Source: Roseobacter sp. MED193 (lineage in GTDB: Bacteria > Pseudomonadota > Alphaproteobacteria > Rhodobacterales > Rhodobacteraceae). From it: 64,000 bases of DNA. How positions within the stretch are numbered: the first letter of the stretch is position 1; the number at the start of each line of letters is the position of its first letter. This document shows, in pieces, positions 1 to 64,000 of the stretch. Under the pieces are notes generated by a model, which was not told the origin of the DNA, ran no database searches, and saw only the letters and a list, made by a program, of their open reading frames with translations. The position numbers were made by a program, and so were the translations under genes. Where the stretch lies: positions 2,673,892-2,737,891 of the forward strand of contig NZ_CH902583.1 of NCBI RefSeq assembly GCF_000152965.1, read 5' to 3'.

Positions 1-1076
1 CGGTTCGCATGATTGGCGCCATGGTTGGCATTGCCTGTGGTATGGGACTCTCGGTTGCGATGATCACAATATATGCAGGCTTTGATCGCACCATTGATTT
101 GACCTTCTCGGTAGTGGACCGCAGCGATGTCAGTGTGACTTTCACGCAGCCAGTTGGCACCAAGGCCCTGTTTGAGCTGCGCCGTATCGATGGCGTTATG
201 CGTGCAGAACCTGTGCGTCATGTTCCGGTGGTGCTGCGCAATGGGGTGCACAGTTATCGCAGCGCGATCACCGGATTGCCGCAAAACCCAATTCTGAACC
301 GGGCACTTGATGAAAACATGGCCCCAATCGATATGCCCCAATCCGGCGTGGTACTCTCTAGTGTATTGGCCGATATCCTACGGATAGCACCGGGTGAACT
401 GTTGACCGTAGAGGTGCGCGAGGGGCGACAACCGGTGCTGCAAATCCCCGTTGCCTCTGTTGCGCAGGCCTTGTTGGGGGCGCCAGCCTATATGGACCTG
501 GCGGCGCTCAATCAAATCCTGCGGGAACCAGGACGGGTTTCAGGGGCCTATCTCACGATTGATGAGGCGAGGGGGGATGTAATTTACCAAACCCTGCAGG
601 ATATGCCGACGGTGGCGGGGCTGAGCCTGAAGGACGAGGCCCTTGAGGCCTTTATGGTTCTGATGAACACTGGGGCAGGGGCAATGCGTTATGTGATGGG
701 CGCGATCGCGTTTATCATCACCTTTGGCATTGTCTACAACGCTGCGCGTATTGCCTATGCAGAGCGCATCCGAGATTTGGCCAGCTTGCGCGTGATCGGC
801 TTCAACAAGGGGGAAGCGGCCTTTGTCCTGCTCGGAGAGCTCGCCGTGGTGACATTGATCTCACTGCCCGTTGGGGCGATGCTAGGCTACTATCTGTCCT
901 TTGGTATCGCAGCGGGGTTTTCCACCGATCTATATCAAATTCCAGCGGTGTTTGATCCGGTAAGCTACGGGCAGGCGATGCTGGTGGTGATCACTGCCGC
1001 GGTGGTTTCCGGCTGGCTGGTAAAACGTGATCTGGATCGGGCAGATCTGATCGAAGCGTTAAAGACACGGGAGTAA
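1..1076 (+). CDS. FtsX/MacB-type ABC transporter permease, 3' part only
   Basis: The frame is open from the first base, so the N-terminal part lies outside the window and about 358 residues remain. A hydrophobic segment sits at the very start of the visible part. It is followed by a polar, presumably periplasmic stretch of roughly 190 residues and then three hydrophobic segments towards the C-terminus. The motif ERIRDLASLRVIGF between the first two of these is typical of FtsX-domain permeases, in which the membrane part couples to a separate ATPase. The next gene, an HlyD-type adaptor, starts 3 bases after the stop, so the two are almost certainly one operon encoding a tripartite export system. 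The ATPase is not visible and would be expected upstream. The substrate cannot be told from the sequence. Confidence 0.85.
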   Translation, partial: VRMIGAMVGIACGMGLSVAMITIYAGFDRTIDLTFSVVDRSDVSVTFTQPVGTKALFELRRIDGVMRAEPVRHVPVVLRNGVHSYRSAITGLPQNPILNRALDENMAPIDMPQSGVVLSSVLADILRIAPGELLTVEVREGRQPVLQIPVASVAQALLGAPAYMDLAALNQILREPGRVSGAYLTIDEARGDVIYQTLQDMPTVAGLSLKDEALEAFMVLMNTGAGAMRYVMGAIAFIITFGIVYNAARIAYAERIRDLASLRVIGFNKGEAAFVLLGELAVVTLISLPVGAMLGYYLSFGIAAGFSTDLYQIPAVFDPVSYGQAMLVVITAAVVSGWLVKRDLDRADLIEALKTRE

Positions 1077-1079
1077 CGC

Positions 1080-2315
1080 ATGACACAGGCAAAGAAACAT
1101 TCGCGTTTACTGCTGATGTTCCTGGTAGGGGGGCTGATTGCAGCGGCGCTGGCAGCAGCCTTTTGGCCCCGCCCTGTTTTGGTGGACCTGCAAGAAGTGA
1201 ATCGAGGCCCGTTACAGATCACAATTGATGAGGAGGGCCGTACCAGAGTGAGCGAACCCTATGTGGTCTCAACTCCGGTGGCTGGACGGTTGCAGCGGGT
1301 TGAGGTCTATCCTGGTGATCCTGTGGTGCGGGGGGAGACGATTGTTGTTCAGATGTTGCCGACCAACCCGGTGGCATTGGATGTTCGGACCCGTGAACAG
1401 GCGCAGGCGGCGGTGAAATCGGCAGAAGCAGCCCTGCGCGGGGCGCATGCGGATCTGAGTGCTGCCGAAGCCAGCCGTGACCTTGCCCAAACTGAATTGC
1501 AACGAACCGAGCAATTGGCAGAGCGCAATATTGCCAGCCCTGCGGCCTATGATCGAGCCAAGCGCGAATTCCGGATTTCAGAAGCGCGCGTGCAGATGGC
1601 TGAGGCGGCAATAGGCACCCATGAGGCCGACCTCGCCACTGCCCAGGCGCAGCTTATCGGCTTTGAGGATTTTGGGATTGGTGCGGCGCTGAGGGACCAG
1701 GCCCAGGATGACATCCCGCTCTATGCCCCGGTCAGTGGCCGTATATTGCAGGTCATGCACCAAAGCGCGACAACCCTGCCCGCCGGTGAGCCAATCATGG
1801 AGATTGGCGATATCGATGGAGATCTTGAGATCGTGGTTGATCTGATTTCATCAGATGCGGTGCAGGTCACACAGGGCGATCCGGTACAGGTTGAGGATTG
1901 GGGGGGAGTGGCCACCCTCCATGGGGAGGTCTCTCGGATTGATCCCTTTGGGATCACCAAGGTTTCGGCGCTTGGCGTCGAAGAACAACGCGTTCCTGTG
2001 GTGATTGCGTTGGCGTCCCCTTCAGAAGACCGGGCGGGGCTGGGACATGGGTATAGGGTAGAGACGCGGATCATCGTCTGGCAGGCAGAAGATGTGTTGC
2101 GGGTGCCCTCCAGCGCTCTGTTTCGCACCGGTGAAGCCTGGTCGGTCTTCGTGATGATCGATGGTGCCGCAACCCAGCGACAGATTGATATCAGCCATAA
2201 TAACGGAACCATGGCTCAGGTGCTCAGCGGGGTATCAGAGGGCGACCAGGTGGTGATTTATCCCTCTGCGGCAATCCAAAATGGCACAGCTATTGCACAG
2301 CGCATTGTGCAATAG
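1080..2315 (+). CDS. HlyD/RND-type periplasmic adaptor subunit
   Basis: This 411-residue membrane fusion protein should bridge the inner-membrane permease encoded just upstream to an outer-membrane channel. An N-terminal membrane anchor lies at about residues 10-28. A split biotinyl-lipoyl-like domain (near residues 60-90 and 210-235) flanks an Ala/Glu/Gln-rich coiled coil of about 100 residues. A beta-barrel region follows, and the C-terminal part has the pattern VPSSALFRTGEAWSVFV that is common in this family. The start ATG is 3 bases from the preceding stop. No outer-membrane partner is encoded here. The family is clear, but whether the pump exports a drug, a lipid or a peptide is unknown. 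Confidence 0.88.
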   Translation: MTQAKKHSRLLLMFLVGGLIAAALAAAFWPRPVLVDLQEVNRGPLQITIDEEGRTRVSEPYVVSTPVAGRLQRVEVYPGDPVVRGETIVVQMLPTNPVALDVRTREQAQAAVKSAEAALRGAHADLSAAEASRDLAQTELQRTEQLAERNIASPAAYDRAKREFRISEARVQMAEAAIGTHEADLATAQAQLIGFEDFGIGAALRDQAQDDIPLYAPVSGRILQVMHQSATTLPAGEPIMEIGDIDGDLEIVVDLISSDAVQVTQGDPVQVEDWGGVATLHGEVSRIDPFGITKVSALGVEEQRVPVVIALASPSEDRAGLGHGYRVETRIIVWQAEDVLRVPSSALFRTGEAWSVFVMIDGAATQRQIDISHNNGTMAQVLSGVSEGDQVVIYPSAAIQNGTAIAQRIVQ

Positions 2316-2364
2316 CCTTTCATGCCACTGGGATTAAATCCTGCAGCGCCCCGCTAGCACTCTA

Positions 2365-5300
2365 TTAGATATTGTCTAGCCGGGCTTTAACAAAGGGGGC
2401 CTCGTACCAGGGGACAGAAAGACCTTCTTCGTAGACCACGTCGCGCCCTTCGGACATCAGGGCGAGATATTTTCGGTATTCTTCGGCATCATTGAAATGT
2501 TGGCGCCGCGAGACTTCGATCTGAGCCTTACGATAAAAGTCTGCATTATATTTGAAATGACCAAAGAGAAGCTCGCGTTGGGAGAGCTGGACATCAGTCA
2601 GAAAGTGATATCCGGCAGAGATGCGCATCCAGGGTTGGTATTTCAGCAAGGCAATTTTCTGGGCAACAAATAGATCCATCCGTGACCCGGCAATCAACCG
2701 GTGACGCACAGAGCTGGTCCAGGTGGGCATATTGGAAAACGGCCCCTGACCGGTCCAATCCGCCAGAAACGGCTCGCGATCAGTATAGCCAGCCTCATCA
2801 AAGGGATTGGTCTCAAAGGTAGCCTCTCCTAAGGACCCCTTTGGATACATGTCGAGCATGAATATTCGCGCCGCATCAACACCTTGGAATTCCGGGGTGT
2901 TCAACAGATCTGGCAGGCTTTGTTGCTGCCTCTTCTGCCAGATCAAGAGTTCATCCGTGTCGGCGATCAGGGTCCATTTGCCAACCCTAAAGGCGGACAT
3001 CATGGTCTGTTGCCAGCCTGCGCCATAATGCGAAAGGCTATAATCCGTATCCACGGAGAAGAGCGCCACATCGGGTTGTTCCATCAGAAATTCCAGGGTG
3101 CCATCATCCGAGCAATTGTCGGCGATCAAAAAGCTATCAACGCCGAGGCGCCGGTAATGTGCTAGGAATTGCGGCAACATGAACATTTCATTGCGCATGC
3201 AGGCGACCACGGCCACCTCAGCGTTGCGCGCTGACTCCAGGCTGTCTTCGCTGCTGATCAGCTCCAGCGCGTTGCTTTGATAGACGAGGGCGGCGTCCTG
3301 ATAGCTGGGCCAGATCTTTTTGGGCGTTAGCGTCGGCGCTGCCAGCGTGTCACAGGCTTGGGCCTGGGTTTCATGTTCGTCAAGATGCACTAGGGCCACT
3401 GGTGCCGCAGCACTGGCGTCAAAACTGTTCACCCAGCGCGACACTGGTTTTGCCTTGCCCCAGGTGCGACGGCGAATAGAGGTACGATAGTCCTCATCCG
3501 CAGGATGAATACCCTGTTGCGCCAATAGGTCTCCGAGCATCTTGTCTTCCATAAAGGACATCTGAATCAGATGCTGTCCTTCTGGGCTTTCTTCAGCGGC
3601 GATGACTGCTGCCATTGCGTTACGGCTGAGCGCGTATCCAGTGCCGCCATCGGTATATGTAGAGGGCTCGGGAGATTTATCCAATTCTAACCGGCCCCGG
3701 TCTGAGGTCGATTTTTCATTGTGCCAAGCGCGATCCATGTCGCCAGGGCGGCGGGTCAGGATGCGGCCATAAAAGTCGAACTTTCTATAGCTTTGACCGT
3801 GGAAAAAGACATCAGGATTCAAGAAGCAGTCATCGTCAATTTTGAGCAGATGCGAAAAGCGGGTGTTCTCATAGACCCAACGAATGGTGGCTAGGGTCTT
3901 TTGCGGCAGCCCTTCGTAGTTGTCTGGGGCGTCCACATGAACGATATCGCCCTCCTTCCAACCGTCACCATTGCCGACAATGATGACATAGGGAATATCC
4001 AAGGCCTTTAGCAAAGCCAGCCAACCGTTTTGCATAGCAGGGACGCGGCTGTTCAGGTTTGGCAGGCATGAGAACACGGTGACGATTGTGTCAAAAAGGG
4101 GCGATGATGCCAGTTCAGGTGCGCCCTGTGGCAGGTCGCGGGGGGGCGGAAGAAGATCCGCGATGTCAGGCAGGAGTGCGCTGACTTCTGAAAACAATTT
4201 TTGGGTGTCAGGCATGTCGCGGAGCGCCATCAGGGCAAGAGAAGGCGCAGTGGCATAGCGCAGTGCAGAGAGATCGTCGTCGTTCAGCTCTTGCACCTGA
4301 GATTTCAGCTGTTTTAGCAGAGTTGATACGGCGTCTTTTTGTTGTGCATTGGGGGAAAGCCCCCGCAGCAGCGCCAGGGTGAGCCCGAGGCCCAAAAACT
4401 GGCTGCGCCGACCTGCCAACAGTTGCAGATCCTGGCCCAGAGCCTTGATCTGATCGGAGGAAACAGGTGTCGACGTCGCCTGTTTGAGCAGCGCTTGTAT
4501 CCGTTGGCTTACTGCGATCTGAAGTTGATAGTAGGGCGCGCGTGGCACGTCCTTGTAAAATCTCGGTAGGGCCTGGGCGGTGACCAAGGTGAGATCCTTA
4601 TGCACCGGCTTTGCGCCGGGAAACGCCATATGGCGCAGGGCGGCTTCTTCTATTGCGACCTCGGCCCGGATCAGGGTCTCACGGTCAAGCGGGTTTGCAG
4701 GCTGAATTTCAACTCCCGAGGGGCCAAGGAGTTCGCGGCGAACCCGTTGCAGATCTCTGCAGTGGTAGTTTTTGAACAGAGACAAAGCCTTATCGAGCTC
4801 AGATTGACCTTTCGGTGGAAGGTGAGCGTTGGAGCCTGTCTGCTCAATAGAGGCTTCGATGGTGGCGAAAGCCTGCCGTAGGGCAAAGACTTCTGTATCG
4901 GTTTCATAGGCAAAATGGGCATCTAGATGACGCCAGAACTGACGCGACAGCCCATAGGTGCGAAGGACAAAATCGATGATTAGCCGGTGGGTGTAATCGG
5001 CAAAGCTATCGCGCTGTTCCAGCAACAAGACAGCAACCTCGGTGAGGTCAATACAATGGGTCCGCCCCCAGTAGTCGGCGGCCTGTTTGTCGATCAGATC
5101 CATATAGGCGTAGAGGATATTCTCTCGGGTTTTCTCGTTGACCCCTTGCCCCGCAATGCTGCGTCGTAGCAGCCAGGCCAGGGCTGGCGTGACGATCCAA
5201 CCTGCAGTGGGTTCGATCAACGACCGAAGGGTTGGGCAGATCTGATCGTGGCGTTCCTCGAGAAAAAGGAAGGGGAGCAGGGCGGAACTTTTGTAAAGGT

Positions 5301-6543
5301 TCCCAGGTTCAGGTGAGAGGCTGGCGCCAAAGCCCTCGGCGCAATACAGCCTGTGAAAGCCGTCGAAATCGCGGTCTGGGTGACTGAAGAACTCGCTGAG
5401 GGGAAGAAACAGATAGCGGCGCTGATCTTTGGGGACATCGGTCAGCAGATTTTCCAAAACCACAAGCGGATCGCTCGTGGGAGAGAGCCGCATCGTCTGG
5501 CCAAATTCCAAATGAGCCTGAACGACTGGGTCGCGGGGCGGGGGGGCAGCTGCCTTTGTGAGGGGGGTTGCGGGGACATTGGGTTCTTCGGCCTGACCCT
5601 CAGGGGCGGTGATGTAATCGCTCAGGCCGAAAAAGCGCTGGGCGCTGACCAGGCTGGCGCGGCTTTGACTGGACAGTCTGTTTTGCAGGCCGCCAAACTG
5701 GACATGTTCAAAGACCTGCATCGCCGCCAGTGAATCGTTGGCCAGATCGACCTCAGTCAGTATCAGCTCTATTTGGTCCGCCATGTCATCCCGTGTGAGT
5801 TGCAGGCGAGGACAGGCAGCAGAACCATCTTCGTGCAAAAGACCCAGGTCCAGGGCCTCGCTCTCCGAGCGGCCTTCCCAAACGCGGCCAGGTAGCAAGA
5901 CAATAATATCGGTGAAACCGGGCGCGCGGTCTTGACCGCCTTTTTTCTGGCTCTGCGGATAGAGAATGACTTTTGGTGGCGAAAGCTCCCCTGGCAGGTC
6001 CAGCGTCAGGGTGTCTGCCTTGGGCAGATTGTTCAATCGGGCGCGGAGCTCCAATCGGTTGCTGAGACAAAGCTGACCCTTGTCCAGTAGAGCCTGGTTG
6101 CTGCGGCTCAATGCTCCCAGGGCAAGTTTTGGATTGGCACTATCGCCAAAATCTACATCTCCAGCAGCGATTCCACCCTGATAACTTACAAAACTGATCT
6201 TATCGAGGTTTGGATAGGGACGACCAAACAGGTTGCGGCCAAAGCTGAAAACCTTCTTCCCATCCAGTGCGACGGTCACATGTGGTGGTGCGAAGGTAAT
6301 AGTGACCTCAACCCCTGTTTTGGGCAGCGGGTGCTTTTTTGCCTTTTCTGCAGACCATTGCTCACCCATGCGCCTATTGCAGACACAGAGCCCTTCTTCT
6401 TGGCGAAGCGACAAATGAAACAGGATGTTTTCCTGGTCGCGATCAAAAAACGAGATATTGGCATAGGGATATTGCGAGAACCTCGCCGTATAGCGAAACA
6501 CTGTGGTATCTTGAACTAGGAACGACTGCATTACGATTTCCAT
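2365..6543 (-). CDS. Multidomain glycosyltransferase: galectin-like, GT31-like and C-terminal GT2-type domains
   Basis: About 1392 residues counted from the ATG at 6543. The frame also opens at a TTG at 6621, inside the upstream gene; a second ATG is at 6531. Residues about 5-132 resemble a galectin domain: the strand pattern ISFF...FHLSLR...VCN...W..E keeps the sugar-contacting His43, Arg47, Asn56, Trp63 and Glu66, while the usual Asn two after the His is Ser45. Residues about 820-1020 look like a GT31 beta-1,3-galactosyltransferase: DNYEGLPQKT, then KIDDDCFLN with the DDD at 903-905, TDGGTGYALSR at about 964-974, and MEDKMLG near 998. Residues about 1110-1392 form a GT2-type domain (VACMRNEMFMLPQFLAHY, DNCSDDGT, ADTDE) of the kind common in roseobacters. 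The middle, about 135-820, is unassigned and mostly helical. It probably acts on surface glycans; acceptor and linkage are unknown. Confidence 0.85.
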   Translation of the reverse strand: MEIVMQSFLVQDTTVFRYTARFSQYPYANISFFDRDQENILFHLSLRQEEGLCVCNRRMGEQWSAEKAKKHPLPKTGVEVTITFAPPHVTVALDGKKVFSFGRNLFGRPYPNLDKISFVSYQGGIAAGDVDFGDSANPKLALGALSRSNQALLDKGQLCLSNRLELRARLNNLPKADTLTLDLPGELSPPKVILYPQSQKKGGQDRAPGFTDIIVLLPGRVWEGRSESEALDLGLLHEDGSAACPRLQLTRDDMADQIELILTEVDLANDSLAAMQVFEHVQFGGLQNRLSSQSRASLVSAQRFFGLSDYITAPEGQAEEPNVPATPLTKAAAPPPRDPVVQAHLEFGQTMRLSPTSDPLVVLENLLTDVPKDQRRYLFLPLSEFFSHPDRDFDGFHRLYCAEGFGASLSPEPGNLYKSSALLPFLFLEERHDQICPTLRSLIEPTAGWIVTPALAWLLRRSIAGQGVNEKTRENILYAYMDLIDKQAADYWGRTHCIDLTEVAVLLLEQRDSFADYTHRLIIDFVLRTYGLSRQFWRHLDAHFAYETDTEVFALRQAFATIEASIEQTGSNAHLPPKGQSELDKALSLFKNYHCRDLQRVRRELLGPSGVEIQPANPLDRETLIRAEVAIEEAALRHMAFPGAKPVHKDLTLVTAQALPRFYKDVPRAPYYQLQIAVSQRIQALLKQATSTPVSSDQIKALGQDLQLLAGRRSQFLGLGLTLALLRGLSPNAQQKDAVSTLLKQLKSQVQELNDDDLSALRYATAPSLALMALRDMPDTQKLFSEVSALLPDIADLLPPPRDLPQGAPELASSPLFDTIVTVFSCLPNLNSRVPAMQNGWLALLKALDIPYVIIVGNGDGWKEGDIVHVDAPDNYEGLPQKTLATIRWVYENTRFSHLLKIDDDCFLNPDVFFHGQSYRKFDFYGRILTRRPGDMDRAWHNEKSTSDRGRLELDKSPEPSTYTDGGTGYALSRNAMAAVIAAEESPEGQHLIQMSFMEDKMLGDLLAQQGIHPADEDYRTSIRRRTWGKAKPVSRWVNSFDASAAAPVALVHLDEHETQAQACDTLAAPTLTPKKIWPSYQDAALVYQSNALELISSEDSLESARNAEVAVVACMRNEMFMLPQFLAHYRRLGVDSFLIADNCSDDGTLEFLMEQPDVALFSVDTDYSLSHYGAGWQQTMMSAFRVGKWTLIADTDELLIWQKRQQQSLPDLLNTPEFQGVDAARIFMLDMYPKGSLGEATFETNPFDEAGYTDREPFLADWTGQGPFSNMPTWTSSVRHRLIAGSRMDLFVAQKIALLKYQPWMRISAGYHFLTDVQLSQRELLFGHFKYNADFYRKAQIEVSRRQHFNDAEEYRKYLALMSEGRDVVYEEGLSVPWYEAPFVKARLDNI

Positions 6544-6567
6544 ATGCCTGACTAGTGTTTTATTGTC

Positions 6568-6593
6568 GCCTGCCACCGGTGAGGAGGGCAGGC
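6568..6593 (-). other. Hairpin between the two glycosyltransferase genes
   Basis: The arms GCCTGCC and GGCAGGC (7 bp, perfect) lie directly after the stop codon of the upstream gene and before the ATG at 6543. No T-run follows on the minus strand, so it is not a classic terminator. It could be an mRNA-processing or stability element that sets the ratio of the two enzymes. Confidence 0.45.
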
Positions 6594-8503
6594 TAGGAGT
6601 TGCGACGAAGTCGGGCTTCAACGCTGAGCAGGGTTGCGATCCGCCGCCCCTCCCCCGGGTCTAGTGGTGTTTGCTCTCGGGTCAACCCTCGGCGTAGGGC
6701 TGCCCAGGTGGCTGAAGCAGACAATAGGGCCAATTTAAATGTCCGAAAGGGAGGACAAATCCGGGCTATCCGCAGACGCAGGGCGCGGCCAAAGAGGCGC
6801 CGCTGCCAGCCTTTGGGTAGTCTTTCTGCCAGATGCGGGGGCAGATTGCGGTTCAGTTGATCCAGAGAGCGCAGAAAGGGCCGGAACCCGCCGACGTCGT
6901 GATACTGGGCCAGTGCTTCGCTGGATTGATTGATATCACAGCCAGAATGTTGGAAGTAGGCTGATTGTTTTGCCAGCAAGGCTGCTTGCAGCGCCATAGT
7001 CCAGCCGGGTAAAGCACCGTTTCCAAATTGAAGGCCTGTTTCAATTAGAAAAGCCCGCCGATAGAGCTTTGGAGAAATCTGACCGTCCAACGCAAGGGCG
7101 GCTTCAGGAGCGAAGGCAAAAGCTGCGGTAGCCAAACTGTCCAGAGACACCGTTTCATCCTGATAGAACGAGGAGTGATAGTCTTCCCCCTCCAACCCCT
7201 GGCGAAAGACAGAGACGGCAAAATCAGCCTGAGCGAGGTGTAGCCCGTCCACCCAGTCATGCAGTGCCATCTCCGTCAGGATATCGCCAGCCACGAGAAA
7301 ATTCACATAGACACCCTGTGCGGCTTTGAGGCCGATATTACAGGCCGGGCCGAGTTCCGTTTCGCTATGGCGCAGGGCGCGGGCCTCGGAGTGGTGGCGT
7401 TCTGCGATGGCCTGGGCCTCGGCAAAGGCCGCGTCTGAATTGCACAGAATCAGGATCTCGCGCCCTGGGGCGCCTTGCCGGGCAAGCGATTGCAGGCTCT
7501 GCCGCAGCAGGCTGGCATCTTTTCCGCCCCAGGGGATAATCACGCTCAGCGGGAGCGTGCCGTCGATTTCCAAGCCCCAGGCGCGGGAGATGTGCGGATC
7601 CCAATCGGGGGAGTAGGTGAGATGATGCTTGTCCAGATAGGCCGCGCAGGCGCTGGCATAACGTGCCCGGCGTTCGCGATTGCGCAGGGCGGTGCTGCGT
7701 TCAAACAGAAGGCGGCTGGCGATTTTTTCAAAGGCGGCATCTGCCCCTGGGCGTTTGCTGGTTTTCATCAAATGTTTGATGCGGTCCAGAACGGCGAACT
7801 GTTCAAACACGCGATCACTGTCTTGGCCAGTGATCTGGCCTTCCCGTGCGCGTGTTTGCAAGTAGAGCGGCGCTTCGATGTGCAGCAGGTGGTCGGTTCG
7901 GGTCAGGGCTTGGTAGTAAAATTCATGATCCTCAAACCAGGTGCCTTCTGGGAACCGCAGGCCTTCAATCAGGCTGCGGCGATAGAGCTTGTTCCAGGCA
8001 GATGGAAAGTGTTGGATAGCGTCTTCCCAGTTCAACTGTGGATAGCGCTTTATCTGACCAGAGCTGTGCTGTGCGGCGCTTGCGTGGATCGCAGAATGGT
8101 CAATGGCTTGATCATTGGGAAAGCAAAAGCGGATGCCGCAAGACACCCAGTCGGCTCCTGTTGTCTCCAACGCTTGCCACAGGCGAAACAGATAGTCAGG
8201 TGCGAGCCTGTCATCGCTGTCGAGAAATGCAATGAAGGCACCTTGGGCTGCATCAAGCCCTGTATTTCGGGCGCCCGACAGGCCCTTGTTTTGTTGTTTG
8301 ATCAGGTGAAACCTTGGGTCAGCCCCGATCACGCTCTGGGCAATGGCAGCGCTATCGTCTGTTGATCCGTCGTCAATCACCAGGGCTTCAAAATCATTCA
8401 GTGTCTGGGCCTGAAGGCTGCGCAGGCAATCCGCCACATGGTCGCCCACATTAAACACGGGAATGATGACCGAGATGAGTGGCCGTGGTTCGGGCTGGGG
8501 CAT
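6593..8503 (-). CDS. Tandem-domain GT2 family glycosyltransferase
   Basis: 636 residues from the ATG at 8503; a TTG four codons upstream is possible but less likely. Residues about 5-230 form a complete GT-A domain: ISVIIPVFNVGDHV at the start, VIDDGSTDDS, NKGLSGARNTGLDAA, and FLDSDD, the metal-binding acidic motif. A second, degenerate GT2-like domain begins near residue 315 (LSVIIPWGGKDASLLRQSLQSL, then ACNIGLKAAQGVYVNFLVAGD), where the usual DxD is reduced to AGD. This second copy may only bind or may be inactive. The gene lies upstream of the galectin/GT31 fusion gene on the same strand, so the two are probably cotranscribed and act in the same glycan pathway. No membrane segment is evident. 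Donor and acceptor are unknown. Confidence 0.87.
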   Translation of the reverse strand: MPQPEPRPLISVIIPVFNVGDHVADCLRSLQAQTLNDFEALVIDDGSTDDSAAIAQSVIGADPRFHLIKQQNKGLSGARNTGLDAAQGAFIAFLDSDDRLAPDYLFRLWQALETTGADWVSCGIRFCFPNDQAIDHSAIHASAAQHSSGQIKRYPQLNWEDAIQHFPSAWNKLYRRSLIEGLRFPEGTWFEDHEFYYQALTRTDHLLHIEAPLYLQTRAREGQITGQDSDRVFEQFAVLDRIKHLMKTSKRPGADAAFEKIASRLLFERSTALRNRERRARYASACAAYLDKHHLTYSPDWDPHISRAWGLEIDGTLPLSVIIPWGGKDASLLRQSLQSLARQGAPGREILILCNSDAAFAEAQAIAERHHSEARALRHSETELGPACNIGLKAAQGVYVNFLVAGDILTEMALHDWVDGLHLAQADFAVSVFRQGLEGEDYHSSFYQDETVSLDSLATAAFAFAPEAALALDGQISPKLYRRAFLIETGLQFGNGALPGWTMALQAALLAKQSAYFQHSGCDINQSSEALAQYHDVGGFRPFLRSLDQLNRNLPPHLAERLPKGWQRRLFGRALRLRIARICPPFRTFKLALLSASATWAALRRGLTREQTPLDPGEGRRIATLLSVEARLRRNS

Positions 8504-8716
8504 TCGGAAAAACAACTTTTACAAATAGGGTCTGCGCGTGAGGGTTAATACATCACAAAGGCCCGTGCTGTCACCAATCCTCTTTGCGCAACCAGAGGTC
8601 GGAGAGAGCTGTCCCAGCTCTTCTATGTGGCGTCGATGACGCAATTTCACGCTTTATCCCACGCCTTGTGCCCGCTCTTTGTGCTGGTCATATTGAACGG
8701 AAGAGAAGGGGCGGGC

Positions 8717-10309
8717 ATGACCGAGCAACTGTTCTATGTTTTTGGCGGAATTGGCATGTTCCTCATGGGGATGAAGGTGATGACCTCTGCCCTTCGCGAA
8801 GCTGTCGGCAGCCGGCTTCAGGCGGTCTTGACCAGATTTACCACAACACCTTTTTCCGGGGTGATATCTGGGGGGCTGACAACCGCAGCAATTCAGTCGT
8901 CCAGCGCGACCACAGTGATGACCGTTGGCTTTGTCGGGGCAGGGTTGTTGACGATGCCGCAGGCGCTTGGGGTCATTTATGGCGCCAATATTGGCACTAC
9001 GGCGACGGGCTGGCTCGTGAGCCTGCTGGGTTTTAAGTTGAAACTGGGCACAGTGGCCATGGCCTTGCTGTTTCCAGCCAGCCTGTTGGATCTATTGGCG
9101 CGTGGCGGCTGGGCACGGGCTGGGCGCATGGTGGCGGGGCTTTGCCTATTGCTCATTGGGTTGGACCTGATGCAGGCAGGTATGAAAGATGTCAGCGGGT
9201 TCCTGCATCCTGATATGCTGCCCTCCGGGACCCTTTGGGGACTGCTGGTCCTTGCGGCTCTGGGCGCTGGGCTAACGGTGATTATGCAAAGCTCTTCGGC
9301 GGCGATGGCGCTGGCGCTGGTGATGATCCAAAGCGGGGCCATCAGCCTGACGCAGGCCGTGGCCATTGTGGCGGGGATGAATATCGGCACCACCTGTACG
9401 GCGCTTTTGGCTTCCCTGGGGGGCTCGTTGCCGATGCGTCAGACCGCTGTGGCCAATATTTTGTTCAATATCGCGACCAGCTTGATGATGGTGCCTGTCT
9501 TGCTGTTCGGGGTTGGTGCGCTTCAGCAGGTCGCTGACCGAACCGATGCGATGACGGCGATTTTGGTGTTTCATACTGGCTTCAACCTCGTTGGAGCGAT
9601 GGTGTTCGTGCCTATTACAGCACGGTTTGCCAAGTTCATCAGCTGGCTTTTGCCAGAGGCGCCAAGGCAGACAGTGGTGGATTTGGACCGGGCCTTGCTC
9701 TCGGATCCCGATATGGCGCTTTTGTCAGTGCAAAGCGCACTAGAGATCCTTAAAAATCGCGCCTATGCGGCCATGTCCGCAGCTCTGCAGGAACCCGCGG
9801 ATTATCGCGGCATTGCGGCACTTGGCCCCTGTCACGCCGGGTTGGCCGAGGTGGAAGCGTTCCTGGCAGATATTCGCCTGACTTCGGATCACGAAAAGCA
9901 AGAAGCGGCACTTTCGGCGCTGCTGCACCAGACGGATCATCTGGTGCGGTTGCTGGACCGTTTGACCCAGACAGGGCGGATTGCCGTACTGACCGAAGAT
10001 TCTCTGTTGCGACGTCCTGCCTTGATCACCGGTGCGGCGCTGCAGTGGCTTACTGTGGCGCCGCCTACTAATAGCGCGGGGCAAGCCCGATTGCAGCGCA
10101 TTTCGGGCTTGGTCAATCAGCGTAAAGATCGCCATCGCCGCGCGCTTTTATTGGGCGAGCACGCAGGGCTCTATGATCTGAGTGAGGTTTTTGCACATAC
10201 AGATGCCATGCGCTGGCTGAGCCGCAGTCTACATCACCTTGAGAGACTGGAGCATTATCGCCATGTGGTCGACACCTTGTTGCCTGTGGCCAGAACGGTG
10301 CCTGATTAA
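8717..10309 (+). CDS. Na+/phosphate cotransporter family protein (NptA/YjbB-like)
   Basis: I place the start at the ATG at 8717 because AAGGGG lies just upstream and the protein then begins directly with the first membrane helix (530 residues). An in-frame ATG at 8627 would add 30 unusual residues. Two inverted Na_Pi_cotrans repeats are visible, each with the diagnostic QSSSA signature (AIQSSSATTVMTVGF at about 65-80 and VIMQSSSAAMAL at about 190-200). The C-terminal 200 residues are soluble and helical, like the PhoU-like tail of this family. It should move phosphate across the inner membrane using a sodium gradient, possibly as an exporter. It is divergent from the glycosyltransferase pair and followed by a bidirectional terminator. 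Confidence 0.88.
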   Translation: MTEQLFYVFGGIGMFLMGMKVMTSALREAVGSRLQAVLTRFTTTPFSGVISGGLTTAAIQSSSATTVMTVGFVGAGLLTMPQALGVIYGANIGTTATGWLVSLLGFKLKLGTVAMALLFPASLLDLLARGGWARAGRMVAGLCLLLIGLDLMQAGMKDVSGFLHPDMLPSGTLWGLLVLAALGAGLTVIMQSSSAAMALALVMIQSGAISLTQAVAIVAGMNIGTTCTALLASLGGSLPMRQTAVANILFNIATSLMMVPVLLFGVGALQQVADRTDAMTAILVFHTGFNLVGAMVFVPITARFAKFISWLLPEAPRQTVVDLDRALLSDPDMALLSVQSALEILKNRAYAAMSAALQEPADYRGIAALGPCHAGLAEVEAFLADIRLTSDHEKQEAALSALLHQTDHLVRLLDRLTQTGRIAVLTEDSLLRRPALITGAALQWLTVAPPTNSAGQARLQRISGLVNQRKDRHRRALLLGEHAGLYDLSEVFAHTDAMRWLSRSLHHLERLEHYRHVVDTLLPVARTVPD

Positions 10310-10324
10310 CCTGGTTCTCAAAAA

Positions 10325-10352
10325 GAAAAGAGGACGTCTCCGCCCTCTTTTC
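10325..10352. terminator. Bidirectional terminator between the Na/Pi transporter and leuB
   Basis: The perfect 9-bp arms GAAAAGAGG and CCTCTTTTC enclose a 10-base loop in the space between two convergent genes. The A/T-rich outer ends give a U-tract in either direction. Confidence 0.75.
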
Positions 10353-10405
10353 CCATGTTTTCCATGTCCTAGATCCCGTAAAAGGGAGAGCCTAGGCAGG
10401 CTGCG

Positions 10406-11509
10406 TTACAGGCTAGCCTGCAGGGCTGCGACAACAGCGTCACCCATTTCGCTGGTCGAAATCGGATCAACACCGTCTTCGCCCAGCAGATCTGCAGTGC
10501 GGGCTCCGTCCGAGAGCACTGTTTCGATGGCTTTTTCCAGACGGTCGGCCTCGGCTCCCATGTCAAAGCTGTAGCGCAGCGCCATGGCAAAGCTGAGAAT
10601 ACAGGCGATTGGGTTTGCCTTGCCCTGACCGGCGATGTCTGGGGCCGAGCCGTGCACCGGTTCGTACATTGCCTTAGGACGGCCATTGGCCATTGGCGCG
10701 CCGAGGCTGGCAGAGGGTAACATGCCCAAGCTGCCGGTCAGCATAGCGGCGCAATCTGACAGGATGTCGCCAAACAGGTTGTCGGTCAGGATGACGTCGA
10801 ATTGTTTTGGCGCTCGCACCAGCTGCATAGCGCCGTTGTCGGCATACATGTGGGACAGCTCTACCTCTGGGTAGTCCTTGCCCACACGGGTGGCTACTTC
10901 GCGCCACAGGATGCCGCTCTCCATTACATTGGCCTTCTCCATCGAGCAGACCTTTTTGTTGCGACGCATCGCCAGTTCAAAGGCGGACCGGGCTGCGCGT
11001 TCGATCTCAGACTCTGTGTAGCGTTGGGTGTTGATGCCTACGCGCTCGTTGCCTTCTTCAAAGATGCCGCGGGGCTCGCCGAAATAGACGCCTGAGGTCA
11101 GCTCGCGCAGGATCATGATGTCGAGACCGGCAACAATGTCACGCTTGAGCGAGGAGAAATCCGCCAGGGCGTCAAAGCACTGAGCAGGGCGCAGGTTCGC
11201 ATAGAGATCCATTTCTTTGCGCAGACGCAGCAACCCGCGCTCAGGCTTGACCGAGAAGTCCAGATCATCATAGGCCGGACCACCCACGGCGCCGAGCAGA
11301 ACCGCGTCCACCTCTTGCGCTTTGGCCATGGTCTCATCCGCGAGTGGCACGCCGTGCTTGTCATAGGCGGCGCCGCCGACCAGATCTTCGCTCACATCGA
11401 ACTGAATGTTGCGGGCCTCACCGAACCAGGTGATGACTTTACGAACCTCGGTCATGACCTCAGGGCCGATACCGTCGCCGGGCAGAATCAGAATCGATGG
11501 ATTGGACAT
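10406..11509 (-). CDS. leuB: 3-isopropylmalate dehydrogenase
   Basis: LeuB oxidises and decarboxylates (2R,3S)-3-isopropylmalate to 2-oxoisocaproate using NAD, the third step of leucine synthesis in the cytoplasm. The 367 residues match the family length. The N-terminus [13 protein letters not shown], the substrate loop [15 protein letters not shown], the metal-site region [14 protein letters not shown] and the NAD-binding [17 protein letters not shown] are all present. AGGAGG lies just before the ATG. leuB is transcribed in the same direction as leuCD but is separated from them by four other genes, so it probably has its own promoter. Confidence 0.97.
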
Positions 11510-11590
11510 ATGTGCCTCCTAAAAACAGTTGAAAAGGGCCTACCCTTCTGGGGGCGCAGGGTCAACAACAGGCCCTAATTTCAAGGGAGG

Positions 11591-12490
11591 TCAGGGTGAT
11601 TTCCCCACCGTTTTGAGGGCTTTTGCCAAGAGCGACCAGACCCGTCGGATACGCGGTGTTTCCCGCATAGCGCTATGGGCGGTCAACCAGATCGGTAGGG
11701 CAGGGATCTCAACGCCTAGATCCAGCTCTGCAACGCAGTCATCCGCACGGGCGACACCGCTTTGGCAAAAGCCGATTCCGCAGCCTGCCCGCACCAGTTG
11801 CCAATAGGTCGTTTGATTGTCGCAACGCATGGCAAAGGCGCTGCGATCCACCTGCCAGCCCATCTGGCGCATTGTGTTCAGGATCAAATCGTTATTGTCA
11901 TATCCAACCAAGTCATGTTGCCATAGCTCCTCGCTCGTGCTGGGCCGTCCACGACGTGCCAGGTAGGATTTTGCGGCAAAGATCCCAAGGGGCAGATCTG
12001 CGATATGCTGGGTGATCACATCCAGCTGCGTTGGGCGATACATGCGCAGGGCGATATCGGCGGCGCGAAAGAGCAGGTTCTCGCTCTCATCTGTCGGCAC
12101 CAGTTCCAGCTCAATTCCTGGCTCTTCCCGGCGTATATCTGCTAGGATAGGTGGCAGCAGGTGATGCGCCGCAAAGACGCTGGCGGTGATACGCACGGTG
12201 CCTGCGAGCTCTTCAGACTGGCCTGCGGCCTGCAGTGACAGTCGGTACATCTGCGCTTGCATTTCCCGCGCCATCGGCAAAAGGGCAGTCCCGGCTTGCG
12301 ACAGTTGAAGCCCCCGAGGGTGGCGCTCAAACAGGCGCTGATTTAAATCGGCCTCAAGGCTTTGAATGTGGCGGCCAAGGGTGGGCTGGCTGCGAGACAG
12401 CTGCCGTGCCGCCGCCGATAGAGAGCCGCAGTCCGCCACAGCAAGGAAACTCTGAATCAGAGACCAGTCGGTGCGTGTTGTCTTTTCCAT
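11591..12490 (-). CDS. LysR-family transcriptional regulator
   Basis: 299 residues. The N-terminal winged helix-turn-helix (WSLIQSFLAVADCGSLSAAARQLSRSQPTLGRHIQSLE, about residues 9-47) is the LysR signature. It is followed by a co-inducer-binding domain of two Rossmann-like halves from about residue 92. The gene is divergent from an NAD(P)-binding epimerase-like gene, with 95 bases between the two starts. This is the usual arrangement for a LysR regulator controlling its neighbour. Two short inverted repeats lie in that space. The co-inducer is unknown. Confidence 0.92.
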   Translation of the reverse strand: MEKTTRTDWSLIQSFLAVADCGSLSAAARQLSRSQPTLGRHIQSLEADLNQRLFERHPRGLQLSQAGTALLPMAREMQAQMYRLSLQAAGQSEELAGTVRITASVFAAHHLLPPILADIRREEPGIELELVPTDESENLLFRAADIALRMYRPTQLDVITQHIADLPLGIFAAKSYLARRGRPSTSEELWQHDLVGYDNNDLILNTMRQMGWQVDRSAFAMRCDNQTTYWQLVRAGCGIGFCQSGVARADDCVAELDLGVEIPALPIWLTAHSAMRETPRIRRVWSLLAKALKTVGKSP

Positions 12491-12530
12491 TCAATAATGA
12501 ATGGCAGATCAAAATAATTTGGCAATGCCA
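12488..12530. promoter_or_regulatory. Candidate LysR operator region between divergent genes
   Basis: Two inverted repeats lie in the 95-base divergent spacer. CATTC-N6-GAATG (12488-12503) overlaps the LysR start codon, and TGGCA-A-TGCCA is at 12520-12530. The second sits in an AT-rich stretch and fits the loose T-N11-A pattern of LysR sites. Assignment to this regulator is inferred from position only. Confidence 0.4.
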
Positions 12531-12585
12531 TATTTGTTTCGAATGGAGGAGCATGGGGCAGATCTTAAGAACAGGAGAAGACGTG

Positions 12586-13491
12586 ATGACACAGACAGCT
12601 CTCATACTCGGGGCCTCTGGCCGGTTTGGCAGAGCGGCAGCTAAGGCTTTTGAACAGGCGGGTTGGCAGGTGGAGCGTTTCCGGCGGGGACAGGACAATC
12701 TTACACAGGCCTGCGCAGGGGTTGATGTGATTGTGAATGGTTGGAACCCGCTCTACCCTGATTGGGCCGCGCAGGTGCCAAGGCTGCATCGGCAGGTGAT
12801 CCAGGCGGCAGAGGTTGCTGGTGCAACCATCATTTTGCCAGGCAATGTCTACGTTTTTGGCCCAACCACGCCTGCCCCCTGGTCGCAGCACAGTGCCCAT
12901 GCTGCGCAGAACTCGTTGGGGCGGATCCGCATTGAGATGGAAGCGGCCTACCGCGCCTCCTCTGCGCGGGTGATTTTGTTGCGGGCAGGAGACTTTCTCG
13001 ATACCGAGGCCTCGGGAAACTGGTTTGACGCAATGATCACCGCCAAGCTGAGCAAGGGGAAGTTCGTCTATCCGGGGCGGTGGGATATTCCTCATGCCTG
13101 GGCCTATCTGCCGGATGTTGCGCGTGCAGCAGTGGAACTGGCAGAAAAGCGCGCTGACCTGCCGCGGTTTCTGGATGTGCCCTATACGGGTTACACCCTT
13201 TCCGGGCAGGAGCTGTTGGCAGCATTGAATGCAAATTTGTCCCGTCCTGCGAGGCTGAGCGAGATGTCCTGGCTGCCTTTGCAGCTTGCCCGTCCGTTTT
13301 GGCCGCTCGGACGTTGCCTGTTGGAGATGCGCTATCTATGGAATACGCCGCATAGCCTGAACGGAGATCTGTTTCATGAGCTTTTGCCGAGGTTTCAAGC
13401 GACGCCGCTTGCGCAAGCACTGCCGCATTGCCTACCCCAGGAGTTGTTGGTCAGTCAGCCCGGTGCGGTACGCCAGGATGCCATGGCTTAG
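12586..13491 (+). CDS. NAD(P)-binding epimerase/reductase-like protein (atypical SDR)
   Basis: 301 residues from the ATG at 12586, chosen because AGGAGAAG precedes it and the Rossmann glycine motif LILGASGRFGRAAAKAF follows at once. An in-frame ATG at 12553 has its Shine-Dalgarno too close. Short fragments match NmrA/epimerase-type SDR proteins: NGWNPLYPDW, IILPGNVYVFG, ILLRAGDFLDTEASGNWFD and the HAWAYLPDVARA segment near the substrate pocket. The catalytic YxxxK of classical SDRs is not obvious. It is divergent from a LysR gene that likely regulates it, and its end overlaps the end of the convergent phosphatase-fold gene by 4 bases. The substrate is unknown. Confidence 0.8.
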   Translation: MTQTALILGASGRFGRAAAKAFEQAGWQVERFRRGQDNLTQACAGVDVIVNGWNPLYPDWAAQVPRLHRQVIQAAEVAGATIILPGNVYVFGPTTPAPWSQHSAHAAQNSLGRIRIEMEAAYRASSARVILLRAGDFLDTEASGNWFDAMITAKLSKGKFVYPGRWDIPHAWAYLPDVARAAVELAEKRADLPRFLDVPYTGYTLSGQELLAALNANLSRPARLSEMSWLPLQLARPFWPLGRCLLEMRYLWNTPHSLNGDLFHELLPRFQATPLAQALPHCLPQELLVSQPGAVRQDAMA

Positions 13492-14570
13492 TCCAAAACG
13501 AGATCGACCCAGACCAGCCTGTGACGGCTGGCATGGGCCGCCGGAGAGCTGTCGCTTTCAGGCCAGACCACCCCCGCAGCGGCTACTTGCCACTCCTTTG
13601 AGGGCAACAGGTAGTCCACCCGCATGCGACGCCCTTCTCCCCAATCTACGGTCGCAGTGTTGGCCTGCGTTGAGTAGGGGAGGGGGTCCTGCAGCCTGCG
13701 GTCTTGTAGCAGCTGGGCGATGCTATCGCGTCGGCCATCGCCCTGATTTGGGTCCAGATTTGCACCGCCGACAATCACAAATCTGCGGGTCGGAGGGGGC
13801 GCAAGCTCTACCGGTAGCAAGCCGTCAAGAAAGACCTGCCAAAGCCGGATTTCATCTGCATTGCGCAGCCCGTTGCGATCCTCAGCCCCGTCAAACAGCG
13901 GGGGAGCAGCCTGAAAACATAGCAGGGTCAATCGCTGGCCATTTGCCAGCATGATCGGCAATACCCAATGTGCAGTAGAGGAGAGGCGCTGGATTGCCTG
14001 TGCCTGGGGGGAGGGGAAGGGGCTGCCGTCAGGATGCTGTGGGAGCGTCGCTCCGGGGATTTCGCGCCACAAGAGTGCTGAAAGATCCTGCATTTCATCC
14101 AGCACCAGAGGCGAGCGTGACAACACTGCCAGGCCAGCGCGACCCGTGTAGTCGCCATAGCCCTGTGAATCTCCGGGACCGCCCAAGCGACCGTCACCAT
14201 CCAGATCCAGCTCCGTAGCGAGGCCCGCATTGGGCTGGCTGGCAAAGAGATGAGGATAGGGTGATCCAGCCTGCGCCAGGCGTTGTGTTAGGGCCTTTAG
14301 AGCTTGATTATTGTAATCCCAGTCGATGCCCTGCAGCAACAGAATATCGGGGTTAGCTTCCGCAATCACGGCAATCACCGCAGCAATCTGTTTGTCTTCG
14401 CCACGTTCAATATCGCGCAGCAACAGGCCCGGCCCCTTGCGGGACAGTTCGGTATTGAAGGTGGCAATACGCAGGGTTTCGGCCTGGGGGAGGCGCGGTA
14501 GCGCGACAAGGGGGATCAGCAGAGTGAGATATGGCAAGATGGAGCGATATCTCCACATCGCCCAGAACAT
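13488..14570 (-). CDS. Secreted endonuclease/exonuclease/phosphatase-fold protein
   Basis: 360 residues with an N-terminal signal sequence (hydrophobic SILPYLTLLIPLVALPRLPQA, residues about 10-30), so it should be exported. The mature part starts with LRIATFNTELSRKG and ANPDILLLQGID, then FVIVGGANLDPNQGD and ends with SRHRLVWVDLVLD. This is the order of motifs in the DNase I-like EEP superfamily. Two catalytic positions look altered: the usual QE/QEV after the first strand is LLQGID, and the GDxN motif reads GGANLD. Activity is therefore uncertain. Its ATG overlaps the stop of the upstream membrane protein gene (TGATG), which points to translational coupling. Confidence 0.78.
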   Translation of the reverse strand: MFWAMWRYRSILPYLTLLIPLVALPRLPQAETLRIATFNTELSRKGPGLLLRDIERGEDKQIAAVIAVIAEANPDILLLQGIDWDYNNQALKALTQRLAQAGSPYPHLFASQPNAGLATELDLDGDGRLGGPGDSQGYGDYTGRAGLAVLSRSPLVLDEMQDLSALLWREIPGATLPQHPDGSPFPSPQAQAIQRLSSTAHWVLPIMLANGQRLTLLCFQAAPPLFDGAEDRNGLRNADEIRLWQVFLDGLLPVELAPPPTRRFVIVGGANLDPNQGDGRRDSIAQLLQDRRLQDPLPYSTQANTATVDWGEGRRMRVDYLLPSKEWQVAAAGVVWPESDSSPAAHASRHRLVWVDLVLD

Positions 14571-15403
14571 CAGACGGCCTGTAGGGATTCTGCATGGGCA
14601 TAAACCGCCCGTCTTTTTTGTGCGATCAAATCCGCGACCCGCAGCATGGCAAGGCCGCGCATAATCATGGAGGCCGGTACAAGGGCCCAGGCAGAAATCA
14701 CCCAGACCAGCATGTGCGCAGAGGTGAGGTGACTGATGTCGATAAGGCCAGACATAAGCTGGATAGTGGCGGGAATGGCAAAGGGCAGCAATACGCCGAT
14801 TATGATGTTGATGCGGCCGTCGCGTTGCAATCTGGTGACCACATCGCCGCCAGTGGTTGGGTCAAACAATGGCAGATTCACCCAGACATTAAAGGCCCCA
14901 TTGGCGACCGGCCAATTGCCAACCCGAATGGCCAGGATAAAACACAGGATTGCCAGGGCTGAGGCAACATAGGCGATGCCAGCGGCGCCGCGTGTCAGGT
15001 GGAGGCTCTCGCTGGGGGTGTCGAGCGGCAGCATCAAAACCGTCAATTGCACCGGGGAATAGGCAAAGTCTAAGGCCTCACCCAGCCGTATTCCCAACCC
15101 CTGTACCAGCGCAGTAAGCCCGGTTGGATCCAGAGAGTGACGCGTGAGAAGACTGAGCAGGCCAATGGTGACAAGGGCCGCAACAAACCGCATTCGGTTT
15201 AGCGGTGGCGCTTCGCGAAACTCAACAAAACTGGGATAGTTGGAGAAATACTCTGCAAAGGTCAAAGCTCCGCCAAGTATCGCCATTAGGGCGATAATCT
15301 CAGGGGATTCCGTGGCAGAAACTGGCAGTACCATCGACGGCATTGCAATGAGCAACGCAATCAACAAACCACGAGTTGCCGCGCCTGATATGCGAGCAAA
15401 CAC
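14570..15403 (-). CDS. Conserved membrane protein of unknown function
   Basis: I do not recognise a family. I place the start at the GTG at 15403, with AAGGGA upstream and a basic N-terminus followed by a membrane helix (277 residues); another in-frame GTG at 15469 would add 22 residues. Five or six hydrophobic segments are visible (about residues 12-30, 40-60, 80-98, 155-180, 205-230, 240-262). A longer polar loop lies at about 100-150. The C-terminal end is basic and may be cytoplasmic. It is coupled by a one-base overlap to the secreted EEP protein, so the two probably work together at the envelope. Confidence 0.7.
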   Translation of the reverse strand: MFARISGAATRGLLIALLIAMPSMVLPVSATESPEIIALMAILGGALTFAEYFSNYPSFVEFREAPPLNRMRFVAALVTIGLLSLLTRHSLDPTGLTALVQGLGIRLGEALDFAYSPVQLTVLMLPLDTPSESLHLTRGAAGIAYVASALAILCFILAIRVGNWPVANGAFNVWVNLPLFDPTTGGDVVTRLQRDGRINIIIGVLLPFAIPATIQLMSGLIDISHLTSAHMLVWVISAWALVPASMIMRGLAMLRVADLIAQKRRAVYAHAESLQAV

Positions 15404-15469
15404 TGCTATTTTTCCCTTCAAACTGGACTGGACGGTACTTTGCCGTGCCCTTGTTCCAACTTGATGCAC

Positions 15470-15897
15470 CCTGGATCGTCCAGAATGCGCGCCTCAATTT
15501 TGCCCCATTTGTGCATGGATTGGTTCTTGGGCTCAAGTTTGCAATTGCGGAAATTTGATTTTCTTTAAGGAAGTCGTTCGGCCTGATGCGCGAATGCATC
15601 AATTTTGACCAAGCCAATCAGCAGCTTGCCTCGCGCCTACCAGATCTAGTGGCTGCGGGTTTCAGGCCCCCAATCGGACCCACAATGTCGAGGTGGGTCG
15701 GGTGAATGTGTTCGAATGGGGCGAATTTGTGGCGAATTTGTCTTAATTTGCACACTATCTGGGGCGCGCAGGCGACAGATTTTTTGTTTTGGCCCGCTGC
15801 CCGAGCAACAAAGCCGCCCCAGAATAACGGGAGCGGCTTTGTCTTTATCAATGAGTTGCGGCGCATCTAGACCTGCCAGAGCCCGAAAGAGGTGCTG
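15470..15897. other. Intergenic region between leuD and the membrane protein gene
   Basis: No convincing gene is present. It holds a hairpin near leuD (15808-15842) and an exact 11-bp tandem duplication, GGCGAATTTGT twice, at 15720-15741, one helical turn apart. The rest is AT-richer than its surroundings and presumably carries the promoter of the membrane protein/EEP pair. A short minus-strand open frame at 15618-15866 crosses the hairpin and lacks coding character. Confidence 0.5.
15808..15842 (-). terminator. Likely terminator of leuCD
   Basis: The arms ACAAAGCCGC and GCGGCTTTGT (10 bp, perfect) enclose a 15-base loop that can add further C-G pairs. It lies 56 bases beyond the leuD stop. 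The U-tract on the minus strand is weak. Confidence 0.55.
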
Positions 15898-16503
15898 TTA
15901 GACCCAGGGACGTTCCTGGGCCATCTTCCCCTCATAGGCCTCAACGGAGCTTTGTTTCTGCAGGGTCTGTCCGATGTCATCCAGACCTTCCAGCAGGCAT
16001 TGTTTCTTGAAGGCATCAACCTCAAACTTGATGACTTCGCCATCCGATGTGGTGATTTGCTGCGCCTCGAGATCCACGGTCATACGGGCGTTTTCGCCCT
16101 TTTCCGCGTCCTTCATCAGCACATCGACCTGCTCTTGTGGCAATACAACGGGCAGGATGCCGTTCTTGAAGCAGTTGTTGAAGAAGATATCGGCAAAGGA
16201 GGTGGAGACCACGCATTTGATGCCAAAATCTGCAATTGCCCAGGGTGCATGTTCGCGCGAAGAACCGCAGCCAAAGTTATCGCCGGCTACCAGGATCTCA
16301 GAGTTACGATACTGCGGTTTGTTCAGCACAAAATCTTCGATTTCGGTGCCATCGCGATTGTAGCGCATCTCGTCGAAAAGGTTCTTGCCAAAGCCTGTCC
16401 GTGCAATCGACTTCAGGAACACCTTGGGGATGATCATGTCAGTGTCGATATTGACCAAAGGCATGGGGGCGGCGATGCCGGTGAGTTTTTCAAACTTTTC
16501 CAT
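15898..16503 (-). CDS. leuD: 3-isopropylmalate dehydratase small subunit
   Basis: LeuD is the swivelling small subunit that pairs with LeuC to isomerise 2-isopropylmalate to 3-isopropylmalate. The 201 residues are the usual bacterial length. The signature [14 protein letters not shown], which binds substrate, is at about residues 73-86, preceded by the N-terminal [13 protein letters not shown]. It lies 13 bases after leuC on the same strand, with AAGGAGCG as ribosome site, so the two are cotranscribed. Confidence 0.97.
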
Positions 16504-16516
16504 CTGTCTCGCTCCT

Positions 16517-17923
16517 TCAGATCAAATCACGAATGTCGGTCAGCTTGCCGGTGATAGCCGCTGCGGCAGCCATGGCAGGCGACACCAGATGGGTGCGGCC
16601 CTTGTAGCCCTGACGCCCCTCAAAGTTGCGGTTCGAGGTTGCAGCGCAGCGCTCACCCTCGGACAGCTGGTCGGGGTTCATCGCTAGACACATGGAGCAG
16701 CCCGCAAGGCGCCATTCAAAACCGGCCTCGCGGAAGATATCGGCCAGACCTTCTTCTTCAGCCTGGGCGCGCACTAGACCAGAGCCGGGCACGATCATGG
16801 CGCGCATACCGTCTTTGATCTTCTTGCCTTTGACCACTTCGGCCACGGCACGGAAATCTTCGATACGGCCATTGGTGCAGGAGCCAATAAAGACGGTATC
16901 GATTTCGATATCTGTGAGCTTCTGACCAGGGGTCAGACCCATGTATTCGATCGAACGACGGGCAGCTTCAACCTTGCCACCCTCAAAATCTTCTGGGTTT
17001 GGAACAACGCCTGTGATGGGCAGTACATCCTCGGGCGATGTGCCCCAGGTGACAACCGGCTGGATGTCTTCACCTTTCAGGGTGACAACCTTGTCGAAAT
17101 GCGCGCCCTCATCGGTATAGAGGGTCTTCCACCAGTTTAGCGCGGCTTCCCACTGTGCGCCTTTGGGGGCGTGGGGGCGACCGTTGACATAGGCGTAGGT
17201 GGTTTCATCCGGCGCAATCAGGCCAGCACGGGCACCGCCCTCAATGGCCATGTTGCAGACGGTCATGCGGCCTTCCATCGACAGATCGCGGATTGCTTCG
17301 CCGCAATACTCGATCACGTAGCCAGTGCCGCCACCAGTGCCGGTCTCGCCGATCACCGCCAGGGTGATATCCTTGGCAGTTACACCAGGCTTCAGCTTAC
17401 CGGTGATTTCGACCTTCATGTTTAGCGACTTTTTCTGAATCAAAGTCTGCGTGGCCAGAACATGTTCAACCTCGGAGGTGCCGATACCATGAGCCAAGGC
17501 CCCAAAGGCACCATGGGTAGCGGTATGGCTGTCACCACAGACCACGGTCATGCCGGGCAGGGTCCAGCCCTGTTCTGGGCCAACAATATGCACGATGCCC
17601 TGACGAACGTCAGAAACAGGATAATAGTGCACGCCAAATTCGCGGGCGTTCTTATCCAAGGCCTCGACCTGAATGCGGCTTTCGGCCGTCATCTGCGCGG
17701 GATCTTCACGACCCGCAGTTGTGGGCACGTTGTGGTCCGGCACGGCGATGGTTTTGTCCGGCGCATGCACCTTGCGACCCGCCAAGCGCAGACCCTCAAA
17801 GGCCTGCGGGCTGGTCACCTCGTGGACCAGGTGGCGGTCGATATAAAGAAGGCAGGTGCCGTCCTCTGCTTCATGCGCAACATGCGCATCCCAGATTTTG
17901 TCATAGAGCGTTTTGGGGGACAT
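16517..17923 (-). CDS. leuC: 3-isopropylmalate dehydratase large subunit
   Basis: LeuC carries the [4Fe-4S] cluster of isopropylmalate isomerase in leucine synthesis. The 468 residues fit the family. The cluster cysteines are seen in FIGSCTNGR (about residue 347) and [10 protein letters not shown] (about 407-410). The aconitase-type motifs [27 protein letters not shown] and [11 protein letters not shown] are intact. GGGAGAGGA precedes the ATG. It is the first gene of a leuC-leuD operon and is divergent from rsfS across a 395-base space. Confidence 0.97.
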
Positions 17924-18318
17924 GTGTCCTCTCCCGTATTTTCAGGTGTGTGTAGCTGGCTTAGGGCTTGGGCTGCGGCCTTATAGGCGCGCCAGGACCG
18001 TGCGGGCGGCACCATAGAATCGCTCGCGCAGGCGGGCGCGATCTTGCAACTCAATAGTCTGGGCCAATACGAGGGTCATGGCTGTCAGATACAGGGGGGC
18101 GGGCAAGCGATCAAGGGTTAGCAGGGCGCGATCACGGCAAACTGGGCAATCTTTCCTTTGAATCCTTGTAAATATGAACCCTTCCCTCTTTCGGTGGGGG
18201 CGCAGATCAGGCAGAGAGTGTCGATGATTCGAGACCCGTCGTCGCTTTCATTGAAATGCGGCACGGAAATTGCTATTTTTAGCATATCCCCAGCGCCGGG
18301 GGAGGGTCGGCGCGCCTT
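17924..18318. other. Divergent intergenic region leuC / rsfS
   Basis: The promoters for leuC (minus) and rsfS (plus) must lie here. I see no T-box, no run of leucine codons and no clear attenuator hairpin. The one structured item is the small minus-strand frame described separately at 17981-18079, which remains open upstream to about 18252. Confidence 0.5.
17981..18079 (-). CDS. Possible small protein upstream of leuC (32 residues)
   Basis: A minus-strand frame with ATG at 18079 and TAA at 17981-17983 encodes 32 residues beginning MTLVLAQTIELQDRARLRE, with six leucines and seven arginines. The frame continues upstream without a stop for about 57 codons and could start instead at a TTG at 18106. 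There is no strong ribosome site, which keeps confidence low. It ends 57 bases before the leuC start. The leucines are spread out, so it does not look like a classical attenuator peptide. It could be a real small protein, the remnant of one, or chance. Confidence 0.25.
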   Translation of the reverse strand: MTLVLAQTIELQDRARLRERFYGAARTVLARL

Positions 18319-18750
18319 ATGGAGGACAGTGTTCTGTCGACCGAACCTCAAGCGGCAGCAGCCGCTGCTAGCGAAGCAGCCGAGGGTGCTGCCAAGAGCC
18401 GCCCAACCAATATGGTATTGTTGGAGCGGATCCTGAGCTCTCTGGATGATGACAAGGCTGAAGATGTCGTGCAGATTGATCTGCGCGGCAAGACAGCTAT
18501 TGCCGATTTTATGGTCATTGCGACGGGCCGTTCGAGCCGTCAGGTGGCAGGGATCGCGGAAAAGCTGACTGATCGCCTGAAGCAGGAATATGGTATTCTC
18601 AGCAAGGTCGAAGGTCGCGACACCGGCGATTGGGTCTTGATTGATACCGGCGATGTGATTGTGCATCTGTTCCGTCCAGAAGTGCGTGAATTCTACCAGA
18701 TCGAAAAGCTCTGGCAGCCGGGCATGACCCCTGGTCAGGACGGCGCTTAA
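18319..18750 (+). CDS. rsfS: Ribosome silencing factor RsfS
   Basis: RsfS (DUF143 fold) binds ribosomal protein uL14 and blocks subunit joining when nutrients run down. The 143 residues comprise an Ala-rich N-terminal extension of about 30 residues and then the conserved core: LLERILSSLDDDKAEDVVQIDL, ADFMVIATGRSSRQVAGIAE, DWVLIDTGDVIVHLFRPEVREFYQIEKLW. The extension could be avoided by starting at the ATG at 18412, so the N-terminus is uncertain. It is followed by rlmH about 100 bases downstream, the pairing seen in many bacteria. Confidence 0.95.
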   Translation: MEDSVLSTEPQAAAAAASEAAEGAAKSRPTNMVLLERILSSLDDDKAEDVVQIDLRGKTAIADFMVIATGRSSRQVAGIAEKLTDRLKQEYGILSKVEGRDTGDWVLIDTGDVIVHLFRPEVREFYQIEKLWQPGMTPGQDGA

Positions 18751-18855
18751 GCTGCGGTTTTGACAATGGAGGCGGCACTCTGTTCTTGTGCCATCTCTGC
18801 TGTGTTAGACGCGACAGGCCAGTTCATGCCGTAACTCCCAGCGAGGACCATTCCG

Positions 18856-19326
18856 ATGCGTATTTATATCTGCGCGGTTGGACGCCTGCGCGCTGGGCCT
18901 GAAAAGACCCTCATCGACGATTATCTCACCCGTTTTGATCGCAGCGGGCGGGCGCTGGGCCTTGGCCCGGCCCGCATTGTTGAGGTCGAAGACAAGAAAA
19001 ACGCCGGTATGGGCGCTGAGGCGGGCTTGCTGCGCAAAGCTCTGCCCAAGGGGGCGGTGATATGCACCCTGGATGAGCGGGGCAAGCTGCTCAGCTCGCC
19101 GGATTTTGCCAACCGTCTGAGCAGCTGGCGCGATTCTGGACGCCAGGATCTGGCGCTGATTATTGGCGGCGCAGACGGCATTGATCCCAGTCTGCGCGCC
19201 GAGGCGGATTTTTCATTGTCATTTGGGAAAATGGTATGGCCGCATATGCTGGTGCGGGTGATGTTGGCCGAGCAGATATACCGCGCGGCCACCATCCTGT
19301 CTGGCAGCCCCTATCACCGAAGCTGA
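18856..19326 (+). CDS. rlmH: 23S rRNA (pseudouridine1915-N3)-methyltransferase
   Basis: RlmH is a SPOUT-class enzyme that methylates pseudouridine 1915 in helix 69 of 23S rRNA. The 156 residues match the family. The knot that binds S-adenosylmethionine is recognised by LALIIGGADGIDPSLR and by the C-terminal EQIYRAATILSGSPYHRS, the most conserved part of RlmH. It sits in the usual place after rsfS. The next gene, rpiB, is convergent. Confidence 0.97.
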   Translation: MRIYICAVGRLRAGPEKTLIDDYLTRFDRSGRALGLGPARIVEVEDKKNAGMGAEAGLLRKALPKGAVICTLDERGKLLSSPDFANRLSSWRDSGRQDLALIIGGADGIDPSLRAEADFSLSFGKMVWPHMLVRVMLAEQIYRAATILSGSPYHRS

Positions 19327-19376
19327 ATGTGCAAAGGCGCGCCGGGACAGGCCCGGTCAAGCAATGCTGTCATGTT

Positions 19377-19826
19377 TTAGTCTTCAGCGGGTTCAATCAT
19401 TTCCATACGAGTGGCATGGCGACCGCCTTCAAATTCTGCGGAGAGGAAGGCGTCGACGATATCCAATGCCAGACCCTTGCCCACAACCCGCGCCCCGATT
19501 GACAGCATGTTTGCATCGTTATGCTGGCGGATCATACGGGCCGAAAACGTATCAGCGCAAACGCCGCAACGGATGCCCTTGACCTTATTGGCGGCCATCA
19601 TGATGCCCTGGCCAGTGCCGCAGACAATAATGCCCAGATCGCAATCACCAGCGGCCACGCGCTCGGCGGCTTCGCGGCCATGTTTGGGGTAATCTGTGCT
19701 TTCCGAAGTGGTGGGACCGAGGTCAAGAACCTCCCAGCCTTGGTTGGCAATGTGTTCGGCAATGGTCTGGCGAAGCTGAATGTCGGCATGATCGCTGGAA
19801 AGAACGACGCGTTTTGAGGCTGTCAT
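19377..19826 (-). CDS. rpiB: Ribose 5-phosphate isomerase B
   Basis: RpiB interconverts ribulose 5-phosphate and ribose 5-phosphate. I start at the ATG at 19826 (149 residues); a TTG seven codons upstream is possible. The family motifs are clear: SSDHADIQLRQ near the N-terminus, STDYPKHGREAAERV, the active-site cysteine in GIIVCGTGQGIMMAANKV, and NDANMLSIGARVVG, which holds the catalytic-side residues. It is convergent with rlmH and probably monocistronic. Confidence 0.95.
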   Translation of the reverse strand: MTASKRVVLSSDHADIQLRQTIAEHIANQGWEVLDLGPTTSESTDYPKHGREAAERVAAGDCDLGIIVCGTGQGIMMAANKVKGIRCGVCADTFSARMIRQHNDANMLSIGARVVGKGLALDIVDAFLSAEFEGGRHATRMEMIEPAED

Positions 19827-19941
19827 GGCAGGGGTATCCCGTAGCAAAAGAGGAGGTGGCGCATTGTCAGACCTGTGTCACAAGACGCCTCTGTCTGCAA
19901 GGATGAGACGGGCGCCACACTTGGACAAAGGGCCGAGCATA

Positions 19942-20298
19942 TTACTTTAGGTCGACCACAAACAGCGCGTCTCCCCAGCCATCGACCAGGCAGCGAGCCT
20001 GTACCTGGACCTGGGGTGTTCCGGTGGGGATCGCGACACCAGAGAGCGATCTTGTAAAGGGCTGTTCCTGGACATGGGGGTGTCCCAGAACCCGCAGCCC
20101 CAGCTCATTGCCCTGCATGTCAAGCACTCGCCAACCATCCGCATAATGGTTCCAGCCGGTATCGGGGTGGGAAAGGGTGACGTTAAATCGCCACTCGGTA
20201 CCAGACTGCACCGCAGTGACAGCTTCGATTCTTGGCTCATCCGCCAATACAGGCAGCGCCATGAGGGTGAGCAGGAGTGGGAGGAGAGGTTTTTGCAT
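19942..20298 (-). CDS. Small exported protein of unknown function
   Basis: 118 residues with a clear Sec signal peptide (MQKPLLPLLLTLMALPVLADE, cleavage after Ala near residue 19). The mature part of about 98 residues looks like a single beta-sandwich domain: WRFNVTLSHPDTGWNHYADGWRVLDMQGNELG, then PQVQVQARCLVDGWGDALFVVDLK. The single cysteine near the end argues against a disulfide. I do not recognise a functional family. It is divergent from glcD. Confidence 0.75.
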   Translation of the reverse strand: MQKPLLPLLLTLMALPVLADEPRIEAVTAVQSGTEWRFNVTLSHPDTGWNHYADGWRVLDMQGNELGLRVLGHPHVQEQPFTRSLSGVAIPTGTPQVQVQARCLVDGWGDALFVVDLK

Positions 20299-20400
20299 GA
20301 CCCAAGCCTAGATATTTTTCAGTTTTGGTACAGTCACGAAGGCGTGTCTGCCAGCTGAATTCAAGGGAGGGAGTACTTCGTGCTTGCATATCTGCGAGGA

Positions 20401-20421
20401 TTGGTAATATTATTTTACCAA
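20401..20421. promoter_or_regulatory. Candidate operator upstream of glcD
   Basis: The inverted repeat TTGGTAA-N7-TTACCAA has perfect 7-bp arms and lies 27 bases before the glcD start. The TGGT...ACCA core recalls GntR/FadR-type operators such as those of GlcC regulators, but the 7-base spacer is longer than the usual FadR site. No regulator gene is adjacent. Confidence 0.55.
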
Positions 20422-20447
20422 ATAGCGCACCGCCAAAGGAGAGCCCC

Positions 20448-21896
20448 ATGGAGATGCCTGTCCCCAATGTAGCCATTCTGGCCCGCAAGACACATCTAGC
20501 CGCACGACTTTCATTGGTTCTGCCTGGCGACGCCCTGATTCAGGATGAAATGGAAACCCGCGCCTATGAGTGCGACGGCTTGGCGGCTTATCGCTGCCCG
20601 CCGCTCATGGTGGTGCTGCCGCGCACAACGCAGGAGGTTTCTGACGTTTTGCGGATCTGTCATGAGGAGGGGGTTCCGGTGGTGCCGCGCGGTGCTGGCA
20701 CTTCGCTGGCAGGGGGGGCCTTGCCCACGGCCGATAGTGTGATCCTTGGCGTGGCGCGGATGAATGAGGTGCTGGAAACCGACTATGACAACCGGGTGAT
20801 CCGGGTGCAGTCCGGGCGCACCAACCTCAGCGTCTCGGGGGCAGTCGAGGAAGAAGAATTCTTTTATGCGCCTGACCCGTCGAGCCAGTTGGCCTGTGCT
20901 ATTGCCGGCAATATCGCAATGAATTCGGGCGGGGCGCATTGTCTGAAATATGGCGTGACCACCAATAATCTGCTTGGGGTGACCCTGGTGATGATGGATG
21001 GCACCGTGGTCGAGATTGGCGGTGCGCATCTGGATGCGGGCGGTCTGGACCTCTTGGGGGTGATCTGCGGCAGCGAGGGGCAGCTTGGTGTGGTGACGGA
21101 GGCCACGCTGCGGATCCTGCGCAAACCCGAAGGCGCCCGCCCGGTGCTGATCGGCTACGACAGCAACGAGGTGGCGGGCGCCTGCGTGAGTGATATCATC
21201 AAGGCCGGGGTTTTGCCTGTTGCCATTGAATTTATGGATCGTCCCTGCATTGAGGCCTGCGAGGCCTTTGCCAAGGCGGGCTACCCGATGTGTGAGGCCC
21301 TGCTGATCGTCGAGGTCGAAGGAAGCCCCGCCGAGATCGACCACCAGCTTGGCCTGATCAAGGAAATCGCCCAGTCCCACAACCCGGTCGAGCTGCGCGA
21401 GGCCACAGACGCGGATGAGGCCGCCCGGATTTGGCTGGGTCGCAAATCCGCCTTTGGCGCCATGGGGCAGATCAACGATTACATGTGTTTGGATGGCACC
21501 ATTCCGGTGTCCTCTCTGCCTCATGTGCTGCGCCGCATTGGCGAGCTAAGCCAACAGTTTGGCCTGGCCGTGGCGAATGTCTTCCACGCGGGTGACGGCA
21601 ATATGCACCCGCTGATCCTTTTCGATGCCAACAAGCCCGGCGATCTGGAGCTGTGCGAAGACTTCGGCGCCGAGATCCTCAAACTCTGTGTCGAGGTGGG
21701 CGGTTGCCTCACTGGCGAACATGGGGTCGGCATCGAAAAGCGTGATCTGATGCTGCATCAGTACTCCGCCGAGGATCTGGAGGCGCAGCTGCGGGTGAAG
21801 GATGTCTTCGACCCGCAATGGCTGCTCAATCCGGCCAAGGTCTTCCCGCTGTCGGTGACCGAAAGCCGCCGCGCGCCCGCCCTGGCGGCTGAGTGA
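20448..21896 (+). CDS. glcD: Glycolate oxidase FAD subunit GlcD
   Basis: GlcD is the flavin-binding catalytic subunit of membrane-associated glycolate dehydrogenase, which oxidises glycolate to glyoxylate with GlcE and GlcF. The start at 20448 is preceded by AAAGGAGAG and gives 482 residues, typical for alphaproteobacteria. The FAD_binding_4 domain shows VVPRGAGTSLAGGALP, and PSSQLACAIAGNIAMNSGGAHCLKYGVT is the pyrophosphate-binding stretch. The C-terminal FAD-oxidase domain carries NVFHAGDGNMHPLILFD and GGCLTGEHGVGIEKRD. The third codon positions are strongly GC-rich compared with glcE next door. Confidence 0.96.
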   Translation: MEMPVPNVAILARKTHLAARLSLVLPGDALIQDEMETRAYECDGLAAYRCPPLMVVLPRTTQEVSDVLRICHEEGVPVVPRGAGTSLAGGALPTADSVILGVARMNEVLETDYDNRVIRVQSGRTNLSVSGAVEEEEFFYAPDPSSQLACAIAGNIAMNSGGAHCLKYGVTTNNLLGVTLVMMDGTVVEIGGAHLDAGGLDLLGVICGSEGQLGVVTEATLRILRKPEGARPVLIGYDSNEVAGACVSDIIKAGVLPVAIEFMDRPCIEACEAFAKAGYPMCEALLIVEVEGSPAEIDHQLGLIKEIAQSHNPVELREATDADEAARIWLGRKSAFGAMGQINDYMCLDGTIPVSSLPHVLRRIGELSQQFGLAVANVFHAGDGNMHPLILFDANKPGDLELCEDFGAEILKLCVEVGGCLTGEHGVGIEKRDLMLHQYSAEDLEAQLRVKDVFDPQWLLNPAKVFPLSVTESRRAPALAAE

Positions 21897-21923
21897 AAAA
21901 AAACTGCGTGACAGTCGGCGTGA

Positions 21924-21967
21924 TGGGGGCTTTGCCCCCAAACCCCCAGAATATTTTTGGAAAGATG
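21924..21967 (+). repeat. REP-like extragenic element between glcD and glcE
   Basis: The stem TGGGGGC-TTT-GCCCCCA (21924-21940) is followed by ACCCCCAGAATATTTTTGG and AAAGATGAA. I know this arrangement (GGGGGC-TTT-GCCCCC, a C-run, then ATATTTTTGG.AAGATGAA) as a recurring intergenic motif in Rhodobacteraceae. Here it supplies the sequence just upstream of the glcE start, including the GGAAAG ribosome site. Confidence 0.6.
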
Positions 21968-21970
21968 AAA

Positions 21971-23110
21971 ATGCATAGCCCTAAAAATGAGGCCGAATTG
22001 GCTGAGATCATTGCTGGTGCGGAGACCCCCTTGTGTGTTGAGGGAGGTGGTACCCGCGGTTGTGAGGTCGAGGGAGACCGATTGGCACTGCGGGGGCTGA
22101 GCGGCATTGAGCTTTATGAGCCAGGATCTCTGACCCTGGTCGCCAGAGCTGGAACACCCATGGCTGAGATCGAGACGCTCTTGGCCAGTGAAGGTCAACG
22201 CCTGGCTTTTGAGCCGATGGACACACGGGGGGTGCTGGGGAGCTCGGGAGCGCCGACTATTGGCGGGGCTATTGCTGTCAATAGTTCCGGACCTCGCCGT
22301 ATTCAGGGGGGGGCGGCCCGTGACTATCTCTTGGGAGTGCGGTTTGTTGATGGGGCTGGCCAGGTGATCAAAAACGGTGGTCGGGTAATGAAGAATGTCA
22401 CCGGATATGACTTGGTGAAACTGATGGCGGGGTCCTATGGCACCCTGGGCGTGTTGAGCGAGGTTTCTTTGAAGGTTTTGCCCATCCCTGAAGCAATGGC
22501 AACGGTCAGTGTTGCAGTACCAGATCTTCTTTCGGCTGTGCGGGCAATGTCGACAGCCCTGGGCTCGCCTTATGATGTCACCGGCGCCGCATATGATCCG
22601 GGTTCGGGTCTTGCCCATATCCGCCTGGAAGGCTTTGCGCCCTCGGTTCGTTATCGCCAGGAGAAGCTAGCAGGGGAGCTGGCGGGTTCGGGCGAGGTTG
22701 AAAACCGGTCTGGTTCTGAACACCTGTGGCAGGACATCCGCGATGTCGCCGCCTTCCAGGGACGAGAGGGCGATGTTTGGCGGATTTCGGTAAAGCCGTC
22801 GGATGCCGTGAAACTTGCACCGATGTTGGAAGCAGAGGCCCTGCAGTTTGACTGGGGCGGTGGGTTGATCTGGGCGCTGACTTCGGAAGGCGCGGATCTG
22901 CGTGCGAGGCTGATGAGCGCTGGGCTTTCTGGGCATGCCACTCTCGTACGTGCCCAATCGGCAACAATTGCCGCATTGGGCCGGTTTCAGCAGCAAGCAC
23001 AGGCGTTGGAGTTGATCTCTGACGGGTTGCGGAGCCGGTTTGATCCGCGCGGCGTGTTGAACAGGGGTCTGATGCGGGCCGGACAGATGGCCGGCATGGG
23101 AAGGGCTTAG
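21971..23110 (+). CDS. glcE: Glycolate oxidase subunit GlcE
   Basis: GlcE is the second FAD-binding-type subunit of glycolate dehydrogenase. I take the ATG at 21971 (379 residues) because GGAAAG lies 6 bases upstream; ATG 21965 is also in frame. The frame stays open back to 21893 but those codons fall in the extragenic repeat. Motifs: PLCVEGGGTRGCEVEG, TIGGAIAVNSSGPRRIQGGAARDYLLGVRFVDG and GRVMKNVTGYDLVKLMAGSYGTLGVLSEV, all characteristic of GlcE. The end DPRGVLNRG is the family C-terminus. Codon use differs from glcD and glcF, with fewer C-ending codons. Confidence 0.95.
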   Translation: MHSPKNEAELAEIIAGAETPLCVEGGGTRGCEVEGDRLALRGLSGIELYEPGSLTLVARAGTPMAEIETLLASEGQRLAFEPMDTRGVLGSSGAPTIGGAIAVNSSGPRRIQGGAARDYLLGVRFVDGAGQVIKNGGRVMKNVTGYDLVKLMAGSYGTLGVLSEVSLKVLPIPEAMATVSVAVPDLLSAVRAMSTALGSPYDVTGAAYDPGSGLAHIRLEGFAPSVRYRQEKLAGELAGSGEVENRSGSEHLWQDIRDVAAFQGREGDVWRISVKPSDAVKLAPMLEAEALQFDWGGGLIWALTSEGADLRARLMSAGLSGHATLVRAQSATIAALGRFQQQAQALELISDGLRSRFDPRGVLNRGLMRAGQMAGMGRA

Positions 23111-23113
23111 ATC

Positions 23114-24436
23114 ATGCAGACGACATTCACCAAAGACCAGCTGGCTGACCCTGGCATTCAGCGCTCGAACGAGATCCTGCGATCCTGTGTGCATTGCGGG
23201 TTCTGCACCGCGACCTGCCCCACCTATCAGGTGCTGGGCGATGAGCTCGACAGCCCACGCGGGCGGATCTACCTGATCAAGGACATGCTGGAAAACAACC
23301 GCGTGCCCGATGAGAAAACGGTCAAGCACATCGACCGCTGCCTGTCCTGTCTTGCCTGCATGAGCACCTGCCCTTCGGGGGTGCATTACATGCATCTGAT
23401 CGACCATGCCCGCGCCTATATCGACAAGAACTACAAACGCCCCTTCACCGACCGCGCCCTGCGCTGGGTGCTGGCGCGGATACTGCCCTACCCGATGCGC
23501 TTCCGTCTGGCCCTGTTCGGAGCAAAGCTGGCGCGGCCCTTTAAAGGGCTGATGCCCGATGCCCGTTTGCGCGCGATGTTGGAGATGGCGCCAAAAGAGA
23601 TCCCGCCGGTCAGCCGCAACGATGATCCGCAGAGCTTTGCGCCGCTGGCCCCGCAGCGCAAACGGGTGGCGCTTATGACCGGCTGCGCCCAAAAGGCGCT
23701 CAACACCGATATAAACGATGCCACCATCCGCCTGCTGACACGGCTGGGCTGCGAGGTGGTCGTGGCCAAGGGCGCGGGCTGCTGCGGGGCGCTGACCCAC
23801 CACATGGGCCGCGAGGACGAAAGCCATGCGACAGCGGCCAAGAACATCCGCGCCTGGTGCGATGAAATGGACGGCGAAGGGTTGGACGCCATTGTCATCA
23901 ACACCTCGGGATGCGGCACCACGGTGAAGGACTACGGCCACATGTTCCGCAATGATCCGCTGGCGGCCGATGCGGCGCGGGTGTCGGAACGGGCGATGGA
24001 TATCTCGGAGCTGTTGATGCAGCTCGACCTGCCCGAAGGGGCGGACAAGGGCCTGACCGTAGCCTATCACGCGGCCTGTTCCTTGCAGCACGGCCAGCAG
24101 ATCAAGACGCACCCCAAGACCCTGCTGAAACGCGCTGGCTTCAAGGTTGTGGAGCCTGCCGACAGTCATCTCTGCTGCGGATCCGCCGGGACTTACAACC
24201 TGATGCAGCCTGAAATTTCAGGCCAGCTGAAAGCGCGCAAGGTGAATACGCTGGAGGCTAAGAATCCCGACCTGATCGCGGCGGGCAATATCGGCTGCAT
24301 GATGCAGATCGGATCGGGTACCAAGCTGCCCATTGTGCACACGGTTGAGCTGCTCGATTGGGCCACCGGCGGGCCAAAGCCCGCTGCCCTGATAGCTGCG
24401 CGCAAGCCGATGAGCGAGGTGCCAATCCTGCGGTGA
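23114..24436 (+). CDS. glcF: Glycolate oxidase iron-sulfur subunit GlcF
   Basis: GlcF passes electrons from the flavin subunits to the membrane quinone pool. The 440 residues start 3 bases after glcE. Two ferredoxin-type clusters are coded by CVHCGFCTATCPTYQ (about residues 27-41) and CLSCLACMSTCPSG (about 77-90). Two cysteine-rich CCG domains follow (GCGAGCCGALTHH type near 220 and LCCGSAGTYN near 355), as in heterodisulfide-reductase-like subunits. A hairpin with a T-rich tail lies just after the stop, so glcDEF ends here. The antisense strand is open for about 500 codons, a by-product of the GC-rich third positions. Confidence 0.96.
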   Translation: MQTTFTKDQLADPGIQRSNEILRSCVHCGFCTATCPTYQVLGDELDSPRGRIYLIKDMLENNRVPDEKTVKHIDRCLSCLACMSTCPSGVHYMHLIDHARAYIDKNYKRPFTDRALRWVLARILPYPMRFRLALFGAKLARPFKGLMPDARLRAMLEMAPKEIPPVSRNDDPQSFAPLAPQRKRVALMTGCAQKALNTDINDATIRLLTRLGCEVVVAKGAGCCGALTHHMGREDESHATAAKNIRAWCDEMDGEGLDAIVINTSGCGTTVKDYGHMFRNDPLAADAARVSERAMDISELLMQLDLPEGADKGLTVAYHAACSLQHGQQIKTHPKTLLKRAGFKVVEPADSHLCCGSAGTYNLMQPEISGQLKARKVNTLEAKNPDLIAAGNIGCMMQIGSGTKLPIVHTVELLDWATGGPKPAALIAARKPMSEVPILR

Positions 24437-24456
24437 GGCACGGCACCCTGGAATGC

Positions 24457-24502
24457 TCCCCAAGGGGGACTCCTATTTATTTGCCTTTGGGGCTGTCTTT
24501 TA
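24457..24502 (+). terminator. Probable terminator of glcDEF
   Basis: The arms CCCCAAGG (24458-24465) and CCTTTGGGG (24484-24492) pair with one bulge and are followed by CTGTCTTTT. The hairpin starts 21 bases after the glcF stop. Confidence 0.55.
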
Positions 24503-24570
24503 AGCGGTGATGCCGTATTTTTGCCGAAGCTCGCAGCTAGATCTGTCAGCAATGAGGTGAGGAGACAGAT

Positions 24571-25410
24571 TTGCTGGGATTTCGGTTCACAAGACAAAGC
24601 TTTGGCTGGCTGGTTGGTCTGATGGGGCTGTTGCCCGTGATGGCCCAGGCGGCAGACAGCCAGTTGCAGCGTATGGAGACCTCTGATGCGGGTCGGGGCT
24701 GGGAGGCAGTGGGGCGCTTGGATGTCGACGGTGAAGGCTTTTGCACCGGGTCATTGATTGCACCGGATCTGGTGCTAACTGCGGCGCATTGTCTGTACGA
24801 TTCCCGCAGTGGTGCGCGGATCGAGCCTCAGACTATCGAATTCCTGGCGGGATGGCGCAATGGTCGCGCATCGGCTTACCGCACAGTGGCCCGGGCGGTG
24901 GTGCATCCAGGCTATATCTTTGACGGAGAGGTTTCGACCGACCGAGTACGTAGGGATATCGCCCTATTGCAATTGCAGCGCCCCATCCGCAATACCACTG
25001 TCATACCGTTTCAGACCGATAGCCGACCGCGCAAAGGCGCAGATGTGGGGGTGGTCTCTTATGCGCATGACCGCTCTGAAGCGCCGTCGATACAAGAGCT
25101 TTGTGCGGTGATGGCAAAGCAGGAGGGGGTGCTGATCATGTCTTGTGACGTTGATTTTGGCTCTTCCGGTGCTCCGGTGTTTTCCTTCGCCGATGGCAAA
25201 CCCCGCATTATCTCGGTGGTTTCGGCTAAGGCGGAAGTGGAAGGGCAACGGGTTTCCTTGGGGGCCGCTCTGGCGGAAGAGTTGCAGATCCTGCGGGCGC
25301 AGCTCACCAATGCCCGTATTGGCGGCCGCATGCCAGAAGGGGTTGGGCGCGTACAGGTCGGTGGCGCACGTTCTACGGGTGGCGCCAAGTTTGTACGACC
25401 CGGCGGCTAA
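24571..25410 (+). CDS. Secreted trypsin-like serine protease
   Basis: 279 residues from a TTG start with GAGGAG upstream. The N-terminus has a signal peptide ending at AQAA (about residue 29), so the enzyme should act in the periplasm or outside. The catalytic triad of family S1 is complete: His in LTAAHCLYD (about 73), Asp in RRDIALLQL (about 129) and Ser in FGSSGAPVF (about 199). Note GSSGAP rather than the standard GDSGGP, which alters the oxyanion-hole region and is common in V8-like and bacterial S1 relatives. The C-terminal 40 residues are Gly/Arg-rich and look disordered. The substrate is unknown. Confidence 0.88.
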   Translation: MLGFRFTRQSFGWLVGLMGLLPVMAQAADSQLQRMETSDAGRGWEAVGRLDVDGEGFCTGSLIAPDLVLTAAHCLYDSRSGARIEPQTIEFLAGWRNGRASAYRTVARAVVHPGYIFDGEVSTDRVRRDIALLQLQRPIRNTTVIPFQTDSRPRKGADVGVVSYAHDRSEAPSIQELCAVMAKQEGVLIMSCDVDFGSSGAPVFSFADGKPRIISVVSAKAEVEGQRVSLGAALAEELQILRAQLTNARIGGRMPEGVGRVQVGGARSTGGAKFVRPGG

Positions 25411-25536
25411 ACCTCCTCCCCCAGTCGCAATAGATCCGCGTAACACAGGCGTGCAAGCGGGTCTTGTAATCGGATGGTGCATACATATTTCATGTTTTGT
25501 CAGGGTCGCTGGATACCGGGGCCCGGATAACAATCG

Positions 25537-25555
25537 CCCGTCCCATTCGGGAGGG
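25537..25555 (+). promoter_or_regulatory. Hairpin in the hsp20 leader covering a purine-rich motif
   Basis: CCCgTCCC-ATTC-GGGAGGG can form a seven-pair stem with one bulged G. It buries GGGAGGG, a Shine-Dalgarno-like stretch 6 bases before an out-of-frame ATG at 25562. It resembles heat-sensing leader hairpins of alphaproteobacterial small heat-shock genes only in general layout. Confidence 0.35.
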
Positions 25556-25587
25556 TAAATAATGTCGCTCATACATGAGGATAGAAC

Positions 25588-26058
25588 ATGCGTAGATTTG
25601 ATTTTGCACCACTCAACCGTGCAACTATTGGCTTTGACCAGATCGCTGATCTGATGGACCGCGCCCTGAGCAATGATGTCGGGCAACCCAGCTACCCTCC
25701 TTACAATATCGAAAAAACTGCCGCAGATAGCTATCGGATTTCCATTGCTGTCGCCGGTTTTGGCGAAGAAGACCTGACCGTAGAGGTGAAGGAAAATGCC
25801 TTGGTGATTTCTGCACGCAAGGCAGATGAACCCGAGGGGCGCAGCTTTCTGCACCGTGGTATAGCCACCCGTGCCTTTGAGCGCCGCTTTACACTTGCGG
25901 ATCATGTGCGAGTCATCGGCGCCAGCCATGCCGACGGCATGCTACATATTGACCTGCACCGTGAAGTGCCAGAGGCGCTGAAGCCGCGACGGATCGATAT
26001 TAGCTCGACCCGGCCAAAGCAGACTGCGATTGAAGCAGAGGCCCAGTCGCTCAATTAG
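25588..26058 (+). CDS. Small heat-shock protein, Hsp20/IbpA family
   Basis: 156 residues. Hsp20 proteins bind unfolding proteins and hold them for refolding by DnaK/ClpB. The N-terminal arm MRRFDFAPLNRATIGFDQIADLMD is the IbpA-type start. The alpha-crystallin domain covers about residues 35-130 (NIEKTAADSYRISIAVAGFGEEDLTVEVKENALVISA and AFERRFTLADHVRVIGASHADGMLHIDL). The C-terminal extension lacks a clear IxI motif; PRRIDI is the nearest match. GAGGAT precedes the ATG. The 5' leader contains hairpins and an overlapping small frame at 25562-25654. Confidence 0.93.
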   Translation: MRRFDFAPLNRATIGFDQIADLMDRALSNDVGQPSYPPYNIEKTAADSYRISIAVAGFGEEDLTVEVKENALVISARKADEPEGRSFLHRGIATRAFERRFTLADHVRVIGASHADGMLHIDLHREVPEALKPRRIDISSTRPKQTAIEAEAQSLN

Positions 26059-26190
26059 GCTCCACTGGCGCGAACTCCTTTCCGTTCATAGGCTTTCTCC
26101 AGGGAGCCTGAATGGAGTGAATATAGTCCCAGGCCGCCTATGTGGTCTGGGGCTATGTTTTTTGGGATGGAAGGATGTCTCCACTCTGCT

Positions 26191-26228
26191 TACCAATTGG
26201 TAGGGATTAATACTTACCAATTGGTAAG
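26191..26228. promoter_or_regulatory. Tandem palindromic operators upstream of the TetR gene
   Basis: Two palindromes share the core TACCAATTGGTA: 26191-26202, and the longer perfect 16-mer CTTACCAATTGGTAAG at 26213-26228. Their centres are 24 bases apart. They end 39 bases before the TetR start, where an autoregulating TetR protein would bind. Confidence 0.75.
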
Positions 26229-26267
26229 TTTTATGTTAGGCTTGCTTACGATGATCAGAGGTGAGCG

Positions 26268-26873
26268 ATGAAACCTACCCGCCAAACCAGAAATGATCTG
26301 CTGAAAGTGGCCAGGCGCCACTTCGCTGAAAGGGGCTATCAGGGCACTAGCCTTGCTGATGTTGCGGCAGAACTGGGGGTATCTAAACAGGCTCTTCTTC
26401 ATCACTTCAAATCCAAGCCTTTGCTCTATCGAGCGTGCCTGGATCTACTGAATCAGGATTTGCTGCACCTGCTCTTTACCGCGATGGACGGCACAGAAGA
26501 TGCTGATCTCCAGCTTGAGAGATGTCTCGTGGCTCTGACGGAGTATTATCTAGAGGATGGTTCTGCGCCGGCTCTAGTTATGGGAGTCTTGACCGATGCC
26601 CCGGGGCAAGTGGTGCTTTCGGCAGCTCCACCTCTCCCGTTGCAGGACTTTCTAGAGCCGCTTGTTGCCTTGGTCCAGGCTACACCACGATGGCAGGGGG
26701 GCGGCTTTGCAGAGGCCCTGGCTGTTGCCATCGAATTATTGGGTGCCATATGCCTACTGTCGGCAGCAAGGAAAAACCTTTCCGTCCGCTTCGGTGTAAG
26801 CGCGGTAGAACAAGGAAGGCGGCTTGCAGTTGAGCATGCGCGAGACTTGGTCAGGGTCAGGCTGGGAGGCTAA
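26268..26873 (+). CDS. TetR-family transcriptional regulator
   Basis: 201 residues. The helix-turn-helix domain occupies residues about 4-50 (NDLLKVARRHFAERGYQGTSLADVAAELGVSKQALLHHFKSKPLLY), which is the TetR signature. The C-terminal ligand domain is not assignable. Two near-identical palindromes upstream are its likely binding sites. The flanking genes (hsp20 upstream, globin downstream) run in the same direction, but each is separated by more than 170 bases, so the target may be the regulator itself or a distant gene. The ligand is unknown. Confidence 0.92.
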   Translation: MKPTRQTRNDLLKVARRHFAERGYQGTSLADVAAELGVSKQALLHHFKSKPLLYRACLDLLNQDLLHLLFTAMDGTEDADLQLERCLVALTEYYLEDGSAPALVMGVLTDAPGQVVLSAAPPLPLQDFLEPLVALVQATPRWQGGGFAEALAVAIELLGAICLLSAARKNLSVRFGVSAVEQGRRLAVEHARDLVRVRLGG

Positions 26874-27048
26874 TTTGCCAAGCAGAAAGTTTGATTGGAA
26901 GGGGTGAGCGGCTTAGGTTGCAGGCCTACTCCGCAGTATCGTGATAAAATGGCTTTTGGATTACCCCTTGCCCAATGGCCTCAATAAAGGTGTAAATGAG
27001 ACTCATCATTTCTGACTGTGTTGTTTTGGCTGTTTTGAGGGGGGCATT

Positions 27049-27474
27049 ATGGATCCTAGGGACGTCGACGAAATGCGATCCAGTTTTCCCACGATCTTCG
27101 CTCGGAAAGCGGAGTTGGCAGATCGCTTCTATTCCCATCTTTTTGTTCATTTGCCCGAGGTGGAGAGCCTGTTTGGCGATGATTTCTCCAAACAGAAGGA
27201 GATGTTTGCTGCCATGTTGACCTATTGCCTCAAAGGCGTGGCCAACAGTCAGAGCTTGCCCCAAGCCCGCGCCGGGCTGGTCAAGGTTCATGCGCGTTTT
27301 AATCTTGGCCCCCGAGAGATGGAGTTGGCCGGCAAAGCGGTGATGGCGGCTTTGGAAGATGTTTTGGGCAATGACCTGTCGACAAAGCAGCGAGAGATTT
27401 GGGAGCAGGCAATATCAGGTGTGATGCAGTTGTTATTGGCGGAGACAGACACCAAATTAGCGCCGCAGTGCTGA
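27049..27474 (+). CDS. Single-domain globin (flavohaemoglobin-type)
   Basis: 141 residues with no reductase domain. The haem-pocket residues can be placed by alignment to flavohaemoglobins: Tyr28 at B10 in DRFYSHLF, Gln49 at E7 in SKQKEMF, and the proximal His81 at F8 in VKVHARF. A Tyr B10/Gln E7 pocket is typical of globins that turn over NO or peroxide with an external reductase. The start ATG lies after GGGGGC-type sequence and gives a normal N-terminus. It is probably monocistronic. The FAD reductase at 57.5 kb is a conceivable but unproven partner. Confidence 0.88.
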   Translation: MDPRDVDEMRSSFPTIFARKAELADRFYSHLFVHLPEVESLFGDDFSKQKEMFAAMLTYCLKGVANSQSLPQARAGLVKVHARFNLGPREMELAGKAVMAALEDVLGNDLSTKQREIWEQAISGVMQLLLAETDTKLAPQC

Positions 27475-27511
27475 AGGCCCGACCAAGACGCAAGAACTCC
27501 AAAATCTGAAA

Positions 27512-27536
27512 GGGCCCCAATATGAAATCGGGGCCC
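27512..27536. terminator. Hairpin between convergent globin and gabD
   Basis: The arms GGGCCCC and GGGGCCC (7 bp) enclose an 11-base loop. T-runs are short on both sides, so it is at best a weak bidirectional terminator. Confidence 0.5.
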
Positions 27537-27570
27537 ATTGGGCGTCATAAGGGCTGAGGCCGGTGCGGTA

Positions 27571-29043
27571 TTAGACGGCCATACAAATGTATTTCATCTC
27601 CAGGTAATCCTCGATGCCGTGGTGGCTGCCTTCGCGGCCCAGGCCGGATTGTTTGACCCCGCCAAAGGGCGCGACTTCGGTGGAGATGAGGCCGGTGTTG
27701 ACGCCAACGATCCCGTATTCCAGCGCCTCTGCGACCTTGTAGACGCGGCTCAGATCTTTTGCGTAGAAATAGGAGGCGAGGCCAAAGATGGTGTCATTGG
27801 CCATCTCGATGACCTCGTCCTCATTCTCGAACTTGAACAAAGGCGCCAAGGGGCCAAAGGTTTCGTCAGTGGCAAAGTCCATGTCGCGGGTGGCGCCAGT
27901 CACAATAGTGGGCTGGAAGAAGGTGCCACCAAGATCCGAGGGGCTGCCGCCCAGGATCACTTCGGCGCCCTTTGCGGTGGCGTCGGCGATATGGTTTTGC
28001 ACCTTGGTGACGGCCTTTGCGTTGATCAGCGGACCAAACACGGTGCCGTCTTCCATACCGTCGCCGACCTTCATCTCGGAGACAGCTTCTTTCAGCTTAG
28101 CGGCAAAAGCGTCATAGACCCCGGCCTGCACATAGATCCGGTTTGCGCAAACGCAGGTCTGCCCGTTGTTGCGGAACTTGCACAGGATCGCGCCTTCGAC
28201 GGCGGCATCCAAATCGGCATCGTCAAAGACGATAAAGGGCGCATTCCCGCCTAGCTCCATGGAGCATTTCATCACTGTGTCAGCGGCCTGCCGCATCAGA
28301 ATGCGGCCCACTTCGGTGGAGCCAGTGAAGGTCAATTTGCGCACTGCGTTGTTGTCGCAGAACTCCTTGCCGATTTCGGAAGCATTGGAGGAGGGCACGA
28401 CACTAAAGACGCCAGCGGGAATGCCTGCGCGGTCCGCCAGGACTGCGAGCGCAGTGGCGGAGAGCGGTGTGAGTTCTGCTGGGCGGGCGACAAAGGCACA
28501 GCCTGCGGCCAGTGCCGGACCGGCCTTGCGGGTGATCATCGCGTTGGGAAAATTCCAAGGCGTGATCGAGGCCGCGACACCGATGGGCTGTTTTAACACG
28601 GTGATGCGTTTGTCGCGCTGGTGGCCAGGTATGGTCTCGCCGTAGATACGTTTGGCTTCTTCGGCAAAGAATTCGACAAAGGAAGCGCCATAGGCGATTT
28701 CACCGCGGGCCTCTGCCAGGGGTTTGCCCATTTCTGCAGTCAGGATGATGGCGAGGTCTTCCTGATTGGCCATCATCAGATCAAACCACTTGCGCAGAAC
28801 GCTGGCGCGCTCCTTGCCGGTCCATTTGGCCCATTCCTTTTGCGCCACATCCGCCTGAGCGATCGCACCGGCGACCTGCGCGCGGCTGACATCGGCCACT
28901 TTGGCAATCACATCGCCCCGCGCCGGGTTGACCACGTCAAACGTGCCGTCGCCATCGGCGAAGGTGCCGCCGATATAGGCACGGGTTTCCAGCAGGGTTG
29001 GATCGCTCAGCAGTGATTTCAGCGCTGTGGTGTCTTGTAGCAT
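27571..29043 (-). CDS. gabD: NAD(P)-dependent succinate-semialdehyde dehydrogenase
   Basis: GabD oxidises succinate semialdehyde to succinate, the last step of GABA and related C4 catabolism. The start at 29043 follows AGGAGG and gives 490 residues; an upstream GTG would add 34 improbable residues. Aldehyde dehydrogenase motifs: ITPWNFPNAMITRKAGPALAAG, FTGSTEVGRIL, MELGGNAPFIVFDDADLD with the general-base Glu, and the catalytic Cys in NNGQTCVCANRIYV. The neighbouring Cys two residues on is a feature of GabD-type enzymes. Closely related family members can act on other semialdehydes. Confidence 0.92.
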   Translation of the reverse strand: MLQDTTALKSLLSDPTLLETRAYIGGTFADGDGTFDVVNPARGDVIAKVADVSRAQVAGAIAQADVAQKEWAKWTGKERASVLRKWFDLMMANQEDLAIILTAEMGKPLAEARGEIAYGASFVEFFAEEAKRIYGETIPGHQRDKRITVLKQPIGVAASITPWNFPNAMITRKAGPALAAGCAFVARPAELTPLSATALAVLADRAGIPAGVFSVVPSSNASEIGKEFCDNNAVRKLTFTGSTEVGRILMRQAADTVMKCSMELGGNAPFIVFDDADLDAAVEGAILCKFRNNGQTCVCANRIYVQAGVYDAFAAKLKEAVSEMKVGDGMEDGTVFGPLINAKAVTKVQNHIADATAKGAEVILGGSPSDLGGTFFQPTIVTGATRDMDFATDETFGPLAPLFKFENEDEVIEMANDTIFGLASYFYAKDLSRVYKVAEALEYGIVGVNTGLISTEVAPFGGVKQSGLGREGSHHGIEDYLEMKYICMAV

Positions 29044-29232
29044 AGGGGCCTCCTGGGGGGTGTTTGTGAGGGCATGGAAAACAGGTGCAGTTAGATATGT
29101 CCAGAAAGTTCCATAAGTCCAGAATCTCACCGCAATATACTTCACTTGTTAAATTTATAATATTTGAGAGAAGACCATTTGACAATGCCAAAGCCAGGTT
29201 GTCACTTGTTGCACAAATAGGGGAGCAAACTC

Positions 29233-30021
29233 ATGGAACTGGACGACGCCTACGCAAACGGGGCACACATTGAGGGCGCAGAGGAATATCCGCCACGCTG
29301 GGCGGCTTCGGCAGAAGATTTCCGAAACAGCCTGCATGAGCGGGCGCAGCTCGATATCCCTTATGGGGAGGGGAAGCGACATCGCTTTGACCTTTTTCTG
29401 CCGGAGAGCGCGTCCAAAGGGGTGCTGATTTTTGTACATGGCGGCTACTGGATGGCTTTTGATAAAAGCTCCTGGTCGCATCTGGCCGTTGGCGCCCTGA
29501 GGCAGGGCTGGGCGGTCGCAATGCCGTCCTACGATCTGTGCCCTGAGGTGCGAATTGCGGATATCACCCAGCAGATTGCCCAGGCTGTGGCTCGGATCGC
29601 TACGGAAGTGCCAGAGGTTCCTATTTCGCTTGCTGGCCATTCGGCGGGCGGGCATCTGGTGGCTAGGATGCTGGATCCGGCGCTGATCCCGCTGGCGATT
29701 GGTGAACGTTTGAAGGTTGTAGTGCCAATTTCGCCGCTTTCGGATCTGTTGCCGCTGCTGCGGACGTCTATGAATGACAAATTCAAAATGGATTGCGACA
29801 CCGCCAAGGCGGAAAGCCCGGTGGAAATGCGAGAGCGCTACCAGACTGATGTGACCGTTTGGGTCGGGGCCGAGGAGCGGCCCGCGTTTTTGGATCAGGC
29901 CCAATGGCTGGCCGATGCCTGGCACGCGGATCATGTCATTGCTTTTGGCAAGCACCATTTTAACGTGGTGGATCCCCTGGCAGATCCAGAAAGCGACCTC
30001 GTCCGGTTGCTGACGAATTAG
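29233..30021 (+). CDS. Alpha/beta hydrolase, kynurenine formamidase-like
   Basis: 262 residues. The oxyanion-hole motif HGGYW (about residue 74) and the nucleophile elbow GHSAGG (about residue 136) are those of the esterase/lipase-type arylformamidases. The catalytic His is likely the one in GKHHFNVVD near the C-terminus, and the acid is in WVGAEERPAF/LDQA. Such enzymes hydrolyse N-formylkynurenine or related esters and amides. It is followed, in the same direction, by creatinase after 236 bases, so a separate role is possible. No other tryptophan-catabolic gene is in the window. Confidence 0.8.
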   Translation: MELDDAYANGAHIEGAEEYPPRWAASAEDFRNSLHERAQLDIPYGEGKRHRFDLFLPESASKGVLIFVHGGYWMAFDKSSWSHLAVGALRQGWAVAMPSYDLCPEVRIADITQQIAQAVARIATEVPEVPISLAGHSAGGHLVARMLDPALIPLAIGERLKVVVPISPLSDLLPLLRTSMNDKFKMDCDTAKAESPVEMRERYQTDVTVWVGAEERPAFLDQAQWLADAWHADHVIAFGKHHFNVVDPLADPESDLVRLLTN

Positions 30022-30257
30022 GCAATTTTGGTCCGATGGCCAGATGTAGGGGCTGTGCTTGGACGGCGGCGGAAAAAACGCTTGCCTCAAAAAAGATTCG
30101 CGCGCATTTTCCGATCTGACCAGGCGATGGCGTCGCCACATGGGGTCTATCTCAGTCTTGGATCAAGCGCTGCTTGATTTTGCGATTGTGCCATGGGTCG
30201 TCTTCAACAATCTGTCCTGTACGCCAGGACCTTTCTTGTAAGAAGGAAGGGTCTAAT

Positions 30258-31466
30258 ATGACTTCACGTCCTGATATGTATCGTTTTCACAATGGTGAAA
30301 AAGCGCCCCTGCAATTTGCGGTCTCCGAATATGAGGCGCGTATCGCGGGCCTGCGTAAGATCATGATCGAAAAGGGGGTGAGCGCCGCTGTCTTCACCTC
30401 TATGCACAATATCTCTTATTATTCTGGGTTCACTTACTGTGCTTTTGGCCGCCCTTATGGGCTGGTTGTCACTGCCACCGAGGCGGTGACGATTTCGGCT
30501 GGGATTGATGCGGGTCAGCCCTGGCGCCGGTCGTTCTGCGACAACATTACCTACACCGACTGGCAGCGCGACAATTTCTGGCGAGCGATCAAATCTGTCT
30601 CTGGTGAGGGGGCGGTCGTTGGCTTTGAGAGCGATCATTTGACCCTACTGCAAAAAGGCAAACTCGAAGGCTTTCTCCTCCCGTCAAAACTGGTGGATCT
30701 CTATGAGCCCACCATGGTGCAGCGCATGGGGAAATCCGACGCTGAACTGGACTTGATCCGTGCTGGTGCTGCGGTGGCAGACGTGGGTGGCTATGCCATT
30801 CGCGAGGCGGTCAAAGAGGGCGCGCGCGAGATTGACGTGGCTATGGCCGGGCGTGATGCGATGGAACTGGAGATTGCCAAGCGCTTTCCGGATGCAGAGT
30901 ACCGCGACAGTTGGGTCTGGTTCCAGTCGGGGATCAACACTGACGGCGCGCATAACCCCGTGACGGGGCGCAAACTGCAGCGTGGGGATATTCTGTCGCT
31001 GAACACGTTTCCGATGATTTCAGGCTATTACACAGCTCTGGAACGCACCATGTTTGTAGGCGAAGTGGATGCCGAGAGCCTGAAAATCTGGGAAGCCAAT
31101 GTCGCGGCCCATGAATATGGTATCTCTTTGCTGAAACCCGGTGCCAGCTGCGCCGAGATCACCCATAAGATCAATGCCTTCTTTGAAGAGCGCGATTTGC
31201 TGCAATATCGCACCTTTGGTTATGGCCATTCCTTTGGGGTCTTGTCGCACTACTATGGCCGCGAGGCGGGGCTGGAACTGCGTGAAGATATCGATACGGT
31301 CCTGGAGCCCGGTATGGTGATCTCGATGGAGCCAATGCTGACCATTGCCGATGGTCAGCCTGGTGCGGGCGGCTACCGTGAGCATGATATTCTGGTCATC
31401 CATGACGAGGACAATGAAAACATCACCAAATACCCCTATGGGCCTGAGTTCAACATTGTCGGCTGA
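30258..31466 (+). CDS. Creatinase (creatine amidinohydrolase)
   Basis: Creatinase splits creatine into sarcosine and urea. The start at 30258 has AAGGAAGGG upstream and gives 402 residues, the length of the Pseudomonas enzyme. The likeness is close all along: FHNGEK near the N-terminus, SAGIDAGQPWRRSF, YTDWQRDNF, FQSGINTDGAHNPVTGRKL, SLNTFPMISGYYTALERT, FGYGHSFGVLSHYYGREAG and PGAGGYREHDIL. The catalytic His falls at residue 232, the same number as in the Pseudomonas enzyme. The fold is that of M24 peptidases without their metals. Sarcosine oxidase and urease genes are not in the window. Confidence 0.93.
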   Translation: MTSRPDMYRFHNGEKAPLQFAVSEYEARIAGLRKIMIEKGVSAAVFTSMHNISYYSGFTYCAFGRPYGLVVTATEAVTISAGIDAGQPWRRSFCDNITYTDWQRDNFWRAIKSVSGEGAVVGFESDHLTLLQKGKLEGFLLPSKLVDLYEPTMVQRMGKSDAELDLIRAGAAVADVGGYAIREAVKEGAREIDVAMAGRDAMELEIAKRFPDAEYRDSWVWFQSGINTDGAHNPVTGRKLQRGDILSLNTFPMISGYYTALERTMFVGEVDAESLKIWEANVAAHEYGISLLKPGASCAEITHKINAFFEERDLLQYRTFGYGHSFGVLSHYYGREAGLELREDIDTVLEPGMVISMEPMLTIADGQPGAGGYREHDILVIHDEDNENITKYPYGPEFNIVG

Positions 31467-31820
31467 GCCTTCCCGCGCCTGCGTCATGGCTGGAAAGCGT
31501 AGCGCTCCCGCCCGGATTTGATCCCTGACGGGATCGCATGCCCGTTGGGCATGGCACCGCGCTATTGGCGCGGTGCTGTCACGCATTGCAGTGAGCCCAG
31601 AGAGAGCTTGCAAATGGGGCGCGTTGCAGGCCCTAAGAAGGGCTTTGGGTAGCAAACATAGGCTTCTCTCTTGCTTTCAAGCCCAAACCTTTTATGAGTA
31701 GCGAACTCACCACCCTGTAGAATTGGTCTTCGCAAATAGGATGCGGATCCAGCATTGACTGGGGGGAGGGATATGTTCCAACAGATGATATCTGTCTCAT
31801 AAAAGTGATCACGCTGCGCC
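31467..31820. other. Intergenic region between creatinase and pssA
   Basis: No gene is visible. The first third holds three consecutive hairpins (31521-31576), described separately. The remainder must carry the pssA promoter. No open frame with a ribosome site is seen on either strand. Confidence 0.5.
31521..31576 (+). repeat. Triple-hairpin extragenic element after creatinase
   Basis: Three adjoining stems: ATCCC-tgac-GGGAT (31521-31534), CATGCCC-gtt-GGGCATG (31537-31553) and GCACCGCGC-tattg-GCGCGGTGC (31554-31576). The last two match in layout and core sequence the pair at 36193-36229, which suggests a repeat family. It may also terminate creatinase transcription. Confidence 0.6.
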
Positions 31821-32561
31821 ATGGATGAACCCCACGACAAAAGACTGACCGAATTTGCACTGATCCAGCTCTTGCCCAATATGATGACCATTGGCGCAAT
31901 CTGCGCGGGGCTTTCGGCTATTCGGTTTGGGGTGCAGGGCAACTATGTGCTCGCGGTGCAGCTGATCCTTGCGGCAGCCATTCTTGACGGGTTGGATGGG
32001 CGTCTTGCACGGGCGCTAGGCAGCGATAGTAAGATGGGGGCCGAGCTGGATTCGCTTGCGGATTTCCTCAACTTTGGTGTGGCGGCGCCCCTGGTGATAT
32101 ATTTCTGGGCTCTTCAGGACATGAGCAATGCGGGTTGGATTTCGGTCCTGGTGTTTTCTGTCTGCTGCGTCGTGCGGCTGGCCAGGTTCAATGTGGCCAC
32201 CAAATCCGAAGAGGTCAGCGAAGTGCCCAGCGGCTACTTTGTGGGTATTCCTTCACCTGCCGGAGCACTCTTGGCGATGCTGCCGATGTTCATTTCCTTC
32301 GCTTTCGATGCAGGCACGGGCTTCCCCAAACTGCTGATTTGTTTGCATATGGTGGTGATCGGATTGCTGATGATCAGCCGCATTCCAACATGGTCCCCCA
32401 AGCTGGTGCGCATCTCGCGCGAGAACGTAAAGTACTTTCTGGTGGCCTGCGCCTTTGCCGGTGCTGCGGTTCTGACCTATGCTTGGTCCACTTTGGTTGT
32501 ACTTTGCATCAGCTATGTGGTTCTGGTGATTTGGGGGCTGCTCACCAGGCGCGCCGAATAG
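31821..32561 (+). CDS. pssA: CDP-diacylglycerol-serine O-phosphatidyltransferase
   Basis: PssA makes phosphatidylserine, the precursor of phosphatidylethanolamine, at the inner membrane. The 246 residues have about seven membrane segments. The CDP-alcohol phosphotransferase motif is complete: LDGLDGRLARALGSDSKMGAELDSLADFLNFG, fitting DGxxAR-x8-GxxxDxxxD, at about residues 55-85. The start context is weak but no better ATG is near. The decarboxylase gene psd, often adjacent, is absent here. Two small membrane protein genes follow closely. Confidence 0.94.
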   Translation: MDEPHDKRLTEFALIQLLPNMMTIGAICAGLSAIRFGVQGNYVLAVQLILAAAILDGLDGRLARALGSDSKMGAELDSLADFLNFGVAAPLVIYFWALQDMSNAGWISVLVFSVCCVVRLARFNVATKSEEVSEVPSGYFVGIPSPAGALLAMLPMFISFAFDAGTGFPKLLICLHMVVIGLLMISRIPTWSPKLVRISRENVKYFLVACAFAGAAVLTYAWSTLVVLCISYVVLVIWGLLTRRAE

Positions 32562-32611
32562 CACCTTAGCCGGGGTGCCCCAGTTCAGTCGCCACTCTTG
32601 AGAGACCTGAT

Positions 32612-32878
32612 ATGTTTGCCTTTTTGCGCCTTTCGCTGCTTTTGTTGGTTGGTTTGACCTTGGTCTATGGCGCAGTTTCGCTCTACTCCCGTGAGCGGCG
32701 GCGTGCCAAGTTGAAACGGCGTTGGACAGAGAGGGGGTTGACCGGAGACCGGCGGACCTTCATCCAGCGGGGGCTGAAACAATACGACCATTCCTTGCGA
32801 CGGCGGCTGATCTTGTTGGTCTATATTCTGCCGCTGACTGCAATTGCACTGGTCATCTATGTGGTAAACTTTAGCTGA
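32612..32878 (+). CDS. Small membrane protein of unknown function
   Basis: 88 residues with two hydrophobic helices (about 5-22 and 66-84) joined by a strongly basic loop (SRERRRAKLKRRWTERG). Both termini would be on the same side of the membrane. It lies 50 bases after pssA and 12 bases before the DUF1523 gene, so the three are probably one operon. I know no function. Confidence 0.75.
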   Translation: MFAFLRLSLLLLVGLTLVYGAVSLYSRERRRAKLKRRWTERGLTGDRRTFIQRGLKQYDHSLRRRLILLVYILPLTAIALVIYVVNFS

Positions 32879-32890
32879 GGGGCATCTGTC

Positions 32891-33532
32891 ATGGCCTATA
32901 TCAAATGGGGATTTTTGATCACGCTCTGGTCCGCCTTTGCGGCCTTCCTCCATTATACCCTACCACAATACGATGTGGTTCGGATCGTCAGCACCTATGA
33001 GGAACGCCAGGAGCTGGACAATTGGAAGCGAGTTTTCTGGTCTACCCCAGACAGCCAGTCACAGGCCGCAATCACCCGCGATGTACAGTTCATTCAGTCC
33101 TTCCGTACCAGTGGTGACGCCGTTGTCTATCGGAATGAGGACACCGGCTGGCATTGGCCACCCTATTTCAAGTTTGACACCGCCAATCTCTATACGGAAG
33201 CAAATGATGCGATCTCGACCAAGGATGACCCAGAGTGGGTCGTTGTGATGCACTATGGCTGGCGCAGCATCTTCTTGTCGGCCTTCCCTAATGCGATCTC
33301 GATCTCGCCAGCAGCGGGCCCCGATGACAAGCCGGTCAACTGGTTCAATATCATCTTCCTGACTCTGCTGGCAGCGCTGTTCTGGGCAATCTATGTGCGC
33401 TGGCGCCGGTTTAGGCGTAATCGGATCGACCCGGTGCTGGAAGAGGTCGAAGACGGGCTATATGCAGCGGGGGATGCCATTTCGGAGCGGCGCGGACGGA
33501 TGCGACGTTGGTTTTCCAGCCTCAAAGGCTGA
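32891..33532 (+). CDS. DUF1523 family membrane protein
   Basis: 213 residues with an N-terminal membrane helix (about 5-22), a periplasmic domain of about 125 residues and a second helix at about 155-173, then a basic cytoplasmic tail. The conserved stretch DTGWHWPPYFKFDTANL and the following VVMHYGWRSIFLSAFPNA mark DUF1523, a family largely restricted to Rhodobacteraceae and relatives. It is placed 12 bases after the small membrane protein gene. The function is unknown; a role in envelope lipid handling is only suggested by pssA upstream. Confidence 0.85.
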   Translation: MAYIKWGFLITLWSAFAAFLHYTLPQYDVVRIVSTYEERQELDNWKRVFWSTPDSQSQAAITRDVQFIQSFRTSGDAVVYRNEDTGWHWPPYFKFDTANLYTEANDAISTKDDPEWVVVMHYGWRSIFLSAFPNAISISPAAGPDDKPVNWFNIIFLTLLAALFWAIYVRWRRFRRNRIDPVLEEVEDGLYAAGDAISERRGRMRRWFSSLKG

Positions 33533-33594
33533 GGCCATTGCCGGTTCGGAAATAGCCAGGCCCACATCTGGTTTGCAAAGGATACTTAGCGGGC

Positions 33595-35172
33595 CTAATC
33601 GGCAAAAAGATGCGGCGTTTCCGCCAGTTCTTTGGCGGTTTCAAATGGCAGGCTGAAGAACTCCATGAGCCGGTCGGCATTCTCCTCTGTGCTGTCGGAC
33701 TCGCGGATGATCGCATAGTTGGAATAGCCGGAATCGCGAATGCGGTCGGATTCGTAGACAATATCGTTACGGATTGTCGGCAGCAGCCGCTCCAGCGTTT
33801 GCTGCGGCGTGCGTTCCCCAGCGAGGCCCACCCTATGGGCATGACCAATCAAGTAGTCATCTGAGAATTCACACTCGATTTGCAGGGTGCGGGTGGTAGA
33901 GCGGTCCGAATTGAAGTCGTTCATCAACTCCAGGGCTGAGGGGTCCATACAGATGACCAGACGATCTGTGTCGAAATACTCAAACAACATCCGCATCAGC
34001 GCCCGCCGGTGTCGTGTGCGTTTATTTAACGAAGCCTGGATGCCACCGAGATCCGGCAGCGGCGTGCCTTCTTCGTGAAACAGATATTCAATGGCTGGGA
34101 TGTTGGTGCTTTTGCGCAGCTGTTCGATCAGGCGCTTGGCAACGTGCCATTTTTTGCAGACCACGATCATCAGTTCGCGCTCGCGCCCAAGCGAGCTTTC
34201 CTTCTCCCAGAAACGGGTGGCAAACCGACGACCAATGCGGCCGCGTTTCACCAGGAACTTGTAAAGGCTGCGCCCCTCGTTCGAGATCTGAAAGCTCACG
34301 CCTTGTGCCGCATAAAGGCGCCCCAAGCGCAGTTTTAGCTCTTTGGCATCGGGGCTGATCTTGCGGGCAAAAAGAAAGTCCTGGCTGAGCAGAAGATCAT
34401 AGTGATCATTGTAGAAATTCACCGGCATGCCGTAGTCGGTGAACATCAAAAACGTCAGGGTGCGGCTGTCGATTTCGGATCCCGGAACCAAGTGGCGCAC
34501 CAGGGTTTGAAAAAAGGTCTCATCCGGGATCCAGGTGGTCTGGAAAAAGCGGATGATGTCTTTGCGCTGGTCCAGCAGGTCGAAGATGGATTCTACTGTG
34601 CGACGGCGCAGGCACCACCATTGGCTGCCAATCTGTACCTGAACATCGCTGGGGATATCTCGTTTCAGTCCCAGTTTCTTTTGCAGGCTCACGCTGGCAT
34701 AAAAGAGCGCCTTATGGTTGCGTTCATTGAAGAAGTGGCGATAGGTCAGCCGCTCTTCCTTCATACCCGTCTTGATCCAGTCGCTCTCAAAAAAGTCAAA
34801 GCTTTCGACAAAATCACAGTCATGCCTATCCAGGAAGTCATGGGCGTATTCAGCGGTTTTGATCGCCATACAGTCGCCAGACAGCATATAAAAATGAGTG
34901 GCACGGGGAAACTCTTCGATGGCGCTGCCCAGCGCATGCAGGGTGGCCTGCACCAAAGACCACTCGCCCCAGCCACATTTGATCCGCTTCTTGGCAAAGC
35001 AGACGTTTGGATTGTCTGCCAGTGCTTTTTGAATGCTGGCGTAATCCTCTGGGTTTGCGCGCCGATCAAAATGAATGGACATGTAGTCACCGACCGCCGT
35101 CAGCTGTTCAGCCTGCTGGATGATCGCTTCGGGATCCTTGTGGCAGAGCAGAATATACGCAATTTTTGCCAT
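33595..35172 (-). CDS. Core-2/I-branching-type GlcNAc transferase with C-terminal extension
   Basis: 525 residues from the ATG at 35172, with AAGGTGA 11 bases upstream; a GTG five codons earlier is possible. Residues about 1-260 match the Branch (GT14-type) family: YILLCHKDPEAIIQQAEQL, IHFDRRANPEDY, KKRIKCGWGEWSLVQATLHAL, FYMLSGDCMAIKT, GSQWWCLRRRTVESI and WIPDETFFQTLVRHL. Enzymes of this family add beta-1,6-linked GlcNAc or xylose. The C-terminal part of about 250 residues is a separate domain found with it in roseobacters, of unknown function. No signal or membrane segment is seen, so it should act in the cytoplasm. It is divergent from a sulfotransferase, which suggests a shared glycan. 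Confidence 0.85.
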   Translation of the reverse strand: MAKIAYILLCHKDPEAIIQQAEQLTAVGDYMSIHFDRRANPEDYASIQKALADNPNVCFAKKRIKCGWGEWSLVQATLHALGSAIEEFPRATHFYMLSGDCMAIKTAEYAHDFLDRHDCDFVESFDFFESDWIKTGMKEERLTYRHFFNERNHKALFYASVSLQKKLGLKRDIPSDVQVQIGSQWWCLRRRTVESIFDLLDQRKDIIRFFQTTWIPDETFFQTLVRHLVPGSEIDSRTLTFLMFTDYGMPVNFYNDHYDLLLSQDFLFARKISPDAKELKLRLGRLYAAQGVSFQISNEGRSLYKFLVKRGRIGRRFATRFWEKESSLGRERELMIVVCKKWHVAKRLIEQLRKSTNIPAIEYLFHEEGTPLPDLGGIQASLNKRTRHRRALMRMLFEYFDTDRLVICMDPSALELMNDFNSDRSTTRTLQIECEFSDDYLIGHAHRVGLAGERTPQQTLERLLPTIRNDIVYESDRIRDSGYSNYAIIRESDSTEENADRLMEFFSLPFETAKELAETPHLFAD

Positions 35173-35310
35173 TTTGGAGACGGTCACCTTGTTTCGGCCT
35201 GATTGTCCCCTTGATAAAGGCGCGAGCGCATTGAATAAACCAGATTATTTGAATTTCGTGCTTAGATGTGGATTGTACCGCCAAAGCGGCATGACTGGAG
35301 GAAGGCTTAC

Positions 35311-36129
35311 ATGGGATTTCCCGGCACCTGGATGACCGAGAGCGAGAGCGTCATTTATCGCGTGGTGCCAAAATGCGCCTGCTCTACCATCGGTCAGATC
35401 CTGCACTATTCGGATCATGGCGAATTCTTTGAGGGCGATATCCACGACGCGCAAAAGGGGCTGCACAAATGGGCGCTGGATCACAGCCAGGGGCCGATCA
35501 CCCGCAATGTCCGCGGTCAGCGCACCTATGCTTTCACCTGTGTCCGCAATCCTTATACTCGGGTGCTCAGCTCGTTTTTTGACAAGATCTGCGGTATTCA
35601 GCGTAATGGCAAACGCTATCGCGGCAATCTGGTGCCCAAACTGATCTATGAATATGGCATCGAAGTCGGCGGCGAGGATGGCAAGCAGGAGTTTGACCAG
35701 ATCCAGAGCTTCCGTCGGTTCCTGCTCTTTGTGCGCGACAGCATTCGCTTCCGCCGCCCGATGGATCCCGATATCCACTGGTCAGCCATGTCAGGCCATG
35801 TCTCGACCTTTATCTGGAATGGCGGCCGCTACAACAAGATCTTCTGGACCGAGGATTTCAACGGCGGCATGCAGGAGGTTCTGGACGCCATCGAAACGCC
35901 TCATACAGTCGACCTGGGCGCGATCCCGCGCTTCAATGAGAGCGAAGGTCATGGCCCCAAACGGGCGCATCCGGTTGAGGACTATTTTGACGACCTGTCG
36001 ATGCATCTGATCTACGAGATCTACAAGCGCGATTTTGAGCTGTTCAAATACGACTTTGAGGATCCCTCCAACAAGATGCCGATTGGAGAGATTGATCTCG
36101 ACGAGGTGCACGCCAAGCTCGGCGAATAA
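35311..36129 (+). CDS. Sulfotransferase family 2 protein
   Basis: 272 residues from the ATG at 35311, with GGAGGAAGG five bases upstream; the in-frame ATG 45 bases earlier lacks this. The 5'-phosphosulfate-binding loop of PAPS-dependent sulfotransferases is VVPKCACSTIGQIL (about residues 18-31), and the 3'-phosphate motif is CVRNPYTRVLSSFFDKI (about 80-96). These are the motifs of the carbohydrate sulfotransferase group (PF03567). It should transfer sulfate from PAPS to a sugar hydroxyl. It is divergent from the branching GlcNAc-transferase gene across 138 bases. Its codon use is more GC-ending than that of its neighbours upstream. Confidence 0.87.
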   Translation: MGFPGTWMTESESVIYRVVPKCACSTIGQILHYSDHGEFFEGDIHDAQKGLHKWALDHSQGPITRNVRGQRTYAFTCVRNPYTRVLSSFFDKICGIQRNGKRYRGNLVPKLIYEYGIEVGGEDGKQEFDQIQSFRRFLLFVRDSIRFRRPMDPDIHWSAMSGHVSTFIWNGGRYNKIFWTEDFNGGMQEVLDAIETPHTVDLGAIPRFNESEGHGPKRAHPVEDYFDDLSMHLIYEIYKRDFELFKYDFEDPSNKMPIGEIDLDEVHAKLGE

Positions 36130-36575
36130 CTTTATTGTGACCGGAGCAGGGGTAGCTCCCACCCGTTTCAGAACAATCTATAGATTGTTCATCCCCCGTT
36201 GGGGGTGGCGCCGCGCTGAAGCGCGGCGCGGGCGTGGTAAAAACAGACCTCAGTTTTACGGCTCGCGCCCTGCTCCCGGGTCAAGGGCGGCAAAGCCGCC
36301 GCGCCTTGGCGCGGGCTACCCTTGAGGCGGGATTGTTATTCAGAATCAAAAGGCGCGTTTAGGGGCAGACCTGCCCCTAGACCGCTTCTCAGCAGATCGT
36401 TCCGACACTCCAACTGTGGCCTAGTGTTTCGATGGCAAGGCTTGATCAGCGACGAAACCCGCGCCGGGCTTTGCCCGGCGCCATGCCCAAGGCCTCTGGT
36501 TGGCTTTTGCCGAAAGGCAGAAGGCGGGCGGAGGGGGCGGGAGCGCTTGGAGGTGATCCTGCTGGACCTGCGGCC
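36130..36575. repeat. Gene-free island of inverted repeats
   Basis: About 450 bases without a gene but packed with hairpins. A 20-bp perfect palindrome GAACAATCTATAGATTGTTC is at 36171-36190. CCCCC-gtt-GGGGG is at 36193-36205 and GCGCCGCGC-tgaa-GCGCGGCGC at 36208-36229. A GGCGGC-aaa-GCCGCC stem lies near 36285-36300. TAGGGGCAG-ac-CTGCCCCTA is at 36360-36379 and GCGCCGGGC-ttt-GCCCGGCGC at 36461-36481. The GGC-TTT-GCC type of core is also found between glcD and glcE. It looks like a cluster of REP-like elements. Confidence 0.65.
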
Positions 36576-36608
36576 AAAAAAGCCCTCTGCATATGGAATG
36601 CAGAGGGC
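36576..36608 (-). terminator. Intrinsic terminator of ilvD
   Basis: The 11-bp perfect arms GCCCTCTGCAT and ATGCAGAGGGC have a 5-base loop and are followed on the minus strand by six Ts. It lies 26 bases beyond the ilvD stop. This is the strongest terminator in the window. Confidence 0.9.
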
Positions 36609-36634
36609 TGCTTAAGCGGTAAAGTCAAAATGGA

Positions 36635-38485
36635 TCAGCCGTCGTAGTCTTCTGGCAGCTCACGTACCGCGCCTTTGGCGGCTGAGGTGGCCAGCATGCC
36701 ATAGGCCTTCAGCGCCTTGGAGACCTTGCGCTTGCGTGGTTTGGCAGGCTTCCAGCCTGCGGCGTCCTGCGCGGCACGACGGGTTGCCAGAACTGCGTCC
36801 GAGACCGCCAGATGGATGCTGCGGTTGGGAATGTCGATCTCGATCTTGTCCCCCATCTCCACCAGGCCGATGGTGCCGCCCTCGGCGGCCTCGGGCGAGG
36901 CATGGCCAATCGACAGACCCGATGTGCCGCCGGAGAAACGCCCATCGGTGAGCAGGGCGCAGTCTTTGCCCAGACCTTTGGATTTTAGATAGGAGGTCGG
37001 GTAGAGCATTTCCTGCATCCCCGGACCACCGCGCGGACCCTCATAGCGGATCACCACCACATCGCCCGCCTTGACCTTGCCGGTGAGAATATCGCTCACC
37101 GCCTGATCCTGGCTCTCGCAGACGTAGGCAGAACCGGTGAATTTCAGGATCGAGGCATCCACCCCAGCGGTTTTTACGATACAGCCATCCAGCGCGATGT
37201 TGCCAAACAGCACCGCCAGACCGCCGTCCTGGCTGAAGGCGTGTTCTTTGGATCGGATCACGCCGCCTTCGCGATCGACATCCACCTCTTTAAAGCGGTT
37301 CTCGGTGGAGAAGGCCTGGGTGGTGCGCACGCCGCCCGGAGCCGCTTTGAACAGCTGCTCGGCCTCTGGGTTATTGGCGACCTTAATGTCCCATTTGGCA
37401 ATGGCCTCGCCCATCGAGGCCGAATGCACGGTGGAACAGCCATCATGCAGCAGTCCTGCGCGCGACAGCTCGCCGAGGATCGAGAAGATGCCACCGGCGC
37501 GGTGCACGTCTTCCATGTGGACGTTTTCGATATTGGGCGCGACCTTGCACAGACAGGGCACCTGGCGGCTCAGCCGGTCAATGTCATCCATGGTAAAGCT
37601 GACCTCGCCCTCATGGGCAATCGCAAGCAGGTGCAGCACTGTATTGGTCGACCCGCCCATAGCGATGTCCAGACTCATGGCGTTTTCAAAGGCCTCGAAG
37701 CTGGCGATTTCACGCGGCAACAGACCCTTTTCCTCACCCTCATAGTGGCGCTTGGTGATCTCGACGATCTTACGACCTGCCTCCAGGAACAGATGTTTAC
37801 GATCCGCATGGGTCGCCAGGGTGGAGCCGTTACCAGGCAGGGCCAGGCCCAGGGCCTCAGCCAGACAGTTCATCGAGTTGGCGGTGAACATGCCGGAACA
37901 CGACCCGCAGGTGGGGCAGGCGTTTTCCTCGATATGCTGGACCTGCTCATCGGTCATGGTCTCGCTGGCAGCGGCAACCATGGCATCGACCAGATCGATC
38001 TTTTTCATATCAAGATCTGCGATGTCGATCTTGCCGGCTTCCATCGGGCCACCAGAGACAAAGATCACCGGGATGTTCAGGCGCATCGCGGCCATCATCA
38101 TGCCTGGCGTGATCTTGTCGCAGTTGGAGATACAGACCATGGCATCGGCGCAATGGGCATTGACCATATACTCAACTGAATCTGCAATCACCTCGCGTGA
38201 AGGCAGCGAATAGAGCATGCCGTCATGCCCCATGGCGATGCCATCATCCACCGCGATGGTGTTGAACTCTTTAGCAACACCTCCGGCAGCTTCGACCTCG
38301 CGGGCGACCATTTGGCCCAGATCCTTGAGGTGCACGTGGCCGGGCACAAACTGGGTGAACGAGTTGACGATGGCGATGATCGGCTTGCCGAAATCATCGT
38401 CCTGCATGCCGGTGGCGCGCCACAAACCGCGGGCGCCCGCCATGTTGCGGCCGTGGGTGGAAGTTCTGGATCGGTACATTGGCAT
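36635..38485 (-). CDS. ilvD: Dihydroxy-acid dehydratase
   Basis: IlvD dehydrates 2,3-dihydroxyisovalerate and 2,3-dihydroxy-3-methylvalerate in valine and isoleucine synthesis, and its product also feeds the leucine pathway coded at 10-18 kb. From the ATG at 38485 the protein has 616 residues, the classic IlvD length; the frame extends 13 codons further upstream. The Fe-S ligands are in [10 protein letters not shown] and [19 protein letters not shown], and [23 protein letters not shown] is the conserved C-terminal active-site segment. A strong terminator follows. It is probably monocistronic. Confidence 0.97.
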
Positions 38486-38631
38486 CTGAGCTGTTTCCCT
38501 TGTCTTTGCCCTCAGACACATCATTTGCGCAACAAACGCAATATCCGGAGGCGTGTTTTGGTTCTTTTGATCTCAAGAGCGCGGCCTTTGAGGTGGATTT
38601 TGTGGGCTCCGTGGCGTCGAAGGCGCCGTTC

Positions 38632-39822
38632 TCAGGAGGCTTTGGCTGGGGTGCTGGTCTTGGGCGTGCCGCGGGTGAAAAGGTGATTCACCAGCAATCC
38701 AAAGACCAAGGCCCAAAAGGCGGCGCCAATACCGAAAAAACTGATACCGGACACGGCGGTCATAAAGGTGATCAAGGCGGCTTCACGCCCGGTCTCTTGA
38801 TGCAGTGCTTGGGACAGGCTGTTGCCGATGGTTGCCAGCAGGGCCAGCCCGGCAACACCAGAAATCAGCGCAGGCGGTGCGATGAGAAACAGGCTGATGA
38901 CGGTGGCGCCACCCAAGCCCACCAGGCAGTAAAAGAGGCCGGCGGCAGCGCTTGCAAGATAGCGGGTTTTCGGGTCGTCGTCGGCTTCGGGGCCTGCGCA
39001 GATGGCAGCAGTTATGGCCGCAAAGTTGAAGGCGAAGCCACCAAAGGGGGCAAGCAAGAGCGTGGCAAGGCCAGTCACGGTCATAGTGGCCGAGACTGGG
39101 GGCGTATAACCTGCGGCGCGTAGTGTGACGGTGCCGGGCATATTCTGCGAGCACATGGTGACAATATAGAGCGGCAGGCCAACACCTATCAGAACGGGCA
39201 GAGAAAAGGCCGGGCTGACGGGTTCGGGCAGGGTTAGGCTCATGTTCAACTGGGTGAAATCGCCAAAGCCGCCGGTAAAACCGGCCCAAATGCCTCCAAC
39301 CAAGAGAACGGCCAAAATCGTGTAGCGGGAAAACCAGAGCCGCCCTGCCAAAAAGGCCAGGCCCATCGATGCTAGCAATGCTGTATCATCATTGAGGGCA
39401 GTAAAGGCCGAGAGCCCGAATTTGAACAGGATCCCAGCCAAGAGCGCATTGGCGAGACTGTCAGGGATCAACCGCGCCAGGCGCTCAAACCAGCCGGTCA
39501 GCCCCGTTAGTGTGAGTAATGCACCGCAGAATAAAAAGGCTCCTACCGCCTGTTCGATGGGTACCCCCTGCAACCCCACGGCGAGAAGGGCAGCGCCGGG
39601 TGTTGACCAGGCGGTGAGAACCGGCATGCGGAACCACAGAGACAGCGCGAGACTGGTGAGCCCCATGCCAACCCCAAGTGCCATGAGCCAACTGTTCGCC
39701 TGGGCTTGAGACGCGCCCACCGCCTCGATGGCCTGAAAGATGATCGCAACCGAACTGGTATAACCAACCAACACTGCTATGGCCCCAGCCGCAAGATGCG
39801 AGAGTTTCAGGTGAGAGAGCAT
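38632..39822 (-). CDS. BenE-family benzoate/H+ symporter-like transporter
   Basis: 396 residues with about twelve membrane segments. Motifs of the BenE family are visible: SWLMALGVGMGLTSLALSLWFRMPVLTAWSTPGAALLA near residues 40-80 and LPLYIVTMCSQNMPGTVTLRAAGY near 215. Biochemically studied members move benzoate, but many homologues probably carry other acids. It is divergent from an XRE-cupin regulator gene, with a long palindrome between them, so its expression is likely controlled by that regulator. No aromatic ring-cleavage genes are present, so the substrate is open. Confidence 0.88.
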   Translation of the reverse strand: MLSHLKLSHLAAGAIAVLVGYTSSVAIIFQAIEAVGASQAQANSWLMALGVGMGLTSLALSLWFRMPVLTAWSTPGAALLAVGLQGVPIEQAVGAFLFCGALLTLTGLTGWFERLARLIPDSLANALLAGILFKFGLSAFTALNDDTALLASMGLAFLAGRLWFSRYTILAVLLVGGIWAGFTGGFGDFTQLNMSLTLPEPVSPAFSLPVLIGVGLPLYIVTMCSQNMPGTVTLRAAGYTPPVSATMTVTGLATLLLAPFGGFAFNFAAITAAICAGPEADDDPKTRYLASAAAGLFYCLVGLGGATVISLFLIAPPALISGVAGLALLATIGNSLSQALHQETGREAALITFMTAVSGISFFGIGAAFWALVFGLLVNHLFTRGTPKTSTPAKAS

Positions 39823-39859
39823 TTGGGTTTTCCTTCTCGCGGGGCTGCGCTAGGGTGTC

Positions 39860-39902
39860 GTGCGTTATAGCGCTCATGTTGCCCTTGTGCGCTATAACGC
39901 AC
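39860..39902. promoter_or_regulatory. Long inverted repeat between benE and the XRE-cupin gene
   Basis: The 14-bp perfect arms GTGCGTTATAGCGC (39860-39873) and GCGCTATAACGCAC (39889-39902) are separated by 15 bases. Each arm is itself roughly palindromic (GCG-TTATA-GCGC). Centre-to-centre distance is 29 bases. It lies in the middle of the 128-base divergent promoter region. Confidence 0.8.
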
Positions 39903-39950
39903 AAGCCCCTTTTTTGGAATCGCCTGCTTTAGGCTTTTGGAACACAGATC

Positions 39951-40514
39951 ATGACTGAGGACATTATCGGTGCGAACCTGCGAAAAATCCGGAATGCGGC
40001 TGGGTTGAGCCTGTCCAAGGCTGCCGATCTAACAGGGGTGAGCAAGGCGATGCTGGGGCAGATCGAGCGAGGTGAATCCAGCCCGACAATTGCCACCCTT
40101 TGGAAAATCGCCAAGGGGTTTCACTTGCCTTTGACGGCACTGATCGGTGCGCCCGACGCCGACCAGCCTGACCCGGCTGTGGCTTTCGAGACCGTGCAGT
40201 TTCCCGGCAGTATTGCGGTGAAAATCATCTTTCCCTTTGATCCGGCGCTGGGCGGGGAGACCTTCCGCATCAGCCTGACGCCGGGCCAGACCCATGTCTC
40301 GCAACCGCATGAGAGCGGGGTGGTCGAAGAGGTCTTTGTGCTATCCGGGGACATGGAGGTACTGCGCGATGGGGGCTGGGTTGCCCTTGGAGCTGGTGAG
40401 GGGATCCGGTTCCGGGCGGACCAGTCTCATGGGTATCGTGGTGGTTCCCAGGGGGCCGAGTTCTTGAATATGCACCATTACCCACGTCACGTCGGGGTCG
40501 CTACACGCGGGTGA
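39951..40514 (+). CDS. XRE-family regulator with C-terminal cupin domain
   Basis: 187 residues. The HTH_3 domain is at about residues 5-60 (IGANLRKIRNAAGLSLSKAADLTGVSKAMLGQIERGESSPTIATLWKIAKG). The small cupin barrel at about 105-180 carries HVSQPHESGVVEEVFVLSGDMEVL and DQSHGYRGG. Such proteins sense a small molecule through the cupin and usually repress nearby transport or catabolic genes. It is divergent from the BenE-like transporter and 52 bases ahead of a DMT-family transporter, so it may control both through the long palindrome. Confidence 0.93.
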   Translation: MTEDIIGANLRKIRNAAGLSLSKAADLTGVSKAMLGQIERGESSPTIATLWKIAKGFHLPLTALIGAPDADQPDPAVAFETVQFPGSIAVKIIFPFDPALGGETFRISLTPGQTHVSQPHESGVVEEVFVLSGDMEVLRDGGWVALGAGEGIRFRADQSHGYRGGSQGAEFLNMHHYPRHVGVATRG

Positions 40515-40566
40515 GGCGCATGTCCCTGGACCCTGGCCGCAGGACCAACCCAAAGGAGAGAAAAGC

Positions 40567-41421
40567 ATGGAAACGCTGCGTGGCAGTTTGCTGATGGTTC
40601 TGGCCATGGCTGCCTTTTCCCTGGAGGATATGTTTATCAAACAGGTGGCGCGGGAGCTGCCGGTTGGGCAGATCCTTATTCTCTTTGGGCTCGGAGGCAT
40701 GGTTATCTTTTCGGTGGGAGCGCGTGCGCAGGGGCAGGCTCTATGGCATCCGGGGTTTTGCACGCGCCCTCTGGTGTTGCGCTCTCTGGCTGAGGTGACC
40801 GGGCGGCTCTGTTTTACTCTGGCTATTGCTTTGACGCCGTTGTCCTCCGCTTCGGCCATCTTGCAGGCCACGCCGCTGGTGGTTGCCGGCGGCGCGGTGG
40901 TGTTTTTTGGTGAAACGGTGGGCTGGCGGCGCTGGCTGGCGATTTCATTTGGCTTTGTCGGGGTGCTGATGATTCTGCGACCTGGGGCCAGCGGTTTTGA
41001 GTTTTACTCGCTCTTTGCGGTGATCGGCACGCTGGGCTTTGCGGGTCGAGATCTCGCCACACGGGCGGCGCCAAAATCCATGACCAATATGCAGCTGGGG
41101 CTGTTTGGATTTGCCATGCTGGTCATTGCCGGCGCCATAGCGCTAGCTTGGACCGGTGGTGCGAGCTGGCCCAGTGGACAGGCCTGGCTCTATCTCGCGC
41201 TTACAACTGTTATCGGCGTCCTGGCCTATAATGCGCTGACCGGCGCCATGCGCCAGGGCGAGATATCGGTGGTGGCGCCGTTTCGCTATACGCGTTTGGT
41301 TTTTGCCATGGCCCTGGGTATTTTGGTCTTTGGCGAACGCCCGGACAGCTGGACCCTACTGGGCAGTGCGGTGATTGTGACAAGCGGCCTGTTCACCCTG
41401 ATCCGCAGTGCCAGAGGCTAG
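40567..41421 (+). CDS. DMT superfamily (EamA) transporter
   Basis: 284 residues with ten hydrophobic segments arranged as two EamA repeats (about residues 5-135 and 145-280). The end of the first repeat reads [29 protein letters not shown], and the second has the matching [26 protein letters not shown], a typical internal repeat. AAGGAGAG precedes the ATG. It follows the XRE-cupin regulator by 52 bases and is likely cotranscribed with it. These transporters usually export amino acids or other metabolites; the substrate is unknown. Confidence 0.9.
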
Positions 41422-41465
41422 AGTCATCTTGCGCCCGCCGACGCAGGCGCTTACATCTGCCAGCC

Positions 41466-41942
41466 ATGGCTCAGACGAAATCAGACCCGAACTACAAAGT
41501 GATTGCCGAAAACCGCCGTGCGCGGTTTGACTACGCCATCGAGGATGACGTGGAATGCGGCATTATGCTTGAAGGCTCCGAAGTGAAGGCTCTGCGCGAA
41601 GGCGGGACCAATATCGCCGAGAGCTACGCTGCGGTTGAAGATGGCGAGCTGTGGTTGGTGAACTCCTATGTGCCGCCCTATTCCCAGGCGAAGATGTTCA
41701 AACATGAAGAACGCCGCCGCCGCAAACTATTGGTGTCACGTAAGCAGCTGTCGGATATGTGGAACGCGACACAGCGCAAGGGGATGACCCTGGTGCCCAT
41801 CGTTATGTACTTCAATCACAAGGGCCGCGCCAAGCTGAAGATCGGTATCGCCAAGGGCAAGAAGGCCCATGATAAGCGCGAGGCCGCCGCCAAGCGCGAC
41901 TGGTCGCGCCAGAAAAGCCGCTTGATGAAGGATCACGGCTGA
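41466..41942 (+). CDS. smpB: SsrA-binding protein SmpB
   Basis: SmpB binds tmRNA and brings it to stalled ribosomes for trans-translation. The 158 residues carry the family core: [67 protein letters not shown] and [27 protein letters not shown]. The basic C-terminal tail that enters the mRNA channel is present. The tmRNA gene is not next to it. A short CCCAGC/GCTGGG hairpin follows the stop but lacks a T-run. Confidence 0.97.
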
Positions 41943-42252
41943 TCCCAGCATTGCTGGGTGATGGTCTTCGACACCCGAGTTCCCAAAATCCATCATGGAC
42001 CACCCGCCCTCTGTGCCAGGGGAGCGGAATTTTCTGTCTGGGCATTGGCTTCCCCATGCATACCTCTTTCTGCGTGGGTTTGCTGGAAAACAGCAGAAAC
42101 GCGGCTGAAGAAAAGAGGGCTTGCCTATTCTGACTATTTTTGTCAGATACCAAATGGTTCAAATCGGTACCCCAGTTAGATTGATCTCCTGCGATCCCGC
42201 CCGGTGCCCAGATTGCACAACAATTCAGCTGCGCTGGCCAAAGGACAGATCC
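41943..42252. other. Intergenic region after smpB
   Basis: 310 bases with no gene on either strand that I can support. It starts with the hairpin CCCAGC-att-GCTGGG (41944-41958). The last 130 bases are AT-richer and likely hold the promoter of the next gene. I looked for a tmRNA-like tRNA-Ala end here and found none. Confidence 0.45.
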
Positions 42253-42801
42253 ATGACGCTTCCCTTAATGCCCTCCCATCACCGCCACCCTGCACCTGAA
42301 GGTCAGCCACAGGCCCTTGGCCGCTCTGACAGGTTGCCGCTTAACCTGTGCGATTTGGATGACTTTGAAGAGGGGCTCTTGCCGATTTTGCGCCATTTCT
42401 TCCGGTCGTTGGCAGAGCCAGAGCGCCAAACTTGGCAATTCGCATACAGTATTGCCGCCGAACGTTGGGGGGAGGCCTTGGGCCTACCGATCTCCCAAGC
42501 CCTGTTCAAGCTGGTGCAATGTACCGCCAAAGCAAGGGGCATTGAGTTCGAGGCCATTGATCCGCTGGCGCTGCATGAGCGGGACTTGGTTAGTCAAGAC
42601 GAACGGGCATTGCTACAGATGCTGCACCACATGCGCCGAGATGAGACTTCGCGGGCGCGTGCAGCTGTGGCGACTGTGACCGGTGGCACCATGGATGCGG
42701 AGGTCATCCGCGCCGGGCTTTCTTTTGCGGCTCGTTTTCCGGTTGGCGGACTGCGGCCCAAAGTGGGAGCGGGCAGGCCCAAGCTGCAAGTGGTGCGCTA
42801 G
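42253..42801 (+). CDS. Conserved protein of unknown function
   Basis: 182 residues from the ATG at 42253, which follows AAAGGACAG; the frame is open further upstream but without a ribosome site. The protein is soluble and mostly helical, with a His/Pro-rich N-terminus (about 25 residues). The central region around LCDLDDFEEGLLPILRHFFRSLAEPERQTWQFAYSIAAERWG is the most distinctive part. I do not recognise a family or motif. It stands alone between smpB and the sulfurtransferase gene. Confidence 0.65.
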   Translation: MTLPLMPSHHRHPAPEGQPQALGRSDRLPLNLCDLDDFEEGLLPILRHFFRSLAEPERQTWQFAYSIAAERWGEALGLPISQALFKLVQCTAKARGIEFEAIDPLALHERDLVSQDERALLQMLHHMRRDETSRARAAVATVTGGTMDAEVIRAGLSFAARFPVGGLRPKVGAGRPKLQVVR

Positions 42802-42937
42802 CCCCCCGCCTGGGACTTCCTGCACAGGCCCATCGGCCATTTGTTGCGATTGATTGAGCCCGACAGAGAGGGCTTCTCTTGCGACTCCCAACGCTGGGTA
42901 GTACGCATGGGCCAACGACATGTGCGGGGAGGCTTTG

Positions 42938-43792
42938 ATGCGTGACGATCCAAAAACCCTTGTATCCACCGAGTGGCTAGCGGCTCACTTGAAAGATCCG
43001 GACCTGCGGGTGTTGGATGGGTCTTGGTATTTGCCGCAGGAAGAGCGTGATGCAAAGGCGGAATATAACGCCGCTCACATCCCCAATGCGCGCTTCTTTG
43101 ACATTGACGATATCTCTGACCACCGCTCCGAACTGCCGCATATGGTGCCACCGGTCGAGAAATTCATGTCCCGGCTGCGTGCTATGGGCGTTGGAGATGG
43201 CCACCAGGTTGTGGTCTATGATGGCGCTGGCTTGAAATCGGCAGCCCGCGTCTGGTGGTTGTTCCGCTTGATGGGACAGAACAATGTTGCGGTGCTGGAC
43301 GGTGGGCTGCCCAAATGGGTGGCCGAGGGCCGCGAGATCGAGGACCTGCCGCCGGTAATCCGCGACCGTCACATGACGGTGCGTGTGCAAAATCATCTGG
43401 TGCGCGATGTTACCCAGGTGTCCTCTGCTGCCAAACTGGGTGACCACGAGATCATTGATGCGCGCGCCGCAGCTCGGTTTCGCGGCGAAGTACCCGAGCC
43501 CCGCGCAGGACTGCGCGCAGGTCATATTCCGGGGTCCAAGAATACGCCCTACACTGATCTACTCAATGCGAATGGGACAATGAAAGATCCTGACGAGCTG
43601 CGGGGGATTTTTGCTGCAGCTGGCGTTGACTTGAATAAACCTGCCATTACGACCTGCGGATCGGGCGTTACCGCTGCTGTTCTGAGCCTTGGGTTAGAGC
43701 GGACCGGCAAGACCGATCACGCGCTCTATGATGGCTCTTGGTCGGAGTGGGGCGCCTTCCCGACCCTTCCCGTTGCAACCGGAGAGAACTGA
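42938..43792 (+). CDS. sseA: 3-mercaptopyruvate sulfurtransferase
   Basis: This rhodanese-type enzyme moves sulfur from 3-mercaptopyruvate to a thiol acceptor or to cyanide. The start at 42938 has GGGAGG five bases upstream, giving 284 residues. Two rhodanese domains are present, about residues 10-125 and 160-280. The N-terminal one is inactive (VVYDGAGLKSAARVWW, with Gly/Ala in place of Cys), and the C-terminal one holds the active Cys240 in TTCGSGVTA, the CG[S/T]GVT loop of mercaptopyruvate sulfurtransferases. Its stop overlaps the start of an aminotransferase gene (TGATG), so the two are translated together. Confidence 0.94.
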   Translation: MRDDPKTLVSTEWLAAHLKDPDLRVLDGSWYLPQEERDAKAEYNAAHIPNARFFDIDDISDHRSELPHMVPPVEKFMSRLRAMGVGDGHQVVVYDGAGLKSAARVWWLFRLMGQNNVAVLDGGLPKWVAEGREIEDLPPVIRDRHMTVRVQNHLVRDVTQVSSAAKLGDHEIIDARAAARFRGEVPEPRAGLRAGHIPGSKNTPYTDLLNANGTMKDPDELRGIFAAAGVDLNKPAITTCGSGVTAAVLSLGLERTGKTDHALYDGSWSEWGAFPTLPVATGEN

Positions 43793-44976
43793 TGTTCGAA
43801 ACCCTTAAACCTCAGCCAGCTGATAAGATCCTGGCCTTGATGCAAATGTTCCGCGAAGACCGGCGCGACAACAAGATTGACCTAGGCGTCGGTGTTTACA
43901 AAAACGCCGAGGGCCTTACCCCGGTTATGCGGGCGATCAAAGCGGCCGAGCACAAACTTTGGGAAGAGCAGACCAGCAAGTCCTATGTCGGCCTGGCTGG
44001 CGATCCCGCCTATGGCGATGCGATGATCAAGCTGATCCTGGGCAATTCTGTAGCCCGCGAAAACATTGCTGCTGCCGCTACTCCCGGCGGCACCGGGGCG
44101 GTGCGCCAGGCCTTTGAAATGATCAAGATGGCGAACCCGGCGGCCAAGGTCCATGTTTCGGATCCGACCTGGCCCAACCATGTGTCGATTCTGAAATATG
44201 TCGGCATTGAAACCGTCACCTATCGCTATTTCGACCGCGAAACCCGTGGTGTGAACTTTGACGGCATGATCGAAGACCTAAAGCTGGCTGCCAAAGGGGA
44301 TGTTGTTCTGCTGCATGGTTGCTGCCACAACCCCACAGGCGCCAACCTCAACGAGGTGCAGTGGAAAGAGGTCATCGCGCTGATGAACGATCGCGGGCTC
44401 ATCCCGATGATCGACATTGCCTATCAGGGCTTTGGCGATGGTTTGGAAGAAGACGCGCTGGGCGTACGTTTGGTCGCGTCGAGCTGCCCTGAGGTGCTGA
44501 TCGCTGCCAGCTGTTCCAAGAACTTTGGCATCTACCGCGAACGCACGGGCCTGTTGATGGCCGTTTCGCAGGACAAGGGTCTGCAAGTGGTCAATCAAGG
44601 AACCCTGGCGTTTTTGAATCGCCAGAACTATTCCTTCCCACCAGATCACGGGGCCCGTCTGGTAACCATGATCCTCAATGATGATGCGCTGCGGGCTGAT
44701 TGGGCTGCGGAACTAGAAGAGGTTCGTCTGGGAATGCTGGGCCTGCGTACCGGCCTGGCCAACGAATTGCAGCGCCTTTCCGGCTCTGATCGCTTTGCCT
44801 TCCTGGCGCAGCACCGTGGCATGTTCTCGTTGCTGGGTACCACCCCAGATCTGGTCGAGAAAATGCGTGTTGATAACGGGATCTATATGGTCAGCGACAG
44901 CCGCATGAACATCGCCGGTCTGAACTCGGCGACCATTCCAGTACTGGCTAAAGCGATCATCGACGCAGGCGTCTGA
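43792..44976 (+). CDS. Aromatic-type amino acid aminotransferase (class I, PLP)
   Basis: 394 residues, very close in sequence and length to the Paracoccus denitrificans aromatic amino acid aminotransferase: LKPQPADKILALM at the start, KIDLGVGVYKNAEG, SDPTWPNHVSI, LLHGCCHNPTGANL, AYQGFGDGLEEDA. The PLP-binding lysine is Lys243 in AASCSKNFGIYRERTG. It transaminates aromatic and acidic amino acids with 2-oxoglutarate or oxaloacetate. The overlap with sseA suggests it may also turn cysteine into 3-mercaptopyruvate, as aspartate aminotransferases can. A strong terminator follows. Confidence 0.93.
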   Translation: MFETLKPQPADKILALMQMFREDRRDNKIDLGVGVYKNAEGLTPVMRAIKAAEHKLWEEQTSKSYVGLAGDPAYGDAMIKLILGNSVARENIAAAATPGGTGAVRQAFEMIKMANPAAKVHVSDPTWPNHVSILKYVGIETVTYRYFDRETRGVNFDGMIEDLKLAAKGDVVLLHGCCHNPTGANLNEVQWKEVIALMNDRGLIPMIDIAYQGFGDGLEEDALGVRLVASSCPEVLIAASCSKNFGIYRERTGLLMAVSQDKGLQVVNQGTLAFLNRQNYSFPPDHGARLVTMILNDDALRADWAAELEEVRLGMLGLRTGLANELQRLSGSDRFAFLAQHRGMFSLLGTTPDLVEKMRVDNGIYMVSDSRMNIAGLNSATIPVLAKAIIDAGV

Positions 44977-45006
44977 CTTAACACTTTGGTTCTTGAAATC
45001 ATCAAG

Positions 45007-45032
45007 CGCGCCCTGCGGGGCGCGTTTTTGTT
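45007..45032 (+). terminator. Terminator of sseA-aminotransferase
   Basis: The arms CGCGCCC and GGGCGCG with a TGCG loop are followed by TTTTTGTTT. It lies 30 bases after the aminotransferase stop. Confidence 0.88.
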
Positions 45033-45082
45033 TGGGTAACAGCGAAGATGAGCGGCTTGGCGGCTGCGGCAGCTCTCACGTA

Positions 45083-45110
45083 AAAACGCGACCCCTGGGG
45101 GCCGCGTTTT
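45083..45110 (-). terminator. Terminator of glnK-amtB
   Basis: The arms AAAACGCG and CGCGTTTT enclose a further CCCC/GGGG stem. On the minus strand it ends in a T-run and lies 31 bases beyond the amtB stop. It could also act in the other direction. Confidence 0.8.
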
Positions 45111-45140
45111 CTTTTGGTCTGCTCGGAGTTCTTGGCCAGA

Positions 45141-46451
45141 TTAGCCTGTTTTGAATTCTGGGTAGGCTTCCATGCCCAGCTCCGACATGTCGAGACCGTT
45201 GATCTCATCTTCTTCGCTGACGCGGATACCCATGGTTGCCTTCAGGATGAACCAGATTACCAGCGAAGCGACGAAGGTGAACACACCGTAGGCTACAATG
45301 CCGGTCAGCTGGGTCATCAGGCTGGCTTCGCCGTAGAAGATCACCGCGATGGTGCCCCAGATGCCTGCCAGAAGGTGAACAGGGATGGCGCCGACAACGT
45401 CATCGATTTTGAACTTGTCCAGCATTGGGACGGCGAAGACCACGATCACACCACCGACGGCACCGATCCAGAGCGAGCCAAAGAGGGTAGGGGCGAGGGG
45501 TTCAGCGGTGATCGATACGAGACCGGCCAGCGCGCCGTTCAGGACCATGGTCAGGTCAACCTTCTTGTACAGAACCTGTGTCAGGATCAGCGCGGCAACG
45601 GCACCGGCGGCAGCTGCCATATTGGTGTTGGCAAAGATGCGCGACACGTCAGAAACATCGCCTACGGTGCCCATCGCCAGCTGCGAGCCGCCGTTGAAAC
45701 CGAACCAGCCGAGCCACAGGATGAATGTGCCGAGCGTCGCCAGGGCCAGGTTGGAACCAGGCATTGGGTTGACGCGGCCGTCTTTGTACTTGCCCAAACG
45801 GGGGCCAAGAACGATCGCACCAGCCAAAGCAGCCCAGCCACCTACAGAGTGCACAACGGTGGAGCCAGCAAAGTCAGAGAAGCCCATAGCGTCGAGCCAG
45901 CCGCCACCCCATTTCCAGGAGCCGGAAATTGGGTACATGAAGCCAGTCAGAACGATCACGAAGACCAGGAAGGGCCACAGTTTGATCCGCTCAGCCAGGG
46001 CGCCCGATACGATCGAAGCGGTGGCCGCAACAAACACCAGCTGGAAGAAGAAGTCAGACCCGACCGAGGCATAGTCCAGCGCGGCATCTGCTGCGGAAAC
46101 GCCTACGGCATCCAGGACCGTTTGGCCACCAATCGAGAAGAAGCCATTGAAATCGCCCGGATACATGGTGTTGAAGCCAACCAGCCAATACATGATGGCC
46201 GCGATCGAGTAGAGCGCGATGTTCTTGGTCATCTGCATGGTGACGTTCTTGGAGCGCACCAGGCCGCCTTCGAGCATCGCAAAGCCTGCGGCCATGAAGA
46301 ACACCAGGAAGCCTGCCATGCAGAACAACAGGGTTGTCATGATGTAGGGGCCGATTTCGTCAAAGCTTGGAGCAGCCGCTTCTTGCGCCATGGCCAGGCC
46401 CGGCAGGGTGGCCAGCGCTAGCGCCGACAAAGAGAGAGAGAGTTTACGCAT
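45141..46451 (-). CDS. amtB: Ammonium transporter AmtB
   Basis: AmtB conducts ammonium across the inner membrane and is gated by GlnK. The 436 residues begin with a signal peptide (about 22 residues ending AMAQEAA) followed by eleven membrane segments. The twin pore histidines are in TVVHSVGGWAALAGAIVLGPR and IPVHLLAGIWGTIAV. The motif DFAGSTVVH is the family signature. TTGGAGGAT precedes the ATG. The gene follows glnK by 23 bases, the standard glnK-amtB operon, and ends in a strong hairpin. Confidence 0.97.
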   Translation of the reverse strand: MRKLSLSLSALALATLPGLAMAQEAAAPSFDEIGPYIMTTLLFCMAGFLVFFMAAGFAMLEGGLVRSKNVTMQMTKNIALYSIAAIMYWLVGFNTMYPGDFNGFFSIGGQTVLDAVGVSAADAALDYASVGSDFFFQLVFVAATASIVSGALAERIKLWPFLVFVIVLTGFMYPISGSWKWGGGWLDAMGFSDFAGSTVVHSVGGWAALAGAIVLGPRLGKYKDGRVNPMPGSNLALATLGTFILWLGWFGFNGGSQLAMGTVGDVSDVSRIFANTNMAAAAGAVAALILTQVLYKKVDLTMVLNGALAGLVSITAEPLAPTLFGSLWIGAVGGVIVVFAVPMLDKFKIDDVVGAIPVHLLAGIWGTIAVIFYGEASLMTQLTGIVAYGVFTFVASLVIWFILKATMGIRVSEEDEINGLDMSELGMEAYPEFKTG

Positions 46452-46474
46452 CAGTTATCCTCCAAATGCGGCGC

Positions 46475-46813
46475 TTAAAGCGCGTCTTGATTGGTTTCGC
46501 CGGTGCGCACCCGCAGGGCGTGCTCCACGTCGATCACAAAAATTTTGCCATCACCGATTTTCCCGGTGCGTGCGGTGTTTGCGATGGTTTCGACCACTTG
46601 ATCGGCCAGGCTGGCGGCGACTACGATTTCCAGCTTCAGCTTGGGTACAAAGTTCACTTCGTATTCCGCGCCTCGGTAGATTTCGGTATGGCCAGCCTGT
46701 GCGCCAAAGCCTTTGACTTCGGACACCATCAATCCAGAGACGCCGATGCCTGTCAGTGCTTCGCGGACGTCCTCCAGTTTGAAGGGTTTGATGGCTGCGA
46801 TGATCATTTTCAT
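46475..46813 (-). CDS. glnK: Nitrogen regulatory PII protein GlnK
   Basis: GlnK signals nitrogen status: it is uridylylated by GlnD when nitrogen is short and otherwise docks on AmtB. The ATG at 46813 gives the exact PII length of 112 residues. Tyr51, the uridylylation site, lies in the T-loop segment TEIYRGAEYEV. The family signatures KIFVIDVEHALRVRTGE and KIGDG are intact. Transcription continues into amtB. I could not find a convincing sigma-54 site upstream, although such control would be expected. Confidence 0.97.
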   Translation of the reverse strand: MKMIIAAIKPFKLEDVREALTGIGVSGLMVSEVKGFGAQAGHTEIYRGAEYEVNFVPKLKLEIVVAASLADQVVETIANTARTGKIGDGKIFVIDVEHALRVRTGETNQDAL

Positions 46814-47097
46814 TTCGACATCCTCGTCTTGGTAGGGGGCCCGTCGCCAAAGGATCTGGCTGTAGCACCCGCGTATTTGCACATGCAGAAAAACCAAGGC
46901 GCCGAGTCGGGGGAACCGGAGCGGTGGTTTTGCAGGTTCGGCACGTAGGGTGACGGCTAAAAAAGGAGCGCAAATTTGTTAATACGCCCAGAAATTAGGC
47001 GGTGGCGAAAGGTAAATTCCCCATAAACCGCCTCTCTACAAAGCAGAGTGAAGAGGCTAGAGTGGTAAAAACGGGCAAACCGGGCAGGATTTTCAAG

Positions 47098-49347
47098 ATG
47101 GCGCAGGGTTCAGGGCGAAAGCCACTGGTGGCGGATAAACGCTATGCAAAGGCGGGGAGCAAACGGCCCGCGAAACCGTCAACCAGACGGTCTGGCGGGT
47201 TGTGGGGGTTGTTGTTTGGGAAATCCAAACCAAAACCCAGGCCCAGAGCTAAACCGCAACCTCGACGTCAGCCCTCAAAGCGGCCAAAGGCATCCCGCCC
47301 GGCAAAGCCGCGTGGGATGATTGGCACCCTGCTTTTGCCTTTTCGTTGGTTGCTGCGTTTGATCTGGGGGTTTTCCTGGCGGGTTGGGGTGATCGTTTTC
47401 ACCTTGGTGGGTATGGCGGTGGGCTATCAGGCCCTCAATCTGCCAGAGGTGACGACGCTTTTGGATGGGCGCGCGCGGGGCTCTGTCACCTTGCTAGACC
47501 ATGAGGGCGAAGTTTTTGCCTGGCGTGGAGATCAATTCGGCGGTGTGGTCACGGCACAGACTGTGTCGCCGCATCTCAAGAACGCCATCGTCGCCACCGA
47601 GGATAAGCGCTTCTATCGCCACTTTGGGATCTCGCCGCGCGGTGTTGCCTCGGCGGTACGTATCAATCTGAGCGAAGGCCGCGGCCCTCTGTCAGGGCAC
47701 GGCGGCTCTACCATTACCCAGCAGACCGCAAAATTGCTCTGTTTGGGGCGGGTTTATGACCCGACGGAATGGGAGAGCGAATCCGCCTATGAAAAGGACT
47801 GTCGTCAGGGATCGCTGTGGCGCAAGGGCACCGAGGCGGTCTATGCGCTGGCAATGGAGGTCAAATACACCAAGGATGAAATCCTCTCTATCTATATGAA
47901 CCGCGCCTATATGGGAGGCGGGGCCTATGGCGCTGAGGCCGCAGCGCAGCGTTACTTTGGCAAATCGGCCAATCTGCTCAGCGCAGCTGAAGGAGCCATG
48001 TTGGCCGGGCTCTTGACCGCGCCTTCGTCCCTAGCGCCAACCAATAATCTAAAACGATCGCAGGATCGTGCCGCCACGGTGCTGCGCTTGATGCAGGAAC
48101 AGGGCTATTTAGGTGCTGCTGAGACCAAATCGGGGCAGGAGAATCCGGCGCGCTTGAGCCCAGCAGCAGAGGCGCGGGCGGGTGGCTATTTTGCCGATTG
48201 GATCATGGACAGCGTTCCCAGCTATTTTGGCGCCCAAACTGCCGAAGACGTGGTGATCCGCACCACAATGGATCAGCGCCTGCAAACCGCAGCCGAAGAG
48301 GCGATCACCTATGTGTTTGAAAATAAGGTGCGTGAAGGCTCCAAAGCGCAGGCGGCGATTGTGGTGATGAGCGCAGATGGAGCGGTGCGCGCCATGGTTG
48401 GAGGCCGCAAAACCCGCGTTTCTGGTGTGTTCAACCGTGCGACCCAGGCCAAGCGTCAGACTGGATCGGCCTTTAAGCCCTTTGTCTATGCCACGGCACT
48501 GGAGCTGGGCTATTCGCCGCTCGATATCCTGTTGGACACCGAATATTGCCTGGATCTGCCTGGCTCTGGCGAATGGTGCCCAAAAAACTATACCCGCAAA
48601 TACTATGGTGAGGTGACGCTGGCCCGTGCCTTGAGGGATTCGTTGAATGTTCCCGCTGTTAAGCTTTCAGAGGCTGTGGGTCGGGATCTTGTGCGCCGTG
48701 TTGCCAGTGATTTTGGCATTGATAACGCCATGGCAGAAGGGCCGGCGCTCGCGCTTGGGGCCTCGGAAAGCACTTTGCTGGAAATGACCGGGGCCTATGC
48801 GGGTATCCTCAATGGTGGCTCATCGGTCACCCCCTATGGGGTAAGCGAGTTGCGTCTGGTTACGGATACAGAGCCTCTGATGGGGCGCAGTGGTGGCATG
48901 GGTGAGCGGGTGATCCGGACCGAGGCCGCGCAACAGCTTGTCTGGATGATGGAAAAAGTCATTTCTGAGGGCACCGGACGGCGGGCGCAGATCCCAGGCT
49001 GGCAAGCGGCAGGGAAATCAGGCACCACCCAGGCAGCCCGAGATGCTTGGTTTATCGGTTTTACAGCTGACTACGTGGCGGGTGTCTGGATGGGCTATGA
49101 TGACAATACACCATTGAGCGGTGTCACCGGCGGGGGGCTCCCGGCTGAGATCTGGCACGAGGCGATGGTCAGGGTGCATGACGGGTTAGCGCCGAAACCT
49201 CTACCGATGTTGGCCCCTACTCCGATAGCACCAGTGATAGAGCCGGAGCGGTCAAATCCCCGGCAGCGCCGCGAAAGGATCCGACCGGGGCAAGAGATAG
49301 GCCGGGCGGTGGACGGGCTCCTGCGCGACATTTTCGGCCGCAACTAG
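47098..49347 (+). CDS. Class A penicillin-binding protein (PBP1A-type)
   Basis: A bifunctional peptidoglycan synthase: GT51 glycosyltransferase plus transpeptidase. I start at the ATG at 47098 (749 residues); a GTG at 47002 would add 32 residues. The N-terminus is a basic, Lys/Arg/Pro-rich cytoplasmic tail of about 70 residues. One membrane anchor follows at about 90-115. GT51 motifs: ATEDKRFYRHFGISPRG at about 163 and GGSTITQQTAKLL at about 201. Transpeptidase motifs: the active Ser in GSAFKP at about 456, SLN near 517, and KSGTTQAARDAWF at about 640. The C-terminal tail is rich in Pro and Arg. Confidence 0.93.
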   Translation: MAQGSGRKPLVADKRYAKAGSKRPAKPSTRRSGGLWGLLFGKSKPKPRPRAKPQPRRQPSKRPKASRPAKPRGMIGTLLLPFRWLLRLIWGFSWRVGVIVFTLVGMAVGYQALNLPEVTTLLDGRARGSVTLLDHEGEVFAWRGDQFGGVVTAQTVSPHLKNAIVATEDKRFYRHFGISPRGVASAVRINLSEGRGPLSGHGGSTITQQTAKLLCLGRVYDPTEWESESAYEKDCRQGSLWRKGTEAVYALAMEVKYTKDEILSIYMNRAYMGGGAYGAEAAAQRYFGKSANLLSAAEGAMLAGLLTAPSSLAPTNNLKRSQDRAATVLRLMQEQGYLGAAETKSGQENPARLSPAAEARAGGYFADWIMDSVPSYFGAQTAEDVVIRTTMDQRLQTAAEEAITYVFENKVREGSKAQAAIVVMSADGAVRAMVGGRKTRVSGVFNRATQAKRQTGSAFKPFVYATALELGYSPLDILLDTEYCLDLPGSGEWCPKNYTRKYYGEVTLARALRDSLNVPAVKLSEAVGRDLVRRVASDFGIDNAMAEGPALALGASESTLLEMTGAYAGILNGGSSVTPYGVSELRLVTDTEPLMGRSGGMGERVIRTEAAQQLVWMMEKVISEGTGRRAQIPGWQAAGKSGTTQAARDAWFIGFTADYVAGVWMGYDDNTPLSGVTGGGLPAEIWHEAMVRVHDGLAPKPLPMLAPTPIAPVIEPERSNPRQRRERIRPGQEIGRAVDGLLRDIFGRN

Positions 49348-49375
49348 CAGTACTTCACCTCGTATCCCCCAAATA

Positions 49376-49400
49376 AAAAGGCTCCCAAGTGGGAGCCTTT
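49376..49400. terminator. Bidirectional terminator between PBP and mlaC-like genes
   Basis: AAAAAGGCTCCC-AAGT-GGGAGCCTTT forms a perfect GC-rich stem with A- and T-runs on its two sides. It lies between two convergent genes and serves both. Confidence 0.88.
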
Positions 49401-49424
49401 CAGCGTGCGGTTTGCTCAAACGGG

Positions 49425-50015
49425 TCAGCTTTGGCGTTTGAGTTCGGTGATCATCGCGTCGATATTGCCTTTATTGCTGTCCAGAATGGCACCAATCTCG
49501 GTGCGTTCGGTCAGCAGCAGGTTCACACCCTCGATATACATATTAAAGAAGAGATCCTTGCCAGAGCGGTCCGAGACCAGAAAGGTGACCTCAAAGGGCG
49601 CCTGGCCCTGCAGGCGGGCAAGAGTGCTTACCTCATACCACTTCTTCACCCGCTTAACGCTTTTCACTTCCAAGCTACCGCCGATGAATTCGCGGAAGCG
49701 TTTGCCGTATTTCCGGGAAATATAGGCTTGGAAAGCTTTGGAGAAGTTGCGCTTCTGCGCAGAAGAGGCCCGGCGAGCATCAACGCCAAGCGCATAGGCC
49801 GCGATATAGGAGGTATCACTGTAGCGTTTGAAGATCCGCTCAAACTCGCGGAACATGGCATTCTCAGCCTTGCCTGATGCGATGACCTTATTGATATCAG
49901 TGACGAGACTGTTGATCAGCTTGCTGGCGCCGGCTTCGTTCAAAGCCCAAAGAGGCGCAGCAGGAACAAGTGCCGCACTGGCGGTGAGTCCGGTCAAAAA
50001 GCTGCGGCGATGCAT
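49425..50015 (-). CDS. MlaC/Ttg2D-type phospholipid-binding periplasmic protein
   Basis: 196 residues. MlaC proteins shuttle phospholipids between the outer-membrane MlaA complex and the inner-membrane MlaFEDB transporter. The N-terminus MHRRSFLTGLTASAALVPAAPLWA has twin arginines and a Tat-like signal, which is noteworthy for this family. The mature part has the MlaC fold features FREFERIFKRYSDTSYIAAYALG, FSKAFQAYISRKYGKRF and DLFFNMYIEGVNLLLTERTEIGAIL. It lies 3 bases after an MlaA-type lipoprotein gene, so the two are cotranscribed. The transporter genes are not in the window. Confidence 0.9.
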   Translation of the reverse strand: MHRRSFLTGLTASAALVPAAPLWALNEAGASKLINSLVTDINKVIASGKAENAMFREFERIFKRYSDTSYIAAYALGVDARRASSAQKRNFSKAFQAYISRKYGKRFREFIGGSLEVKSVKRVKKWYEVSTLARLQGQAPFEVTFLVSDRSGKDLFFNMYIEGVNLLLTERTEIGAILDSNKGNIDAMITELKRQS

Positions 50016-50018
50016 AAT

Positions 50019-50780
50019 CTAAAATCCTTCAGTATCAAGTTCAAAGGGATCAATCTCAGTTATCTCTGCTGTTTCTCCCAGCTCAAAGCGCCGGTTCTGC
50101 AAATACAGCAGTCGGGCCTGTGCATAGCTGTCAGCACTTTCATAGAGAATCGAATCCACGGTGTCTGAATATCTGCCACGATCGCCCATGCGGCGCACCA
50201 CCTCAGCGTAAACGCTGATATTATCGGCGGGATTGTTCCGAGCGTAGCCAATGGGGTTGGTGAAGAAATCCACGAGAATACCGGTGGCATCGCGTGCGGT
50301 TGAGGGCCCGTAAACAGGCAGCTCAACATAGGGGCCTTCGCCAACGCCCCAGACAGCTAGCGTTTTCCCAAAGTCGGTATCAACTTGTGGCAAGTTAAAT
50401 TCTGTGGCCGGGTCCGCTAGACCAAGAAAACCAATGGTGGTGTTCATGGCAAAGCGCGCAAGGGCCTGCCCGGCGAGCTTTGGGTTGCCCTGTAGCAGGG
50501 CGTTGATTGCTTGTCCCGGCATCGACAGGTTTTGGGCAAAAGACGAAAAACTTGTGACCATTGGCTCTGGGACGATCGTCACGTAGCCCTTGGAGGCGGG
50601 GCGAAAGGCGTAGCGGTCCACCGCGAGGTTAAAACTGTGGACGGACCGGTTGGTGTTTTCATAGGGATCAAAAACTTCGCCAGCGGCTTTTGCCTCTGGG
50701 TTTTGCGTCGCACAGCCTGCCGTTGACAACATCAGTGCAAATGCAACAAAGACAAAACGAGACCTGGTGAAAATTCGCAT
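50019..50780 (-). CDS. MlaA/VacJ-family outer-membrane lipoprotein
   Basis: 253 residues. MlaA sits in the outer membrane and removes misplaced phospholipids from the outer leaflet. The signal peptide ends in a lipobox, LSTAGC, with the lipidated Cys at residue 23. The family motifs follow: FDPYENTNRSVHSFNLAVDRY, FARFAMNTTIGFLGLADPATEF, LPQVDTDFGKTLAVWGVGEGPYVELPVYGPSTARDATG. It is first in a two-gene operon with the MlaC-type gene. The start is supported by the signal peptide. Confidence 0.94.
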   Translation of the reverse strand: MRIFTRSRFVFVAFALMLSTAGCATQNPEAKAAGEVFDPYENTNRSVHSFNLAVDRYAFRPASKGYVTIVPEPMVTSFSSFAQNLSMPGQAINALLQGNPKLAGQALARFAMNTTIGFLGLADPATEFNLPQVDTDFGKTLAVWGVGEGPYVELPVYGPSTARDATGILVDFFTNPIGYARNNPADNISVYAEVVRRMGDRGRYSDTVDSILYESADSYAQARLLYLQNRRFELGETAEITEIDPFELDTEGF

Positions 50781-50976
50781 ACGGGTTGTGATCCACTTAA
50801 TTCGCTATTTTTGAGAAACACGAGCAATCTATTTAGGGGAAATCGGGCGGATTCCCACTTTCAACAGCAATTTGTTTGCACGTTTGTGGCAGATTCGGAA
50901 CAGGTTTCCCAAGAGTTTTAGTTGGCGCAGGGTCTAATATGTCGCGGGCGGTTTGAACAGGTAGAGCGTAATCATT

Positions 50977-52710
50977 ATGACAAATAAAACTTTTAAGCCC
51001 GGCTATAGTGAGCTTGCAGCCTGTCGTCGCAAGAGCCGTAGTCTCTATTGGGCAGTCGGAGTATTTAGTGTTTTTGTAAACCTGTTGATGCTGACTGGCC
51101 CGCTCTACATGATGCAGGTCTATGATCGGGTTCTGGGCAGCGGGTCCGAGGCTACTCTGGTGGCATTGTCTCTTCTGGTGCTGTTTCTCTATGGAATGAT
51201 GGGCCTTTTGGACTTTGTGCGAGGGCGGGTTCTGGCCCGCATCGGGGCCCGATTTCAGGCCACGCTTGATAAACGGGTATTTGACGCCATGGTGCGGCGC
51301 TCAGCCGTCGCGCAGGATCCTGTGGCACAGACGGGGACTGCTGATTTGGAAGCCGTTCAGCGCCTGATGTCCTCTCCCGTTTTGGGGGCTGCTTTTGACC
51401 TTCCTTGGACGCCGTTCTTTTTGGCAGGAATTGCCCTGTTTCATCCCTGGCTCGGCCTCTTGGCTCTGGGCGGAGGGGCAGTTCTGGTGGTGGTGGCCCT
51501 CTGCAACCAGATGTTCAGCCGGGCCCCCTTACAAAAAGCAGCGGTTTCGTCTCATCGTGCCAATCTGTCCTCCGAAGAAATTCGCGGTGAGGCGGAAATG
51601 ATCCAGTCCATGGGGATGCGAGGAGCAGCTTTCCGACGTTGGCAGAAAATTCGTAAAGAGGCTCTGAAGGATACCCTGACTGCCAATGATACCGGCGGTG
51701 GGTTTACCACCCTGACCAAGACGCTCCGGTTGTTTCTGCAATCCGCGATGTTGGGGCTTGGTGCCTATCTGGCCCTACAGGGAGAGGTGTCTCCCGGGGC
51801 CATGATTGCAGGATCGGTGTTGATGGGGCGGGCCTTGGCTCCGATTGAGCTGGGGCTGGGCCAATGGGCTCTTGTCCAGCGCGCCAGTAAGGGCTGGCAT
51901 GCCCTGGCGGAACTGCTCACCAAGGTTCCCCCCGAAGAAGAGCGCATGGCGCTGCCACAGCCCAAAGCGCGCCTGGAAGTCCAGGCGCTGGCCGTGGTGC
52001 CGCCAGGGGATAGCCGTGCGCAGCTGCGCAACGTTAGCTTCCGAGTAGAGCCTGGCCAGGCAATTGGGGTGATTGGCCCCTCTGGGTCTGGGAAGTCGAC
52101 GCTGGCCAAGGCGCTCACGGGGGCCTGGCGGCCGGCGGCCGGAACCATCCGCTTGGATGGTGCCGCGCTGGACCAATATGATCCAGATGTTTTGGGCCAA
52201 CATTTTGGCTATCTGCCACAGCGTGTACAGTTGTTTGACGGAACCATCGCGCAGAACATTGCCCGGCTGGCGGAGCAGCCTGATGCCGAAAAGGTGGTGG
52301 CCGCGGCCAAGAAGGCGGCTGCTCATGACATGATTGTCAGCCTGCCAGAGGGCTATGACACGCGAGTGTCTGCTGGGGGCGGGCGCTTGTCTGGCGGTCA
52401 GATGCAGCGGGTGGCCTTGGCGCGTGCGCTCTATGATGCGCCGGTGATTGTGATCCTAGATGAACCCAATTCGAACCTCGATAACGAAGGGTCTGTGGCC
52501 TTGAACCAAGCCATCAAGGCACTCAAGGCAGCGGGCCAGTCGGTGTTGATCATGGCCCACCGTCCTGCGGCCATTCAGGAATGTGAGATGCTCTTGGTGA
52601 TCGACAAGGGGGTACAAACCGCCTTTGGGCCCAAGGATAAGGTGTTGCAAGAAATGGTGGCCAACCATCAGTCCATTCGCAAAACCGCCGGCGCGGGAGG
52701 TGTGCAATGA
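50977..52710 (+). CDS. Type I secretion ABC transporter ATPase/permease (PrtD-type)
   Basis: 577 residues, an ABC exporter half-transporter without an N-terminal peptidase domain, like PrtD/AprD. Six membrane helices lie in the first 300 residues ([41 protein letters not shown] is characteristic). The nucleotide-binding domain has Walker [13 protein letters not shown] at about 367, the signature RLSGGQMQR at about 470, and Walker [14 protein letters not shown] at about 490. It should energise secretion of RTX-type proteins straight across both membranes. Its stop overlaps the adaptor gene (ATGA). No RTX substrate or TolC gene is seen nearby. Confidence 0.93.
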
Positions 52711-54011
52711 GCCAGGAGACTGAATGGTCTGCACGCAGCCCGCTGCTGATTGGGGGCTTGACCCTTTTGATCCTACTCGGCGGTTTTGGGACCTGGGCGG
52801 TGATGTCTTCGATCGCGGGGGCGATTGTTGCCTCTGGTCGGATCGAAGTGGATCGCAACCGGCAGATTGTACAGCATCTGGATGGTGGCATCGTTGCCGA
52901 AATCCTGGTGGATGAAGGCGACAGCGTTGCCCGTGGCGATGTCTTACTGCGTCTGGATGCAAAAGAGCTGCGTTCACAATTGGCCATTACCGAGGGGCAA
53001 TTGTTTGAAATGATGGCGCGCCGCGGCCGTCTGGAGGCGGAACGTGATAGCGCCAAAGCGGTTGAGTTTGAGGAGGAGCTGCTGGCTTTGGCTATGATCC
53101 GGCCTGCGGTAGCGGATCTGGTCGAGGGGCAGCGTCGCCTCTTTGTCGCACGGGAGGAATCCATTGCCCGCGAAATTGAGCAGCTGAATAAACGCAGTGC
53201 TCAGACAAAGGACCAGATCAAGGGGATCAAGGCGCAGCAGGCTTCAATGGAGTTGCAGTTGGGTCTGATCGCTGAAGAGCTGAAAAACCAGACAATCCTT
53301 TTGGAACGTGGTCTGGCTCAGGCGGGGACAGTGCTCAACCTGCGCCGCACTGAGGCCGACCTGAGTGGCCGTTTGGGAGAGCTGGTCGCGACCGAGGCAC
53401 AGGCCTTGGGGCGGATCACTGAGACCGAGATTGAGATCCTCAAGCTGGGGTCAACTCGGCGAGAGGAGGCTATTACCCAGCTGCGCGACCTGCGCTATCA
53501 AGAATTGGAACTCGGCGAAAACCGCCGCACTCTGCTGGAGCGGTTGGATCGCTTGGATATTGCGGCACCTGTGTCCGGCATCGTCTATGATCTCCAGGTC
53601 CATACCCCACGGTCCGTCATTCGCGCAGCTGACCCCGTGCTCTATCTGGTCCCCCAAGACCGCCCGCTGGTGATTGCAGCGCAGGTATCGCCAACGGATA
53701 TCGAACAGATCTATGTTGGGCAGGATGTGACTTTGAAATTCTCGTCTTTGGACCAGCGCAACACCCCGGATCTGTTTGGTAAAGTCATGCTGGTCTCGGC
53801 GGACGCCTTTGAGGACCAAAACACGGGGATTTCCTATTATCGCGCTGAGATTGAGCTGAACGCCGATGAAGCGCAGCGTCTGCCCAAGGGGACGGTGCTG
53901 ATCCCAGGAATGCCAGTGGAAAGTTACATCCGCACGCAGGATCGATCGCCGTTGTCGTATCTGGTCAAGCCCTTGGCGGATTATTTTGTCAAAGCCTTTC
54001 GTGAGGATTGA
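52707..54011 (+). CDS. Type I secretion periplasmic adaptor, HlyD/PrtE family
   Basis: 434 residues. The N-terminal membrane anchor is at about residues 12-35. It is followed by the signature [41 protein letters not shown] of type I secretion adaptors. A long helical hairpin (about 85-265) reaches towards TolC. The returning strand [32 protein letters not shown] and the C-terminal [24 protein letters not shown] are standard. The ATG overlaps the ATPase stop by four bases, so the two are translated together. Confidence 0.94.
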
Positions 54012-54109
54012 TGTCCATACAGGGATGAATGGAGTCGTTTTTGCTCTTCCCGGCGCGTTTCATCAGCGCTAGCGTCGCCTCGATAGATCGGCGTTGAAGG
54101 AGCGTGACA

Positions 54110-54568
54110 ATGAGCATCGAAGCGAAACTGAAAGAACTGGGTGTCACCCTGCCAGAGGCCCCAGCCCCGGCGGCAAACTATGTGCCTTTTGTTGTCACGG
54201 GGGACATGGTTTATGTTTCTGGTCAGATCTCGGCGGATGAAACCGGCCTGATCACCGGCACATTGGGCGACGATATGGACGTTGAGGCTGGCCAGGCTGC
54301 CGCCAAACGCTGTGCGATCTCCCTGCTGGCGCAGTTAAAAGCCGCCTGTGATGGCGATCTGGAGCGCCTGGTGCGGGTTGTGAAACTGGGTGCCTTTGTC
54401 AATTCCACAGCCGATTTCACCCAACAGCCCCAGGTGGTGAATGGGGCTTCGGACTTCTTGGTCGCTGCGCTGGGTGAGGCTGGCCGTCATGCGCGTTCTG
54501 CTGTGAGCTCTCCTTCTTTGCCCTTGGGTGTGGCGGTTGAAATCGACGCAGTGTTCCAAATTAAATGA
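54110..54568 (+). CDS. RidA family protein (YjgF/YER057c/UK114)
   Basis: 152 residues from the ATG at 54110, with AAGGAG seven bases upstream. RidA proteins hydrolyse reactive enamine/imine intermediates made by PLP enzymes. This is the longer subgroup, with the core VPFVVTGDMVYVSGQISADE and the end SLPLGVAVEIDAVFQIK. The arginine that binds carboxylates in true RidA would be expected just before the final segment (GRHARSAVSSPSLP here). The stop overlaps the start of the GDPD gene (ATGA). The exact substrate is open. Confidence 0.9.
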   Translation: MSIEAKLKELGVTLPEAPAPAANYVPFVVTGDMVYVSGQISADETGLITGTLGDDMDVEAGQAAAKRCAISLLAQLKAACDGDLERLVRVVKLGAFVNSTADFTQQPQVVNGASDFLVAALGEAGRHARSAVSSPSLPLGVAVEIDAVFQIK

Positions 54569-55338
54569 ACCCAGAACTGCCAATAGAATTTTTGTCGCAG
54601 CCCGTCGCCCATAGGGCCTTGCACGATGTGAAAGACGGACGTCCAGAAAATAGCCGCGCGGCCATTCGCGCGGCGATCAAGGCTGGCTATGCAATCGAAA
54701 TTGATCTGCAATGCTCTAGTGATGGCTGTCCTATGGTGTTTCACGACGATACTCTGGACCGCCTGGCTGAAGCCTCGGGTCCGGTCACCGCCCGCAGTCG
54801 CGCTGAGTTGGAACAGATCCCTTTGAAGGGGGGGGATGGCGAATGCATTCCATCCCTCGCTGAGGTTTTGGAACTCGTGGCCGGTCAGGTGCCGTTGCTG
54901 ATTGAGATCAAGGATCAGGACGGTGCCCTTGGTACCAATCTTGGCCCTCTAGAGGAGGCCACGGCGCGTGCGCTGTCAGGCTACAAGGGGCCAGTGGCTT
55001 TGATGTCCTTCAACCCTCATTCCATAACAGCGCTGGCGCGCACTGCACCCGAGATTGCGCGCGGATTGGTAACCAGCGCCTATGATCCAGAATCCTGGTC
55101 CCCACTTCCTGTCCCCACCTGCGATCGCCTGCGCGAAATCCCGGATTTTGACAGCAGCCAATCCAGTTTCATCAGTCACGAGGTCGGGGATTTGTCTCGC
55201 CAGCGGGTGCAGGAGTTGCGCACCTCTGGCGTACCCGTACTCTGCTGGACCGTGACCTCCGCCAAGGTCGAGGAAGAGGCACGGAAATGGGTCGATAATG
55301 TTACCTTCGAGCAATATCTTTCGCCAATGCCGGGTTGA
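54565..55338 (+). CDS. Glycerophosphodiester phosphodiesterase family protein
   Basis: 257 residues. The GDPD catalytic layout is present: VAHRALHDVKDGRPENS with the first catalytic His, AGYAIEIDLQCSSDGCPMVFHDDTLDRL with the metal-binding Glu/Asp pair and second His, and VPLLIEIKDQDG with a further metal ligand. The usual RGG after the first His reads RALH here. No signal peptide is present, so it is a cytoplasmic type. It hydrolyses glycerophosphodiesters to glycerol 3-phosphate and an alcohol. Its start overlaps the ridA-like gene. Confidence 0.9.
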   Translation: MNPELPIEFLSQPVAHRALHDVKDGRPENSRAAIRAAIKAGYAIEIDLQCSSDGCPMVFHDDTLDRLAEASGPVTARSRAELEQIPLKGGDGECIPSLAEVLELVAGQVPLLIEIKDQDGALGTNLGPLEEATARALSGYKGPVALMSFNPHSITALARTAPEIARGLVTSAYDPESWSPLPVPTCDRLREIPDFDSSQSSFISHEVGDLSRQRVQELRTSGVPVLCWTVTSAKVEEEARKWVDNVTFEQYLSPMPG

Positions 55339-55385
55339 TCACAGGCGCAACACTGCTCAAATAGTGTCAGGAGCAGGGAGTGCTG

Positions 55386-56573
55386 ATGGATCAAAAACCG
55401 GTTGAAATACGCGTGCTTGGCAGTCTGTCGCAGATTGAGGCGGCGGATTGGGACGCCTGTGCCTGCCCCGAGGCCGCGGACGGCGGGCGTCCCATGGATC
55501 CCTTTACCACCTATCGTTTTCTCCATGCGTTAGAGCAGAGCGGGTCTGTGGGGCCGGGGACCGGCTGGCAGCCGCAGTATCTGACGGCTTTTTTGGATGA
55601 TGCTCTGATTGGCTGCGCGCCGCTCTATGCCAAATCGCACAGCCAGGGCGAGTATATCTTTGATCACAACTGGGCTCATGCCTATGAGCAGGCAGGTGGG
55701 CGCTATTATCCCAAACTGCAGATCGCAGTGCCTTTTACCCCGGCCACCGGTCGGCGGCTCTTGGTGCGACCTGGCCATGAGGCGCTTGGCCAATCGGCAC
55801 TGGTACAGGGGGCGGTTCAGCTCGCCGCTGACAATCAGGTCTCATCGCTGCATGTGACTTTTTGTACAGCGCAGGAGGCAGAGAGTGGCGCCGAGATGGG
55901 GCTGATGCCGCGCGTGAGTCAGCAGTTTCATTGGTTGAACCAGGGCTACGGTGAATTTGGCGATTTCCTGGGCGCTCTGTCGTCGCGCAAGCGCAAGAAT
56001 ATGCGCAAGGAACGCCTTCAGGCCCAGAGTTTTGGGGGAACAATCAGCAGTTACACTGCAGATCAGATCCGCCCCGAGCACTGGGATGCCTTTTGGGCTT
56101 TTTATCAGGATACCGGCGCGCGAAAATGGGGCCGTCCCTACCTGACACGCGAGTTTTTCTCGATTATCCATGAGACAATGGCGGATGACCTGCATCTCAT
56201 TTTGGCCGAACGCGATGGCTACCCGGTTGCAGGGGCCCTGAATTTCATTGGTCGAGAGACACTGTTTGGCCGCTATTGGGGCTGCCTGGAGCATCATCCC
56301 TGCCTGCATTTTGAAATGTGCTACTATCAGGCGATTGATTTTGCCATTGCCCATAGGCTGACGCGGGTAGAGGCGGGAGCGCAGGGCGAACACAAGCTGG
56401 CGCGGGGCTATCTGCCTGTGGAAACCCATAGCCTGCATTGGCTAGGCGATCCCGGTTTTGCAGAGGCCGTTGGTCGATATCTGGAGGCCGAGCGGGCCGC
56501 TGTTGCAGAAGAGGTTGAGGTCCTGACCAGCTATGGGCCGTTTCGCAAAGCAAAGGTGGAGGAGCAGGAATGA
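55386..56573 (+). CDS. FemAB-like/GNAT acyltransferase-type protein (COG3146)
   Basis: 395 residues from the ATG at 55386, preceded by GGGAG. It belongs to the FemAB_like group with two GNAT folds: [27 protein letters not shown] and [47 protein letters not shown] in the first half, and [60 protein letters not shown] and [21 protein letters not shown] in the second. The family was named for peptidoglycan cross-bridge enzymes, but no such role is established in Gram-negative bacteria. Its stop overlaps the start of phhB. Confidence 0.85.
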
Positions 56574-56863
56574 CAGAAAAGCTATCTGAGGCCACGCGAG
56601 GGCCGCTATTGGACCCACTGTTCCAAAGCGGTTGGGAGATGGTGGAGGGGCGCGATGCCCTGACCAAGACCTTCTCTTTTGACAGTTTTGTCGATGCGTT
56701 TGGTTGGATGACCCGCGCTGCGATTTGGGCTGAAAAATGGAATCACCACCCAGAATGGAGCAACGTCTACAATCGGGTGAACGTCGTGCTCACGACCCAT
56801 GATGTAGAGGGCCTGTCAGCACAGGACGCCAAGCTGGCGCGTAAGATGGACAGTTTGCTTTAG
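56570..56863 (+). CDS. phhB: 4a-hydroxytetrahydrobiopterin dehydratase
   Basis: 97 residues, the size of pterin-4a-carbinolamine dehydratase. This enzyme regenerates the pterin cofactor of aromatic amino acid hydroxylases. The active-site motif (E/N)KWNHHPEW with the His pair and the later [21 protein letters not shown] are the family hallmark. The start overlaps the preceding gene by four bases. No phenylalanine hydroxylase gene is present in the window, so it may serve a distant one or have a molybdopterin-related role. Confidence 0.93.
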
Positions 56864-56880
56864 CACCAAGGGCGCTGTGC

Positions 56881-56916
56881 AAAAAGTGGGCCGCGCGAAC
56901 AGGTGCCACGCGGCCC
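56881..56916 (-). terminator. Terminator of the peroxiredoxin gene
   Basis: The arms GGGCCGCG (56888-56895) and CGCGGCCC (56909-56916) have a 13-base loop. On the minus strand the stem is followed, after two bases, by five Ts. It sits between convergent genes and may also stop phhB. Confidence 0.75.
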
Positions 56917-56924
56917 CTTTGGGG

Positions 56925-57413
56925 TTAGCCGATGGAGTCCAGCAGACCTTCGCCCGCCGACAACTCGCACTGGCCGGGGTTTTCTTCACGGTTCAGCACG
57001 GTGACCACCCCATCTTCGACCAACATGGCGTAGCGCAGGGAACGACCAATCAGCCCGGCGGGAGGGGCATCAAAGCGCATTCCAATGGCATCGGTAAAGG
57101 CGCTTTCGGCATCAGCCAGCATGGTGATGCCCGCTGCATTGGCGCCGGTCGCTTCTCCCCAGGCCTGCATTACAAATGGATCATTGGCTGAGACGCAGAT
57201 GATCTCGTCAACCCCCTTGGCGGCAAACTGGTCCTTGGTGCGGATAAAGCTGGGGACATGGGCTGAATGGCAGGTTGGAGTAAAGGCACCAGGGACGGCA
57301 AAGATGGCTACCTTGCGGCCCGTTACTTTGTCCAACATCTGCACCTGTTCTGGGCCTTCAGCGCCCATTTGTGTCAGCGTGGCGTCGGGCAGTTTTTCTC
57401 CAGTTGAAATCAT
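56925..57413 (-). CDS. Peroxiredoxin, Prx5 type
   Basis: 162 residues. It reduces peroxides through the peroxidatic Cys in VPGAFTPTCHSAHVPSF (about residue 49), the PxxxTxxC motif of the Prx5 group. The other conserved parts are VDEIICVSANDPFVMQAWGE and RSLRYAMLVEDGVVTVLNREENPGQCELS, where a second Cys could resolve. The start ATG encodes MISTGEKLPDATL, a standard beginning. It is divergent from the FAD reductase gene. Confidence 0.94.
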   Translation of the reverse strand: MISTGEKLPDATLTQMGAEGPEQVQMLDKVTGRKVAIFAVPGAFTPTCHSAHVPSFIRTKDQFAAKGVDEIICVSANDPFVMQAWGEATGANAAGITMLADAESAFTDAIGMRFDAPPAGLIGRSLRYAMLVEDGVVTVLNREENPGQCELSAGEGLLDSIG

Positions 57414-57512
57414 TGCGCGTTTCCTCTGTCTGGGTGATTGCGTTTTGGTTCTTGGCCCCTATAGGGTCGCCATAACAGGAGACCATAATACGTGTGGGAG
57501 GCAAGGGTGCAA

Positions 57513-58724
57513 ATGAGTCATATCGTTGTGATTGGAGCAGGTCAGGCAGGATCTTCCTTGGTGGCAAAGCTACGCAAAGATGGATTTGACGGTGACATCA
57601 CCTTGATTGGTGCCGAAGAACACCTGCCCTACCAGCGCCCACCGCTCTCCAAGGCCTATTTGCTGGGGGAAATGGAGTTGGAGCGCTTGTTCCTACGTCC
57701 CGAAAGCTTCTATGCCGAGAACAATATTACCCTGCGTCTTGGAACAGCAGTGACGGCGATTGATGCTGCGGCCAAGACCCTCTCTTTGGGGGAGGAGGTC
57801 ATTGCCTATGATCAACTTGCTCTGACCACCGGGTCTGACCCGCGCCGCCTGCCCGGTGCTATTGGTGGGGATCTTGGCGGTGTCTTCGTGGTGCGTGGCC
57901 TTGGGGATGTGGATGCTATGGCACCACATGTGGTCGAGGGGAAGCGCGCACTGATCGTTGGGGGCGGCTATATCGGGCTGGAAGCCGCGGCTGTTTGCGC
58001 CAAGCGCGGTGTTGACGTTACTCTGGTCGAGATGGGGGATCGCATCCTGCAGCGGGTGGCCGCCCCCGAGACCTCCGACTATTTCCGCACGCTGCATGGC
58101 GAGCATGGTGTGACCATACTCGAGGGAACCGGGTTGGAACGGCTGGAGGGCGAGGCCGGGCAGGTCACCCGCGCAGTTCTGAGCAATGGCTCCAAGGTTG
58201 AGGTGGATTTTGTCGTGGTTGGGGTCGGCATTACGCCTGGCACCCAGTTGGCAGAGATGGCCGGATTGGAGCTGGAGAACGGGATCAAGACCGATGCCCA
58301 GGGGCGCACTTCAGATCCATCAATCTGGTCGGCAGGGGACTGTGCATCATTTCCCTACAAGGCTGAGCGTATCCGGTTGGAAAGCGTGCCCAATGCAATC
58401 GATCAGGCCGAGGTGGTGGCGCAAAACATGTTGGGTGCGGGCAAGGACTATGTGGCAACGCCCTGGTTCTGGTCGGACCAATATGATGTGAAACTACAAA
58501 TCGCAGGCCTGAACACGGGGTTCGACAACGTCGTTACCCGTGCCGGTGAGGGGCGCACGACCTCATTCTGGTACTACAAAGGTGATGAATTGGTTGCAGT
58601 GGACGCGATGAATGACCCCCGCGCCTATATGGTGGGGAAGCGCTTGATCGACATGGGTAAGACGGCGGATAAGGCGGTGGTGGCTGATCCTGCCGCAGAT
58701 CTGAAGCCCCTGCTAAAAGCGTGA
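57513..58724 (+). CDS. FAD-dependent ferredoxin/rubredoxin reductase-like oxidoreductase
   Basis: 403 residues from the ATG at 57513, with GGAGGCAAGG upstream. It has two Rossmann motifs, VVIGAGQAGSSLVAKLRKDG at the N-terminus for FAD and ALIVGGGYIGLEAAAVCAKRG at about 147 for NAD(P)H. The segment HLPYQRPPLSKAYLLGEM and the SAGDCASFPYK box (FAD contact) place it with reductases of the putidaredoxin/rubredoxin reductase type. It passes electrons from NADH to a small iron-sulfur protein, not encoded nearby. Its stop overlaps the GTG start of rsmD. Confidence 0.9.
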   Translation: MSHIVVIGAGQAGSSLVAKLRKDGFDGDITLIGAEEHLPYQRPPLSKAYLLGEMELERLFLRPESFYAENNITLRLGTAVTAIDAAAKTLSLGEEVIAYDQLALTTGSDPRRLPGAIGGDLGGVFVVRGLGDVDAMAPHVVEGKRALIVGGGYIGLEAAAVCAKRGVDVTLVEMGDRILQRVAAPETSDYFRTLHGEHGVTILEGTGLERLEGEAGQVTRAVLSNGSKVEVDFVVVGVGITPGTQLAEMAGLELENGIKTDAQGRTSDPSIWSAGDCASFPYKAERIRLESVPNAIDQAEVVAQNMLGAGKDYVATPWFWSDQYDVKLQIAGLNTGFDNVVTRAGEGRTTSFWYYKGDELVAVDAMNDPRAYMVGKRLIDMGKTADKAVVADPAADLKPLLKA

Positions 58725-59281
58725 GGATCATCGCCGGAGATTTTCGTGGCCGTGCGCTGGCGGCACTTGGCAAGGGGGACGCTGGCGCGCATCTGCGCCC
58801 CACCACCGACCGAGTGCGTGAAAGCCTGTTCAATGTATTGGCGCATCAGGTTGATTTTGACGGCATGCGGGTGCTGGACCTCTTTGCTGGAACCGGGGCA
58901 TTGGGGCTCGAGGCCCTGTCGCGCGGCGCCGAGAGCGTGACCTTTGTTGATGATGGCCGGGTATCGCAGGGGCTGATTGCCAAGAATATCGAGATCTGCC
59001 GCGCCAAAGATCGCGCCAGCCTGATCCGACGGAATGCGCTGAAACTGGGGGAAAACCCGCAACCTCCCTTTGATGTGGTGTTTCTCGATCCACCCTATGG
59101 CAAGGGCCTGGGGGAAAAGGCTTTGAAAGTGGCGCAGGCAGGCGGTTGGATTGCAGAGGATGCCTTGATCATCTGGGAAGAAAACGCGCCGATGTCGCCC
59201 CCCGAAGGTTACGACTTGCGCGACGCGCGCAAATATGGAGATAGCCATATCACCGTAATGCTGCGGGATGTTTCAGCCTGA
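58721..59281 (+). CDS. rsmD: 16S rRNA (guanine966-N2)-methyltransferase
   Basis: RsmD methylates G966 of 16S rRNA. The 186 residues start at a GTG that overlaps the preceding stop. The family opening MRIIAGDFRGRAL and the RPTTDRVRESLFNVL segment are diagnostic. The SAM-binding motif is VLDLFAGTGALGLEALSRGA, and the catalytic LDPPYGKG corresponds to the (D/N)PPY motif. Confidence 0.95.
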   Translation: MRIIAGDFRGRALAALGKGDAGAHLRPTTDRVRESLFNVLAHQVDFDGMRVLDLFAGTGALGLEALSRGAESVTFVDDGRVSQGLIAKNIEICRAKDRASLIRRNALKLGENPQPPFDVVFLDPPYGKGLGEKALKVAQAGGWIAEDALIIWEENAPMSPPEGYDLRDARKYGDSHITVMLRDVSA

Positions 59282-59391
59282 AATAAGATGCTCCCTGACG
59301 CGCGGCTTTGCGCCATTTCAGGATTTGCCTCCCCAAACGGAGCGGGGCAGAGTAGCGATACGCTTTGCTGTTTTGCTCGGGACTTCTGGAT

Positions 59392-60054
59392 ATGCCAACA
59401 ACTTTTCCAACGCCACAGCTTGTCATCTTTGATTGCGATGGGGTGCTGGTTGACAGTGAGCCTGTGTCAAATCAGGCTCTGGTCGACAATCTGGCGGGCC
59501 ACGGGCTGGAGCTGACGCTGGAGCGCTCGATGGAGCTGTTTGTCGGCGGTACTATGACCGGTGTGATGCAAAAGGCTGTGGCGCTGGGCGCTGATTTGCG
59601 CGCTGGCTGGGTTGATGAAATCTACGCTGAGACCTATGCCGCCCTGGAGGCCGGGGTAGAGCTGATGCCGGGGGTGATGGACCTACTGGCGCTGTTAGAC
59701 CGGCACCATATTCCCAGCTGTGTTGCCTCAAACGGCAGCGAAGACAAGATGCGTATCACCCTAGGCCAAAACGGGTTGTGGCAGCGGTTTCACCCGGCGG
59801 CGATGTTTTCAGCGCAATCGCTGGGCGTGGCAAAACCGGACCCTGGATTGTTTTTGGCGGCCGCCAGCCATTTTGGCATTCAGGCCCGTGATTGTCTGGT
59901 GGTCGAGGACAGCGCCACAGGGGTGCTGGCGGCAACGCGGGCCGGGATGCGTTGCCTTGGTTTTGCGCCGACCGGCACGGGCGAGAACCTCGCTGGGCAG
60001 GGCGCCGAAGTTTTTAGCGAAATGTCAGAGGTTCCCGCGCTAATCGGGCTGTGA
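59392..60054 (+). CDS. HAD-family phosphatase (beta-phosphoglucomutase/Gph-like)
   Basis: 220 residues from the ATG at 59392; a TTG nine codons earlier is less likely. All four HAD motifs are present: FDCDGVLVDSEP with the nucleophile Asp, the Ser in CVASNGSEDKM, Lys in GVAKPDPGLF, and VVEDSATGVLAATRAG with the metal-binding Asp. The helical cap lies between motifs one and two. Candidates are a phosphoglycolate-type or sugar-phosphate phosphatase. A link with the glycolate oxidase at 20 kb is possible but not shown. Confidence 0.9.
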   Translation: MPTTFPTPQLVIFDCDGVLVDSEPVSNQALVDNLAGHGLELTLERSMELFVGGTMTGVMQKAVALGADLRAGWVDEIYAETYAALEAGVELMPGVMDLLALLDRHHIPSCVASNGSEDKMRITLGQNGLWQRFHPAAMFSAQSLGVAKPDPGLFLAAASHFGIQARDCLVVEDSATGVLAATRAGMRCLGFAPTGTGENLAGQGAEVFSEMSEVPALIGL

Positions 60055-60079
60055 AAGAAACTCTTGGCCAAAATGACGA

Positions 60080-60102
60080 CGCCCCGACCGAAGGTCGAGG
60101 CG
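60080..60102 (-). terminator. Terminator of map
   Basis: CGCCCCGACC-gaa-GGTCGAGGCG forms a ten-pair stem on the minus-strand RNA (one G-U pair) followed by TCGTCATTTT. It lies 34 bases beyond the map stop, between convergent genes. Confidence 0.6.
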
Positions 60103-60135
60103 CTGCTGTGAGGTCTGGACAGCTGGGCGAAACGC

Positions 60136-60945
60136 CTAACTGTAGGTCGGATGGAACAGGCCACCAGGAGACAGGGTGAAGATTTCACAGCCATCTGAGG
60201 TCACACCAATAGAATGTTCAAACTGCGCTGACAGGGATTTGTCGCGGGTCACTGCAGTCCACTCATCCGCGAGGATCTTGGTTTCAGGCCGACCCAGATT
60301 GATCATCGGCTCGATGGTAAAGAACATGCCCTCTTCCAGCTTGGGGCCAGTACCTGGGCGACCATAGTGCAATACATTTGGCGGCGCATGGAACACCAAC
60401 CCCAGCCCGTGGCCGCAGAAATCACGGACCACGCTCATGCGTTGGCTTTCGGCATAGGATTGGATGGCATGGCCAATGTCGCCAAAGGTATTGCCAGGCT
60501 TTACCGCCTCAATCCCCTTCATCAGGCTGTCATGGGTGACTTGGATCAGGCGTTCGGCCTTGCGGGGCAGTTTGCCGGCCACAAACATCCGCGAGGTGTC
60601 GCCAAACCAGCCGTCAACGATGACGGTCACATCGATATTGAGGATATCGCCATCTTTGAGCTTTTTGTCGCCAGGGATGCCGTGGCAGACCACATGGTTC
60701 ACCGAGATGCAGCTGGCGTGCTGATAGCCCTTGTAACCAATTGTGGCGGATTTTGCCCCTGCCTCATCAACCATATTGGTGATGAGGCGATCAATTTCAC
60801 CAGTGGTTTGTCCTGGAAAGACATGCGGTGCGATGTCATCAAGAATCTGCGCGGCCAGTCGTCCTGCCACATGCATGCCGGCAAAATCGGCGTCCTGGTA
60901 AATGCGAATACCGTCTTTGGTGGTGCGGCCGTCTTTCGATCTCAT
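60136..60945 (-). CDS. map: Methionine aminopeptidase, type I
   Basis: Map removes the initiator methionine from new proteins. The start at 60945 has GGAG upstream and gives 269 residues. The five metal ligands can be placed: Asp in LNIDVTVIVDGWFGD (two of them), His in CGHGLGLVFHAPPNV, Glu in FTIEPMINLG and Glu in FEHSIGVTSDG. The substrate-side His is in SCISVNHVVCHGIP. It is single-domain without the N-terminal zinc region of some homologues. Confidence 0.96.
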   Translation of the reverse strand: MRSKDGRTTKDGIRIYQDADFAGMHVAGRLAAQILDDIAPHVFPGQTTGEIDRLITNMVDEAGAKSATIGYKGYQHASCISVNHVVCHGIPGDKKLKDGDILNIDVTVIVDGWFGDTSRMFVAGKLPRKAERLIQVTHDSLMKGIEAVKPGNTFGDIGHAIQSYAESQRMSVVRDFCGHGLGLVFHAPPNVLHYGRPGTGPKLEEGMFFTIEPMINLGRPETKILADEWTAVTRDKSLSAQFEHSIGVTSDGCEIFTLSPGGLFHPTYS

Positions 60946-61229
60946 CAAGCTGGGCTCCGTAGGCTTGTGTCTTGCTGACTATGTAAGCGGAAATGGTAAA
61001 AAGAACCAGAGGTGCTGCCGTAAAACCGGCAGTGCCCTAGAAAGGGTGACTAGGCGGTGTGCAGATCCGCTTGAAGGTGGCTGTTCTTGGTATCAGGCGC
61101 GACACGAGGCGTACACGCGGCGGGGGCGATTGGGCGTTACCTAAGTGATCCACCTTACCTTTGGTCGCGACAGTATGCTGGTTTACAAATGCAGCTTTGA
61201 TAACACTCAGGGCTGCGATAGGGAGGGGC

Positions 61230-61931
61230 ATGGAATTTTCTACGCCTCTTATCCCCGCGACTTTGGTGCGCCGCTACAAGCGTTTTTTGGCCGATTGCCT
61301 GCTCCCCAATGGCCAGGAGATCACCGCACATTGCCCCAATCCCGGTTCTATGCAAGGGCTGGCAGAAGCGGGAATGCGGGTTTGGCTGGAACCCAATGAG
61401 GACCCCAAGAAGAAACTGAAATATGGCTGGCGCTTGGTGGAGCATAACGATGGCCATTTCTCTGGTATTGATACATCCGTTCCCAACCGTGTGTTGCGTC
61501 GTGCACTGGAAGCGCAACAAATCACTGAACTTGCGGATTACACGAGCGTGCAGCCCGAGGTGAAATATGGCGAAAACAGCCGGATCGATTTTCTGCTGCG
61601 GCATCCCGACCTTCCGGATTGCTATATAGAGGTAAAAAGCGTCACGCTCATGCGTCAGCCAGGATTGGCTGAATTTCCCGATAGCGTGACCAAACGTGGT
61701 GCTAAACACCTCGAGGAATTGACCAAAGTGGCGCAACAGGGGCATCGAGCGGTGATGCTTTATCTTCTGCAACGCACCGATTGCGAGCGCTTTCAGCTGG
61801 CTGATGATATCGACCCGACCTACGCGCAGGCCTTTGATGTTGCACAACGGAACGGGGTTGAACGGTTGATTTACGCGACGCAGATCAGCCCGAGAGGAGT
61901 AACCCTTGGGGCTCCAATCCCGGCGGTGTGA
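61230..61931 (+). CDS. sfsA: DNA/RNA nuclease SfsA
   Basis: 233 residues from the ATG at 61230, which follows GGGAGGGG and matches the usual SfsA length. SfsA was first described as a sugar fermentation stimulation protein and has a PD-(D/E)XK-like nuclease core. Visible landmarks are TPLIPATLVRRYKRFLADCLLPNGQEITAHCPNPGSM, SRIDFLLRHPDLPDCYIEVKSVTL with the D...ExK catalytic set, FPDSVTKRGAKHLEEL and GHRAVMLYLLQR. It is divergent from map. Confidence 0.95.
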   Translation: MEFSTPLIPATLVRRYKRFLADCLLPNGQEITAHCPNPGSMQGLAEAGMRVWLEPNEDPKKKLKYGWRLVEHNDGHFSGIDTSVPNRVLRRALEAQQITELADYTSVQPEVKYGENSRIDFLLRHPDLPDCYIEVKSVTLMRQPGLAEFPDSVTKRGAKHLEELTKVAQQGHRAVMLYLLQRTDCERFQLADDIDPTYAQAFDVAQRNGVERLIYATQISPRGVTLGAPIPAV

Positions 61932-62066
61932 CCTACCTTAGGTTTGCATGAGAAGGGCGTGTTGGGGTGAGGCGTTCGCGTGGGTTTTAACCTAACGCCA
62001 AATCCTACCCGTTTGCCCGAAGGCCAGCGTCAGACTTGCTTGCAGGATTACGGGTCTCCAGCCCCA

Positions 62067-62099
62067 CTCTGGCACAACGCGGGGAAGGGTGTGCCAGAG
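62067..62099. terminator. Hairpin between convergent sfsA and the GT41 gene
   Basis: CTCTGGCACA and TGTGCCAGAG form a perfect 10-bp stem with a 13-base loop. Neither side has a T-run, so termination would be weak. It lies 16 bases after the end of the minus-strand gene. Confidence 0.45.
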
Positions 62100-62114
62100 A
62101 AACACTGTGAGGCC

Positions 62115-64000
62115 TTACCGCATCTGATTGGGCAACTCGCTAGATATCTTGGCAAAAGCCGAGGGTGGGAGATGCGTTTCCAGGGCAGGCGAGTCCGTCA
62201 CGTCTAGATGGGCAGGTGGCAGGCCCTGCAAATAGCGCGCGTAGGCCATGTCAAAGCCCTGCTCCAGCGCTTTGGTAAAGCCCTTGGTGTCAAAAAGCGG
62301 CGTGGAGAGGCGGTTGCGTTGCAATTTGCTGCGCAGGGAGGCCAGCGCATCTAGATCATTTGCGAGCTCCAGAGCACGGGCCTCGTAGTCTGCGGCGGAT
62401 TTGGCGATCATTTCTGGCAGGCCCATTGCGCTCACCAGGCTGGCCCCAACGCGCGAAGCAAACTGGCGCCCAGGCAGCGTGAGGACTGGGAGACCCGCCC
62501 AGAGCGCATCACTTGCCGTTGTATGCGCATTTACCACAAAGGTATCAAGAAACAGATCTGCGGCTCGATGCCGGGCGAGGTGTTCTTCCTGGGCAATGCG
62601 GGGCGCAAAAATCAGACGATCGGGATCTTGGCCTCGACGCTTGGCCTCTTTGCGCAGGTTTGTCTTGGAGGTCTCGCTGCAGTCCAGCAGCCACAGGACA
62701 CTGTCTTCGACCTGGTCAAGTAAGCGCATCCAGATATCAAATTCAACTGGGGTGATTTTATAGCTGCTATTAAAGGAGCAGAACACAAACCCGTTGTCCG
62801 GCAAGCCGCAGTCCTTGCGGGTGTATTGGCGCCCAGAAAAAACGCGCTTGTCATCATTGACCTGATAGCTGTGTGGCAACCGGATGAGATGTTCCTCAAA
62901 GTAGCGCTCGCTACCGGCAGGGCAGGTGATGTGATCGCCAATAAAGTAGTCTATCGCAGTACTTCCCAAGGTTCCTGGAAAGCCCAGGTAGGACATGTGC
63001 AGAGGGGCCAGCCGATTGGCAAAGAGGGTCATGCGGTTGTTGCCGGTAAAGCCCTTCAGATCAATGGCGATGTCCAACTTATCCGCGAGAACCTGCTGTG
63101 TGGCCTCCGCGTCGGTCAGCTGGTGGATGTCCTTAAAAATGGTGACCGCCTGGCTGACACGGCGCCGCATGGCATCTTCGGGGGCCGTATCATAGGAATA
63201 GGCAATGATGTCAAAGCGGCTCTGATCATGGGCCTCAAAAAGCCCGGCCATCAGGCGCATTGTGGCGTGGTCGTGAAAGTCCGAAGAGAAATAGCCTATG
63301 CGCAACCGGTCCGGGCGATCTGTTCCGATCAGCTCCGCAGGGAGGGGTGTTGCGGATTTTACCTGGGGCAGGGCTGCGTTTGAATAGGCTTGGATGCGCA
63401 GACGCAGGAGGTCTGGGTTGTCCTCAAAGGTAAGAGAGGCGAAAGCCGAACAGGGCTTGCTGGTGAGGCCAAGCTGGCGACGGAATTGCTGATACTCCTC
63501 CATCCAGCTCCAATCATTCAGATGGGCCTGAACGTGCAGTTTGTCTGCGCGGGTTCGGTCGTCACTGGGGGTGGTTTCCAAGATGTGTTCGAACCGCTTG
63601 ATGGCCGCTTCTTTGTCGCCATCCAGAGATTGCAGTTGTGCCAGATTGTATTGGGCGCCACTCAGCTCAGGAGCCAGCTCTGTGGCTTGCTCCAAAAAGG
63701 TCTTTGCCTGCTCGACGCGGCCCGTTCTCAGCAATACATTGCTATAGTTGAAGAGAATTACGGCGCTCTTGGGGGCTAGTTTGCAGGCCCTTTCCAACAG
63801 CGGCTCAGCCTCGGCTAGACGGCCCAGATCCGTGAGGGTGTTTGCCATATTGTTGAGTGCACTCAGCGTGTCCCCATCTAGCGAAAGGGCCTTTTTGTAG
63901 AGCGCAAGCGCATTGTCGATTTGCCCCTGAGCGCGGTGCACGTCGCCCAAGGAAGAAAAGATAGCCGGGTCCTTTGGATTGAGCTCGCAAGCCTTGTTCA
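62115..64000 (-). CDS. TPR-containing GT41 (O-GlcNAc transferase-like) glycosyltransferase, 5' end missing
   Basis: The frame is open to the right edge, so the N-terminal TPR region continues outside; about 628 residues are visible. At least three TPR units appear first (PAIFSSLGDVHRAQGQIDNALALYKKALSLDG and so on). The catalytic domain begins near RLRIGYFSSDFHDHATMRLMAGLFEAHD. It contains DLKGFTGNNRM, APLHMSYLGFPGTLGSTAIDYFIGD, FVFCSFNSSYKITPVEFDIWMRLL and DTFVVNAHTTASDALWAGLPVLTLPG, the UDP-sugar site of the GT41 family. Bacterial GT41 proteins modify proteins or act in glycan synthesis; here the acceptor is unknown. Confidence 0.9.
   Translation of the reverse strand, partial: NKACELNPKDPAIFSSLGDVHRAQGQIDNALALYKKALSLDGDTLSALNNMANTLTDLGRLAEAEPLLERACKLAPKSAVILFNYSNVLLRTGRVEQAKTFLEQATELAPELSGAQYNLAQLQSLDGDKEAAIKRFEHILETTPSDDRTRADKLHVQAHLNDWSWMEEYQQFRRQLGLTSKPCSAFASLTFEDNPDLLRLRIQAYSNAALPQVKSATPLPAELIGTDRPDRLRIGYFSSDFHDHATMRLMAGLFEAHDQSRFDIIAYSYDTAPEDAMRRRVSQAVTIFKDIHQLTDAEATQQVLADKLDIAIDLKGFTGNNRMTLFANRLAPLHMSYLGFPGTLGSTAIDYFIGDHITCPAGSERYFEEHLIRLPHSYQVNDDKRVFSGRQYTRKDCGLPDNGFVFCSFNSSYKITPVEFDIWMRLLDQVEDSVLWLLDCSETSKTNLRKEAKRRGQDPDRLIFAPRIAQEEHLARHRAADLFLDTFVVNAHTTASDALWAGLPVLTLPGRQFASRVGASLVSAMGLPEMIAKSAADYEARALELANDLDALASLRSKLQRNRLSTPLFDTKGFTKALEQGFDMAYARYLQGLPPAHLDVTDSPALETHLPPSAFAKISSELPNQMR

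Follow-up and report, generated by a model that had tools for sequence, protein, structure and literature searches.

A family of bacterial proteins joining a galectin domain to GT31-like and GT2-type transferase domains

Galectin and GT31 domains are known mostly from eukaryotes. A minus-strand gene in the stretch of the Roseobacter sp. MED193 genome analysed here (64,000 nucleotides, referred to as the window) encodes both on one polypeptide, followed by a further transferase domain. A first-pass annotation of the DNA had proposed an enzyme that binds its own acceptor glycan and adds two sugars, with the architecture of the plant GALT-type galactosyltransferases.

Domain composition

The open frame comprises 1418 codons and runs in frame from a TTG at 6621 to 2365. 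The true start is probably the ATG at 6531, corresponding to Met5, since the methionine chosen in the aligned homologues, whose starts were assigned in this analysis, falls near the equivalent of Met5. Three Pfam domains exceed the curated cut-offs in the 1392-residue protein, PF00337, PF01762 and PF13704, the first two being the profiles for which the first-pass annotation had proposed a search; NCBIfam yielded no family for the protein at E ≤1. The residue positions given in that annotation (His43, Arg47, Asn56, Trp63, Glu66, DDD at 903-905, GGTGYALSR at 966-974 and ED at 999-1000) are all correct. The AlphaFold models are of high confidence, with a pLDDT of 89.5 for the N-terminal half and 92.3 for the C-terminal half. 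In a hydrophobicity scan of the whole protein, the highest 19-residue Kyte-Doolittle mean is 1.33, at 839-841, and the remainder does not exceed 1.2. A mean of 1.33 is below the usual level of a membrane helix, and the protein would appear to be soluble and cytoplasmic. Along the gene, GC content measured in 1-kb steps is 0.54-0.58, which is not clearly distinct from the surrounding region; promoter-like sites number 2 versus 3.0 expected, and terminator-like sites 16 versus 7.3 expected (sd 2.8), mostly within genes.

Table 1 Features of the locus in window coordinates and the evidence for each.
Feature	Position	Strand	Basis
Galectin-GT31-GT2 protein gene	2365..6543	minus	1392 aa from ATG 6543
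Galectin domain, residues 5-132	6148..6531	minus	PF00337, PDB phmmer, Foldseek
Sugar-contact cluster His43, Ser45, Arg47, Asn56, Trp63, Glu66	6346..6417	minus	conservation in 73 aligned sequences
Small beta-rich module, residues 160-250	5794..6066	minus	AlphaFold secondary structure, alignment
Helical spacer module, residues 251-805	4129..5793	minus	AlphaFold secondary structure
GT31 domain (Galactosyl_T, GT-A fold), about residues 816-1030	3454..4098	minus	PF01762, Foldseek
DDD motif, residues 903-905	3829..3837	minus	invariant in 73 sequences
ED motif, residues 999-1000	3544..3549	minus	invariant in 73 sequences
GT2-type domain, about residues 1108-1392, DNxSDDG and DxDE motifs	2368..3222	minus	PF13704
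Upstream GT2 protein, 640 aa	6593..8515	minus	PF00535 1.5e-44, two stretches

The galectin domain

The galectin assignment first proposed is borne out, and the five contact residues named with it, of the usual seven, are kept nearly throughout the family. PF00337 scores 32.5 bits (7e-8) against a curated cut-off of 22.1 and is matched at E ≤1 by 57 of the 62 rows in an alignment of the window protein with 61 of its 72 distinct homologues, from which 11 divergent ones were omitted. A phmmer search of residues 1-148 against PDB sequences returned 54 sequences at E ≤1, the best being galectin-9 (1.8e-6); 53 of them carry galectin or galactose/beta-galactoside-binding lectin names, and the remaining one is labelled 'human lectin'. 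The predicted structure likewise resembles galectins: the 50 Foldseek matches listed, of 1317 for the N-terminal half, are galectins throughout, GRIFIN included, with E values of 3.8e-6 to 1.5e-5 and a TM score by target of 0.65-0.78 for single-domain chains. The pLDDT per block is 84-97 across residues 11-130 and lower at both ends.

Conservation was assessed in the window protein and the 72 distinct homologues. His43, Arg47, Asn56, Trp63 and Glu66 are each kept in 70-73 of the 73 aligned sequences. Of the 128 columns of the galectin domain, the seven most conserved include six of the seven classical contact positions (p = 9e-9 by a hypergeometric test that takes no account of relatedness). 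The retention of these residues despite a mean pairwise identity of 32% in the domain suggests that sugar binding, and not the fold alone, is under selection. In the AlphaFold secondary structure His43, Ser45 and Arg47 alternate along strand 39-47 and Asn56 lies in strand 52-59, while the galectin-9 alignment pairs all five kept residues with galectin ones; judged from these strand positions, the contact residues are predicted to cluster.

Two positions depart from the classical pattern. Ser45 takes the place of the usual Asn in 71 of the 73 sequences (HxSxR versus HxNPR), and the second Arg of WGxExR, at residue 68, is not conserved. As the Asn reportedly proved important for lactose in mutagenesis of galectin-1, the ligand may be something other than a plain beta-galactoside.

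The middle modules and the transferase domains

The beta-rich module has a conserved PGR(I/V)W motif, a pLDDT of 54-94 per ten-residue block and no consistent Pfam match. The helical spacer, with a low-confidence gap near residues 317-333 in the AlphaFold model, has no consistent family match in Pfam or NCBIfam.

The GT31-like assignment made earlier is borne out by a PF01762 match at residues 865-1016 (1.4e-12; 48.2 bits versus a cut-off of 23) that recurs in all 73 rows of the alignment of the window protein with all 72 homologues, by the DDD and ED motifs and by B3GalT fold matches. In Foldseek, the GT31 part matches B3GalT5 at 2.6e-11 and B3GalT6 at 2.5e-10, and a profile search gives B3GalT6 at 7.9e-9 and B3GalT5 at 3.6e-6. 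These two human proteins, which are single-domain Golgi enzymes, share the fold and the GT31 motifs with the roseobacter domain. We take DDD 903-905 to be the metal/nucleotide-binding motif of GT31 and ED 999-1000 to be the supplier of the catalytic base. In class- and phylum-level genome samples, GT31 was found in the window's own genome only.

The further transferase domain proposed behind GT31 is likewise present: PF13704 matches residues 1117-1214 (2.8e-21; 76.3 bits versus 27.5) and all 73 rows of the same alignment, and D1142, N1143, S1145, D1147, G1148, D1195, D1197 and E1198 are invariant. Over most of its length, the C-terminal half has Foldseek matches to CHSY3-CHPF1 (1.1e-11) and E. 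coli K4 chondroitin polymerase (2.4e-8), which also are tandem pairs of GT-A transferases, but lack a galectin domain. Judged by Foldseek superposition, a chondroitin-synthase-type domain arrangement is nevertheless rejected, as individual domains match but the full lengths superpose badly (query TM 0.24-0.29, rmsd >20 Å). In CHSY-type enzymes the GT31 domain comes first, and the second domain of the chondroitin synthases is a GT7 or another GT2 subfamily.

Distribution and gene neighbourhood

The protein is not a one-off but part of a family whose distribution is patchy and some of whose members lie on plasmids. A sequencing artefact or chimera is rejected, as the domain order is identical at 73 loci, spread over many genera, and on complete plasmids. 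Since a galectin match was required for a locus to be counted among these 73 as full length, the frequency of the domain was taken from the unfiltered set, in which it is found at 75 of 79 related loci, the other four starting at a contig end. Loci, sampled genomes and plasmids overlap (for instance L040 with G350, and L116 with the Tropicibacter plasmid), so the counts are not independent, and in one genome-sample search up to three candidates were scored per genome, with part of the matches listed. One paralogue keeps both transferases and has no galectin domain, and hence the lectin is not indispensable; at another locus (L117) galectin and GT31 are jointly lost, the sole such deletion seen. 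A phage origin is rejected: a tblastn search with the window protein in 50,697 phage records gave no match, and a search of viral contigs with the galectin alignment gave 15 pattern matches, none of them confirmed.

The upstream GT2 protein ends 61 nt before the probable start of the gene. It is fused to the galectin protein at 23 of the 73 full-length loci (22 distinct proteins, L023 and L064 being identical), is separate and at most 2.6 kb upstream at 31 more, and is absent from the flank at 19.

The flanks of the 79 loci, at most 6 kb long, were searched with 23 query genes. They contain a GT4-type partner in 45 cases, a sulfotransferase in 38, capsule-type ABC export genes in 25 and UDP-galactopyranose mutase in 24; at least one of the four is present at 51 loci and none at 28. 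An M10/RTX C-terminal-type query matches at 19 loci. Five plasmids carry the gene inside polysaccharide regions, and three of them have a complete rfbABCD (rhamnose) set in the stretch shown. Roseobacter biofilm plasmids were reportedly described by Michael et al. in 2016. From the transferases, sulfotransferases, UDP-galactopyranose mutase, capsule-type export and rhamnose operons nearby, the family probably helps to build a surface polysaccharide. In the window itself, none of the 23 query genes was found within the opening 20 kb; in its genome the sole GT4-type partner match lies 4.6 kb off, adjoining two sulfotransferase-like genes, and a weak match to the capsule-type export genes (27% identity) lies some 1 Mb distant.

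Comparison with known galectin-containing proteins

Arabidopsis GALT2 and GALT5 have a galectin domain N-terminal to GT31 in one protein and act in modifying protein (PMC4431829, PMC4687291). The likeness to plant GALTs noted in the first-pass annotation stands at the domain level, as GALT1-GALT6 (CAZy GT31, PF00337 and PF01762) share the galectin-first order. It does not extend to the spacing, the galectin-GT31 gap being about 680 residues versus about 50-70 in GALT2/GALT5 (PMC4431829), nor to the beta-rich and helical spacer, the extra GT2-type domain, the often fused upstream GT2 or the HxSxR motif. Plant GALTs are roughly 620-690 residues long and predicted type II Golgi membrane proteins, with no further transferase domain named in those sources, whereas no comparable N-terminal anchor was found in the bacterial protein by the hydrophobicity scan.

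Animal galectins (galectin-9, galectin-10, chicken GRIFIN) share the fold and five of the seven contact residues, but are stand-alone or tandem lectins without a transferase fusion and have Asn where the roseobacter protein has Ser45. Closer to hand, two alphaproteobacterial genomes encode galectin-GT2-GT25 proteins (L103, L104), a different family within the class, which also place an N-terminal galectin (PF00337 over the cut-off) on a multi-transferase protein, with GT2 and GT25 replacing GT31 and PF13704. This second type lacks the Asn as well (HxAxR).

Galectin-like folds are also described in phage distal tail proteins (PMC6115969) and in domain IV of the Akkermansia muciniphila GH20 enzyme Am2136, for which no significant carbohydrate binding was seen (PMC9673926). 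There the beta-sandwich is attached to a tail hub or a glycosidase and not to transferases, and is described by structural resemblance. A bacterial galectin-like fold thus need not bind sugar, and the Am2136 case counts against the explanation favoured below. In the open-access literature, covered mostly as titles and abstract starts, no bacterial galectin-transferase was found described; the galectin mentions in PMC10541879 and PMC11148175 concern animal galectins.

Discussion

The most economical reading of the sequence would be the one first proposed, an enzyme that holds its acceptor itself and attaches two sugars to it. We give roughly even odds (about 0.5) to a cytoplasmic two-transferase enzyme building a polysaccharide that contains galactose and is often sulfated, the acceptor being held by the galectin. 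The inverting, metal-dependent GT31 domain would attach a sugar in beta-1,3 linkage, for which galactose is the likeliest candidate, and the GT2-type domain at the C-terminus would attach a second one, the pair extending a surface polysaccharide that leaves the cell through capsule-type ABC export. The galectin domain would hold the growing chain near the active sites across the long helical spacer, and the upstream GT2 protein would act as an additional transferase in the same pathway. Counting against this reading are the 28 loci with none of the four neighbour classes, the 19 without the upstream transferase, the galectin-less paralogue, the poor superposition on chondroitin synthases and, in the window's own genome, the weak and distant export match. 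The ligand, donors, linkages, processivity and polymerisation, like the cytoplasmic location, are here what we infer from the domains and their context.

A tentative alternative, unlikely though it has some weight, leaves the remaining mechanism unchanged and has the galectin fold repurposed through the Asn-to-Ser change for another ligand, such as galactofuranose, a sulfated residue or a uronic one. Ser45 and the variable residue 68, the HxAxR of the second galectin-transferase type, UDP-galactopyranose mutase at 24 loci and a bacterial galectin-like fold without significant binding of the carbohydrates tried (PMC9673926) are all consistent with such a change. However, five residues of the galactose site (His, Arg, Asn, Trp, Glu) are retained almost throughout, and a Ser could still bond the sugar.

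More doubtful is a tether or sensor role, in which the galectin would bind finished polysaccharide, either to bring the enzyme to the export complex or to report chain length, without presenting an acceptor. Carbohydrate-binding modules act thus on some ABC exporters, and export genes beside 25 loci, the galectin-less paralogue and the long spacer between lectin and transferases would fit. Against it, though not decisively, the contact residues are almost as constrained as the catalytic ones, and the joint loss of galectin and GT31 in L117 favours a link to GT31 chemistry.

It appears improbable that the enzyme glycosylates a protein, such as a secreted adhesin with RTX repeats, whose added sugars the galectin would read. 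By analogy it could draw on GALT2 and GALT5, which modify protein (PMC4431829, PMC4687291), and on lectin-assisted animal polypeptide GalNAc-transferases with a ricin-like domain (PMC4202792), together with the M10/RTX matches. RTX repeats, however, are common and cross-match easily, and the rhamnose operons, mutase, sulfotransferases and capsule-type export indicate a polysaccharide. Finally, a chance likeness of another beta-sandwich is very nearly negligible: galectin and laminin-G are both jelly-roll folds, the Pfam score is moderate and galectin-like folds occur without clear sugar binding in a bacterial glycosidase and phage tail proteins, but Pfam, the phmmer list and the 50 Foldseek matches listed all give galectins, with conserved contact residues, and laminin-G or another sandwich is rejected.

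A bolder version of the acceptor-holding enzyme is speculative and rather unlikely. It would be a lectin-guided two-sugar polymerase, sharing with plant GALTs one galectin-GT31 ancestor that moved jointly into (or out of) marine Rhodobacteraceae, the bacteria adding the spacer and second transferase; partly plasmid-borne with rhamnose operons, it might produce a glycan that is sulfated, contains galactose and resembles plant arabinogalactan or animal glycosaminoglycan.

Where GT31 came from is of interest, given that the class- and phylum-level samples yielded it from the window's genome alone. With its conserved contact residues and no evident membrane anchor, the family should be amenable to expression, to mutation of single sites and to glycan arrays; it also opens marine bacterial surface polysaccharide to genetics and might lead to a two-sugar synthase.

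Domain organisation and predicted structure

The galectin gene lies in a minus-strand frame at 2365-6621, which comprises 1418 codons with TTG as the first, and its product counted from the ATG at 6543 has 1392 residues, the numbering used here for the window protein. We infer that the true start is likely the ATG at 6531 (Met5), since the homologues align from approximately Met5 with N-termini that follow our own choice of start. A Pfam scan with E-values up to 10 returned exactly three families, and the galectin, GT31 and GT2-type domains called in the first-pass annotation all exceed the curated cut-offs; the residues and motifs named there are likewise all found in the protein where they had been placed.

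Features of the galectin-GT31-GT2 gene, its surroundings and its natural variants
Feature	Location	Strand	Remarks
Galectin domain (PF00337)	window protein, residues 29-104	minus	Pfam 7e-8
Galactosyl_T domain (PF01762)	window protein, residues 865-1016	minus	Pfam 1.4e-12
Glyco_tranf_2_4 domain (PF13704)	window protein, residues 1117-1214	minus	Pfam 2.8e-21
GT2 protein, next gene upstream	window 6593-8515	minus	two Pfam-matched stretches
Core-2/I-branching (PF02485) transferase with DUF5928 and adjoining divergent Sulfotransfer_2 gene	window 33598-36126		
TPR protein with GT41 (O-GlcNAc transferase type) domain	window 62118-63950	minus	PF13844 7.5e-87
Paralogue without galectin	L114:9017-12625	minus	1203 aa; probably on Thalassococcus sp. 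S3 plasmid pS3B
Fused member without galectin and GT31	L117 (G047:C26), frame 4071-7619		
Galectin on GT2 + GT25 protein	L103:9475-13143 (G759)		PF00337 2.6e-9
Galectin on GT2 + GT25 protein	L104:4686-8531 (G682)		PF00337 1.7e-7

The N-terminal domain is recognised as a galectin by sequence and by fold alike. Residues 1-148 matched 54 PDB sequences in phmmer (E up to 1), the best being galectin-9 (1.8e-6), and 53 of them are named galectin or galactose/beta-galactoside-binding lectin, the remaining one being a 'human lectin'. An AlphaFold model of residues 1-808, computed from 62 sequences, has a mean pLDDT of 89.5 and a pTM of 0.63, and the best 50 of its 1317 Foldseek matches are all galectins, GRIFIN among them, with E-values from 3.8e-6 to 1.5e-5 and a TM by target of 0.65-0.78 for single-domain and 0.36-0.42 for tandem chains. 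In the same model a smaller beta-rich module spans residues 160-250 and is followed by a helical region at 251-805; a search for a family match to these two regions gave none that was consistent.

The C-terminal half (residues 800-1392, 73 sequences) was modelled with a pLDDT of 92.3 and a pTM of 0.90. Foldseek ranks CHSY3-CHPF1 (1.1e-11), B3GalT5 (2.6e-11), CHSY3-CHPF (5.3e-11) and B3GalT6 (2.5e-10) highest, with the K4 chondroitin polymerase found further down (2.4e-8), and a profile search by sequence likewise returned B3GalT6 (7.9e-9) and B3GalT5 (3.6e-6). Superposition of the two-domain matches is poor, with a query TM of 0.24-0.29 and an rmsd over 20 A; the transferase domains thus individually resemble those of the chondroitin synthases and the K4 polymerase, but their arrangement differs. 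The DDD and ED motifs of the GT31 domain and the DxDE motif of the GT2 domain are invariant across 73 sequences.

Conservation of the sugar-contact residues

In the set of 73 sequences formed by the window protein and 72 distinct homologues, Trp63 is invariant; His43 and Asn56 are retained in 72 each, Ser45 and Arg47 in 71 each, Glu66 and Phe32 in 70 each and Asn29 in 68, on a background of 32% mean pairwise identity of the domain across the aligned family. When the 128 columns are ranked by conservation, six of the seven classical contact positions fall within the top seven (hypergeometric p = 9e-9, relatedness ignored). In the galectin-9 alignment His43, Ser45, Arg47, Asn56, Trp63, Glu66 and Ala68 stand opposite His, Asn, Arg, Asn, Trp, Glu and Arg, respectively, which bears out the earlier claim that five of the seven contact residues are retained and means that two differ in the window protein. 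The first difference, Ser for Asn, is nearly family-wide, and at the second the Arg is not conserved. The Asn of the contact motif matters for lactose in galectin-1. From the strand positions and the alignments we infer that the contact residues would cluster in the predicted fold.

Distribution of the family

A ten-sequence alignment, run once against genome_contigs, gave 125 confirmed stretches, the best 80 of which represent 79 distinct loci. By record label, nearly all belong to Rhodobacterales genera or to bins named Rhodobacteraceae or Alphaproteobacteria, and the nearest relatives by best segment among those 80 are an uncultured Roseobacter (91%) and Pseudophaeobacter flagellatus (73%). 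Full-length relatives also occur in records labelled Bordetella petrii (L078) and as an Azonexus bin (L100), which may be misassigned through contamination or misbinning, or may reflect transfer. By family profile the galectin domain is present in 75 of the 79 loci, and in the other four (L058, L086, L090, L097) locus and frame start together at a contig end. One frame runs from the galectin to the C-terminus in 73/79 loci, a count for which the galectin match was itself part of the filter. A 329-codon fragment at another locus (L118, G100:C9, frame 7443-8429) matches the C-terminal GT2-type domain only and adjoins an RTX-like frame.

The GT31-GT2 pair was found (E below 1e-270) in 12 of 388 sampled Rhodobacteraceae genomes, and in each of the twelve the galectin domain is present as well, recognised by Pfam in ten and by family profile in two; a thirteenth copy, lacking the galectin, shares a contig with one of the twelve. 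G340, the other sampled genome from the window's genus, gave no hit to PF00337, and among its listed matches there is just a partial one of the GT2 type, hence the gene looks accessory. PF00337 occurs in 11/394 genomes of the family, the window's genome counted. One of these eleven holds a divergent galectin-GT31-GT2 relative with its parts in different frames (L018, G216:C168), reflecting either gene disruption or faulty assembly.

Domain searches covered Pseudomonadota and 14 control genomes, and the latter gave no match to PF00337 or PF01762. The class-level sample gave PF00337 in 2/384 other genomes, which belong to a single genus and have a different architecture, and the phylum-level sample in 0/298. 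For PF01762 the counts, taken from class- and phylum-level samples, are 0/239 and 0/248 other genomes, respectively. The window's family is itself represented by some genomes in these samples, and a protein family carried by about 3% of its members could escape them.

Genomic context

The upstream GT2 protein ends 61 nt before the probable start of the galectin protein. Of the 73 full-length loci, 23 encode it as a fusion with the galectin protein and 31 have it no more than 2.6 kb upstream; in the remaining 19 it was not found in that range, and some of these offer only a short stretch of sequence on that side. The 79 loci, together with as much as 6 kb of flanking sequence, were surveyed by tblastn with a set of 23 genes taken from four annotated plasmids. 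This placed a GT4-type partner in 45 loci, a sulfotransferase in 38, genes for capsule-type ABC export in 25 and UDP-galactopyranose mutase in 24; at least one of these four classes is present in 51 loci and none in 28.

None of the 23 query genes matched within the initial 20 kb of the window. The only match of the GT4-type partner in the window's genome (55% identity, 3.2e-183) lies just left of the window, 4.6 kb from the stop of the galectin gene, beside two sulfotransferase-like genes, one well over and one under the Pfam cut-off. This genome has a single export-protein match, a weak one at 27% identity, located some 1 Mb from the gene. The Core-2/I-branching and Sulfotransfer_2 pair represents further eukaryote-like glycan genes, approximately 30 kb from the galectin gene.

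Among 72,556 plasmid records 19 had a tblastn match, and five, from Thalassococcus, Tropicibacter, two Sulfitobacter and Palleronia, cover at least 80% of the protein. All five copies sit among polysaccharide genes, with a complete rfbABCD set in the inspected stretch of three (Thalassococcus, Tropicibacter and Sulfitobacter W027), and are annotated as 'glycosyltransferase' or 'glycosyltransferase family 2 protein'.

Variants, precedents and a possible mechanism

Natural variants suggest that the galectin is a movable module tied to transferases, each variant being a single or double case. First, the Thalassococcus paralogue (L114) is without the galectin; its spacer and GT2-type domain are retained, as is a GT31-like domain that scores 20 bits against a cut-off of 23. 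Next, the fused member L117, in which the galectin was lost jointly with GT31, still has its upstream GT2 portion, a piece of the helical spacer and the GT2-type domain at the C-terminus. Finally, in two genomes of another alphaproteobacterial family the galectin is joined to GT2 and GT25 (L103, L104), with HxAxR replacing the classical HxNPR motif; judged by sequence, these proteins are a second bacterial galectin-transferase type.

Pfam matches of such proteins are probably already shown in public domain databases. In the open-access literature searched, no description of a bacterial galectin-transferase was recognised. Lectin-assisted transferases are described in animals, as with the ricin-like domain of GalNAc-transferases (PMC4202792), and in plants the GALT-type proteins combine galectin and GT31 in one protein, a pairing shared with the window protein (PMC4687291, PMC4431829). 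A galectin-like fold is also reported for phage distal tail proteins (PMC6115969) and for an Akkermansia glycosidase, the latter described as showing no significant carbohydrate binding (PMC9673926).

The gene context, the invariant catalytic motifs and the constrained sugar-contact residues together favour a polysaccharide-extending, acceptor-holding enzyme with putative ligand, donors, linkages and processivity. In this model a cytoplasmic enzyme with two transferase domains would lengthen a galactose-containing surface polysaccharide, the galectin domain holding the acceptor during chain extension.
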